From positions 1-43,132 of IMG/VR virus record IMGVR_UViG_3300020466_000336: a DNA stretch of 43,132 bases. One strand, written 5' to 3'. Under the pieces are notes generated by a model, which did no database searches, was not told the origin of the DNA, and saw only the letters and a list, made by a program, of their open reading frames with translations. Origin of the DNA: a virus. A program made the position numbers and the translations under genes. This document shows positions 1-43,132 of this stretch, piece by piece. Numbering within the stretch: position 1 is the stretch's first letter; the number at the start of each line of letters is the position of its first letter.

Positions 1-1050
1 ATGGCGAGTATTGTCGCGCGCCCGAGAAAGTCGGGCACAGTATATCAGGCCAAGATACGCATCAAGCGAGACGGGAAGATTGTCTGGCAGGAGTCCGAGA
101 CCTTCAGCAAGCGGGCCCTGGCGAAGGAATGGGCTGCCCGACGCGAAGTCGAGCTGCGCGCGCCTGGCGTGCTTGAACGTCTGACCCACGTGGGGCTGAC
201 CATCCGGACGGTGCTGGAGTGGTACCTCGAGGACTTCGACGGCGCGACCCAGTTTGGCCGCACGAAGCTGTCGCATATCAACTTTCTGATGGGGCAGCCG
301 ATTGCCGACCTCGATGCGATCGCGCTGACCTCTCGCCAGGTCCTGGCCCATCTGCGGGAGAGGCGGCAGACTGCATCCGCGGCGACGGTGAACAACGACG
401 TGATCTGGCTGAGCAATGCCTTCCGGTCGGCCCGGGTGGACCGTGGAGCGCCTGTGAATTCTCAGGCCCTGGACGACGCGGCATACCTGGCGCGGAAGGA
501 GAGATTGATCGGCAAATCCAAGGAGCGCAACCGCCGGCCGACCATGGACGAACTCGAGCGCCTTGTGCGCTACTTCCAAGCGCAGCGTCGGAACAAAATT
601 CCGATGGTCGATATTATCGGCTTCGCGATTTTTTCCACCCGGCGCCAGGAGGAAATTTGCGAGATTCGGCGCAGCGATATGACCAATGGTGGCGTGTGGG
701 TGCGGGATATGAAGCACCCGACTGAGAAGAAGGATACCTTCGTCTTTCTGCCTGAGCGCGCCCAGGCGATCGCTGACCGACAGCCGGCCGGCGACGTGGT
801 GTTTCCCTACAATTCGAAGAGCGTGTCGGCGGCGTTCACCAAGGCATGCAGGTACCTTGGCATCGAGGACCTGAGATTCCACGACTTGCGCCATGAAGGG
901 ATCAGCTACCAGTTCGAACTCGGCAAACAGATCCCCGAAGTGGCCATGATATCCGGCCACCGGTCCTGGGCGAGCCTCAAGCGGTATGCCCACATTCGGG
1001 AAATGGAGGATCGGTATGCGAACTGTGAGCTGTTCAGCCATTGCAGCTAG
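1..1050 (+). CDS. int: Tyrosine recombinase integrase
   Basis: Site-specific recombinase expected to integrate and excise the prophage. The 349-residue product carries the tyrosine recombinase catalytic set in order: R215 in STRRQEEICEIR, the HDLRH box at 294-298, H320 with W323 in SGHRSW, and the nucleophile Y329 in LKRYAH. The N-terminal third (about 1-180) fits an arm/core DNA-binding region with a SAM-like domain. The first base of the window is the A of its ATG, so its promoter, ribosome site and any attL lie outside. Its 3' end overlaps the opposing PrtN-like gene by 17 bases, so the two transcripts converge. The family call is secure; the exact attachment site is unknown. Confidence 0.95.
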   Translation: MASIVARPRKSGTVYQAKIRIKRDGKIVWQESETFSKRALAKEWAARREVELRAPGVLERLTHVGLTIRTVLEWYLEDFDGATQFGRTKLSHINFLMGQPIADLDAIALTSRQVLAHLRERRQTASAATVNNDVIWLSNAFRSARVDRGAPVNSQALDDAAYLARKERLIGKSKERNRRPTMDELERLVRYFQAQRRNKIPMVDIIGFAIFSTRRQEEICEIRRSDMTNGGVWVRDMKHPTEKKDTFVFLPERAQAIADRQPAGDVVFPYNSKSVSAAFTKACRYLGIEDLRFHDLRHEGISYQFELGKQIPEVAMISGHRSWASLKRYAHIREMEDRYANCELFSHCS

Positions 1051-1342
1051 CACCTGTCGTTCGTGGCGCATGCTTGGGATCACGGTGCTGGGCTGCTTGA
1101 ATGCGACGCCAATCCGTCCTCGCTTGCTCCTTAACTTGATCAAGGTACTTCGCAAGGTCTGTTGCCGCGACCAGCCATGGTGATTTCTGAGAGCCGGCAC
1201 GATAGGCAGGCACTGGAAGTGTTTGCTTGCGAGCGCGTGTGCTTGCCTCGGCCGCGGACAAGCCCAGGTACTTGGGTGCCACTTGATCGAGCGGTATCTC
1301 GCCGGTTTCAAATTCCGCCATGAGAAGCCACAGGGTATTCAT
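1034..1342 (-). CDS. PrtN-family transcriptional activator / excisionase-like protein
   Basis: The 102-residue protein begins MNTLWLLMAEFETGEIPLDQ and continues with a small winged-helix-like region and an ATDLAKYLDQ segment. This is the pattern of the pyocin activator PrtN family (PF11112). Known members activate pyocin genes, and prophage homologues often sit next to integrases. Here it is the last gene of the leftward operon and ends inside the 3' end of int. An AlpA/excisionase-like role in prophage excision, or control of late genes, is therefore plausible but inferred. Its ATG overlaps the upstream stop as ATGA, so it is probably translationally coupled. Confidence 0.75.
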   Translation of the reverse strand: MNTLWLLMAEFETGEIPLDQVAPKYLGLSAAEASTRARKQTLPVPAYRAGSQKSPWLVAATDLAKYLDQVKEQARTDWRRIQAAQHRDPKHAPRTTGASCNG

Positions 1343-1776
1343 ATCGATTGCGGACCCCCCAAGATTGCGGCCTTTGCGGCGTTAGCGGCGGAATTTTCGA
1401 TAGAGTCTGCCTGGTCTATCCGATGCAGAGGCGGCGGCACGATGTCATTGAATGCCATCCGCGCCGCCTGGGTGATTGCTGCCCAACGGAGTATCCGGTT
1501 CGGGTGCGTATGTCCGCCTTCCTCCTGCCAGAGGGCTTCCTGCATGTACTCTCTGGCGACGAATGGATGCGTGCGATCTTTGCAGTGAATGCTGCACTCG
1601 ATCCACTCATGCACCAGTCCGCCACCGAGGATTGCGATCCGGGTCTTGCTGTAGCGGATATTCATGCCGCAGAAAGCATCCTGCTCATTGAGCTTCTGCA
1701 AAATCATATCGATTTGGCGTGGCTGCGCGGTCGGCTCTGGCGAGTCCAAGCTGGTGGTTTCGTGCTGATCAGCCAT
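1339..1776 (-). CDS. Hypothetical protein of the leftward recombination operon
   Basis: Product of 145 residues starting at MADQHETTSLDS. I do not recognise the family. An acidic, polar N-terminus (about 25 residues) precedes a folded-looking region with Cys and His (FCGMNIRY, ECSIHCKDRTHPF) and helical stretches (REYMQEALWQEEGG, WAAITQAARMAF). A longer reading frame extends to 1878, but those extra residues overlap the upstream gene and look unlike a protein start. The chosen ATG overlaps the upstream stop by a few bases. Position behind a PDDEXK exonuclease suggests an accessory recombination protein, but it does not resemble RecT, Erf or Red-beta. Confidence 0.7.
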   Translation of the reverse strand: MADQHETTSLDSPEPTAQPRQIDMILQKLNEQDAFCGMNIRYSKTRIAILGGGLVHEWIECSIHCKDRTHPFVAREYMQEALWQEEGGHTHPNRILRWAAITQAARMAFNDIVPPPLHRIDQADSIENSAANAAKAAILGGPQSI

Positions 1777-2038
1777 TTGAGGCCTCCGTATCTCGAAAGC
1801 GCAGCACAACCTGTGCGAACTGTATTTCGGTCGCCACTTCCAGGGCTTCCTCCAGGGCGTCGAACAGCGGCTGCGCATCTTTCACGTCCGTGACGTTATC
1901 TCGAACCAGCATTGCCGCGGCCAAGATAACTGCACCCATCACCTGTTCTGGGGGCAGATCGAGACCGTCGCCCAGTTCGGCAAGCTCCGCGACGTAACTA
2001 CGGATTCGAGGCTGTAGCAGGGTGAGATTGCTCATCAT
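1769..2038 (-). CDS. Small hypothetical helical protein
   Basis: About 89 residues (MMSNLTLLQPRIRSYVAELA...), predominantly helical and acidic, with no recognised domain. The start is the first of two consecutive ATGs at 2038. It overlaps the stop of the exonuclease gene as ATGA, which favours translational coupling and argues against the longer frame that begins at 2104. It sits between the exonuclease and the 145-residue gene, so all four leftward genes are read from one transcript. Function unknown. Confidence 0.65.
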   Translation of the reverse strand: MMSNLTLLQPRIRSYVAELAELGDGLDLPPEQVMGAVILAAAMLVRDNVTDVKDAQPLFDALEEALEVATEIQFAQVVLRFRDTEASNG

Positions 2039-2880
2039 TGCATCTTCCTGGCCCAGCTCGGTGGGCACAGCACGGCCGGGCCGCGACCTGTGCGCGGGGG
2101 CCAATCGCCGGTCGACAATCCAGTCGCAATAACATCCAGGCCGCGGCGGTTCTCGTGCCGCCCGAGGTTGATAAACGCTTGGTCAAGCACAAAAAGTTCT
2201 GCGACGTAGGGCGGGTCCTTCTCCTGCGCAATGAAGATGAAAGGCTTCTCGCCTGGCTCGTCCGCGTGAAGCGCTGCTTCTCCGTCAAGGTAGTGTGCCG
2301 CCGATTGGTGGTAGCCGTACTTCATAATCTCGCGCACGAAACCGGCAGGAGAAGAGTCAATTGTGGTTTTGTAGTCCACCAAGTACCTGGGCGTGCGATA
2401 GTCGGGTCGATATTTCAGCAGCAGGCCAGTGCGCGCATCCGTCCAGAAGCCAGATACTTCGGATTCCCCGCCTTTCAGAGCTTCGGCAATCCATGGATGC
2501 TCGCGGGCCGCGTCAGCCATCCGTTCGGCTAGGTCACGCCGCTTCTGGTCAATCACCAGTTTCCCGGCGGCTTTGGCTTCTTGAACCTTCCCAGCAAGTT
2601 TCTGCGTTTTGCCCCAGTCTCCCAGTGCAACACCTTTGGGCAAGGTGAAGTACTCCGAGTCGAACAGGTCAGGCTCCAAGATCACCTTGTGCACCAATGA
2701 ACCAAAGGCCATCGATTCGGTCTCGGTTCGTTCGGGTCGATCCGGGTTGATGTAGGCGTGCCAGAACCGCTGCGGCGAAGTGCTCGCCAGCTTGATTTGC
2801 GATGATGACCACCCTTCCCAAGCGTGGTAATCGGCATTGCTGATTTGCTTAAAACCGGTGATTAATTCGGTCTGGGCCAT
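2035..2880 (-). CDS. PDDEXK-superfamily exonuclease (RecE/DUF3799-like)
   Basis: The 281-residue protein begins with the conserved ITGFKQISNADYHAWEGWSSSQ type of start and AFGSLVHKVILEP motif seen in the RecE C-terminal/DUF3799 PDDEXK family. Candidate catalytic residues are E141, D160 in KYRPD, and D169-Y-K171 in VDYKTT, giving the E...D...DxK pattern. Family members are 5'-3' double-strand exonucleases that work with a single-strand annealing partner. No recognisable annealase lies next to it, so the partner is either an unknown operon protein or a host function. The gene starts 26 bases downstream of the PL -10 box and leads the leftward operon. Confidence 0.88.
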   Translation of the reverse strand: MAQTELITGFKQISNADYHAWEGWSSSQIKLASTSPQRFWHAYINPDRPERTETESMAFGSLVHKVILEPDLFDSEYFTLPKGVALGDWGKTQKLAGKVQEAKAAGKLVIDQKRRDLAERMADAAREHPWIAEALKGGESEVSGFWTDARTGLLLKYRPDYRTPRYLVDYKTTIDSSPAGFVREIMKYGYHQSAAHYLDGEAALHADEPGEKPFIFIAQEKDPPYVAELFVLDQAFINLGRHENRRGLDVIATGLSTGDWPPRTGRGPAVLCPPSWARKMQ

Positions 2881-2905
2881 GGCACGTTCCCCCTAACGTG
2901 CCCAG

Positions 2906-2935
2906 ATAGTAGAACTATAGGTTATGCACTGTCAA
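2906..2935 (-). promoter_or_regulatory. Leftward promoter PL with embedded operator
   Basis: Read on the minus strand, a perfect TTGACA -35 (2935-2930) is followed by an 18-base spacer and a TACTAT -10 (2911-2906). It points at the exonuclease operon whose ATG is at 2880. The spacer and -10 contain the element CATAACCTATAGTTCTA at 2926-2910. This closely matches an element in the same position within PR, so it is probably the repressor operator OL. Confidence 0.75.
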
Positions 2936-3008
2936 CAATTATGAGTTATACTCGAATCTGAGCCGTGTGATTTTTGTCAAGCTTTTTGTGCTGCGCTACA
3001 GGGTGTGA

Positions 3009-3038
3009 TTGACAGCCCAGTTGTTGCGGGATTTTAAT
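3009..3038 (+). promoter_or_regulatory. Candidate rightward promoter upstream of small ORF
   Basis: TTGACA at 3009-3014, an 18-base spacer, and TTTAAT (five of six consensus bases) at 3033-3038. A purine-rich AGGAAAGGA lies at 3052-3060, directly before a seven-codon mini-ORF (MAVSYAN, ATG at 3061). The start of the 68-residue frame lies at 3074. Transcription from here would run toward the 3' end of the repressor gene. Confidence 0.45.
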
Positions 3039-3073
3039 ACATTGCCAAGGCAGGAAAGGAATGGCTGTTTCGT

Positions 3074-3280
3074 ATGCTAATTAATGACGATAACAGGCCG
3101 GATACGGGTCGGGTTTTGTTGAGGCGGGTGATCGAAACGAAAGACCGCACGCGCATTGAGAGGGTCTTCGAAATGCTGGTGGTTGCTCTTAACGCCCCGG
3201 CTCGCGTTTTGCGACCATCGCGCGCATCTGAGTCTCAAGAGCCGCCTGTACATCGGGGGACAGGCGGTCCCACAGAGTAA
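3074..3280 (+). CDS. Possible small ORF convergent with the repressor
   Basis: A 68-residue frame (MLINDDNRPDTGRVLLRRVI...) downstream of a good-looking promoter and a purine-rich ribosome site. The first 45 residues have believable helical composition. The last third overlaps the repressor gene antisense from 3189 onward and looks like random coding. It may be a real small protein, or the transcript may serve as antisense RNA to the repressor. No family recognised. Confidence 0.3.
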   Translation: MLINDDNRPDTGRVLLRRVIETKDRTRIERVFEMLVVALNAPARVLRPSRASESQEPPVHRGTGGPTE

Positions 3281-3560
3281 GCAAGGGGTGCTGGGCGCCT
3301 TCGGGGGCTTGTGCCGCCGCATCAGATGCTAGGCGGGGTCCGCGGCCGGTCATCAGGTATTCAAAGCCCAGTCCGTAGCGATCTGCGATTTCCAGGCAGC
3401 GGGCGAGCTCTGGCAGCGTAATGCCGTCGAGCCACTTTTTCGCTGCCTGGTAGCTAACGCCAAAGTCTCTGCCCACGGCTGTGTAGCGCCCGCGTTTCTC
3501 GGCCGAGGGATAATTGAGTTCGTCCAGCCTGGCGTGCAGCCTGCTCGCAAACGCCATCAT
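3189..3560 (-). CDS. Phage repressor (XRE-type HTH)
   Basis: A 123-residue protein from the first of two ATGs at 3560, preceded on the minus strand by AAAAGAAA. Residues about 25-46 form a helix-turn-helix (VGRDFGVSYQAAKKWLDG). The C-terminal part is short, helical and lacks any S24/LexA-type protease domain. Induction therefore may not use RecA-mediated autocleavage. Its recognition helix VSYQAAKKW is close to VTYQAVRKW in the divergent Cro-like protein, so both should bind the same operators. A longer frame to 3680 would run through PR and its own promoter and is unlikely. Confidence 0.85.
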   Translation of the reverse strand: MMAFASRLHARLDELNYPSAEKRGRYTAVGRDFGVSYQAAKKWLDGITLPELARCLEIADRYGLGFEYLMTGRGPRLASDAAAQAPEGAQHPLLTLWDRLSPDVQAALETQMRAMVAKREPGR

Positions 3561-3596
3561 GGCGATTTCTTTTTGCGTATGTCTAGACACGGATGC

Positions 3597-3625
3597 ACTA
3601 TCCCTGATAACTCCTGAATTGTCAG
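3597..3625 (-). promoter_or_regulatory. Repressor promoter (PRM-like)
   Basis: On the minus strand, CTGACA (3625-3620) and GATAGT (3602-3597) are separated by 17 bases and precede the repressor ATG at 3560 by a short leader. It sits back to back with PR, five bases away, giving the usual divergent lysogeny-switch geometry. Confidence 0.55.
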
Positions 3626-3629
3626 TTGC

Positions 3630-3658
3630 TTTACAAACATAACCTAGGGTTCTAGTAT
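3630..3658 (+). promoter_or_regulatory. Rightward early promoter PR with embedded operator
   Basis: TTTACA at 3630-3635, a 17-base spacer, and TAGTAT at 3653-3658, reading toward the Cro-like gene. The region 3638-3658 differs from the corresponding 21 bases of PL at only three positions. It contains the inverted repeat AACC-TAG-GGTT at 3641-3651. A bound repressor would cover the spacer and -10. A further AACT/AGTT pair brackets 3609-3627 between PR and the repressor promoter. Confidence 0.7.
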
Positions 3659-3694
3659 AGCCCACAAAATTAGTAAGCAAAGGGGCTATTTCAC

Positions 3695-3943
3695 GTGCTG
3701 ACCGAGGCGATCAAAGTACTTGGACTTCAATCCGTTGCACAGGCCTGTGGTGTGACTTACCAGGCCGTGCGCAAGTGGGAGGATCGTGGATTTCCTCGGA
3801 CAGAGTGGACTGGCGAAACGGAGCACGCCAAGCGAATCGAAGCGCTCAGTCGTGCTCGTCACGCCGAGGACCCCGGTATTCCGGTATTTGAGGCTCCTGA
3901 CCTCATGCAGCACGCCAGGTCCTTGGACGCAGTAGCAAATTAG
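3695..3943 (+). CDS. Cro-like / YdaS-type HTH regulator
   Basis: An 82-residue protein with a GTG start, preceded by AAAGGGG nine bases upstream. The N-terminal HTH (SVAQACGVTYQAVRKWEDRG, about residues 13-32) with FPRTEW after it follows the Cro/YdaS pattern. The tail is short and acidic. It is the first gene of PR, divergent from the repressor, so the expected job is to shut down repressor synthesis and set the lytic state. The call is from position and HTH similarity. Confidence 0.8.
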   Translation: MLTEAIKVLGLQSVAQACGVTYQAVRKWEDRGFPRTEWTGETEHAKRIEALSRARHAEDPGIPVFEAPDLMQHARSLDAVAN

Positions 3944-3962
3944 ATCACGGGGAGGGGTTGCT

Positions 3963-4022
3963 GTGCATGGGGCTCGCGCACGATCTGTCGTCCATCGGCT
4001 AGAGGGGGGGGCCGCGCAATGA
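3963..4022 (+). CDS. Possible 19-codon leader ORF before the replication gene
   Basis: A GTG-started frame reading VHGARARSVVHRLEGGAAQ, behind a strong GGGGAGGGG ribosome site. Its TGA overlaps the ATG of the replication gene (ATGA). It may only serve to deliver ribosomes to the next gene. No homology can be claimed for so short a peptide. Confidence 0.3.
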   Translation: MHGARARSVVHRLEGGAAQ

Positions 4023-4837
4023 AATGGTACAAGCACTACGCTGACGCACACGATAACAATTCCCTGACGAAGGTGAGGATGCGCTATGGCGCCGACGGCT
4101 ATGCCATTTACTGGTATTGCCTGGAACTCATTGCCGGGGATCTGGGCACCACCGAAGAGATCAACTTTGAACTGGCGCACGATGCCGAAGTGATCGGGTT
4201 CAATCTCAAAGTTGATAGTAGTCGTGTCGAAGAGATTATGCGATACATCGTGAATTTAGGGCTGTTCGAGAACAACGAGGGCACCATTTCCTGTATCAAA
4301 CTCGCCAAATATCTGGACAAAAAGACCACGCGAAATAAGCGTATACACCAGATAATTGACGCGGCCAATGCGCTTCAAGGTGATGGGGGCGACTGTCCGC
4401 GACTGTCGGGGACAGTCCCGGACAACTCCGGACGGTCCCCCGACAGCGGGAGTTATCCACAGGGGCGCCCACCTGTCCGCGACAAAGAGTCAATTGTCGC
4501 GGACAAATCGCAGTATGTCCCCGACGGTCCCCCGACTGTCCGGACATGTCCGGATTTGTCGCCGCTAGATACAGATACAGATACAGATACAGATACTCTC
4601 CCTGATCCTGTCGGATCAGGGAGAGAGAGAGCACCCGCTCCCGTGAAATATCCGCTACCTCTGGATTTCACCGTTTCCGATTCAATGCGGCAATGGGCAG
4701 CCGATCGAGGCATCAACGAGGTCGAAATTCAAATGGAAACGGAAAAATTTATGGACCACCACCGCGCCAAGGGAGAGCCGTGTGCGGACTGGGAGTCGCA
4801 GTGGCGCATGTGGATGCACCGATTTATCGAACGCTGA
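4019..4837 (+). CDS. Phage replication protein with origin inside its gene
   Basis: A 272-residue protein. Residues 1-105 (MKWYKHYADAHDNNSLTKVR..., YGADGYAIYWYCLELIAGD) match the Lin1244/Lin1753/DUF4373-type N-terminal domain found in phage replication initiators. Residues about 122-205 are a disordered linker whose codons are built from GTCC/GGAC repeats, ending in a DTDTDTDTDT run. Residues 210-272 (LPLDFTVSDSMRQWAADRG... WESQWRMWMHRF) resemble the DnaT/phage primosomal C-terminal segment. Like lambda O, it probably binds iterons within its own gene and recruits host helicase. No phage helicase or loader is seen nearby, so host DnaB/DnaC-type functions are implied. Confidence 0.78.
   Translation: MKWYKHYADAHDNNSLTKVRMRYGADGYAIYWYCLELIAGDLGTTEEINFELAHDAEVIGFNLKVDSSRVEEIMRYIVNLGLFENNEGTISCIKLAKYLDKKTTRNKRIHQIIDAANALQGDGGDCPRLSGTVPDNSGRSPDSGSYPQGRPPVRDKESIVADKSQYVPDGPPTVRTCPDLSPLDTDTDTDTDTLPDPVGSGRERAPAPVKYPLPLDFTVSDSMRQWAADRGINEVEIQMETEKFMDHHRAKGEPCADWESQWRMWMHRFIER
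4394..4556 (+). repeat. Iteron array, TGTCCgcGAC family
   Basis: About ten copies of a 10-11 base unit in both orientations: TGTCCGCGAC (4394), TGTCGGGGACA (4404), AGTCCCGGACA (4414), ACTCCGGACG (4425), GGTCCCCCGACA (4434), TGTCCGCGACA (4474), TGTCGCGGACA (4495), TGTCCCCGAC (4516), GGTCCCCCGAC (4526), the palindrome TGTCCGGACA (4537) and TGTCCGGATT (4547). The copies at 4474-4485 and 4494-4505 form a 12-base perfect inverted repeat with an 8-base spacer. Confidence 0.75.
4453..4461 (+). promoter_or_regulatory. Consensus DnaA box
   Basis: TTATCCACA, the perfect bacterial DnaA box, lies between the two iteron clusters. A single chance match is possible, but the location within the array supports a DnaA-assisted origin. 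Confidence 0.65.
4567..4596 (+). repeat. Five tandem AGATAC hexamers
   Basis: Five perfect AGATAC copies with lower GC than the surroundings, encoding the DTDTDTDTDT run. It could be the strand-opening element of the origin, or merely a slippage-prone microsatellite. Because the unit is six bases, length change would keep the reading frame. Confidence 0.7.
4597..4624 (+). other. 12-bp perfect hairpin next to iterons
   Basis: TCTCCCTGATCC (4597-4608) pairs perfectly with GGATCAGGGAGA (4613-4624) across a TGTC tetraloop. It is inside the coding region and has no T-tract, so it is not a terminator. A primosome-assembly or single-strand initiation structure is a reasonable guess. Confidence 0.7.
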
Positions 4838-4849
4838 AAGGAGTGATCA

Positions 4850-5176
4850 GTGAGCAAAACGACGGTTGAAGGCGCTTTGCGCAGGATCGAAGTAGCCCCC
4901 GAGCACAGCCCTGTTGCGGTATTTCTCCACCCGCAGGAGGGGTATCTGGAGACCATGTTCGCGGACTCCATGCACACCCAGAACCTCATTGAGCAGGCCG
5001 GGGATGACCTCGTCGGTGAATATACATCCCGCGACTTTCGCTTCACCGAAGAGCAGTTGGTTGACACTCTCCGGGGTGCCGCAATGCGAGCGCCGGCGGC
5101 GGACAGCGTGTTGTATCTCGGCATCAAGCGCCGGGCCAGACGTGAATCCCGGGCAGCACAGGCGCAAGCCCGATGA
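4850..5176 (+). CDS. Hypothetical early phage protein
   Basis: A 108-residue protein with a GTG start seven bases after AAAGGAG. I do not recognise it. It has an alpha/beta-looking N-terminal half (VEGALRRIEVAPEHSPVAVF) and a very basic tail rich in Arg and Ala (GIKRRARRESRAAQAQAR) that could touch nucleic acid. Its stop overlaps the next ATG as ATGA, so expression is coupled to the dNTP hydrolase-like gene. Confidence 0.7.
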   Translation: MSKTTVEGALRRIEVAPEHSPVAVFLHPQEGYLETMFADSMHTQNLIEQAGDDLVGEYTSRDFRFTEEQLVDTLRGAAMRAPAADSVLYLGIKRRARRESRAAQAQAR

Positions 5177-5760
5177 GCGCAGGCGGCAAGAGAGGCGACG
5201 ACCAGGCCGGGTCCGCGCTCCGTTACAGCGATGGCAAGCCGCGCTTTGATCTGATCCCGGTGCGAGTGTGGTTGCATCGGTGGGGTGCTGCGTTCAAAGA
5301 GCAGAACCTCGGCATACTTCACGGCATGATGATTGACCTGCGTGACTTTCAAGAGGGGGATAATCAGGCGCTGCGAAATAGTCTGGTGAACATGCAGCCG
5401 TCGGATTGGATGTCGACAGTGGCAGTCCTCGAGTACGGTGCGACGAAGTACGACGCCTGGAATTGGGCCAAAGGCATGGCATGGTCGAAGTGCATCGGCA
5501 GTGCGCTGCGCCACGCATACAACCTGCTCGACGGTCGCTCGACGGACAGTGAGTCCGGGCTATCGAACATTGGGCATATCGGTGCGAACTTTGTGTTTCT
5601 CGACTGGTATGCAGAGTACTGGCGCCCTGGCGATGATCGACCGCCAATTGCTCAGGCAGAAGGCTGCAAGCCCACCTTCTCTGTGAAAGATGCACTCCTA
5701 CCCGTGATGGCGATGCCGAGGTTTGATGCATACTCACAGCGAGTTGCGAGCGATGAGTGA
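5173..5760 (+). CDS. dATP/dGTP diphosphohydrolase-like protein (DUF5664 type)
   Basis: A 195-residue protein whose signature stretches are RYSDGKPRFDLIP, AVLEYGATKYDAWNW, ALRHAYNLLDG and DSESGLSNIGHIGANFVFL. These match the DUF5664 family (PF18909), an all-helical MazG-related fold annotated as dATP/dGTP diphosphohydrolase N-terminal domain. Acidic residues in EYGATKYD and DSESG plus the His residues would hold the metal. Expected function is trimming dNTP pools during phage replication. Relatives (MazZ) serve 2-aminoadenine genomes, but no PurZ or matching polymerase is present here. The gene is coupled at both ends to its neighbours by overlaps. Confidence 0.75.
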   Translation: MSAGGKRGDDQAGSALRYSDGKPRFDLIPVRVWLHRWGAAFKEQNLGILHGMMIDLRDFQEGDNQALRNSLVNMQPSDWMSTVAVLEYGATKYDAWNWAKGMAWSKCIGSALRHAYNLLDGRSTDSESGLSNIGHIGANFVFLDWYAEYWRPGDDRPPIAQAEGCKPTFSVKDALLPVMAMPRFDAYSQRVASDE

Positions 5761-6463
5761 GAAGTTTGCTGGGGCCATCGGGGCGGCCACCCAGGACAAG
5801 ATTTTCAAAGACGGTACGATCCGGTTGAAAATCGACATTGAGCCCGCCTATGCCGAAATGGTGACTCTGGGGTTGCGCTGTCGGCCCGACGTGCCTGTGA
5901 TTGTCGCGTTTCTGTCGGATGACGAGGCGAGAGAGGCGGCGCAGGAGCGAACCATCGCACAGGCCGAGCCAGATCCCGCAGCGGATTATGGGCAACAAGC
6001 GCGAGGGTTGAAGTTGTCGGCGTTCTTCAAGCGCAAGGATGTCTGGATGTCGGTCGGTACAGACGAGGAATTTCTTGCCTGGCTTCGAGATCAACCTTGT
6101 GCGCTGGCCAAGGAGCCCCACGCTTCCCTGCAAGCAGCTGGACAGTGTGCCGGCGACGTGGTCGCGGCCCACTATCGATCTGTTGCCGCTGGTGCGGGCA
6201 TAGGGATCAAGCCACCCTACAGCGCAATTCCACTTTGCGACCGGCATCATCAGCTGCAGCACCAACAGGGCTACTCGGCGCTCCGACCGAAGGAGTGGTG
6301 GCCGCGCCAGGTGGTTCGCTACGTGAGTGATTGGGCCTGGGAAAAACTCAAGACCGACTTGGGCTATGAGTCCTGGCGCGAGGTTCCTCCTTCTGTGCTC
6401 CAGGCCTGGGCCCGGACTGCCGGTGTAGAGCGCTGCCTACCCTACGAATATCGACCTGATTAG
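5753..6463 (+). CDS. HNH-like nuclease of the Ref/DUF968 kind
   Basis: A 236-residue protein. The start chosen is the ATG at 5753, which overlaps the upstream stop by eight bases. The upstream in-frame ATG at 5723 is less likely. The C-terminal region has WLRDQPCAL, QCAGDVVAAHYRSV, and IPLCDRHHQLQHQQG followed by WW and W-rich helices. This His/Cys zinc-and-metal pattern belongs to DUF968 and P1 Ref, a RecA-dependent HNH nuclease. The first zinc pair is spaced unusually, with a long gap between PC and QC. The N-terminal 90 residues (IFKDGTIRLKIDIEPAYAEM) form a separate, unrecognised domain. A role in recombination or replication-fork processing is inferred. Confidence 0.7.
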   Translation: MSEKFAGAIGAATQDKIFKDGTIRLKIDIEPAYAEMVTLGLRCRPDVPVIVAFLSDDEAREAAQERTIAQAEPDPAADYGQQARGLKLSAFFKRKDVWMSVGTDEEFLAWLRDQPCALAKEPHASLQAAGQCAGDVVAAHYRSVAAGAGIGIKPPYSAIPLCDRHHQLQHQQGYSALRPKEWWPRQVVRYVSDWAWEKLKTDLGYESWREVPPSVLQAWARTAGVERCLPYEYRPD

Positions 6464-6473
6464 GAGTCGCGGA

Positions 6474-6503
6474 ATGCAGCAGCTGCCAGGGGAATCCTAC
6501 TGA
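6474..6503 (+). CDS. Nine-codon leader mini-ORF
   Basis: MQQLPGESY behind AGGAG, with its TGA overlapping the ATG of the following gene. It probably couples ribosomes to the next gene, which has a weaker ribosome site of its own. Whether the peptide matters is unknown. Confidence 0.3.
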   Translation: MQQLPGESY

Positions 6504-7042
6504 TGGCGGTCGACACGCCCTATGCGTCCTTGGATCATGCGTTACGTCGCGCCTACAGTGACCCTCGCGTGAACTATGGAAAGACGCTCAGCGACGCTGC
6601 GGGGGCAGGCCAGATGACGCTGTTAGATCAAATCGCTCAGGATGGATTGGTCCGCCAGGTCCTCGATACAAACCTGAACCCCGGGCAGCGGCTCATCCTG
6701 TATTTGGTGTACGACACGACTCGCCAGAAATACAACGCCATGGTGGCCCTGGATGCGTATACGGAACTGTTCAGCGAGCGCGCTGATCGCTACTTTGTGC
6801 TGGAGTCGATTGCGCGGTGGAGCTACCGACAGTGGCCTGAGCGAGACCCGTTGCTGCCTCGTAAGTACTTGCGCAGCATAGATTATTGGTGCGAGCGGTT
6901 CCACGTGAAACGCTGGCGGCTTTACGAGCAGCGCCGCGAAATCGCAGCCCAGCTGGATGATATGTTCGCGGCGGCGCAGGCATCAGCTTCCACGGTCCTT
7001 GGGGAAAAGGCGCTGATCCCGGGCGACGGCAAATGTTCATAG
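6503..7042 (+). CDS. Unknown protein, candidate late-gene regulator
   Basis: A 179-residue, mostly helical protein (DHALRRAYSDPRVNYGKTLS, LVYDTTRQKYNAMVALDAY, RHxxRW-type basic helix near WCERFHVKRWRLYEQRREI). I do not recognise a family. It is the last early gene and is followed by a short spacer with a strong intrinsic terminator, after which the late genes begin. In lambdoid phages that place is held by antiterminator Q. The role is inferred only from position; a replication accessory function is equally possible. Confidence 0.65.
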   Translation: MAVDTPYASLDHALRRAYSDPRVNYGKTLSDAAGAGQMTLLDQIAQDGLVRQVLDTNLNPGQRLILYLVYDTTRQKYNAMVALDAYTELFSERADRYFVLESIARWSYRQWPERDPLLPRKYLRSIDYWCERFHVKRWRLYEQRREIAAQLDDMFAAAQASASTVLGEKALIPGDGKCS

Positions 7043-7171
7043 TTGCGCAATTCCAAACTCGCCCGTAGCATTTCAGGCAGGGTGGTCGTAGTACCCCCTG
7101 TGTCGTGTGTATGGCGCGCGTGTCCCCTGCATGACGTGCCAGCAATAATAATCACCCTGTCCCCTACAATT
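7043..7171 (+). other. Early-late spacer
   Basis: This 129-base non-coding spacer lies between the candidate regulator and the terminator. A weak TTGCGC...TAGCAT pair with 17-base spacing can be found just after 7040, which could be a late promoter. I see no convincing operator or RNA gene. Confidence 0.3.
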
Positions 7172-7202
7172 CCCCCGGGCTTACCACCCGGGGGTTTTTA
7201 TT
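7172..7202 (+). terminator. Strong intrinsic terminator
   Basis: CCCCCGGG (7172-7179) pairs perfectly with CCCGGGGG (7187-7194) over a 7-base loop, followed by TTTTTATT. It separates early genes from the late/accessory block. If the preceding gene is an antiterminator, this would be the element it overcomes. Confidence 0.9.
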
Positions 7203-7211
7203 GGTGCCCCA

Positions 7212-7646
7212 ATGATATTCAACAAAGCACGTGGCTTCGCGCTTGGGATGGCCGAGGGCAATATCGTAGTCTCGCCGCCTCCTGGCACAGCACAATTGGA
7301 GTACCGGTTTACTACCGCGGCCGATGTGCTGTGGAATTCCCAGCTCACGCCTGGCTTCGGGGCTGCGTTGGTCGCGGACACCTTTCCGGACAAGTCAGCT
7401 TCCGTAGCCGACTCTGGGTGGAATCTCGGCGGAACCAACCAATTCGATGTCGTGCTCAACGACAAGACGGTGGTTGCCACCGGTGGCCAGGTCATCTTCC
7501 AGTATGTGTGGCTTGTAGAGCAGGGGGCGCCTCAGAAGCGCCTATTGGGTTTCTGGGACTTCGGTGAACCGCAGACGGTCCTTGATGGACAATCAATGCT
7601 CTTGGATTTACAAGATGAGAACAATGTTGCGTTTTCTCTCAACTAG
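7212..7646 (+). CDS. Hypothetical beta-rich protein
   Basis: A 144-residue protein of alternating beta-like segments (GTAQLEYRFTTAADVLWNS, NQFDVVLNDKTVV, GGQVIFQYVWLVEQG), similar in feel to small phage virion or decoration proteins. No family is recognised. The ATG at 7212 has a poor ribosome site, and an internal ATG at 7248 is an alternative. It is the first gene after the terminator and its 3' end overlaps the start of the heme protein gene by about 23 bases. Confidence 0.55.
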   Translation: MIFNKARGFALGMAEGNIVVSPPPGTAQLEYRFTTAADVLWNSQLTPGFGAALVADTFPDKSASVADSGWNLGGTNQFDVVLNDKTVVATGGQVIFQYVWLVEQGAPQKRLLGFWDFGEPQTVLDGQSMLLDLQDENNVAFSLN

Positions 7647-10600
7647 CCTGCTGCTGCTGGCCGCGGTTGCGGCGCATGGCATGCCTCTCGGTGGGGGGCA
7701 GACGGCGCACGCAGAGGCCAACATCGCATCGTTCGACCCAACGACCTATCCCATCACGCGCGTCGGCCTGACTCTGCAGTTCGATGAGTCTGATCCGATG
7801 GATGTGGGGGAGCAGATACTGCTGCGGGTATACAACGGCGCAGGTGTTGAGGTCGCTACCGCGCAATGCACCAATGACTTTGCGCAACCGATCTATACGG
7901 CGTCCTGTCTCTCTGCGATCCTGAGCGCGGCTGTGCCGGATTCGACCTTCGATGTTGCACTTGAGTCCCTGGCGGGCACGATGGAGATCGATTCCGCCGC
8001 GCTGGTCGTTCACAGCGCGCCAGGCGTGAATCGCAAGCGCGAGTCAGCAACCCTCACGCTGGAATCGGGTTCGCCGGGTGCACTCGACCCGATCGATTGG
8101 AGCCCCGGGGTCATCTTTGATCTTGGCGGCTTCGACGTGTATCAGGGCTATTTCCCCGACACTGGCCCATACGTGCCGTCCGGTGTCACCGTCGCATCAT
8201 CCAGCTACCCGACCACGCTCAGTGCAGTACATCCCAGCGGCGTTGATCAGCCAGCGAACGAGAACCCCGCCCGTTACCCCATTGCCTACAACCTGAATGA
8301 AGGCGCGCAATCCAACAGTCAGCGCCTGGTCATGGTGTTGCATGGTGATGGCGCAGGCGAAGAGGCCTGCCATGGCTATGGCGTGAATGTGGCAGACGAG
8401 ATGAGGGTACGACTGTGCAACTCGGAATATCCGAGTCGTGATAGCGTGGACTATCAATCGCAAGGGCTCGGGGGAACCGCTGGGTGGTGGACCTACTGGG
8501 GCGGTACCCCGTCCTGTCCGCAGTGTTCATCCAACGCCGCGGGCCAGAGAATTGCCCAGGCCATCGTCGAACTACAGGCAGATCACGCTGGCATACTGGA
8601 TGTGGCCGCAGGTGTCATGCTGACGGGGAGCGACTACGGCGGTATCGGGTCGATCAATCAGTCCATGGTGCTACCGCGCGTGCGGGATCAGGTCGCGATT
8701 GTTTATTCCACCGCGTCGTGGACGAATCTCGTAGAGCATCCCAGTGGATACGATGCTAGTACCGAGATACAAACTGCCTGGGGCAGCAATGACCCTGACT
8801 CGGTAAACTTCAACGTGCAGGCCGCCACCGGCGCGCTCGATCACATTTTCTATCGGGTCCACGGCTCAACGCAGGACAATGAGACGCCGCTCTCACAGAG
8901 TTTTTTCACAGCCTGTAACGACTACAAAATCGCTTGCCTTGGCACGTGGCATGCGGCGGTACCGCATGGCGGCGACCCTGGCCACCAGGGAGGGGAGGAC
9001 GGGATCGATCTGCCCAGCATTCTGTTCCCTGACGCGAATATGGATGTTCGCCTCGACCAGCCATTAATCGTTTATACGAACTCGACCGGGAACCAATTCG
9101 GGCTTCGAGGACATTACAACCTGGGGCTCAGCTGGGATAGCGCAGGTATCGTTGCCGATACGGACAGCCTTACCGTACCGCTGAAATACACCCACGCCAC
9201 TGGCCTCTCCAGCGATCCGGAGAAAGCCTTGCCAGATCAGCCGACCGATATCACAGTGAGTGTGACGATACGGCGCAGCAACACGTTTATCATCCAACCC
9301 AGCCAGAGCGTTGAATGGTCCTATGGTGGTCAGGGAGGCATTGTAACCGCGAATAACCAGGGCGAGGTGACTATTGACGGCCTGGCGATGAGTAGCAGTA
9401 GTGCCTACTCCGATCTCGTTCTATCACGGCCTGAATCTCAAGCAGGAATCATCTATACGCGATCGCTGATTGCATCCAATCCGGTGCCACAAAATGGCTG
9501 GGATGATGCCTCCGCGGCGCAGAAAGTTACGGATGTAAAATCGATTCACGGTGATTTTACAGAGGCCGATATCGTCTATGACGATTTGAACGGTAACGTC
9601 TATGTCGTTTTCAATTGCACGGGCGATCCGATGCTCGACTGTGTCGCCCAGGAGCCGCGCGTCAGCCCGGACGGAACGAAGGCGCTTTTCACGGTCGGGA
9701 TTGCAGATCAGATGGGCGGGTTCGGGCAGACAGAGTTCATCCAGACACTCAAGACATCACAACTCTACCTGTACGACATTACCAACCCATCTGCACCGCC
9801 AGTACCGGTAGACACTTTGCCTGGACCAGACGCCATGGCCAGGATGCCGGATTGGATCAACAATGAAACATTCGTGTTTATGGCAACGTATGCACAGAAA
9901 CATCCGATCAAAGGCACATCGGAAATGTACACGTTCCCCGATCAGTTTGGACACACACACTATGGGGCCGATCGCTGGGGTATTTCCCAAGAATACTACA
10001 CCGGCAACGTAGACCCATACGGTATCAGCGCCAAAGGTGGGGCGCATTCCCTGCAGCTCTACAAGATGAACATTGATGGTACCGGAGAGTGCGGAGCCAG
10101 CTATCTCAATCCAGGCACTGGCAACCAGCCGTGTCTGCTTACGCCCCATGAGTACATGGCCCTTCGCCCAACGGTGTTAACGACGGGCGATATAGTGTAT
10201 TCGTCACTGCAATCGCATTCCGATAAGGCGCGGGACTCTGCATCACCAGGGCATGGTACGAGGATGAACAAGTGGTGGATCGCCCGGACGGACCAGTGGG
10301 GTGGGGACGCGACGATACTTGTGAATGCGCACTCCAAAACGCCGGTCATCGAAACCAAGTCACTGCTGAATCCGGTACTGTATAGCGGTGGCGAGGGGTC
10401 GGATCAGTTTCGCGCATTGCGGGCCATCGGTGAGGATGACCAAGGCAGGCTGTACGTTACCAACTACTATCGCGGCAATCACAGGGGCTTGGGTATCATC
10501 TTCCGTTTCTCGATCACGGACCCGCACGTGGAAGGATGCAGCATTCTCGACAATATCCCTGCGGCAGTGTTCAGTAGTTCCACTCCCGGCAGTGGCGGCT

Positions 10601-12222
10601 ATATGCCGTGTGATATCGAGTCGTTCACGCCTGCAGGTAATTCTCAGGATGGAGAACCGCGGCGATTCGACAACCCGTTCACGCCAGAAGACGACAATAT
10701 CGTGGTCGGAAAGGCAGGTTACTTCGCGGCGGGGCCCAATGGACAGAAAATTATTACCTGGGGGCGAGGTCACTGCTTTTCGCCGTATGCGTACGAGGGT
10801 TCTCCCTATATGAGGCATTCTTGGTCGAACCTAGATACGACCTGTGACAGTGGTATTTACGAAGTTGGTGTTGACCAGCTGCTGAATCCTTTCGATGGCG
10901 TCAATGAACTCATCCCGATCGTGGATTCGCCTGATTATCACGAGTGGGATGCGGTATCGGTAGCCACGTATCAGGATCGATACGGGCAGCCCATGCCCAC
11001 TCAGCAGCCCAACCCGCACACGAATCCTGGCGGTGCTTGTTATCTCGAGGTCGCGGATGCCACGGAAGCTGAGTTGGCGTCTCGCTACGGATATGTCTAC
11101 GACTTCCTCACGAAACGCTGGTCGAACTGTGGTGTACAGGGCTGCGCGGTCAAGTCGGAAGATCCGGCATTCCACGCCAACACCATCGCTGGGTTCAAGA
11201 TTCTCAAAGCTGACCTCTGGGATACCTACTACCCCAGCACCTTATTCAAGGGCACGATGAATGCGTTTGGCTTCAAAAAGGTCACGGACCTGGGCACGCA
11301 GCCCCTCGAGGCAGATGGATCAGTGAAGGTGCGCGTGCCTTGCGATACGCCCTTGCTCATGGCGGGTGTAGATTCGGATGATCTGGCTATCGCCTATGAC
11401 CACATGCTGCAGTCCTTGAGGCCTGGCGAGACGCGGACCTGCCATGGGTGCCATGCGCGGCACGGCCAAGAGGCGTGGGAGGCTGGAGGTAGTATTACTG
11501 CCGCAGCACACTTTGACGGCAAGGATGCAGAGGGTACTACGCCGCCTCTTCTGGCTGGTACTGAATCGCTGGATTTTGCTACGGATATCGCCCCGATACT
11601 GGATACGCGCTGCAAGTCCTGTCACGCAGAAATGAATGCGTCCGATCCCCACCTGTATGCAAAAGTCGCCCAGGACTTCCAGCAAAGAGGCTTCAATTTC
11701 CTTGAGCGCACATATCAAGGTGCTCGAACCGGGACTGGTGTCAAGCACATAAGGATCAAGTCCGGGGGCACTGGCTACGCACCTGGGGAAGCGATATCAG
11801 TTGCCGGAGGCAATGGTGCCGCTACGGGGTTTGTCGCGTCAGTTGACGGCTCCGGTGCGATCACAGCGATCACTATGAATGGTGCCGAAGGCTATGGCTA
11901 CGACAATGGTGCTGTCGCGACCGTGACGACGGCGGGGGGCTCCGGCGCCGAGTTGATTGCGCAAACCGAAGTCGTCTTTCTTGTGCGGCCGCAGATGTCG
12001 AAACTGGTAGCAAGATTTGGCCGCGAATCACTGTTGTACTGGGCTTGTATGGGATCGCGGCAGGATGGGCGGACCAACGAGCAGTATGCGACCGATATCG
12101 ATTTTGATGTGCCCTCGCATCCGGATGCTGGTGATCCTGGCTATGCCACGGTGGCAGAGTGTCGGAAAATCGCCCGCTGGATTGACCAGGGTGCGCATGG
12201 GTATGTGGCTCCGAATCTATGA
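7624..12222 (+). CDS. Secreted c-type heme protein with hydrazine-synthase-alpha-like propeller
   Basis: A 1532-residue protein. The start at 7624 gives a clean signal peptide (MLRFLSTSLLLLAAVAAHG); an ATG at 7615 is also possible. Residues about 235-480 look hydrolase-like (LVMVLHGDGAGEE, then GSDYGG at 335). About 590-1150 form a PD40/beta-propeller-like region (VSPDGTKALF at 680). DGSVKVRVPCDTP and RPGETRTCHGCH follow, with CxxCH heme motifs at 1273-1277 and 1330-1334 (CKSCH). This order is that of the HZS_alpha/PSCyt type of periplasmic cytochrome. A GGTGY-rich phage-type insertion (about 1375-1430) splits the last cytochrome segment, which ends AECRKIARWIDQGAHGY. Heme attachment would need export and host Ccm machinery. 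It is probably lysogen-expressed cargo, but a virion role is not excluded. Confidence 0.75.
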   Translation: MLRFLSTSLLLLAAVAAHGMPLGGGQTAHAEANIASFDPTTYPITRVGLTLQFDESDPMDVGEQILLRVYNGAGVEVATAQCTNDFAQPIYTASCLSAILSAAVPDSTFDVALESLAGTMEIDSAALVVHSAPGVNRKRESATLTLESGSPGALDPIDWSPGVIFDLGGFDVYQGYFPDTGPYVPSGVTVASSSYPTTLSAVHPSGVDQPANENPARYPIAYNLNEGAQSNSQRLVMVLHGDGAGEEACHGYGVNVADEMRVRLCNSEYPSRDSVDYQSQGLGGTAGWWTYWGGTPSCPQCSSNAAGQRIAQAIVELQADHAGILDVAAGVMLTGSDYGGIGSINQSMVLPRVRDQVAIVYSTASWTNLVEHPSGYDASTEIQTAWGSNDPDSVNFNVQAATGALDHIFYRVHGSTQDNETPLSQSFFTACNDYKIACLGTWHAAVPHGGDPGHQGGEDGIDLPSILFPDANMDVRLDQPLIVYTNSTGNQFGLRGHYNLGLSWDSAGIVADTDSLTVPLKYTHATGLSSDPEKALPDQPTDITVSVTIRRSNTFIIQPSQSVEWSYGGQGGIVTANNQGEVTIDGLAMSSSSAYSDLVLSRPESQAGIIYTRSLIASNPVPQNGWDDASAAQKVTDVKSIHGDFTEADIVYDDLNGNVYVVFNCTGDPMLDCVAQEPRVSPDGTKALFTVGIADQMGGFGQTEFIQTLKTSQLYLYDITNPSAPPVPVDTLPGPDAMARMPDWINNETFVFMATYAQKHPIKGTSEMYTFPDQFGHTHYGADRWGISQEYYTGNVDPYGISAKGGAHSLQLYKMNIDGTGECGASYLNPGTGNQPCLLTPHEYMALRPTVLTTGDIVYSSLQSHSDKARDSASPGHGTRMNKWWIARTDQWGGDATILVNAHSKTPVIETKSLLNPVLYSGGEGSDQFRALRAIGEDDQGRLYVTNYYRGNHRGLGIIFRFSITDPHVEGCSILDNIPAAVFSSSTPGSGGYMPCDIESFTPAGNSQDGEPRRFDNPFTPEDDNIVVGKAGYFAAGPNGQKIITWGRGHCFSPYAYEGSPYMRHSWSNLDTTCDSGIYEVGVDQLLNPFDGVNELIPIVDSPDYHEWDAVSVATYQDRYGQPMPTQQPNPHTNPGGACYLEVADATEAELASRYGYVYDFLTKRWSNCGVQGCAVKSEDPAFHANTIAGFKILKADLWDTYYPSTLFKGTMNAFGFKKVTDLGTQPLEADGSVKVRVPCDTPLLMAGVDSDDLAIAYDHMLQSLRPGETRTCHGCHARHGQEAWEAGGSITAAAHFDGKDAEGTTPPLLAGTESLDFATDIAPILDTRCKSCHAEMNASDPHLYAKVAQDFQQRGFNFLERTYQGARTGTGVKHIRIKSGGTGYAPGEAISVAGGNGAATGFVASVDGSGAITAITMNGAEGYGYDNGAVATVTTAGGSGAELIAQTEVVFLVRPQMSKLVARFGRESLLYWACMGSRQDGRTNEQYATDIDFDVPSHPDAGDPGYATVAECRKIARWIDQGAHGYVAPNL

Positions 12223-15125
12223 CGGAGTTCGTCAATACACTCAAGCCGTCAGGAGGTCACTACTCAGTCATACAGGACTGGATCGATGATCTTGCCACGA
12301 CCGTGGGCTCGCCGGATTGGTCAGCCCATCCCGTTGTCATACTCAATTTTGCGAACTATGGCGACAGTCATGGAACCGGCAAGACCAAGCCGACCGTGGG
12401 AAGCGTCTGGATAGGTCAAACGTCTGGAGCGGTCGCGGTGGTGCTCACTGAGTCGCAGGACTCCAGTTGCCTGGCGATTCGCACCAGTGGTGCGGCCTTC
12501 GTATCTGGTGAGCCGTGCGTTCAGTATGGCGTCAACGATACCCTCGATTTGGTTGGTTCGCCCGCTGCTTGCTCAGGCGCGGTGCTGGAGTGTTACGACG
12601 GCGACTATGGTGGGGTCAACGGCGCATACACCCAGTCGACACTAATCCCCGACGAGATTGGCAATGCCAACACCCAGATCGTGATACGGGCCGCGGCCGG
12701 ACAAGATCATGCCGGCGAACTCGATGCCGGTTTCAAAATTCGGTCAGTGAACGAGTGCTTTCACGTTGAAGGTAAGTACGTCACGTTGGACCGGCTGCAG
12801 CTGAAGGTAACGGGTGGCGGGCAATACGCGGTCGAGCTCTATGCGCCGCAGTCGGTTGTGCTTTCGCGGCTACTCGGTCAATGCCAGACCGACTGCGGGT
12901 TCATCGTCATGTACGGCTCGCTCAACCAGGCAGAGGACGATGTCATCATTGATCGTTGCGTCGGTTATGATTCACCGACCTGGCCAGTGTTTAACCTGGG
13001 GCGAGGCGTGACGATGCGCAACTGCGGTGCCTATGGTAGCGCGACCGGTATATCGTTCATCAATAACTGCCGCATTGAGAATTGTGTCGCTTTTGGCAAC
13101 GGCACAGATTTCGCTTTCTCAGCTGCGAACGCAGGGAGCGGCCACAACGCCAGTGGGGATATGACGGCACCCGGGTCGGCCAGCCAAACTGGCTTGGACA
13201 ATGCGGATTTCGTCGACTACCCGGGTGACAATTTCCGGCCCGCGTTGACGCAGCAGCTGGCCGGGAACGGCGCTGACCTGTCTGCGCACTTCACTGCGGA
13301 TATTGCGGGCCAGGACTATGTCAACTGGGATATTGGACCCTACGTCAATGCGTCTGGCACTTCGAGCCTGAGCTTCGATGGTCCGAATATCCCCGACCAA
13401 CAGGCCACAGGCCACGATCCCTACAGTTTTTCGGTTGCGGGCAGGTGGTCCAGCGATGATGAACCACTGACGTACAGTGAGTCACCCGCCGGCGCTGCAT
13501 GGCCGTCCTGGCTGAGTATCGATGCGAATTCAGGCATCCTCACCGGTATGGTCTCGGATAACGCGCAGATCGGCACAACAGCTGGCCTGATCGTTCGTGT
13601 GACAGATAATTTGGGGGCGGAGGCCGATTCCAACGCCTTCTCCATGGAAGCGGTGAAGCCCGCGCCGGCCAGTTTTAACCCATCGTTGCCGGCGGATGTG
13701 CAGGTCGGGCTTGGTGCGATGGTGAGTTTGGCCTATCAGATGAACGCACCCGCGCCGCCACTTGCAGCCGTATGGCAGGTTGATGTGGACGGTCTCGGCT
13801 CCTGGGAGACCGTCGATCCTGCTACCTCGGACAACCCGTATGAATTCACCAGCGTAGCAGGCGACGATGGTGACAAGTACCGCTTCCTCTACTGGGATGT
13901 GTACCAGCAGATCGTCACGACCCGAGAAGCGACCATTACGGTCATAGCCGCAGCACCGGTGATTAATGCAAGTTCGCCGGCAGATCAAGCGGTGCTGCAA
14001 GGCAACAATGCAGTGTTTGCGGTTATCGTGGATGACGGCACCCCACCATACAATTTCCAGTGGTATGAGGTCGGCGTAGGGGTGATGCCAGGCGAGACGG
14101 GCGACTCGTTAACGATCGCTGGTGTAGCGTACCCTGGCGACGATGAGCGGCAGTTCTACTGCGAAGTGACAGATCAGTTCCTGAATATGTCGCAGTCTCG
14201 AACTGCGACGCTCGTTGTGCCATCAACTCCGGTCGATGCCGATCCAAGCAAGCCCGCTGACGCGGCCACCATACCTGGCCAGGCGGTCGTCTTTGAGTCG
14301 GATATCACCAATGCAGACGGCGGCTTGATGTACCTCTGGGAGTACAACGACGGCGTGTCGGGTTGGCTGCCGATGGCAGGCGAGGACCAGGCTACTCTCA
14401 CCTATACGCCGTCCGCACCATCAGAGCATGGCTGGCAGTTCCGGTGCCTCTACGGTGATGGGTACGAGCAGACAGGGTATACCCGCGAGGCCACACTCGA
14501 TGTTGCGGTCTACGCGGAGCTTGAGCGTGGTGTGCTCACCATCAATGGCGATTACGACCTGTACCTGTACGTGTTGGGTAGCCCGCCGGCACCATCTAAC
14601 ATTGTGGCCGACAGTACTGCCCAGGTGCAGGAAGCCGAACAACCAGCGCTCGCCCAGGACTATCAAGTGGTTGTCCTCGGCGCTGAGCAGACCCAGGCTC
14701 AGGACGCGGTACTGCTCTCTCTGGAGCATGTTTATCCTGATGACAGTGCTCAGCAGCAGACGATGTCAGAGCCTGACGTGTGGATTGAGCTCATCACGCC
14801 GGAGCATTCCGAGCAGGAGCAGTCACTGGACCCTGGGGGCGTCATTCCATCGTATGTGCCTCTGGTCGTGGTCGACAGTGCCGAGCAATCGCAGTCGCTC
14901 GAGCAGGCGGTATTCACCCAGAACTATGTACTTTCCGTGGATGATACTGAGCAGGCGCAACTGCTCAGTACCGCCACGCTTACCGTGGCCCAGGCGGTCG
15001 CGATTCATAACACCGTCCAGCGCCAATTTGCGGATCAGGCTGGCTTTGCGTTCGTCGTGGGGCTCAAGTTGGAGGGAGAAATCATCACCTACGCCGCTCT
15101 GGGCGGTGAGATCGTTACCTACTAG
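12219..15125 (+). CDS. Beta-helix and Ig-repeat surface protein
   Basis: A 968-residue protein without a signal peptide, starting in an ATGA overlap with the heme gene. Residues about 140-320 read as a right-handed parallel beta-helix (short repeated turns such as FHVEGKYVTLDRLQLKV and RGVTMRNCGAYGSATG). About 380-475 is a putative He_PIG/cadherin-like domain (PSWLSIDANSGILTG). Three Ig-like modules follow to about 770. The last part (about 797-945) has seven xQxQ repeats with a 21-24-residue period. The composition fits a tail spike, adhesin or large surface protein. No catalytic residues for polysaccharide cleavage can be pointed to with confidence. Confidence 0.7.
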   Translation: MTEFVNTLKPSGGHYSVIQDWIDDLATTVGSPDWSAHPVVILNFANYGDSHGTGKTKPTVGSVWIGQTSGAVAVVLTESQDSSCLAIRTSGAAFVSGEPCVQYGVNDTLDLVGSPAACSGAVLECYDGDYGGVNGAYTQSTLIPDEIGNANTQIVIRAAAGQDHAGELDAGFKIRSVNECFHVEGKYVTLDRLQLKVTGGGQYAVELYAPQSVVLSRLLGQCQTDCGFIVMYGSLNQAEDDVIIDRCVGYDSPTWPVFNLGRGVTMRNCGAYGSATGISFINNCRIENCVAFGNGTDFAFSAANAGSGHNASGDMTAPGSASQTGLDNADFVDYPGDNFRPALTQQLAGNGADLSAHFTADIAGQDYVNWDIGPYVNASGTSSLSFDGPNIPDQQATGHDPYSFSVAGRWSSDDEPLTYSESPAGAAWPSWLSIDANSGILTGMVSDNAQIGTTAGLIVRVTDNLGAEADSNAFSMEAVKPAPASFNPSLPADVQVGLGAMVSLAYQMNAPAPPLAAVWQVDVDGLGSWETVDPATSDNPYEFTSVAGDDGDKYRFLYWDVYQQIVTTREATITVIAAAPVINASSPADQAVLQGNNAVFAVIVDDGTPPYNFQWYEVGVGVMPGETGDSLTIAGVAYPGDDERQFYCEVTDQFLNMSQSRTATLVVPSTPVDADPSKPADAATIPGQAVVFESDITNADGGLMYLWEYNDGVSGWLPMAGEDQATLTYTPSAPSEHGWQFRCLYGDGYEQTGYTREATLDVAVYAELERGVLTINGDYDLYLYVLGSPPAPSNIVADSTAQVQEAEQPALAQDYQVVVLGAEQTQAQDAVLLSLEHVYPDDSAQQQTMSEPDVWIELITPEHSEQEQSLDPGGVIPSYVPLVVVDSAEQSQSLEQAVFTQNYVLSVDDTEQAQLLSTATLTVAQAVAIHNTVQRQFADQAGFAFVVGLKLEGEIITYAALGGEIVTY

Positions 15126-15137
15126 GAGGAACGACCA

Positions 15138-15497
15138 ATGGGAAAGGCAGTACCTCAAGTTCACATGGATGCATACCTGTCCAGCCTGGAGGGCAGCAGA
15201 ATACACTTCTGCTCCGCCGAGCCCGCGGATTACGCGGACATTGCCAACTACGAGTTGGCGGCTCAAGACGTGGTGGGTGCGCACGCCAAAGCCAATGGCG
15301 ACATCGATGGCCGCAAAACCACCTGCCCCGCGCAGACGGCCGTGCCTATTACGACCTCGGGAGTCGCGAGTCACGTTGTCTTGTCCGACGGCGTGGGCGG
15401 GATCGCCAGGATTACGACCTGTTCGCCGCAGGCGCTCACTGCCGGTGGCACGCTCAACAGCAATTCGTTCGCGCACACGCTGCGCGCTGTGACCTGA
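15138..15497 (+). CDS. Small phage-type beta protein
   Basis: A 119-residue protein (PQVHMDAYLSSLEGSRIHFC... HAKANGDIDGRKTTCPAQTA) of a kind often found among phage virion genes, with a strong AGGAGG ribosome site. The C-terminal part (THVVLSDG-like strand, ITTCSPQALTAGGTL) looks like a compact beta sandwich. Its presence directly after the heme and beta-helix genes argues that this block is phage-adapted and is not a random host insertion. Exact function unknown. Confidence 0.6.
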   Translation: MGKAVPQVHMDAYLSSLEGSRIHFCSAEPADYADIANYELAAQDVVGAHAKANGDIDGRKTTCPAQTAVPITTSGVASHVVLSDGVGGIARITTCSPQALTAGGTLNSNSFAHTLRAVT

Positions 15498-15537
15498 GCA
15501 ACCGACAGACTACTCAACCACACAGAAGGAGTGATCC

Positions 15538-15804
15538 ATGACAGCAGTACGTCGCGTTGAAATTACCGAGCCTGGCGGAGTCAAACTGGGTGCCAGGCAT
15601 TATCAGGGCCCCACAACTGATCCCGACACGGGAGAGACCATTCCGGGCGATATCGCGACCATGCCCAAGCAGGACGCCGATCTTGTGATCGGCCAGGGAT
15701 GGGGTCGCGACCCGATCACCGGTGAACAGGGTGAGCGGGTAGAGGGTGCGGTGGCGCTGGAGGTTGATGACTCCGAAAGCGCAGCATCCGCCGCGGACGC
15801 CTGA
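15538..15804 (+). CDS. Hypothetical small acidic protein
   Basis: An 88-residue protein after AGAAGGAG. It has a beta-like start (RRVEITEPGGVKLGARHY), a PTTDPDTGETIPG loop and an acidic, Ala/Ser-rich tail. No family recognised. It lies between two other small beta-rich proteins and is probably part of the same functional set. Confidence 0.6.
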   Translation: MTAVRRVEITEPGGVKLGARHYQGPTTDPDTGETIPGDIATMPKQDADLVIGQGWGRDPITGEQGERVEGAVALEVDDSESAASAADA

Positions 15805-15806
15805 GC

Positions 15807-16118
15807 ATGCTGAAACTGTACGTCGGCGAAACGGGCACCGTAGTAGCCATGGTGCGGTTTCGCGGCGTGCTGTCGGGACTGTCCATAACGGGCGGTACCT
15901 GTACGCTCAAGCACATCAAGACGTTAGCCGGGGCGACTGTCGTTGGCACGGAAGGTGTTGATATGCCGGAAGTGGAGCCTGGCCACCATCGTGTTGTGTT
16001 GCCCAATGCCGTTGGAGAGAACATCGTGGAGGGTTCCTTCTACGAGATCACAGTTCACGGGGAAATTTCCGGCATTGGGCGCGATTTTCACGCGGTGGCG
16101 TTGGCAGAGAAGGGGTAG
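15807..16118 (+). CDS. Hypothetical Ig-like small protein
   Basis: A 103-residue, strongly beta protein (LYVGETGTVVAMVRFRGV, TCTLKHIKTLAGATVVG, HHRVVLPNAVGENIVEGSF, DFHAVALAEKG) resembling a single immunoglobulin-like or baseplate-type domain. No ribosome site is evident; it starts three bases after the previous stop, so re-initiation is likely. It is followed directly by the lysis genes. Confidence 0.6.
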   Translation: MLKLYVGETGTVVAMVRFRGVLSGLSITGGTCTLKHIKTLAGATVVGTEGVDMPEVEPGHHRVVLPNAVGENIVEGSFYEITVHGEISGIGRDFHAVALAEKG

Positions 16119-16120
16119 CT

Positions 16121-16627
16121 GTGAACCTGGCGGACAATCGTTGGGATCACGACTTCCGCCTGGCCTCGGTGCAGTATCTGCCTGATCTGGACTGGCGATG
16201 GCTCAAGGCGCAGTGCTATCAGGAATCGCGCTACAACAATCGAGCGGTGTCGCCGGCCGGAGCACAGGGCCTCATGCAGATTATGCCCGCAACCTGGCGC
16301 ATGCTGGTGGAGCGCGAGAAGATACCGCCGACCGCCGATCCTTTCTGCGGGCGCGACAGTATCCATGCCGGCGCGATCTATCTGGCGATGTGCCGCAAAA
16401 CATGGTGGTGGCAACGGCCAGAGATTGATCGCCTCGCGCTTGCATTGGCCAGCTACAACGCGGGCTCCGGGCATCTACTCACCGCGCAGCGCAATCAAGG
16501 CGACCCGAGCGACTACGCCGGCATCATTGCGGGTCTCCCTGCCGTCACCGGCGATCACTCCAAGGAGACGATCGCATACGTGCGTAGGATATTTACCTAT
16601 TTCCGCCAGCTGGTGGTGGGCAGTTAG
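16121..16627 (+). CDS. Lytic transglycosylase endolysin (SLT family)
   Basis: A 168-residue lysozyme-like protein cutting peptidoglycan glycan strands. Catalytic E35 is in CYQESRYN, followed by SPAGAQGLMQIMPATW and ALASYNAGSGH, the three SLT/GH23 signatures. There is no signal peptide, so release depends on the holin encoded next. GTG start after GAGAAGGGG. It could alternatively act in DNA entry, but its place next to holin and spanins supports lysis. Confidence 0.88.
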   Translation: MNLADNRWDHDFRLASVQYLPDLDWRWLKAQCYQESRYNNRAVSPAGAQGLMQIMPATWRMLVEREKIPPTADPFCGRDSIHAGAIYLAMCRKTWWWQRPEIDRLALALASYNAGSGHLLTAQRNQGDPSDYAGIIAGLPAVTGDHSKETIAYVRRIFTYFRQLVVGS

Positions 16628-16636
16628 GAGCGCAGC

Positions 16637-16894
16637 ATGACGAACCTACAGAAGTTCATGGAGGAGCGTTTCTGGACGCGCAAATTCCTGCTGGCGGCTT
16701 TCGTACAGGTGACAGTGACGCTGTTGATGTCGGTGAGCAAAATCGACGGCAGTGTGTACCAGGCGATCACAATCACAGTGATGGGTTCTTTCGCTCTCGC
16801 CAATCCAGCTGAGCACTGGGTACAGATGCGAAGGCTCGAGATCGAGGCCGAGAAGGAGGCGCGCAATGCTCAGCATGCTCCCAGCACCAGTTAA
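16637..16894 (+). CDS. Holin-like membrane protein
   Basis: An 85-residue protein with a basic N-terminus (TNLQKFMEERFWTRKF), two likely membrane segments (about residues 17-33 and 41-57), and a charged C-terminal helix (RRLEIEAEKEARN). Size and topology match class II holins. It lies between the endolysin and the spanin genes, and its 3' end carries the start of Rz in another frame. Confidence 0.75.
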   Translation: MTNLQKFMEERFWTRKFLLAAFVQVTVTLLMSVSKIDGSVYQAITITVMGSFALANPAEHWVQMRRLEIEAEKEARNAQHAPSTS

Positions 16895-17462
16895 GGCCTG
16901 GGCCAGCCAGTACGCGATCTGGCTAAAGGTAGCTGCGGCATTGTGCGTCGTGGTGGGCGGTGCTGCGGCAGGCTGGCAAGCCAGGTCCGTACTGGCGGAT
17001 AGGGAACTGGCCAACAAGGATTTAATACTCGCAACGCTGCGCGCCAGCGCAAGTAAGGCCTATGCCGAGAGCCTGTCGGGAGCCCGCGAATTGGAGAAGC
17101 AGCGCGAGATCAATGCGCAGTTGCTGGATCGCAATCGTGTGCAGCGCGAGCAGGCCCTGCGCTTGCACAGCGTAGCACTATCCCAAGAGGTACTGTCCTA
17201 TGCGCAAGCTGATACTGGTCGCGGTTGTGGCCTTGATCCTCGAGGCGTGCAGCTCCACGACCAAGCCGCTGCCGGTCCCTCCGGAGTGCCCGAGGCCTCC
17301 GGTGGCGCCAGCCGATCTGATGGCCCCGCCGCCAGGGCTCCGGCGGCTCGGATAGTCGCCGTGGTGACGGAGAACTATACAACCTATCACGCAGTCGCCG
17401 GGCAACTGGCCGACCTGCAGGCCTGGGTTCGCGACGTGTGTGAGGTGAGCGGGCGTGGGTAG
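16866..17462 (+). CDS. Rz-like inner-membrane spanin
   Basis: A 198-residue protein with one N-terminal membrane anchor (about residues 20-40, WLKVAAALCVVVGGAAAGW) and a periplasmic coiled coil (ANKDLILATLRASASKAY... ELEKQREINAQLLDRN). The start overlaps the holin gene by 29 bases behind GAAGGAGG. The C-terminal half, where Rz1 is nested, is Gly/Ala/Pro-rich and low in structure, as expected for a region constrained by two frames. With Rz1 it should fuse inner and outer membranes at lysis. Confidence 0.8.
   Translation: MLSMLPAPVKAWASQYAIWLKVAAALCVVVGGAAAGWQARSVLADRELANKDLILATLRASASKAYAESLSGARELEKQREINAQLLDRNRVQREQALRLHSVALSQEVLSYAQADTGRGCGLDPRGVQLHDQAAAGPSGVPEASGGASRSDGPAARAPAARIVAVVTENYTTYHAVAGQLADLQAWVRDVCEVSGRG
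17200..17355 (+). CDS. Rz1-like outer-membrane spanin nested in Rz
   Basis: A 51-residue lipoprotein in a different frame inside Rz. It starts MRKLILVAVVALILEACSS, with a signal peptide and a lipobox ending at C17 (LEAC, Glu at -2 is unusual). A proline-rich mature part follows (PLPVPPECPRPPVAPADL). AAGAGG lies nine bases upstream of the ATG. Nested Rz1 genes of this size and proline content are a hallmark of two-component spanins. Confidence 0.85.
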   Translation: MRKLILVAVVALILEACSSTTKPLPVPPECPRPPVAPADLMAPPPGLRRLG

Positions 17463-17754
17463 CGATCGCAAAGTGACGAAACTGTCGGAGTATACCGACG
17501 ATACGCTATACGCGGACGTGCCGGGCGTGCTCGATGAGGCGGCGCGCGACTTTGCACCGGGCGGCGCGTGGGAAGACAGGGACAATATCTTCGTTTTCAC
17601 GTTGCGTCGTGGGTCGGGGGCATTTGATGTCAGGCACAACAGTGCAGGTTTGACCTGCACGGATGTCATTTTGGCATGTCGTATTCTTGAGGCGCGGATG
17701 CTTCGCTACATGGGCGAATCGCTTGGGCCTGGAGATATCGAGATCGTGGACTAA
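17455..17754 (+). CDS. Hypothetical protein before terminase
   Basis: A 99-residue, acidic protein from a GTG overlapping the end of Rz by eight bases. Features are LSEYTDDTLYADVPG, DNIFVFTLRRGSG and a C-terminal helix with AGLTCTDVILACRILEARM. No family recognised. The Arg/Cys-bearing helix and position just before TerS leave a packaging accessory role open. Confidence 0.6.
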   Translation: MGSDRKVTKLSEYTDDTLYADVPGVLDEAARDFAPGGAWEDRDNIFVFTLRRGSGAFDVRHNSAGLTCTDVILACRILEARMLRYMGESLGPGDIEIVD

Positions 17755-17764
17755 CGGTTGCTTC

Positions 17765-18334
17765 ATGGACTACGAACAGCGAAAAGCCCGGGTCAAGGAA
17801 CTCAAGCAGCAGATGCTGGAAACCCCCACGGGGCGAAAGCACCTGGCTGTGGCAGACGCGATCATGGCTGGGAAGACCAATGGCGAGGCTTACATGAGCC
17901 AGTATCCACGCACCCAGAATCTCGATACCGCCTGCGCCAGTTGCCACAATTTACTAAAAAATACTAAATACTGCGCCGGTGAGTACCTTGAGCACATGCG
18001 CTGGCTCGCCAATGCCTCAGCATGCGAAAAACTCGCTATAGATCAAGAGTTTGTGCTCGGAAATCTAAAGTCGATCAGCCAGCGTTGTATGCAGCGTGAG
18101 GCCGTTTTGACCAAGAAAGGCGAGCACGTGGTCATCGAGGACGAAAACGGGGATCTGGCTCACGCCTGGACCTTCAATGCCGCCGGCGCGCTGCGGGCGA
18201 ATGAACTGCTCGGGAAAGAACTCGGGATGTTCAAGGATCGCGTCGAGCACGACGCCAGCGACCCGCTGCGCGACATTATGGAACGCATCGGGCGCTCCCG
18301 GGAGGGGGCCAGCCCGCTGCCCAGCGGTGAATAG
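17765..18334 (+). CDS. terS: Terminase small subunit
   Basis: A 189-residue protein from the ATG at 17765; the frame is open further upstream but overlaps the previous gene. The N-terminal helices (KHLAVADAIMAGKTNGEAYM, CASCHNLLKNTKY) follow the Terminase_2 pattern of a DNA-binding HTH in small terminases, and the middle and C-terminus are helical. The CASCH motif looks like a heme site but sits in a cytoplasmic DNA-binding helix and is probably coincidental. It recognises pac/cos DNA and feeds the large subunit encoded immediately downstream. Confidence 0.75.
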   Translation: MDYEQRKARVKELKQQMLETPTGRKHLAVADAIMAGKTNGEAYMSQYPRTQNLDTACASCHNLLKNTKYCAGEYLEHMRWLANASACEKLAIDQEFVLGNLKSISQRCMQREAVLTKKGEHVVIEDENGDLAHAWTFNAAGALRANELLGKELGMFKDRVEHDASDPLRDIMERIGRSREGASPLPSGE

Positions 18335-18337
18335 TGC

Positions 18338-19921
18338 GTGTCAGCCCTGCCCAGTGGACTCAACCATGACCCGGAATCGCCCCAGGTCACTGATGCGCTG
18401 TTGCAGGAGGTCGAGGCCCATCTGCACGACTGGCACTGGCGGATCAATAATTTATACCGGATCACCGACAAGCGCGGGGTCGAAGTCCAGTTCCAGCTGA
18501 ACGCCGCGCAGCAGCGATTCTTCGAGGATATGTGGTACCGCAACCTGATCCTCAAGGCCCGGCAGCTGGGCTTCACCACGTTCATGCTGATCTTCATGCT
18601 GGACGCGGCCCTGTTCACCCCGAATACCCGGTGCGGCCTGATCGCGCACACCCAGCTCGATGCGAAACGCCTGTTTCGGGACAAGCTGCGGTACGCCTAC
18701 GACCGGCTGCCGGAATGGCTCAGGCAAAGGTGCCCGGCGCGGAACGATAGCGCCGGCGAACTGGTTTTCGACAACGGGTCCAGCGTCACTGTCGGTACCA
18801 GCTACCGCGGCGGTACCTTGCGCTACCTGCACGTCTCCGAATTCGGGAAGATTTGCCGGCAGTACCCGCACAAGGCCACGGAAATCGTCACCGGTGCGTT
18901 CGAGTCCGTCGGCCTGGATTGCGTCATCACGATCGAGAGCACGGCCGAAGGCCGGCAGGGCCACTTCTACGAGTACGCCCAGCAGGCCGAGCGCGATCAC
19001 CTGGCCGGTGTTCAGCTGACGCGCCTGGATCAGAAATTCTTCTTCTATCCGTGGTACGACGATCCGGCCTATACCGTCTCGGAGGATGAGGGGCGCGATG
19101 TCGTGATCCCCAGGCGGCTGATCGACTATTTCGTCGACCTCCGCAAGAAGCACGGGATCAAGCTCAGCAAGGGCCAGATGCTGTGGTACACGCTCAAGGA
19201 AAAGTCCTTGGGCGGACACATCAAGCAGGAATACCCGACCACCCCGGCTGAGGCATTCTGGCAGTCACTCGAAGGCTCCTACTACAAGGAGCAGTTCGAT
19301 GCCATCTTCGAGCAGAAGCGCATTTGCCGGGTGCCGCACCAGCCAGGCGTGCTGGTGCATACCATCTGGGACCTGGGCGTCAATGACGCCAATGCAATCT
19401 GGTTTGTCCAGCGATCGGGCCGTGAGTGGCACCTGATCGACTACTACGAGAATAACGATGTTGGCGTGGATCACTACGCCAAGGTGCTGCATAAGAAGCA
19501 CACCGAGCTTGGTTACGAGTACGGTCTGCACGTCGGCCCGCATGATCTGGAGGTCCGGGAATGGGGCAACGACGGCAAGACCCGGCGCCAGGCTGCGAGA
19601 GACGCCGGCATCCACTTCTTGCCGGAGCCGGCAAAGATGGGGCTGGTCGATGGCATCGAGGCCGCCAGGACCATCCTGCCGCGATGCTACTTCGATGAGG
19701 AACGCACCGCGGACGGTACGGCGCACCTGCAGGCGTATCGCAAGGAATGGGATGACAAGCGCGGTATGTGGAAAGACAAGCCGTTTCACGGCCCGGAGAG
19801 TAACGGTGCCGACTCGTTCCGCTACTTTGCCGTCAACGCCTCGATCATAGATCAGTTTATGCACAACACCAGTAAACCGGCGATGCAAAAGCCGGCAGGC
19901 CCGGGAGGCTACTACGCATGA
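18338..19921 (+). CDS. terL: Terminase large subunit
   Basis: A 527-residue packaging motor with GTG start. The ATPase has a Walker A-type ARQLGFTT at 74-81 and a Walker B with catalytic Glu in LHVSEFG (E168). The TIESTAEG motif follows. The nuclease has D345 in IWDLGVND, D403 in GPHDLEV and D492 in GADSFRY, the three-acid RNase H-like set. It acts at the portal to translocate and cut concatemers. Length is normal and nothing is missing. The four-base ATGA overlap couples it to the next small gene. Confidence 0.93.
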   Translation: MSALPSGLNHDPESPQVTDALLQEVEAHLHDWHWRINNLYRITDKRGVEVQFQLNAAQQRFFEDMWYRNLILKARQLGFTTFMLIFMLDAALFTPNTRCGLIAHTQLDAKRLFRDKLRYAYDRLPEWLRQRCPARNDSAGELVFDNGSSVTVGTSYRGGTLRYLHVSEFGKICRQYPHKATEIVTGAFESVGLDCVITIESTAEGRQGHFYEYAQQAERDHLAGVQLTRLDQKFFFYPWYDDPAYTVSEDEGRDVVIPRRLIDYFVDLRKKHGIKLSKGQMLWYTLKEKSLGGHIKQEYPTTPAEAFWQSLEGSYYKEQFDAIFEQKRICRVPHQPGVLVHTIWDLGVNDANAIWFVQRSGREWHLIDYYENNDVGVDHYAKVLHKKHTELGYEYGLHVGPHDLEVREWGNDGKTRRQAARDAGIHFLPEPAKMGLVDGIEAARTILPRCYFDEERTADGTAHLQAYRKEWDDKRGMWKDKPFHGPESNGADSFRYFAVNASIIDQFMHNTSKPAMQKPAGPGGYYA

Positions 19922-20307
19922 AGCAGAAACGACACTTCGATGCTACAGCTATTTTCAAGGTGCTGGTCGAGGCGGTGGCGGTATTCCGTGGGCCCCAGGA
20001 GTACAAGCATCCGCAGGCCAACTTCATGGGCTGTTACGTGGGGCCGTGCACCAACGCGGAGGGAACCAAGCGCAAGCGGATGAGCCGCAATTTCGCGTTC
20101 GTCTCCAGGCATGGCCATGAAGTCATCATGGAGATTGACTTCGCCCTGGCCGCGCGCAACCCCGAGCTCTATTTCACCAACCTGATGGAGCATCTGGATC
20201 GGGCCATGCGACAGGTCAACGCGGGCGGCACGATCTTCCTGCCGGCCAAATCTGCCGTGATGAGTAAAGCGGTGCGGCAGGCCTCCAATGACGCGATGAG
20301 GGCATAG
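19918..20307 (+). CDS. Hypothetical protein between TerL and portal
   Basis: A 129-residue protein starting inside the TerL stop (ATGA). Basic and helical, with KRHFDATAIFKVLVEAVAVF and NFAFVSRHGHEVIMEIDF. No known family. Small genes at this place in podovirus clusters are often head-assembly accessories, but that is context only. Confidence 0.65.
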   Translation: MKQKRHFDATAIFKVLVEAVAVFRGPQEYKHPQANFMGCYVGPCTNAEGTKRKRMSRNFAFVSRHGHEVIMEIDFALAARNPELYFTNLMEHLDRAMRQVNAGGTIFLPAKSAVMSKAVRQASNDAMRA

Positions 20308-20310
20308 ATC

Positions 20311-22290
20311 ATGCAGCTTGTGGCAGTGCAAACCCCGGCCCAGGTCACGGAGCGGATCGAGGCCGAGAAAGCGCGGCGGATCGCCAATGGTCGGGTACAG
20401 TACCAGCAGCCGGAAATCGTGGATGCCCTGGCCAACAAGGTGCGCGGCGACTGGCAGATCGCCAAGAGCACGAAGCAGGTCGTCACGCAGCGGCTGGTGG
20501 ACTGCCTCGAGCGCCGCAGCGGGGAGTACTCCGCACAGAAACGCCAGGAGATTGCCCAGACGCAGGGCAGCGGTATCTACATGCAGCTGACAGCGGCCAA
20601 GTGCCGCGCGGCGAAAGCCTACCTGTCGGACCTCTACACACCTTCTGGCGACCGGCCTTTCACGATTAAGCCAACGCCGATCCCCGAACTGCCGCCTCAA
20701 ATCCAGCAGAAGCTGATGGCCGAGGCCATGGCGGTGCTGAATCAGTCGCAGATCGAACCGGCCGCGGTCGCACAGATCCTCGAAAAGCACAAAGAGCGGT
20801 TGATCGGCGAACTGATGCACCAGGCAGAGAAGCGGGCGGAGAAGATGGCCGACCATGTCGAGGATATGCTGGTCGAGGGCAAGTTCCGCACGGAGTTCGA
20901 CGCCTTCCTCGATGATCTGGTGACGTACCCGGCGGCGATTATAAAGGGTCCTGTCTTTGCCAATCGGGCCAAGATCAAGTGGGTTGAAGTCCAGGGTCAG
21001 TACGCGCCCCAGCGCTCACATGAGATCGTGCCGGAGGTTCGTCGGGTGTCGCCGTTCGACTCCTATCCAAGTCCTGGCGCGCGAGCGGAGCTCGGCGGAC
21101 ATTGGCACATCGAGCACCGCCGCTTTACCTTTTCCGAGCTGGCATCTATGCGGGGCGCGCCAGGCTACAACACGCTCGCGATCACCAGAGCGCTGCATGA
21201 ATATCGCCAGGGCGGGCTGCATGAGTGGATCTGGTCGGAGGAAGAGCACCGCCGTCTGTCGGGCCAGAACAGCGTCTACGGTCGGCGGGAGACAATCGAT
21301 GCACTGGAGTGGACCGGCACGATGTCCGGCCAGATGCTGGTCGACTGGGGCATGAACCCGCAGTCAGTCCCTGATCTGGTCAACGAGTACCCGGTGTCCG
21401 TTATCGTGGTCGGGAACTTTGCGATCCGTGCGCTGGTGAACCCCGATCCGGCGGGCAAGCCCGACTACTTCAAGGCGTGCTGGGAGAATGTACCGGGCTC
21501 ATGGTGGGGCCGCGGCCTGCCGGAGATCATGGCCGACTGCCAGGATATGTGTAACGGCGTGGCCAGGGCGCTGGCCAACAACCTGGGCCTGGCGAGCGGT
21601 CCGCAGGTCTGGGTGAACAACGCCTACGCGGAGGATGGCGCAGACTACCAGACCATCTATCCCTGGAAAATATGGTATTTCCGCACGCCGACCACGAACA
21701 GCGGGCAGCAGCAGAAGCCGATGGACTTCTTTCAGCCAAACAGCCACGCCAGCGAGCTGATGGAGGTCTACGAGCGGTTTGCGAAGTACGCCGATGAGGT
21801 CACGGGCATGCCGGCTTTCGCCTACGGATCGGACAGCGGTGCCGGCGCGGCCAAGACCGCATCCGGCCTGTCGATGCTGCTCAATGCTTCGAGCAAGACC
21901 ATCAAGTCGGTTGTGCACAATATCGATATCCACGTCATCGAGCCGCTGGTCGAGAAGTTCTACAACCACGTGATGATGACCCACCCGGACAACAGTATCA
22001 AAGGGGATGCTGTCGCGAAGGCCCGCGGTTCCGAGTCGCTGATCCACAAGGAAGCCGCACAGGCCCGGGCCCAGGAACTGCTAGGCATTCTGAGCAACCC
22101 CGTGGATCAGCAGATCATTGGCCTTGACGGCCGCCTCGAGTTGCTGAAGGAAGTGCTGAATACCGGGGATATGCCGGTAGAGCGCATCCTGCCATCGCTC
22201 GAAGAGCTGGCGGCGAGGCTGCAACCGGCTCCCCCGGAAGCTGGCCCTGGCGATAAATCCGAGCAGCAGCCCCAGGCGGCCGCGGCATGA
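20311..22290 (+). CDS. Portal protein
   Basis: A 659-residue head-tail portal, the ring through which DNA enters and leaves. Typical features are an N-terminal helical region, VEVQGQYAPQRSHEIVPEVRRVSPFDSYPSPGA-like wing strands (read in parts), GSWWGRGLPEIMADCQDMCNG, and a long C-terminal helical crown with AAKTASGLSMLLNASSKTIK. Length and order match podovirus-type portals. It follows TerL as usual, and its stop overlaps the next gene by four bases. The tail end is Pro/Gln/Ala-rich. Confidence 0.88.
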   Translation: MQLVAVQTPAQVTERIEAEKARRIANGRVQYQQPEIVDALANKVRGDWQIAKSTKQVVTQRLVDCLERRSGEYSAQKRQEIAQTQGSGIYMQLTAAKCRAAKAYLSDLYTPSGDRPFTIKPTPIPELPPQIQQKLMAEAMAVLNQSQIEPAAVAQILEKHKERLIGELMHQAEKRAEKMADHVEDMLVEGKFRTEFDAFLDDLVTYPAAIIKGPVFANRAKIKWVEVQGQYAPQRSHEIVPEVRRVSPFDSYPSPGARAELGGHWHIEHRRFTFSELASMRGAPGYNTLAITRALHEYRQGGLHEWIWSEEEHRRLSGQNSVYGRRETIDALEWTGTMSGQMLVDWGMNPQSVPDLVNEYPVSVIVVGNFAIRALVNPDPAGKPDYFKACWENVPGSWWGRGLPEIMADCQDMCNGVARALANNLGLASGPQVWVNNAYAEDGADYQTIYPWKIWYFRTPTTNSGQQQKPMDFFQPNSHASELMEVYERFAKYADEVTGMPAFAYGSDSGAGAAKTASGLSMLLNASSKTIKSVVHNIDIHVIEPLVEKFYNHVMMTHPDNSIKGDAVAKARGSESLIHKEAAQARAQELLGILSNPVDQQIIGLDGRLELLKEVLNTGDMPVERILPSLEELAARLQPAPPEAGPGDKSEQQPQAAAA

Positions 22291-22574
22291 GATTGACGAA
22301 TCACGGCGACACGCGCGAACAGTGTCGGCTGGTTAGCGCCATTCAGCGGATCAAGATCGATCAGCTTGACGCCTACGAAAAGCTGCGCGCCGCGTTAACT
22401 CGCGAGCTCCAGCTGATCAACCGACATCTGCGCGAACTGGAAGGCCCCGAACTCCACAGGGCTCAAGGTCGTGCGGTGTTTCTCGATGATCTGTGCGATC
22501 TACTCGACCAGAGCGAGCATAAGCATGCACAGCTTCGGGAAAAACTCGAACGCGAGCGGAATACCAGTAGCTAG
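22287..22574 (+). CDS. Hypothetical coiled-coil protein
   Basis: A 95-residue protein, almost wholly alpha-helical with heptad-like Leu spacing (KLRAALTRELQLINRHLREL, HAQLREKLERER). Probably a small head accessory. It overlaps the portal stop and ends just before a terminator. No family known to me. Confidence 0.6.
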   Translation: MRLTNHGDTREQCRLVSAIQRIKIDQLDAYEKLRAALTRELQLINRHLRELEGPELHRAQGRAVFLDDLCDLLDQSEHKHAQLREKLERERNTSS

Positions 22575-22598
22575 GCTCCGCACGCGCTCACCCACCTG

Positions 22599-22622
22599 AC
22601 CCGCCACCCGGCGGGTTTTTTG
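22599..22622 (+). terminator. Intrinsic terminator after portal cluster
   Basis: ACCCGCC (22599-22605) pairs with GGCGGGT (22610-22616) over the loop ACCC, leading into a T-run. It would reduce readthrough from the portal genes into scaffold and capsid, unless an antiterminated transcript passes it. Confidence 0.8.
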
Positions 22623-22694
22623 TTTGCGAATACCAAGAATCCGGCTCCCGGCGGGGAATACCGGACGGACTGGCTCGCCAAGGAGAAAAATGAA

Positions 22695-23717
22695 ATGACT
22701 GGCATACACAGCGCCGCCTCTCGAAGGCAGGCGGAAGCAAGCGTTGATGCGATGATCGCGGCGCAGACAGGAAATACCGATGAGCCCGGCCAGGCTCCGG
22801 CTTCCGATCCCGCACCGGCAGAATCACCGGACAATGCACTGGCAACACCGGATGCGCCACCGCAGGCGACCCCGGCTGCCGGAGAAGTTCCCACTGACAC
22901 ACCCTCGCCCGGCGAAACGCCGCCTGGCGAACCTGTAGATTGGAAGGCCCGCGCCGAAGCATCCGAGGCGCGCTTCGCGGTACTCAAAGGCAAGTACGAC
23001 ACCGAAGTTCCCGCGCTTCACGCCGAGGTCAAAGAGCTCAAGAAACAGCTGGCGCATGGCGCCCCCAGTGCCGAACTCGAGTCGCTTCGGGCTGAGGTAG
23101 CAGCGCTTCGAGCCGGACAGACCACCGCAGAAACTCCTTCCCCCGACACCCCGCCACCCGCCAGCGCGCCGGACCTCCAAAGTCTGCGCGATCAGTACGG
23201 CGATGACTGGGTTGACGGCCTGATCGGTGTTGTTCGCTCAGAGCTGAGCACCGTACAGGAAAGGATGGCCAACCAGCAGCCGCAGGGGCTCTCGTTCAGC
23301 GACAAGCTGGATGTGTCGCTCAGCAGCGCTGGCATCGATCTGCAGACCATGAACCGCGACAAGGGGTTTCTCTACTGGCTGGCTCAGTACGACTCGCCAG
23401 AGTCACTGAATACCAGGCAGGAGCTTCTGAACGCGGCTGTGAACGACGGGAATGTGAATGCGGCCGCCGACTTCTTCCGGCGCTACGTCAGTCTTGGCTC
23501 CGGCTCCCCCGCCGGCGCGCCCAACCCCATGCAGGAACACGCCCAGGTACCCGACGGCGGGGCAGGGGACTCTCCCCCGGCCCAGCAGGTCAGTCTCGAA
23601 CAGGCCTTTCAGGAGTACATCGCGGGCAGTGATGCCTACACCCGGGGGAAGATCAGCGCTGCCGAGTTGGAGGAACTGGAAAGAAGGTATTACGCCCTCC
23701 AGGCTCCCCAACAGTAG
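22695..23717 (+). CDS. Head scaffolding-like protein
   Basis: A 340-residue protein from the ATG at 22695, ten bases after AAGGAG. A Pro/Glu/Ala-rich disordered region (about 20-75) leads to a coiled coil (about 95-150, EVPALHAEVKELKKQ). A second Pro-rich linker and a helical C-terminal portion (DKLDVSLSSAGIDLQTMNRD, AAADFFRRYVSLG) follow. It lies directly before the capsid gene, as scaffolds do. The C-terminus ends in a helix-rich segment (ISAAELEELERRYYALQ), probably the capsid-binding part. Confidence 0.75.
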   Translation: MTGIHSAASRRQAEASVDAMIAAQTGNTDEPGQAPASDPAPAESPDNALATPDAPPQATPAAGEVPTDTPSPGETPPGEPVDWKARAEASEARFAVLKGKYDTEVPALHAEVKELKKQLAHGAPSAELESLRAEVAALRAGQTTAETPSPDTPPPASAPDLQSLRDQYGDDWVDGLIGVVRSELSTVQERMANQQPQGLSFSDKLDVSLSSAGIDLQTMNRDKGFLYWLAQYDSPESLNTRQELLNAAVNDGNVNAAADFFRRYVSLGSGSPAGAPNPMQEHAQVPDGGAGDSPPAQQVSLEQAFQEYIAGSDAYTRGKISAAELEELERRYYALQAPQQ

Positions 23718-23755
23718 CCGAAATCGGCTCAGGGAACGCCTGGCTGGCGTCTTTT
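23716..23755 (+). other. Two hairpins between scaffold and capsid genes
   Basis: AGCCGA-AA-TCGGCT (23716-23729) forms a tight stem at the scaffold stop codon. ACGCC-TGGCT-GGCGT (23736-23750) is followed by CTTTTT and looks like a weak terminator or attenuator. It could raise the capsid-to-scaffold ratio through RNA processing or stability. Confidence 0.55.
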
Positions 23756-23770
23756 TGAGGATCCAGTCAA

Positions 23771-24703
23771 ATGGCAAAGTTTCCCGTATCAGGGGTACCG
23801 TCTCTCGCTTCGGACAGTACCTCGAAGTTTATCCCGGCCATCTGGTCGACGAAGCTGGTCACGAAGTTCTACGATTCCACCGTATTCACGGAGATCGCGA
23901 ACACTGACTACGAGGGCGAGATCAAGGCCCATGGTGACGAAGTCATCATCCGCACTGTCCCGTCCATCACCATCAACAACTACCAGAAGGGTGGCGGTCT
24001 CAACTACGAGGACCCGGAATCCCCGAACGTCACGCTGACGATCGACCAGGGCAAGTATTTTGCCTTCAACTGCTGGGACATCGACAAGCACCAGTCGGAC
24101 ATCGATCTGATGAACAAATGGTCTGAAGATGCCTCCGAGCAGATGAAGATCGCTATCGATACCGACATCCTGGCGGCGATCGGTGCCAGTGCGCACGCGG
24201 ACAACTCGGGGGATTCCGCTGGCCGTATCTCTGGCGATATTGACCTGGGTGAGGCTGCTGCCGGCGTCGGTACCAACGCCGTACAGCTGACCAAGGCCAA
24301 CATCCTTGATCATCTGGTCGACTGGGGTACGGTGCTCGACGAACAGTCGGTGCCGGAGTCCAATCGTTGGGTGGTTCTGCCGGCCAAAGCCTGCGGTCTC
24401 ATCAAGAAGTCTGACCTTCGCGATGCGTCCATCGCCGGTGATGGCACCAGCATCCTGCGCAACGGTCGCCTGGGGATGATCGATCGGTTCACGATCTATC
24501 GCTCCAACAACCTGAACGTCAACAACACGGAGATCGATATCCTCTTCGGACATCCCTCCGCGCTGACGTTCGCCGCGCAGATCACGGAAATGGAGACCAT
24601 CAAGAACCCCGATGACTTTGGTGATCTGGTTCGCGGTCTGGAGGTCTACGGCTTCGAGGTCATCAAGCCGGAAGCCCTGGGCCACGTGGTAGCCAAGTAC
24701 TAG
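23771..24703 (+). CDS. Major capsid protein
   Basis: A 310-residue HK97-fold-like coat protein. The N-arm (PAIWSTKLVTKFYDSTVFTE), the region with NYQKGGGLNYEDPESPNVTL, FAFNCWDIDKHQSD (a conserved helix in this coat family), and the C-terminal ALTFAAQITEMETIKNPDDFG and GFEVIKPEALGHVVAKY match P22/podovirus-type major capsid proteins. Position directly after the scaffold fits. No protease gene is seen. The length is normal for an unprocessed coat protein. Confidence 0.9.
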   Translation: MAKFPVSGVPSLASDSTSKFIPAIWSTKLVTKFYDSTVFTEIANTDYEGEIKAHGDEVIIRTVPSITINNYQKGGGLNYEDPESPNVTLTIDQGKYFAFNCWDIDKHQSDIDLMNKWSEDASEQMKIAIDTDILAAIGASAHADNSGDSAGRISGDIDLGEAAAGVGTNAVQLTKANILDHLVDWGTVLDEQSVPESNRWVVLPAKACGLIKKSDLRDASIAGDGTSILRNGRLGMIDRFTIYRSNNLNVNNTEIDILFGHPSALTFAAQITEMETIKNPDDFGDLVRGLEVYGFEVIKPEALGHVVAKY

Positions 24704-24725
24704 GTCTCGGCCTAGTTCACTGAGT

Positions 24726-24749
24726 ATGGCCGGCCAGCTGGTCGGCCAT
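24726..24749 (+). other. Post-capsid hairpin
   Basis: ATGGCCG and CGGCCAT pair around a GU pair and a CCAGCTGG centre, giving about ten base pairs in 24 bases. No T-tract follows, so a stability or processing element fits better than a terminator. An ATG at its start opens a frame to the next gene but is not the likely start. Confidence 0.5.
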
Positions 24750-24788
24750 GCTTTCGAACTTCGATTCAATTCACCGGGAGAGATCAAT

Positions 24789-25331
24789 ATGCCCCCCAGG
24801 AAAGCACCGGATAAATCCGGGTCACAGTCCCCACCCAACAACGAGGCGGGGGAAACACAACAGGTCGCGCAGCAGGAGGCCGCAGCCGAAGCGGAGCAGG
24901 GCGAAGAACCGTCGAATGCGGAGGATGCTGTGCTGCGTGAGCTCGGCTTGTCCGCCGAGGGGGCGAGTGCCGAAATGGACGCGCCGCCCGCCGAGGCAGT
25001 CGTCACCGATGCCGCCCCCGCGGACAACCACGGCAATCGCCGCAAGGCCGCCAACGCTCGCAAGCGGGCGCAGCAGGAGGCCAAGCGTAAGGCAAAGGCG
25101 GATGCCGAGGCCGCGCGCGAGCGTGACCATGGCGTGGTGCAGGGCAGCATCCAGAACGCGGACATTCCGCTGGACGCGGACGGCAATCCGCTGTGGTATC
25201 ACAGCCGCAAATCCGGTCGTGTCGTCGCAGCGAACCCCGTGCTGAATCGTCCGGATATCCGCCGGCGCGAACAGCTGGTGCCCTGCAATGCGCCCGAGCG
25301 GCTGCGCGTGCAGGCCTCCGGCGACGAGTAA
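24789..25331 (+). CDS. Disordered head-associated protein
   Basis: A 180-residue protein from the ATG at 24789, preceded by CGGGAGAG. The N-terminal 80 residues are Ala/Glu/Pro-rich and disordered. A very basic KR-rich stretch follows (NRRKAANARKRAQQEAKRK), with a folded-looking C-terminus (LDADGNPLWYHSRKSGRVV). The basic helix may bind DNA or the capsid interior. Position between capsid and adaptor suggests a head protein or decoration, but no family is recognised. Confidence 0.6.
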   Translation: MPPRKAPDKSGSQSPPNNEAGETQQVAQQEAAAEAEQGEEPSNAEDAVLRELGLSAEGASAEMDAPPAEAVVTDAAPADNHGNRRKAANARKRAQQEAKRKAKADAEAARERDHGVVQGSIQNADIPLDADGNPLWYHSRKSGRVVAANPVLNRPDIRRREQLVPCNAPERLRVQASGDE

Positions 25332-25335
25332 CACC

Positions 25336-25354
25336 TGGCGGGCTTGGCCCGCCA
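25336..25354 (+). other. 8-bp perfect hairpin before adaptor gene
   Basis: TGGCGGGC and GCCCGCCA pair perfectly around a TTG loop, just after the preceding stop codon, with only CAATTCT downstream. This is the fourth site in the scaffold-capsid-adaptor stretch where a GC-rich hairpin marks a gene boundary. Confidence 0.6.
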
Positions 25355-25373
25355 TCAATTCTAGGAGTCTGGT

Positions 25374-26009
25374 ATGCCGACCGTACTAGCCCACGATGTC
25401 GTTGAGCGCGCCAATGACGTGCTCAATGACGTGCTCTCGGCGCGGTGGGGAGATGACACCCTGCTCAATTACCTCAACGAGGCGCAGTATGCCGTCGTTG
25501 CCGCCAGGCCAGACGCCAACGCGGTTAATGCGACGATGGGCTGCTTGCCGAGTGCCAAGCAGGTACTTCCCGCCGGCGGACTGCGCCTGATCGAGGTAAT
25601 GTCCAATACCGATACGGGTAAGCCGGTCACGCTGATCGATGTCGACCTGCTTAACGAACAGGTGCCCGAGTGGCGCAAGGTTGATCCGCCTGTGCGGGCG
25701 ATCGACCACTACGTCTATGACGATCGGGACCCCAAGACCTTCTACGTCTACCCGACCCCGGAGCAGGGGCACCAGATCGATCTGGTGTATGCCGCCGTAC
25801 CAGAGCGTGTCGCAGGCCTGGGCGACACCATCACGGTGGATGACATCTACTTCAACCCGCTGGTCGATCACATGCTGTGGCGAGCATTCTCGCGCGACAC
25901 AGCCAACCCTGCCGGCGCTTCCCAGGCATCCATTCACTGGCAAGCCTTTGCGACCGCGCTGGGTCTCAAAGTGAAGGCTGACGCCGCAATGAGTCCGAAC
26001 AATGGCTGA
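25374..26009 (+). CDS. Head-tail adaptor protein (DUF6682-like)
   Basis: A 211-residue protein (VVERANDVLNDVLSARWGDD, LLNYLNEAQYAVVAARPDA, FYVYPTPEQGHQIDLVYAA, DHMLWRAFSRDT) with the helix-strand pattern of phage adaptors. It would bind below the portal, completing the head-tail connector. AGGAG lies eight bases before the ATG. Adaptor, then a second adaptor and a tail protein, is the usual podovirus order. Confidence 0.7.
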   Translation: MPTVLAHDVVERANDVLNDVLSARWGDDTLLNYLNEAQYAVVAARPDANAVNATMGCLPSAKQVLPAGGLRLIEVMSNTDTGKPVTLIDVDLLNEQVPEWRKVDPPVRAIDHYVYDDRDPKTFYVYPTPEQGHQIDLVYAAVPERVAGLGDTITVDDIYFNPLVDHMLWRAFSRDTANPAGASQASIHWQAFATALGLKVKADAAMSPNNG

Positions 26010-26613
26010 TCTAGCTGACCTTACTCCCCGTGTTACCCGGTACGTCCGGAACTGCCCGTCACTCATGGTGCACCAGGCTCTCAGCGATGCCGCCCGCGAG
26101 TTCTGCCAGCGGACGCGCACATACACAATCGAGCATCCCCTGACGCTGAGCCAGAACAGCTACGAGTATGCCATCGCGTTGCCTGATCTTGATTGGTATG
26201 AAATCAAGTGGGCCAAGATTGATGGCAAACCGCTCGATCCAGGGCGGCTGGACGGCCCCGTTAACTGGGCCGATCGCACCGATAGGCCGCTGCAGTACGC
26301 GAGCATTGATGGCGAGTCCATTCGTTTCTGGCCGCGGCCGGATCAGCAATATACCGTGCAGATCAAACTGGCCGTGTCTCCGCAGCTGGGCAAGACAGCT
26401 TTGCCGGCAGGGCTGTACAACCGTTATGGCCAGGAGATTGCCCGGGGCGCGGCCGCTGATCTGCTCGAGATGGAAGGGTACCCCTGGTACAACCCGAACA
26501 TGGCCCCGAGGCACCGCACCGCGTTTGCCTCAGCCATCCAACAGGCGGTAGCTGACCGGGACCGCAATCTCACCAGTGCCAGCCCCAGCGTGCGGATGCG
26601 ACCGATCGCATGA
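26002..26613 (+). CDS. Second adaptor / tail connector protein
   Basis: A 203-residue protein starting in the end of the previous gene. It repeats the adaptor style: VHQALSDAAREFCQRTRTY helix, strands around DLDWYEIKWAKIDG, FWPRPDQQYTVQIKL, and a terminal helix in HRTAFASAIQQAVADRDRN. It is probably the nozzle-proximal connector ring. Family assignment is by gene order and shape. Confidence 0.65.
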   Translation: MADLADLTPRVTRYVRNCPSLMVHQALSDAAREFCQRTRTYTIEHPLTLSQNSYEYAIALPDLDWYEIKWAKIDGKPLDPGRLDGPVNWADRTDRPLQYASIDGESIRFWPRPDQQYTVQIKLAVSPQLGKTALPAGLYNRYGQEIARGAAADLLEMEGYPWYNPNMAPRHRTAFASAIQQAVADRDRNLTSASPSVRMRPIA

Positions 26614-28229
26614 AGATCGAGATCACGCATTTCCGCGGCGAAATGCCCATGCTGGCAAGCCATCGCCTCCCGCCCGAATATGCGGAATACGCATACAACT
26701 GTCGATACGAGGGCGGCGACTTACAGCCGCGCTATGGCATGGCGCAGGACGTGGCCGGTTCCGCCCAGCTGCGCACTGGCGGCGATGTGAAGTCCATCTT
26801 CCCCTACGGCGATGGTGCATTCTGGTTCAGTTGGCTGAACGAAGTGGATGCGGTGAACAGCCCCATCGCCGACGATCCGTATGACCGCGTTTACTACACC
26901 GGTGAAGCGGACGGCATCGTGCGGCTGACCAGCAACTTGATTGCCACAGGGTCCAGTCCCTACCCGGCCGCCTTTCATTTTCTGGGCGTGCCGGCGCCAG
27001 CGAGCGCGCCCACCCCGACAGTGAACTATGGGCTCGATGACGAGGACCCGGCCACCGATGAAAGTCGCGCCTACGTGATGACCTATGTCACCGAGTACGG
27101 CGAAGAGGGTCCGCCCAGCGCTGCCTCGAGCATCGTGACGCTCAATGACCCTTCGGTCGACACCGTCTCCCTCTCCCTGCCGATCCTCAATCCGAACTAT
27201 CACAACGTCACGCATAAGCGCATCTATCGCACGCAAACCAGCGGTGGAGATACCAGCTTCTACTTTGTCGCCGAAGTGCCCCTGGCAACGGCTACCTATC
27301 TGGATGGCCTTGAGGCCGACCAGCTGGGTGATGTCATCTCTACAGAGGAGTACGTCGGCCCGCCGGTTGGTATGAAGGGCCTGTGCGCGGGTAGTAACGG
27401 CATGCTGGCCGGCTACTACAAGAACGAGTTCATTGTTTGTGAGCCCTACCTGCCATACGCCTGGCCGCTGCGGTACCGACGTTCCCTCAACTACGATATC
27501 CGGGCCATCATGCCGATCTCTACAGGTTTCGTGATCGGCACCAGCGGGCACCCCTACGTGATGTCCGGGGTACACCCTGATGCGTTGTCTGATCGCAAGC
27601 TCGAGCTGAATCAGGCCTGCATGGGCTGGCGCTCGATGGTTGATATGGGCGATTACGTGATCTACGCAAGCCCGGATGGGCTGGTGGGTGTGTCCGAGAC
27701 ACAGGCGCAGTTGCTGACCAAGGACATTATCGATCGCAGGACCTGGCAGGCCGAGTTCGCCCCGGCGCTGATCCGGGGGTGCCGGTACGAGGATAAGTAC
27801 CTGGGGTACGGCAACGGGACCCCATTTATCTACGATCTGACGAACAACGCGATCACCCGGATCGGGCTCGATGACATCACTGCTGCGCACAACGACTTGC
27901 TGACGGATACTCTTTGGCTCGTCGATGACGATCGGAACTTGTATACGTTCGATTCCGATGCGCAGAATTTGCCGCCTTACACCTGGCGATCGAAAGAGTT
28001 CCAGACCCCTGATACCACCTTCGCGGTGCTCAAAGTCTGGACCACCCAGCCCGATCTGGTCGGGGTGAAGATCACTGCTGATGGCTACACAGTATTCGAG
28101 CGATCGAGCTTGCCCCAGGAGGCCATGAAGATACCTCCAGCGCGGGGCACTCGTTGGCAGGTCGAGCTTACTGGCGTCGGTGTGGTGCAGCGCGTGGCGC
28201 TGGCCCAGAGCATGTCAGAGGTAGGCTGA
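26610..28229 (+). CDS. Podovirus tail hub/nozzle-like protein
   Basis: A 539-residue protein coupled to the previous gene by ATGA overlap. It begins ITHFRGEMPMLASHRLP, typical of nozzle or stabilisation proteins. An FN3-like segment (about 130-235, YVMTYVTEYGEEGPPSAASS) is followed by a propeller-like C-terminal body (GSNGMLAGYYKNEFIVCEPY, YVMSGVHPDALS, VIYASPDGLVGVS). It would form the tail channel under the adaptors. The absence of any tape measure nearby supports the short-tail assignment. Confidence 0.75.
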   Translation: MKIEITHFRGEMPMLASHRLPPEYAEYAYNCRYEGGDLQPRYGMAQDVAGSAQLRTGGDVKSIFPYGDGAFWFSWLNEVDAVNSPIADDPYDRVYYTGEADGIVRLTSNLIATGSSPYPAAFHFLGVPAPASAPTPTVNYGLDDEDPATDESRAYVMTYVTEYGEEGPPSAASSIVTLNDPSVDTVSLSLPILNPNYHNVTHKRIYRTQTSGGDTSFYFVAEVPLATATYLDGLEADQLGDVISTEEYVGPPVGMKGLCAGSNGMLAGYYKNEFIVCEPYLPYAWPLRYRRSLNYDIRAIMPISTGFVIGTSGHPYVMSGVHPDALSDRKLELNQACMGWRSMVDMGDYVIYASPDGLVGVSETQAQLLTKDIIDRRTWQAEFAPALIRGCRYEDKYLGYGNGTPFIYDLTNNAITRIGLDDITAAHNDLLTDTLWLVDDDRNLYTFDSDAQNLPPYTWRSKEFQTPDTTFAVLKVWTTQPDLVGVKITADGYTVFERSSLPQEAMKIPPARGTRWQVELTGVGVVQRVALAQSMSEVG

Positions 28230-29944
28230 TGGCGAGCCGTACCCGCAAGAAAAACCGCTGGCGCGCTATTCCCACGATTGCCGGCGCATCGCCGGATGTG
28301 CAGGCGATCCGCGAGGTCATCGAGGTGATGACAGGGGCGCGGGGTGATGAGCTGAACCGGGTTTTGACCTATGGCGACCTGCTGGATGCCGATATCTTGC
28401 AGTTGATCGACGGCGGCATCAGTGTCCGCCCGCCAGGCGATCCGACGATTCCGCCAATCACCCCGCCCCCTTCGGGCACGCCAACGGTTGAAAGGCCTAC
28501 TCAGCCGACCGGCTTTGACGCCACAGGTACCTTTTCCGCGGTCAATCTGTACTGGGACCAGGCACCATACTACGGCCATGCCTACACCGAAGTGTGGCGA
28601 TCGCAGACGGATGAGTTTGGTACCGCAGTCCTGATTGCCACTGTCACGGGCCGGTTTTTCTCAGACCCGGTGAATCCCGGCCAGGTGTTTTACTACTGGG
28701 TGCGATTCGTCAACGTGAGTGGCCAGAAGGGCCCGCTGCACGCCCTGGGCGGCTTCTACGCAGAAACCGCCACGCCAGTCACTGAGATCATCCAGTCCAT
28801 GCAGGACTTGCTGCAGCCGGATGACCTGGCGCAATCGTTACAGGATGATATTCAGGTCGGCCTGGCGGTCGAGACCTTCCTCGAGGCGAACTGGAGCATC
28901 GAGAGCGCCATCGACAACGGCGGGAATGTCCGCGTAACAGGCATGAAGCTGATCAATGGCCAGGGCGATCTGTCCAAGATCATCTTCAACACCGATGTCT
29001 TTGCAGTGGCCCCGCCGTTTGACCCGCAATCCGACGAGGAAGGCGAGGCGATCTTCGTGATCGGGCCATACACCCACCCGATTACACAACAAACCACCAA
29101 CAAGGTGATCATCACCAGCGCGGCGATCGGCGACCTCACCGTGGGTGAGGCCGCGATTCAAGAGCTCCGCGCGGACAAGATCACGGTCGGCGGCATCCCC
29201 GGCAACCCATCCAGTATCGCCGAAGTTATTATCGGCTCCGGGCACATCGACGACGCCATGATCGGCAACTACATCCAGAGTTCTGACTGGAACCCGACGA
29301 ACAAGACGGGCTGGAAGCTCGGTCGCGGCGGCGTTGAGGGCACGACATTCGAGGCCTTTGGTGCGGCATTCAAGCTCTACGACAGTGGTGGCAACGTCAT
29401 TATCGACGCTGGCGGCAATTCTTACGCAGCAGCGATCGCCAATATCAATCAGGACTGGTACGACGTGCAGAACCAGCCCTTTCCGCTCACCAACAGCCCT
29501 GGGCCGAGCAATATCGGCACCTACATCGCCAATGCGGCCGTGGGCACGCTATTGCTGGGCAACGACATTCTCGTTGTACCCACTCTGGATGAGGGCGGCA
29601 GCGGGAATGTCGGGCCAGGCCAGCAGATGGACTTGTGCACCATCAGCATCACCGTACCCAATGTCGGCCAGGGGCTCACGCAGTCCACGGTGATGATCAC
29701 GTGGTATCTGGCCATTGTCGGGTCGAATAGTAATGATCCCAACATGACATTGCGCCTGTACCGCGGTGCACAGCTGTGGAGCCAGGACACCGAGGGGCGT
29801 GACGATTTTCTCAGTGGCGTCTGGATGGACACTCGTCCTCCTGGGACGTGGACCTACGTGCTCCGGCTGGACAGGACTTCCGCCAACGAGGGCACGATAC
29901 AGGTGCTCAGTAGCGCGATGGTCGCCGCGCTGGTCAAGAAGTAG
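28229..29944 (+). CDS. J-like tail fibre/tip protein
   Basis: A 571-residue protein whose ATG shares one base with the previous stop; an upstream extension to 28154 is discounted. An FN3 module (about 90-180, AVNLYWDQAPYYGHAYTEVW) is followed by helical DLLQPDDLAQSLQDDIQVGL and the region ITSAAIGDLTVGEAAIQELR, IGNYIQSSDWNPTNKTGWKL. These are hallmarks of the C-terminal part of lambda J and DUF1983-type fibres. The final 150 residues form a beta head (YLAIVGSNSNDPNMTLRLYR) probably used for host contact. Confidence 0.75.
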   Translation: MASRTRKKNRWRAIPTIAGASPDVQAIREVIEVMTGARGDELNRVLTYGDLLDADILQLIDGGISVRPPGDPTIPPITPPPSGTPTVERPTQPTGFDATGTFSAVNLYWDQAPYYGHAYTEVWRSQTDEFGTAVLIATVTGRFFSDPVNPGQVFYYWVRFVNVSGQKGPLHALGGFYAETATPVTEIIQSMQDLLQPDDLAQSLQDDIQVGLAVETFLEANWSIESAIDNGGNVRVTGMKLINGQGDLSKIIFNTDVFAVAPPFDPQSDEEGEAIFVIGPYTHPITQQTTNKVIITSAAIGDLTVGEAAIQELRADKITVGGIPGNPSSIAEVIIGSGHIDDAMIGNYIQSSDWNPTNKTGWKLGRGGVEGTTFEAFGAAFKLYDSGGNVIIDAGGNSYAAAIANINQDWYDVQNQPFPLTNSPGPSNIGTYIANAAVGTLLLGNDILVVPTLDEGGSGNVGPGQQMDLCTISITVPNVGQGLTQSTVMITWYLAIVGSNSNDPNMTLRLYRGAQLWSQDTEGRDDFLSGVWMDTRPPGTWTYVLRLDRTSANEGTIQVLSSAMVAALVKK

Positions 29945-30369
29945 TGAAGCGTTACGTCGTCTACAACACGTCGAGCGGCGCCGTTATACGCATGGCGACC
30001 GGTCCCGATGATATGCCCGTTCCCACGCCCCCGGCCGGCCACGCCGTCACCGCAACTACCGACTTTGATACGCCGCTCAAAAGCCTCTGGTACAACACCG
30101 TCACGGAAGAACTGGAAGCCAGGCCGGTGATGAGCCTGGTGTTCGATCCCGTCGGGAAGGAGGCGGACGCGGATGGCATAGACGAGATCGTAGTGACCGG
30201 TATACCCAACCCAACGTGGGTTGTAGCCGCGCTGCCTGACGGATATGTGGTCGAGACTGTCGAGGACGGGCAGATCGAAATTTCGTGCACGGTGGCAGGC
30301 AAGGGCTACATCCATTTTATCAATAACACCCACCAGTGGGTCATGGCGGAGGAAGTTGAGTTCGTATGA
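29944..30369 (+). CDS. Hypothetical tail-associated protein
   Basis: A 141-residue, acidic beta protein from a GTG that shares a base with the fibre stop codon. It starts KRYVVYNTSSGAVIRMATGP. The position behind a fibre gene resembles that of tail-fibre assembly proteins, but I cannot show homology. Its stop overlaps the next gene. Confidence 0.6.
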   Translation: MKRYVVYNTSSGAVIRMATGPDDMPVPTPPAGHAVTATTDFDTPLKSLWYNTVTEELEARPVMSLVFDPVGKEADADGIDEIVVTGIPNPTWVVAALPDGYVVETVEDGQIEISCTVAGKGYIHFINNTHQWVMAEEVEFV

Positions 30370-30578
30370 CAAGAATCAAGGCTTCCAGAGATCCCGAACA
30401 TGAGCAGTTTGCACACACAGCTGCGCGCTCCGCCCTGATCAAGGCCAGCGATGCGGAGATCGATCGCTACATCGACAACAACATCAACTCCCTGGCTGAG
30501 GCAAAGGCCTACCTCAAGCAGATCACCAAGATCACGCGCGATACGGCCCGCTATGTCCGTCGGATTCGCAGACAGTAA
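30366..30578 (+). CDS. Small basic helical protein
   Basis: A 70-residue, lysine- and arginine-rich helical protein (SDAEIDRYIDNNINSLAEAK, ITRDTARYVRRIRRQ). It starts in the previous stop and ends next to the following gene's first possible ATG. Unknown function. Confidence 0.55.
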   Translation: MTRIKASRDPEHEQFAHTAARSALIKASDAEIDRYIDNNINSLAEAKAYLKQITKITRDTARYVRRIRRQ

Positions 30579-30604
30579 TGCATAAGCAATCAGGAGACGT
30601 ATCG

Positions 30605-30937
30605 ATGAACGAGGGCGATCATAGCCTGGTTCAATGGATGATGAACGGCCTCTTTATCATCCTGACGGGCCTTGGAAGTTTCGTGCTGCGCAATGTGCAT
30701 CAGCGATTGAACGAAACTGAGGGTCAGGCGGAGCGAAATACCCGACGAATCATCGCGCTGGAAAAAACATCGCTCGATGAGGGCAGAATTCGGCAGATCA
30801 TGGCCGAGCATACCGCGCCAATCAATGACACCCACCGGCAGATCGTCGACAAGCTCGAAGGCCTGAGCACTCAGATCGGCGACCTGCGCGTCGACCTTGC
30901 AAGCCACCTGGGGCCGGAGTCAGGGCGAAAAAAGTGA
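30605..30937 (+). CDS. Membrane-anchored coiled-coil protein
   Basis: A 110-residue protein with one membrane segment (about 12-28, MMNGLFIILTGLGSFVL) and a long coiled coil. The ATG at 30605 is chosen because AGGAG lies nine bases before it; a start at 30578 would add nine residues. Topology suggests a virion membrane-interacting or holin-like accessory protein, but no family is certain. Confidence 0.6.
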   Translation: MNEGDHSLVQWMMNGLFIILTGLGSFVLRNVHQRLNETEGQAERNTRRIIALEKTSLDEGRIRQIMAEHTAPINDTHRQIVDKLEGLSTQIGDLRVDLASHLGPESGRKK

Positions 30938-31386
30938 TTATTCGCCCCGCCAAAGATGCGGATGACCTGGCCTCCTTCATCGATATCGTCGCCTCGATGC
31001 ACCATGAGAGCAACTTCCGCGGTATGACATTCTCCCCGGAATTTTCCGCCAATCGTGTCGCCGGAATGATGGCGTCCGACGATTACCTTGTGCTGGTGGC
31101 CGAGGACGCGGGTCGCATCGTGGGTGGCCTGCTCGCCTGCATTGGCCCCAGTGACTTCGGGCCTGATCTCATGGCGCACGATCGAGGCGTATTTATTTAT
31201 CCCGAACGGCGAGGCGGCTTTGCCGCTGTGCACCTGATCCGGGCCTACGTGGAGTGGGCGCAAAGCCGAGGCGCGAAGAGGATCAGCTTTGATGTGAAGG
31301 CGGGCATACGGCCAAAGCGTACAGCCCGGTTGCTCGAGTGGCTGGGGTTCCAGTCTGTTGGAACCTGTCATGTATACGGAGGTTAG
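30934..31386 (+). CDS. GNAT-family acetyltransferase
   Basis: A 150-residue N-acetyltransferase-like protein with GTG start, coupled by overlap. IIRPAKDADDLASFIDIVAS opens the fold, YLVLVAEDAGRIVGGLLACI is beta2-beta4, FIYPERRGGFAAVHLIRAY gives the acetyl-CoA loop (RRGGFAA), and RLLEWLGFQSVGTCHVYGG closes it. The substrate is unknown. Its place at the border of tail and ejection genes suggests it is expressed late and may modify a virion or host protein. Confidence 0.78.
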   Translation: MIIRPAKDADDLASFIDIVASMHHESNFRGMTFSPEFSANRVAGMMASDDYLVLVAEDAGRIVGGLLACIGPSDFGPDLMAHDRGVFIYPERRGGFAAVHLIRAYVEWAQSRGAKRISFDVKAGIRPKRTARLLEWLGFQSVGTCHVYGG

Positions 31387-31388
31387 TC

Positions 31389-31970
31389 ATGTGTGGCGGT
31401 GGTAGCCCGGAGATCAAGGAAACACCCGAGCAGAAGGAGCTTGCACGGATCGCGATGGAGCGCTGGCGTTCCTACGAGGAAATGTACCTGCCAGCTGAAA
31501 AAATGTACTTCGACTATGTCGACAACATGGACAGCGCGGGCAGACAGCAGTTTGCGCGTGGGGCGGCCAGTGCTGGGGTTGAGAGCGCCTTTGGAGAGGC
31601 CGTGCAGGCCGACGCAGCCCGCCTTGCGACGCAAGGGCAGGGCGTTGACCCCTCGTCTGGTCGCTTCCAGACCGCATTGCAGGACCGGAGCGTCGAAAAG
31701 GCCGCGGTGCGTGCCGATGTCGCCTCCCGTGCCGACCAGGCGCTGCAGGACGCCAAGATTGCGGGGAAACAGAACATCGTGGCGATGGGCAATAACCAGG
31801 CGGGGCAGGCAGTCGCTGGTCTGACGGATGTTGCTCAGGCGGCAGGCCAGGAGGCGCGCGGCGAGGCGATTGCTGATCTCAACTCCGACCTGAGTAACCA
31901 GGCCGCGGCCGGGATGGCGGTTGGTGCCGGCTATGGCGCATACCAGAATCTGGAGGATCGAGCGGTATGA
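31389..31970 (+). CDS. Ejection-type internal virion protein 1
   Basis: A 193-residue protein starting at MCGGGSPEIK, four bases after the GNAT stop. Helical N-terminus (ELARIAMERWRSYEEMYLPA), Ala/Gln-rich core, and a Gly/Ala-rich C-terminal hydrophobic stretch (AAAGMAVGAGYGAYQN). The pattern resembles the small internal core proteins of podoviruses that are ejected before DNA. The next three genes have the same style. Confidence 0.65.
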   Translation: MCGGGSPEIKETPEQKELARIAMERWRSYEEMYLPAEKMYFDYVDNMDSAGRQQFARGAASAGVESAFGEAVQADAARLATQGQGVDPSSGRFQTALQDRSVEKAAVRADVASRADQALQDAKIAGKQNIVAMGNNQAGQAVAGLTDVAQAAGQEARGEAIADLNSDLSNQAAAGMAVGAGYGAYQNLEDRAV

Positions 31971-32491
31971 GCGCGAACGACACCTATTTGCAGAACCTGA
32001 GCCCCACGGACCAGATGATGCTGTCGCGTTTCGGCCAGGGCGGCGAAACGGCGGTGCCGGAGGGGTTCAGCGGCGGACCTTATGACATCCCGTATATCAA
32101 CCCCCGCGACAAGAAGTATGCCAGCAAGACCAGGGCGGCAATGTCGCGCGCGGCCTGGGAGGATTATCAGGCTCGATTCCAGCCCGTAGAAGCGGAATTG
32201 CTGGATATGGTGCAGAACCCGGAGGCAATGCTCGAGGAACGGCTTGGTGCGATTCGCATCGGCACTGACCGGGCGTTCGCCAACTCTGCGGCCGCACTGG
32301 AGCGCCAGGAGGGTCGCTATGGTGTCGCGGCCGACCCGCAGCAGCACTACGCCCGGGCGGTCGACCAGCAACGCGCCCAGACCACCGCCCAGATCAACGC
32401 CGAGAACAACACCCGCGCGCACATCACCGATCGCAATATGGCGGTCCTGGGCGGTGGCACCGGCACCCGGCAGGCCATACAGGAGGTATAG
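31967..32491 (+). CDS. Ejection-type internal virion protein 2
   Basis: A 174-residue helical protein (YINPRDKKYASKTRAAMSRA, AEWEDYQARF-like helix, LERQEGRYGVAADPQQHY), rich in Ala, Arg and Gln. It is coupled by overlap to the preceding gene. It lies among ejection genes and is likely packaged in the capsid. No direct homologue recognised. Confidence 0.6.
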   Translation: MSANDTYLQNLSPTDQMMLSRFGQGGETAVPEGFSGGPYDIPYINPRDKKYASKTRAAMSRAAWEDYQARFQPVEAELLDMVQNPEAMLEERLGAIRIGTDRAFANSAAALERQEGRYGVAADPQQHYARAVDQQRAQTTAQINAENNTRAHITDRNMAVLGGGTGTRQAIQEV

Positions 32492-32493
32492 CG

Positions 32494-33150
32494 ATGTACT
32501 CATTGATCAATCAGGGGCGAGGCCAGCGAGCGCAGGCTGAGGCGATTATGTCCAATCTCGCGCGGCAGGAAGCGCAGCGCAACTACACGCAGGAGCAGTT
32601 GGACGCGCGCGAGGATGCTGCGCAGTCGCAGAGCATGGGTGCTTTGGCCGGTATGGGGCTGGGCGAGGATGTGCGCCGTTGGCGCAACTTGCCGGATACC
32701 GCTATCCCCCAGCAATCGAATGTCGGCGCGACCGGACAGGAAATCATCACCAACGAGGCGATCAGCAGCGAAGTACTCGGCCAGGGTCCTGGCACCGCAG
32801 ATGCTTTTCTGTCGAACGAGGCCGCGATCAGCGCGGTAGCGGAAGGCGGTGGAGCCAACCTGGGCACGGCCGGCGCCCCGATCCTCGAGGCGGCGGCGGT
32901 GGAGGGGGCGGCAACGGGCGCAGCTACCGGCGCAGCTACCGGCGCAGCTACCGGGGCGGCTACCGGGGCGGCTACCGGGGCGGCTACCGGGGCGGCTACC
33001 GGGGCGGCTACCGGGGCGGCCGCGGGGACTGGAGCCGCAGCTGGTGGTGCATCCGGAGCAGCAACAGGCGCGCAGGCCGGCGCGGCGTGGGGGCCATGGG
33101 GGGCTCTCGCAGGCCTCGCCGTGGGCTATCTCGTCCCGAAACTCTTCTAG
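32494..33150 (+). CDS. Ejection-type protein with GAAT repeat
   Basis: A 218-residue protein: Gln-rich helical N-terminus, then a Gly/Ala/Thr run made of nine GAAT units (about residues 138-173). It ends in a hydrophobic Gly/Ala-rich segment (AWGPWGALAGLAVGYLVPKLF) that could enter a membrane. Such glycine-zipper ends fit proteins that form a channel during ejection. Its repeat length may vary between relatives. Confidence 0.6.
   Translation: MYSLINQGRGQRAQAEAIMSNLARQEAQRNYTQEQLDAREDAAQSQSMGALAGMGLGEDVRRWRNLPDTAIPQQSNVGATGQEIITNEAISSEVLGQGPGTADAFLSNEAAISAVAEGGGANLGTAGAPILEAAAVEGAATGAATGAATGAATGAATGAATGAATGAATGAATGAAAGTGAAAGGASGAATGAQAGAAWGPWGALAGLAVGYLVPKLF
32905..33012 (+). repeat. Nine-copy 12-base tandem repeat
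   Basis: Units GGGGCGGCAACG (one), GGCGCAGCTACC (three) and GGGGCGGCTACC (five), in frame and encoding GAAT nine times. The two homogeneous blocks show recent slippage or unequal exchange. A degenerate unit (GGGGCGGCCGCG) follows. Confidence 0.9.
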
Positions 33151-33159
33151 GAGTCCAGT

Positions 33160-34392
33160 ATGCAGGCTATCAACTTTGGTTCCGGCGTCATGGCCGGCTA
33201 CAACACGGTCGATCGTTCCTTCCAGCGTGAGCGCGCCCTGGACCTCGATGAGGCACGATTGGCAGAGGCCAGTAAACGCAGTGACCAGCGTGACGATCTC
33301 GCCCGGGAACGCCTGGCCATCGATCAGCAGCGCCTGGACAATCAAGCCGGCTACCAGCAGGAAAGCCTCGCGATTCAGCGCGACAACGCGGCAAACCAGC
33401 AGGACTACCGTCAGTTTCAGATGGACCGCACGCAGCGTGCCGAGCAGATGGCGATGCTTCAGCAGCGCGCCAAAGCTCACTTCCAGAATGTGCTCAGTGG
33501 TGGCGCATACGACCGCGAGACGGATGAGCAGGCTGTCGCCATGGGTATGCCGCACCTGTCAGTCCAGTACTGGCTGAATGACCAGAACGTGCGCGACAAC
33601 CTGGCATTGCGGCCCATGCTGGTGAACGCAGGGAAAGGTGATTTCTCGGACCTCAAAACCGAAGAAGGTATGGCCCTGCTTCACAACGTCTACCGGGACC
33701 AGATCGAGCAGGGTATTGGCGAAGTGTCCGCCACGAACGGCAAGCAGATCGCGAGCAAGCAGCTGATCAGCCTCGATGCGGCCCCTCGCGGACAAGGCGT
33801 TACCGCCAGCGTGAGGGTTCAGTACGCCGATGGCAGTAGCGACGTGAAGCCGGTAACGCTCAATCGCAGCAGCGCCGGGGATGACCCCGTGTCTATCTAC
33901 TCCGTAGAAGAGATGCTGGACGATGTGCAAGGCCGTGTGCGGCTGGCCGAAATCTTTCAGCAGGAGGATGTGCGCAAGTCCCTGTCCTCTGCGCTGGGTA
34001 CCTTTGGCGGGGCCGATGATGCAGATTCTGATTTGCCGGCAGAAGCGAAGCTGATCAAGTTCTACATGAAAATGGGCATGAGCCAGGACGAGGCCATCGC
34101 CCATGCCAAGGAAGGTAAGAACTCGCCCGAGAAAATGATCTCTGATATGGCCGAGGCGATCCTGGACGCTGATATGAGCGGTAAGACGACGCTGCAGGAT
34201 GCCTTGCGCCAGGCCAAGGCGGCCGCGGCGAGTGAGCTGGGAATTTCCGTGGGTGGCGGTGCGCCGGCTGATGATGGCTGGACTCCCGAAATGGAGAAGG
34301 CCTACCGGGTCATGCGCGAAAACCCGAACAACCGGAAGTACGGCGACGATGACCTGAAAGCCGCCATTACGCAACGGATGGGCGGTCAGTAG
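33160..34392 (+). CDS. Large internal virion/ejection protein
   Basis: A 410-residue protein. Residues 1-110 form a long polar coiled coil (RLAEASKRSDQRDDLARERL, many Q and R). The middle is beta-rich (about 195-235) and the C-terminus holds helices such as KLIKFYMKMGMSQDEAIAHA and a final KYGDDDLKAAITQRMGG. The order resembles podovirus ejection proteins encoded before a giant internal protein. ATG after TAGGAG. Confidence 0.65.
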   Translation: MQAINFGSGVMAGYNTVDRSFQRERALDLDEARLAEASKRSDQRDDLARERLAIDQQRLDNQAGYQQESLAIQRDNAANQQDYRQFQMDRTQRAEQMAMLQQRAKAHFQNVLSGGAYDRETDEQAVAMGMPHLSVQYWLNDQNVRDNLALRPMLVNAGKGDFSDLKTEEGMALLHNVYRDQIEQGIGEVSATNGKQIASKQLISLDAAPRGQGVTASVRVQYADGSSDVKPVTLNRSSAGDDPVSIYSVEEMLDDVQGRVRLAEIFQQEDVRKSLSSALGTFGGADDADSDLPAEAKLIKFYMKMGMSQDEAIAHAKEGKNSPEKMISDMAEAILDADMSGKTTLQDALRQAKAAAASELGISVGGGAPADDGWTPEMEKAYRVMRENPNNRKYGDDDLKAAITQRMGGQ

Positions 34393-34393
34393 C

Positions 34394-37300
34394 ATGCCTG
34401 TAGATATCAACGCGATAGATTTCAGCGGCACCGACATCGGGCAAGAAGCCCCTGCGGGTCCCGATTTCTCAGGGACCGGTCTTGAGGATGTCGACTTCTC
34501 TGGCACGGAGCTCGAGCAGGAGTTGCCCGAGCGCAGTGCTTTGCGTGCGGCGGGCGACCTCGGTGCCAGCTTCGGCGTGGGTGCCAATATGCTGCTCGAA
34601 ACAGCCGGCAATCTCTATGGCCTGGCGTCCGGTGATATGGAGAACTGGGCGACCATGCAGGGCGAGAGCGGTCGTGAGTTCTGGCAGGACCTCAAGTCTG
34701 AGCGCCTGGTAGCCAAAGAGCAGGCCAGGCAAGCCAGGATCGATCAGGCCAACGGAGAGTGGTCGAAGGCGGGTGTGGCGTTTTGGGACACCGTGTCCGA
34801 TCCGGACCTGCTGACCTCGTTCCTATTTGAGCAGGTGCCGATGATGCTGCCGATCGCCGGTGTGGGGCGCGTAGGTGCAGCGGGCGCGAAGGCCTTGGGT
34901 GGCGGCGCCAAGGCCGCTGCCAGGGTGGGTGCTGGTGCCGGCATGGGTACCGCCGCGGCTATGCAGGGCTCGGATGCGGGATCGCAGGCCTACGATCAGC
35001 TGATGGCGCTGCCCGACGAACTGTGGAAGGAGCATCCGGCGTATCAGGCCTTGCTTGCCGACAAGGTCGACCCGGAGGTAGCGAAGCATACAGTGGCGAT
35101 GGAGTTGTCCCGTGATGCCGCGATCGTGTCTGGCTTGGTGTCGCTGGGAACGATGGCATTGCTGCCAGGCGGTGCGTATATAGAGTCTCGCTTGGGCGGT
35201 GGGAAGGCCGCGGCCAATGCAACCGGCAGTTTTTGGAAGCGCCTGGGCAAAAACACCGTTGGTGAGGCTTTGCAGGAGGGGGCCGAAGAGGCCGCCGGGG
35301 CTGCGTCTGCGAACTATTTCACCCGGCTGGTCAACCCCGCACAATCCGTCACGGAGGGCACCGGGCAGTCATTTGGCCTCGGTGCGGCCATGGGCGGGCC
35401 GATCAGCGCGGTAGGGACTACCGCGGAAGCTGGCATCGAGCGCCTGACGAACAGGCGACAGCCTGAGTCAGATGATGATGTCGCCATCGATCTGGACGAT
35501 ACGCTCGACGATGACCTGCCAATGCTCGAGGACTACGAGCGGCAGGCGCCCGATCCCAACGTCACGGAGACACCCCTCGCGCCCGGAGAAGCCATCGATC
35601 CCGCCACTGGCGAAATACTCAAGGCCGACGAGGTATCTGACATACAGGCCGCTCAGCCGATCAGCCAGGCGCTGGAACAAGGGCAGACCATTGATCTGAC
35701 CGGCGAGCAGGACGCTTCTGTTGGCTACCCATCCGAAGAATTGCCACCCCTGGAGGCCTACGCGGGCGATCCTGAGTCGCTGCAAGATGGGCCGCAAGCG
35801 CCGCCGGTGCCATCCCCGCAGCAAAGCCTCGAACTCAATGCGCCTGAGTCGCCGGCAGAGGTGGTGCCGGGTGAGCAGGACGCGGAGCCGGCCCAGGACC
35901 TTGGTGCGCCAGAAATTCCCGGTGCTGAGCCTGTGAGCCAGGATAATGCGACTGCGCCGCCCCAAGAAGCCGGCATGCCGCTCGAACGTGTTGAGCAGGA
36001 GCAGAGGTCCGACATCGATGCCGCGGCCCAGGAGGCAGCCACCAGCCCCACGAATGACCGCCCCGAGCCGACTGAGGCGCAGATCGAGGCCGGTAACTAC
36101 AAGAAGGGGCACATCGAGGTCGGGGCGAGCGGCAAGCCAGGCGGGGCGCGCAGCGCCGGCCTCAAGGTCACGATCGAGAATCCACGGGGATCTGTGCGCT
36201 CTGGTAAGGACCGTGACGGGAACGAATGGTCCGTCGAGATGCGGGACCACTACGGCTACATCAAGCGTACAGAGGGCGCGGACGGCGATCACGTCGACGT
36301 TTTCGTGGGGCCGCACGAAAAGAGCAGGGCGGTGTTCGTGATCGATCAGATCGATCAGGAAACGGGTCAGTTTGATGAACACAAGGTCATGCTGGGCTTT
36401 CACAGTCGGGATGAAGCGGTCGCAGCCTACCTGGCAAACTACACTGATGGGTGGAAGGTCGGGCCGGTGAGCCCGATGGGATTCCGATCATTTCAGCAGT
36501 GGCTCAAGGATGGGGATACCAGCAAGCCTTTCAATCCCGATCTCAGGGCGCAAGCCGAGCAGACCGCACAGAATGCCCCGGCCAGTGATGCCCCGGCTAC
36601 CCGCGAAGACCTTGAGGCCGCTGTTGCTCGCCTGCAATCGCTGCGCGCGCTGCTCGACACGAAGGACCCTGCGCTATCGAAGCGTATGATCGGAGAGGTC
36701 GAAACGCTACTCGAAGGTATGCAGGGCTCCCTGGATGCCAGCGAAGGCCTGGGCCAGCTCCCCCCTGCCGCAACCATCGCCAGAAAGCTCAGCAAACTTG
36801 AGCGGACAGCAGCCGGCTGGAGGACTCGCGAGGAAGCAGCGGCCATGCAGGCAGAAATTGCCGCCCGCCAGGCCGAAAAGGAAGAGCGCCTGCAAATTGA
36901 AGGCGATATGGCCAAGCCATTCAAGCAGCTGGGCGACATCCCTGGCATCTATCCCGACGAGCGCCACTGGAGCAGGCTCGAGGATCGCGACATCGACTGG
37001 TCGCCGGCGATAGAGAAGGCCGAGTCTGCTCGTCAAGCTCTCAATGAGATTGGCGTTTACGACAGCGAGCAAAGCCACAAGGCAAATGGCAAGAACGTCA
37101 CCAGCATGGGCAGTATCGCAGGTACGATACAGCGCCTGGCCATGGATATCGATGGCTACATCCGCGGCGACAAGCGCTCTGACCCCATGAACCGCCTGAG
37201 CCGGATTGTCAGCAATTCCAAAGAACTGGGCGTCGACGCGACCGGCATTCTGTCCAATGAGGACATGGCGCGTGCTGCGAAGTTCCTGGGCAGGCCGTCG

Positions 37301-40300
37301 ATGGAGCCGGAATCAGGGCAGATGACACTCGACTCGCAACTAGAAGCGGGAGCCCAGGAACAGGTGAGGGTGGGAGTCGAGAAGCTGGAGCAGAATGCTA
37401 GCGGTGTCCGGCCGGCTGCTCTCGGTACCGAGCAGGCGCCGGAGGCAGGCGAGGCGCTGGGTGCGCCGGAAGAGCATGACGGGGCACGGGTGTTTGTGCA
37501 GGAGCGTGAAGAGCACGGACCTGGCAAGGCTAGCCCGGACGCGATTTCATACGTTCAGTCTTCACCAGACGGAACGACAGCGCTAGAAATTTCTGTGCGA
37601 CCCAGCGGCAAGCGTTGGCACCAACTGTATCTATCGCTTGGCAATGGCCAGTTTGTACAGAAGTCGATCGGGTCGAAGTTGCCGGAAAGTATTTCGCAGC
37701 TGGTGCCGGAACTGCGCCAGAAGGAAGAGCAGCGGCGGCTCAGGGAAGATGCGAGTAACGCCAAACTTGCCGAAGAGAAAAAGAAAGAGCGGGCGATCGC
37801 TGCGAAGCACGGATTCATTGAAGGTGCCGAATTAGGGGTCATAGTTCCGAACACAGGGAAGCAGCTGCGTGGAGCGCGGATAGTTAAAGATCATGGTGAC
37901 GGAACTTTCGATGTTGAAGGTACCGCGGGCGCAAAGCGAGCTCGCATTACAAAGCTATCCGCAACACGGATTGCTCGGGCAGTTGAGCGCTATAAGGCTG
38001 AATCTTCCAATCCTGATGAATCTAGAGAGGACCAGCAAGAGTCAGGCAGCTTGGAAAGTTTTGGCGAGAAACTGGGCGGTTCTCGAGCTGATCGAGCGCA
38101 GTGGCAGATGGCCCAGGCGATCGCGGAGATGGACGACAAAGAGATCGCCAGTCAACCGCTGAGCAAGCTCTGGCCCAAAGATAGCCTCGATAAGATCGAG
38201 GACAAGTTTGTAGCGGCCTTTGCGACAGCTGCAAGGGCCGAGATTCCTGCCAAACCTCGGAAATCTTACAAACTTCACGGTTGGGTGGAGAAAGTGAAAG
38301 TGCTGGCTGGTGCAGTAGCGGCGCTGGAGGGAAAATCCGAACTGCATGATCCCAACGTGATGCGCGACCGCCTGCTCGACCTGCTGGATAAGGCCCGTGG
38401 CCTGGATGGATTCAAGTCCAAGGTTCAGCTGATGATGGAAGTGGATCGAGAGCACTGGGGCCGTATCAAAACTTTTCGATACTATCCGAATTCCTACCGC
38501 TTCGAATATGACGCGGAAACGGATCAGCGCAACAAGGTGCTCCATCCGCATGCGGTACTCCGTACCGTGGACGGTGGCCACTCGGAGTACGACGGCGCTG
38601 AGTGGCGAGATCATTTGCCTGCTATCAGGAAGCTGCTGGGCAAGGATTCGCAAAAGCCTGCCCGGGCGACCCGGTTAAAATTTCATGTGCGCGGGACCGT
38701 AAAGCGTGGCTACCACCTGTACAAAGATGGTGACACCGAGTATCGCGAAGTGGCCGGGCCCTTCGAAACGCCGGAAGAGGCGTTCACCTACCGCGAAGAA
38801 CAGCATGACAAACTGGCCGACGCCTGGGAGCAGATCAAGGCCAAGGACAATGTCAGCCGGAAGGAGCTGCGCAGGAAGGAAAATCGCCCCCGGACAGGGC
38901 AGGACTGGCGGAAGGGTAAAGATGTCACTCCGGAGCAGTTTCAGGAGTCCTTCGGGTTTCGCGGTACAGAATTTGGCAACTGGGTAACGCAGGGTAAAGG
39001 AGCCAGGGATCGGCAGGGGATGCTGAACCAGGCCTTCGACGCGCTCATGGACCTGGCGGCGATCCTCGATGTGCCGAGCCGTGCCATGTCTCTGGAAGGG
39101 CAGTTGGGCATTGCATTTGGCTCCCGAGGGCATGGATGGGCCTCCGCGCACTTTGAGCCTGGCAATCTCGTTATCAATCTCACGAAAACCCGGGGCGCTG
39201 GAGCGCTCGCGCACGAATGGTTCCACGCGCTGGACAACTATTTCCAGCGAAAGCGCGGCATTGGCAAGAGCCGTGAGGGCATGTACATCACCTATCGCCC
39301 CGAGCCATTGATGCGGCACAAGAGCAAAGACCGGATGATGCCGCTCACGCGCGGGGAGCTGTCGCGACGCTTCCAGCGCGCCCAGGAGGCTGGTCGGACC
39401 TCTGAAGCGAGTGCCTATGACCCTCAAAACTGGGAGCCAGATCCCAGCCACCCTGAAGGGGTGCGGCCGGAAGTGGAGGTCGCGTTTGCTGACCTGGTAG
39501 AAAAACTGCGCGAGTCCCCGATGATCAAGCGCGCTGAAGCTATTGATAAGGGCAAGGCGGACGGGTATTGGTCGCGAATCATTGAGGTCGCGGCTCGATC
39601 ATTCGAAAGCTACATCATCTACAAGATGGGTCTGGAGGGGTTTGAGAACGACTTCCTGGCGAACGTGGTCAGCTGGGATGGCTGGCAGAACGCAGGGAAG
39701 AACGACGAGCGTTATCCCTATATTCGATCCGATGAGATCGCGCCGATTGAGCAGGCCTTCGACCGACTATTTCGGGTGATCGAGGCCAGGCAAGAGGCAG
39801 AAAATGTCGTCTTGTACTCGAAATCAGCTATACTGGCGGCCGAATCCAGCCCGACCGGCATGCCGGTCCAGCGAGTCGAGAGTGAGACGCAGAACTTCCT
39901 TGCCCGGTATATTGGAGCGTCAGCAGGGCTACACGTGCGGGTACATCGCACTCAGGAAGAGGCCTTCGGGCCAGACTCCCGACGAGAAGTCGGGCGAATC
40001 AAGGCAGGATTCACCCCCAGCGAGAATACCCTCCATATCGTCGCCGAGCACGTCGAGGATCGGTCTGATCTGCTCGCTACGCTACGCCATGAAATCTTTG
40101 TCCACAAGGGCTTGGGCTTTCTGTCACCGCGGCAGCAGCGGGAACTCTTCGAAGTCATAGCGCGAGAAGCGCCCAACAGTAGTTCCCTGGCGCCTCTGTG
40201 GGCTTCTGTACAGAAAAACTATGCGAACGAGCCGTGGCAGGTGCAGGCCGAGGAACTGCTCGCACTTGTGGCCGAGGGCCGCTACAGCAGCTTCGATCGT

Positions 40301-43132
40301 GCCTGGGGGAAAATACTCAACTTTATCCGCAGATTGCTGGCTAAGTTTGGCTTGATCAAGGAGTCCATTGAGCGCAGCGACCTGATGCAGGTCGTCTATG
40401 CCATGGGTGATGCCTTTCGCGAGGGTCGAGTCGCGAAACAGCGGCGCGAAGATCAGTTTCTGCAGGCTGTGTATCACGGGACGCCGCATGAGTGGGAGGG
40501 ACATCAGCCATCCTTGGAGCGTGTAGGCACCGGTGAGGGTGCGCAGGCGTTCGGTTGGGGGTTGTACTTCGCTGGGCATCGCGGTGTTGCTGAGTATTAT
40601 CGAGATGAAATCACGCAGAAGCATGAGCGATTTGAGGTCCAGATAAGCAATGCTTTGAGATCAGCCGGGCTGATCGAGGGCGTTAAGGATAATGCGCATC
40701 TGGGTTATGTTGTCGTCGAGATTTTGCAGCGGCATGAGGATGGACAAACGCTGCTGGAGGCAGCACAGAATTTTTATGGCGATAGCAAGCAGTTGCTGAA
40801 TCAGCAGCCCGATAGTGCGATCTACTTGTCTCAAGTGGCGGAGGCCGAAAAGATTCTCCGCCTGATCAATGACGGGTTCGCGCTACGCGAGCCTTCGGGG
40901 GGGCGGCTGTATGAGGCGGAAATTCCAGAAGATAGTGATCTGTTGGATTGGGATCTGGTAGTACCTGAGCAGCCGCAGCGCGTGCGTCAGGCTATTGATC
41001 AGTTGGAAGAATATTTCAACAGCGAATTTCCCGATGTATTAGACGACTACCTCGATCGGCTGGGGCGCGAGTGGGTAGAGTTGACTGGTTCTGAAGTATA
41101 CAAAATTGTTGAGCGCGCCGGACTTGATGACATTTTGCCAACCCTGGATGTGGAGTATCAGCGAGCTTTGCGAACTGATGAGCGCGCATCACTGTACTTG
41201 GGCAGTCTCGGAGTTCCTGGCCTGCGTTACCGCGATCAGTTTAGCCGTGGAGTGGCAGATGTCACGGGCGTGACATACGACGGTGTAAAGGACCAGCTCG
41301 CTGCACGCTGGGAGGACCAGAATGCTAAGGCCTTTATTGCCTGGGCGATCCGCCAGGACGGAGGCTACCTGCAACACGGATACAGCAGGAACGCACAGAT
41401 AGGCCACGTCATTGGCTATGCGCGCCGGCAGTTCCCCGATATCACATTGGAGCAGGAGGATCAGCTGTTCGATGTGATGGAATCCTATGACCCCAGCAAG
41501 GTTCATGTGAAGCGCGGAACGCACAATTATGTGATCTGGGACGAGGCCGTGATCGATGTGCAGGCCGTTAACGATCAGGCGGTCGAGCGGCAGCGCAAGA
41601 CGCTATTCTCGGCTCGCTCCGAGGTCGCCGACCTGTTCCGGCGAGCATTACAGAAGGTTGTTCGAGATGGCGATCGCCCCGCAAAGGCGCTGGAACTGGG
41701 TGACACACCTGCCGTGCTGCGCGCTGTTGGTGCGGTGGATGGACCCCTGACGATCCCTGCGCGTGTCGTACACAAAGCAACGTCTGGCAAGCATTCTGTG
41801 CCGCTGTCAGTTGTCGAGCAGCTGCCCGAATTGATGGCTGACCCAGCCCTGGTGATGCGCTCCGCGTCGCGGCCGGGCGATTCCATGGTGGTGTTTGTGA
41901 GTGCCGAAGATTCCGCTGGCGACCCTGTGGTCGTGGCGGTTCGGGTCGGGCAGCGCGACTCTGATCGCAAGCTCGTTGTGAACAGCATCCGCAGTATCTA
42001 CGGGAAAGAAAATGTGGGGGTGGTCCGATCTTGGGTGCGTCAGGGGCTGACGCTGTACTACCACACAAAGAAAAGCCTTGAGCTACCACGGCTGAACGGG
42101 CTGAAGTTGCCGACACGCCGTGGAGAAGTTCAAGGCCAGGTGAGTCAAGAGCTCCCACGGCGTGCCGGGGTCCAATTCCCCGGGCGCGATGGACGAGCCC
42201 CAGACTCAGTCGAAAGGGTATTGACAGAGCGGGATATTGTCAAGAAGCCCCCTAAGACGTTGTTTAGTAAGACATCTCGCCCCGCGAAGCAGAGCAAACC
42301 GAAGGAAAAACCGAAAACTCGGCAGCAACGAGATGAGGAATACCGGCAGCGCATGGACAACTACACCGATGCCCAGCGGGCGGTGTTGGCGGCCGCGCTC
42401 GAGGCGGACGGGGCGAAGAGCAGCCGCAGCATGCGTGAATGGATCAGGGAGCACCTGTCCGACAAGGGCGCAGCCTACTACAGCACCACTCTGGCGCTGG
42501 TGCCACGGCAGTACTTCCCAGACTTTGCCCCGCAGGGTGTTACATCGGTAGCGGCTTACGTCCACGATGCCAACTCCATGGACGCCAGGCGCAACGAACT
42601 GCAGGGCAAGCATGCGGAGTTTGCGCGCCGGTGGGAGAAATGGGCGAAGAAGAATCCGGTCATGCAAAGGAAGCTGGCCGACCTGATGCACCAGGCGACG
42701 ATCGCCGGCGTCGATCCCGCCGAGGATTACAAGCCTCTGATCACTCCGGAAGAGGCCGCCCAGCAGTTGCGTGTGCAGGATCAGCGGATGCGGGATGCAC
42801 CTGGCAGTGCCAAGCAGCCCATGCTGGCCAAAAAGCGTCAGATCAAGATGAAGCTGTCCCAGGAGAACAAGCGCAAAGCGGCGGCTCCGGCGCTACAGCG
42901 GAAGTGGGACGCGCTGCCAGAGGAAGCGAAGGCAATCTACATCCAGGCCCGGGATGACTATACCGCCCAGCGGGCGTTGATCTTCAAGGCCCTCGAGGAC
43001 CGCATCGAGCGCTCTGAGGCGGAAGAGGGGCCCAAGGGCGACCTGATGGCGTTGCTCCGCCTGGAATTCGAGTCACAGATGGTGGAGGGCCCGTATTTCC
43101 CCCTCAAGCTGTTGATTTGCACCGAAAATTGA
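34394..43132 (+). CDS. Giant polyvalent protein, 3' end apparently lost
   Basis: A 2912-residue protein. It opens with three DFSGT repeats, then a Gly/Ala hydrophobic region (about 150-330). Likely domains in order: inorganic-pyrophosphatase-like (about 569-714, GHIEVGASGKPGG, YIKRTEGADGDHVDVFVG); LPD1 with zincin motif (about 1499-1640, HEWFHALDNYF with H1607); second zincin-like region (H1899, HEIFVHKGL); ADP-ribosyltransferase-like (about 2025-2390, VYHGTPHEW, GEGAQAFGWGLYFA, THNYVIWDE); MuF-C-like (about 2412-2565, VVHKATSGKHSVPLS, SIRSIYGKEN). The end reads GPYFPLKLLICTEN and a stop. Relatives usually continue from YFPL into a PLxRFG motif and hundreds more residues, so this copy looks truncated at the prophage edge. 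Such proteins are injected with DNA and counter host defences. Confidence 0.85.
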   Translation: MPVDINAIDFSGTDIGQEAPAGPDFSGTGLEDVDFSGTELEQELPERSALRAAGDLGASFGVGANMLLETAGNLYGLASGDMENWATMQGESGREFWQDLKSERLVAKEQARQARIDQANGEWSKAGVAFWDTVSDPDLLTSFLFEQVPMMLPIAGVGRVGAAGAKALGGGAKAAARVGAGAGMGTAAAMQGSDAGSQAYDQLMALPDELWKEHPAYQALLADKVDPEVAKHTVAMELSRDAAIVSGLVSLGTMALLPGGAYIESRLGGGKAAANATGSFWKRLGKNTVGEALQEGAEEAAGAASANYFTRLVNPAQSVTEGTGQSFGLGAAMGGPISAVGTTAEAGIERLTNRRQPESDDDVAIDLDDTLDDDLPMLEDYERQAPDPNVTETPLAPGEAIDPATGEILKADEVSDIQAAQPISQALEQGQTIDLTGEQDASVGYPSEELPPLEAYAGDPESLQDGPQAPPVPSPQQSLELNAPESPAEVVPGEQDAEPAQDLGAPEIPGAEPVSQDNATAPPQEAGMPLERVEQEQRSDIDAAAQEAATSPTNDRPEPTEAQIEAGNYKKGHIEVGASGKPGGARSAGLKVTIENPRGSVRSGKDRDGNEWSVEMRDHYGYIKRTEGADGDHVDVFVGPHEKSRAVFVIDQIDQETGQFDEHKVMLGFHSRDEAVAAYLANYTDGWKVGPVSPMGFRSFQQWLKDGDTSKPFNPDLRAQAEQTAQNAPASDAPATREDLEAAVARLQSLRALLDTKDPALSKRMIGEVETLLEGMQGSLDASEGLGQLPPAATIARKLSKLERTAAGWRTREEAAAMQAEIAARQAEKEERLQIEGDMAKPFKQLGDIPGIYPDERHWSRLEDRDIDWSPAIEKAESARQALNEIGVYDSEQSHKANGKNVTSMGSIAGTIQRLAMDIDGYIRGDKRSDPMNRLSRIVSNSKELGVDATGILSNEDMARAAKFLGRPSMEPESGQMTLDSQLEAGAQEQVRVGVEKLEQNASGVRPAALGTEQAPEAGEALGAPEEHDGARVFVQEREEHGPGKASPDAISYVQSSPDGTTALEISVRPSGKRWHQLYLSLGNGQFVQKSIGSKLPESISQLVPELRQKEEQRRLREDASNAKLAEEKKKERAIAAKHGFIEGAELGVIVPNTGKQLRGARIVKDHGDGTFDVEGTAGAKRARITKLSATRIARAVERYKAESSNPDESREDQQESGSLESFGEKLGGSRADRAQWQMAQAIAEMDDKEIASQPLSKLWPKDSLDKIEDKFVAAFATAARAEIPAKPRKSYKLHGWVEKVKVLAGAVAALEGKSELHDPNVMRDRLLDLLDKARGLDGFKSKVQLMMEVDREHWGRIKTFRYYPNSYRFEYDAETDQRNKVLHPHAVLRTVDGGHSEYDGAEWRDHLPAIRKLLGKDSQKPARATRLKFHVRGTVKRGYHLYKDGDTEYREVAGPFETPEEAFTYREEQHDKLADAWEQIKAKDNVSRKELRRKENRPRTGQDWRKGKDVTPEQFQESFGFRGTEFGNWVTQGKGARDRQGMLNQAFDALMDLAAILDVPSRAMSLEGQLGIAFGSRGHGWASAHFEPGNLVINLTKTRGAGALAHEWFHALDNYFQRKRGIGKSREGMYITYRPEPLMRHKSKDRMMPLTRGELSRRFQRAQEAGRTSEASAYDPQNWEPDPSHPEGVRPEVEVAFADLVEKLRESPMIKRAEAIDKGKADGYWSRIIEVAARSFESYIIYKMGLEGFENDFLANVVSWDGWQNAGKNDERYPYIRSDEIAPIEQAFDRLFRVIEARQEAENVVLYSKSAILAAESSPTGMPVQRVESETQNFLARYIGASAGLHVRVHRTQEEAFGPDSRREVGRIKAGFTPSENTLHIVAEHVEDRSDLLATLRHEIFVHKGLGFLSPRQQRELFEVIAREAPNSSSLAPLWASVQKNYANEPWQVQAEELLALVAEGRYSSFDRAWGKILNFIRRLLAKFGLIKESIERSDLMQVVYAMGDAFREGRVAKQRREDQFLQAVYHGTPHEWEGHQPSLERVGTGEGAQAFGWGLYFAGHRGVAEYYRDEITQKHERFEVQISNALRSAGLIEGVKDNAHLGYVVVEILQRHEDGQTLLEAAQNFYGDSKQLLNQQPDSAIYLSQVAEAEKILRLINDGFALREPSGGRLYEAEIPEDSDLLDWDLVVPEQPQRVRQAIDQLEEYFNSEFPDVLDDYLDRLGREWVELTGSEVYKIVERAGLDDILPTLDVEYQRALRTDERASLYLGSLGVPGLRYRDQFSRGVADVTGVTYDGVKDQLAARWEDQNAKAFIAWAIRQDGGYLQHGYSRNAQIGHVIGYARRQFPDITLEQEDQLFDVMESYDPSKVHVKRGTHNYVIWDEAVIDVQAVNDQAVERQRKTLFSARSEVADLFRRALQKVVRDGDRPAKALELGDTPAVLRAVGAVDGPLTIPARVVHKATSGKHSVPLSVVEQLPELMADPALVMRSASRPGDSMVVFVSAEDSAGDPVVVAVRVGQRDSDRKLVVNSIRSIYGKENVGVVRSWVRQGLTLYYHTKKSLELPRLNGLKLPTRRGEVQGQVSQELPRRAGVQFPGRDGRAPDSVERVLTERDIVKKPPKTLFSKTSRPAKQSKPKEKPKTRQQRDEEYRQRMDNYTDAQRAVLAAALEADGAKSSRSMREWIREHLSDKGAAYYSTTLALVPRQYFPDFAPQGVTSVAAYVHDANSMDARRNELQGKHAEFARRWEKWAKKNPVMQRKLADLMHQATIAGVDPAEDYKPLITPEEAAQQLRVQDQRMRDAPGSAKQPMLAKKRQIKMKLSQENKRKAAAPALQRKWDALPEEAKAIYIQARDDYTAQRALIFKALEDRIERSEAEEGPKGDLMALLRLEFESQMVEGPYFPLKLLICTEN

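Follow-up and report, generated by a model that had tools for sequence, protein, structure and literature searches.

An exported, hydrazine synthase alpha-like two-haem protein encoded by a Halieaceae prophage: a candidate phage cargo gene

The gene and its prophage setting

The window analysed here, a whole stretch of 43,132 nucleotides (IMG/VR record IMGVR_UViG_3300020466_000336), carries a prophage, probably of a temperate podovirus of Halieaceae, at the dusA site, where integration is known to occur (PMC4482086). The host appears to be a marine gammaproteobacterium of this family, going by how its nearest relatives are named. Within the prophage lies a long gene for a protein resembling the alpha subunit of hydrazine synthase (HZS).

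1..1050, + strand: tyrosine integrase marking the left end of the prophage, with the dusA start codon about 100 bp away
7172..7203, + strand: strong hairpin resembling an intrinsic terminator (8 G-C pairs, then T5), just 5' of the block
7212..7646, + strand: upstream neighbour of 144 aa, with 41% identity over 69 aa to a homologue
7615..12222, + strand: HZS-alpha-like gene, encoding two haem motifs behind a hydrolase-like N-terminal domain, assigned from the ORF, families and junction sequences
12219..15125, + strand: downstream neighbour of 968 aa with Ig domains (He_PIG), resembling Hoc-like head decoration and whisker proteins over part of its length
16121..16627, + strand: SLT transglycosylase endolysin
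18338..19921, + strand: terminase large subunit
20311..22290, + strand: portal / head-tail adaptor protein
23771..24703, + strand: major head protein, in a gene order as in Pseudoalteromonas phage vB_Pun_Y3
34394..43132, + strand: giant polyvalent virion protein, ending where IS21 istAB starts

The open frame spans 7564-12222, with the likeliest start at ATG 7615 or 7624; counted from the latter, the protein has 1,532 aa. The start of the gene overlaps the 3' end of the gene at 7212-7646, and its stop overlaps the ATG at 12219. A homologue of the 144-aa neighbour adjoins a tail-fibre-like gene in a second prophage of the same genome (C24, described below). Together with the RecE-like nuclease and tail genes also present in the window, the integrase beside dusA, the endolysin, terminase, portal and major capsid genes confirm what had been claimed from the letters alone, namely that the gene is phage-borne, and the gene order likewise places it between early genes and lysis genes.

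The giant polyvalent protein combines InPase, LPD5, LPD1, MuF_C and LPD39 domains and is cut by IS21 istAB (L009 144-2439), beyond which lie copper genes of the multicopper oxidase type. Because this virion protein stops at the insertion element, the right end of the prophage is missing; consistent with such a loss, a search downstream for a repeat of the dusA 5' region, which would mark a right attachment site, found none. Truncated by IS21, the prophage can probably no longer be induced by itself.

Six prophages whose terminase and portal are related to those of the window (at roughly 37-49% identity) do not carry the HZS-alpha-like gene, which is thus dispensable for this phage type. It therefore has the features of a phage auxiliary gene or moron: it lies inside a phage genome, is dispensable and is missing in related phages. 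The gene has a GC content of 0.572 and a GC3 of 0.64, compared with a GC3 of 0.87-0.90 in chromosomal paralogues, and its codon distance is 0.076 to phage genes versus 0.170 to host genes. This phage-like codon usage leads us to reject a recent insertion of a host gene. It also weighs against an assembly or binning chimera joining host and phage DNA, which might be suspected in a genome of 61 contigs that may be a metagenome bin. We regard a chimera as scarcely credible, given the overlapping genes at both junctions, the integration at dusA, and the parallel C24 prophage copy, which an IMG/VR contig reproduces almost without a difference (23.3 kb, 99.996% identical to 3300020466_000335).

An exported haem protein related to hydrazine synthase alpha

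The protein can be divided into the following parts.

7624..7713, + strand: signal peptide, residues 1-30, from hydropathy and sequence
8272..9435, + strand: alpha/beta-hydrolase-like domain, residues ~217-604, with homologues as separate ORFs and as fusions
9436..10977, + strand: TolB-like beta-propeller, residues ~605-1118, from the structure model
11257..11454, + strand: HZS_alpha middle domain (PF18582), residues 1212-1277, containing haem site I, by Pfam match
11440..11454, + strand: haem motif I, CHGCH 1273-1277
11611..11625, + strand: haem motif II, CKSCH 1330-1334
11731..11973, + strand: Gly-rich GTGY module (residues ~1370-1450) that interrupts the second haem domain
11980..12210, + strand: residues 1453-1529, the C-terminal portion of haem domain II (DGRT...DID...WIDxG)

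The N-terminus forms a hydrophobic signal peptide, MRTMLRFLSTSLLLLAAVAAHGMPLGGGQTAHA, as judged by eye and from hydropathy, in which an AxA-type cleavage is possible after AHA30 or AHG19. The Cys, Cys and His of haem motif I are invariant in 26 of 26 aligned homologues, while haem motif II is invariant in the two-haem homologues and missing from all three one-haem phage copies described below. In the 16-member family alignment (the window protein and 15 two-haem homologues), none of the four Cys and two His in the CxxCH motifs varies, and the motifs are therefore not a product of chance. With an export signal and two CxxCH motifs, the window protein has the sequence features of a c-type cytochrome, and the host genome encodes CcmE for cytochrome c maturation. 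The signal peptide and the paired motifs proposed in the sequence-only reading hence both stand.

How close is the relation to hydrazine synthase alpha? The Pfam HZS_alpha model matches residues 1212-1277 with an E-value of 3.1e-11 and 44.1 bits, above the curated gathering cut-off of 26.6, and a profile of the family matches hydrazine synthase alpha in the PDB (5c2v_A) at 4e-15. An AlphaFold2 model of residues 600-1532, built on an alignment of 26 sequences, reached a mean pLDDT of 76.7 and a pTM of 0.80. Its best match among solved structures was again hydrazine synthase alpha (Foldseek 2.7e-20). Superposed on 5c2v (VIA-align), the model gave a Z of 30.1 and an rmsd of 3.5 over 588 aligned residues, spanning positions 5-932 of the model and 55-808 of the 5c2v chain; TolB propellers followed as runners-up with a Z of ~24. 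On this modelled fold, residues 600-1532 are predicted to be related to hydrazine synthase alpha over nearly its full length. HzsA of Kuenenia stuttgartiensis (PDB 5c2v) shares the domain order, consisting of a six-bladed N-terminal propeller, an HZS_alpha middle domain with CxxCH and a C-terminal cytochrome domain with CxxCH. It differs from the window protein, which has an additional hydrolase-like N-terminal domain and the GTGY insert, lacks Tyr591 and is located in a phage.

In HZS, the iron of haem alpha-I is bound by Tyr591 as proximal ligand, four residues past the His of CxxCH (PMC12607021). In the window protein the position is occupied by Gly (CHGCHARHG, where HZS has CSGCHYGSY), and by Ser in most homologues. 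The absence of this ligand and an NCBIfam equivalog score of 32.3 bits against a cut-off of 800 lead us to reject a true hydrazine synthase. No genes for HZS beta or gamma subunits were found among the window proteins read or searched.

Of the HZS_alpha, PSCyt and PD40 models suggested as a check when the DNA was first read, only HZS_alpha matched the window protein. The PSCyt families in Pfam gave no match to the window protein up to an E-value of 0.1, and PD40 gave a weak match below the cut-off in one paralogue only, so that membership of the window protein in either group is rejected. Of the predicted HZS_alpha/PSCyt-type order, the HZS alpha part (propeller, haem domain, C-terminal haem domain) is retained and the PSCyt part is not. 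The propeller-like body is seen in the structure model, and an N-terminal domain had been overlooked.

This domain, residues 217-604, matches separate and fused proteins that carry a nucleophile elbow of the alpha/beta-hydrolase kind (GASYGG, GTSYGG and similar). Most other members, including the C24 and 3300048597_000667 copies described below, retain the Ser nucleophile of GxSxG; in the window copy it is replaced by Asp337 (GSDYGG). The domain has no Pfam match and its model is poor (mean pLDDT 47). A relative encoded on its own gives a weak match to S-formylglutathione hydrolase (0.0019). At no fewer than three chromosomal loci an HZS-alpha-like gene adjoins an Abhydrolase_3/BD-FAE esterase gene. 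These associations suggest an ester-type substrate for the hydrolase/HZS-alpha family. Several relatives in the genus show the same esterase gene beside an HZS-alpha-like gene.

Copies in other phages and on chromosomes

Scans of the genome and viral contigs with the window protein as a single sequence found no homologues; alignment-based searches did. The pair of hydrolase and HZS-alpha thus emerged in three other, different phages, a lambda-like prophage, a T7-like contig and a lambda-like contig, which extends the claim of a phage-borne gene beyond what had been noticed. HZS-alpha-like paralogues, likewise missed at first, are common on Halieaceae chromosomes.

G000:C24:30657-34007 (L012 5658-9008), - strand: HZS-alpha-like gene with a lipoprotein-type signal (LGGC) and one haem motif
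3300025018_000311, ~9383-12516: one-haem homologue in the T7-like IMG/VR contig
3300048597_000667 (L159), 9875-13580: three overlapping genes for a hydrolase, a 125-aa protein without assigned family and a one-haem protein, in the lambda-like IMG/VR contig
G000:C3:332073-335297, C42:179811-182201, C3:355455; C38:51933: HZS-alpha-like paralogues on the chromosome, together with a hydrolase relative encoded on its own

The C24 prophage is the second prophage of the same genome, lambda-like and located beside tRNA-Pro, and encodes a hydrolase fused to the one-haem homologue. A small exported protein (MKVLILALLVFVSLQVSRSHELLHEHLHT..., L123 13352-13540) begins at the stop of its haem gene. In the T7-like contig, the signal-peptide start is out of frame with the remainder of the homologue; the offset falls within a run of nine T and reflects either an assembly error or phase variation. 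In the lambda-like contig, hydrolase and one-haem protein are separate genes, and this copy also has a signal peptide.

The three one-haem phage copies group in a single clade of the tree (100/100) and the window copy branches separately, which requires at least two acquisitions by phages; the window copy sits on a long branch, and its exact placement is unsure. No further phage copies were found in IMG/VR, and no close relatives of the window protein among INPHARED phages or plasmids. Neither the literature searched nor 50,697 phage records contained a phage-borne gene of the HZS-alpha type. Taken from these comparisons, phages have picked up a gene for an exported hydrolase/HZS-alpha-like haem protein repeatedly, making it a recurrent phage cargo.

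The chromosomal HzsA-like proteins of Halieaceae (Halioglobus, Haliea and relatives) have 38-44% identity, the same core and the same two haem motifs, in some cases the GTGY insert, and a hydrolase-like domain that is either fused or encoded by an adjacent gene. They differ in their high GC3, in a mostly retained Ser nucleophile and in not lying in phages where this was checked. Outside anammox, HZS-alpha homologues of clades I-III have lost Tyr591, and some clades are without haem alpha-II and ~100 C-terminal residues (PMC12758564), losses that are shared by the one-haem phage copies described here. Those homologues adjoin beta-gamma subunit and FG-GAP genes (PMC12758564), unlike the genes here, where none of these was found among the neighbours read. 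The published survey does not mention phages, and the function of the relatives it covers is unconfirmed (PMC12758564).

These copies bear on two further explanations. The protein might be a component of the virion or tail, with propeller and GTGY module serving as an adsorption protein on the particle; likely virion protein genes lie on both flanks, and the module resembles those of phage structural proteins. We consider this very improbable, because the window and 3300048597_000667 copies have a signal peptide and the C24 copy a lipoprotein-type signal, because the haem motifs are conserved, and because the GTGY module occurs in several chromosomal paralogues as well. Alternatively, a captured host gene without function for the phage could be decaying as a passive relic in a defective prophage, as the truncation by IS21 and the exchange of the catalytic Ser for Asp would suggest. 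An intact ORF of 1,532 codons, the retention of all family-invariant Cys and haem His, phage-like codon usage and the recurrence in three other, different phages render such a relic quite improbable.

Proposed role and timing

Based on the phage residence, codon adaptation, conserved haem motifs, predicted HZS-alpha fold, recurrence in four phages and the host ccmE gene, we think it fairly probable that the gene is an auxiliary or conversion cargo of a temperate Halieaceae podovirus, encoding an exported two-haem HZS-alpha-like protein. We propose that the protein would be exported by Sec and that the c-type cytochrome maturation of the host (Ccm) would attach the two haems. The propeller and the haem-I domain, built like those of HZS alpha, would probably form a substrate pocket with catalysis at haem I, and haem II would probably hand electrons to a periplasmic carrier of the host. 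The hydrolase-like domain could handle an ester-type substrate or, in the window copy, only bind it, and separate hydrolases may accompany this substrate elsewhere in the family. In this way, the gene could change the extracytoplasmic redox chemistry or the surface of the host during infection or lysogeny. Several observations count against an auxiliary gene: the hydrolase nucleophile is lost in the window copy, the hydrolase domain is poorly modelled, six related prophages do without the gene, and in a prophage truncated by IS21 the present gene may be only a relic.

Periplasmic redox enzymes encoded by phage auxiliary genes have a precedent in soxC and soxD (PMC8190135), which similarly represent redox genes of host origin carried by phages. 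The position of the window gene is a second point of likeness to known systems. It occupies a cargo slot near the lysis genes, as do morons of the lambda type, e.g. lambda bor.

When is the gene expressed? It had been argued that such a protein is probably made in the lysogen, and this is not supported. On the + strand, the interval from the end of the last early gene (7042) to the gene start showed no sigma-70-like site, a terminator-like hairpin lies 5' of the block, and phage genes overlap at both ends; late transcription therefore fits at least as well as expression in the lysogen. This arrangement invites the idea of a late-lytic envelope factor, made with the lysis genes, whose ester hydrolysis or redox activity would aid lysis, release or the exclusion of competitor phages. 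Indeed, the window gene lies between the hairpin and the endolysin with no promoter of its own of the sigma-70 type, the copy in 3300025018_000311 begins ~9 bp after the endolysin stop, and the gene pair in 3300048597_000667 immediately precedes antiterminator Q, holin and amidase. Still, fitting haem to a protein of ~1,500 residues seems a slow process for the late phase of infection, the six related prophages do without the gene, none of the chromosomal paralogues is a lysis gene and PADLOC gives no match, so that we judge this role unlikely. The lack of a PADLOC match also led us to reject a defence system.

We return to the cargo interpretation for what the finding may mean. That four different phages retain the gene, and that the window copy shows phage codon usage, indicates that the enzyme does something worth carrying, and the phage-specific one-haem clade offers compact versions of an HZS-alpha-like enzyme for testing. 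The gene would widen the range of phage auxiliary genes to include large exported haem enzymes of a kind for which the phage records searched gave no example. Tentatively, and at a little under an even chance, we propose that temperate phages of Halieaceae keep their own lineage of exported hydrolase and HZS-alpha-like haem enzymes near their lysis genes, which would constitute a new class of extracytoplasmic redox enzymes carried by phages.
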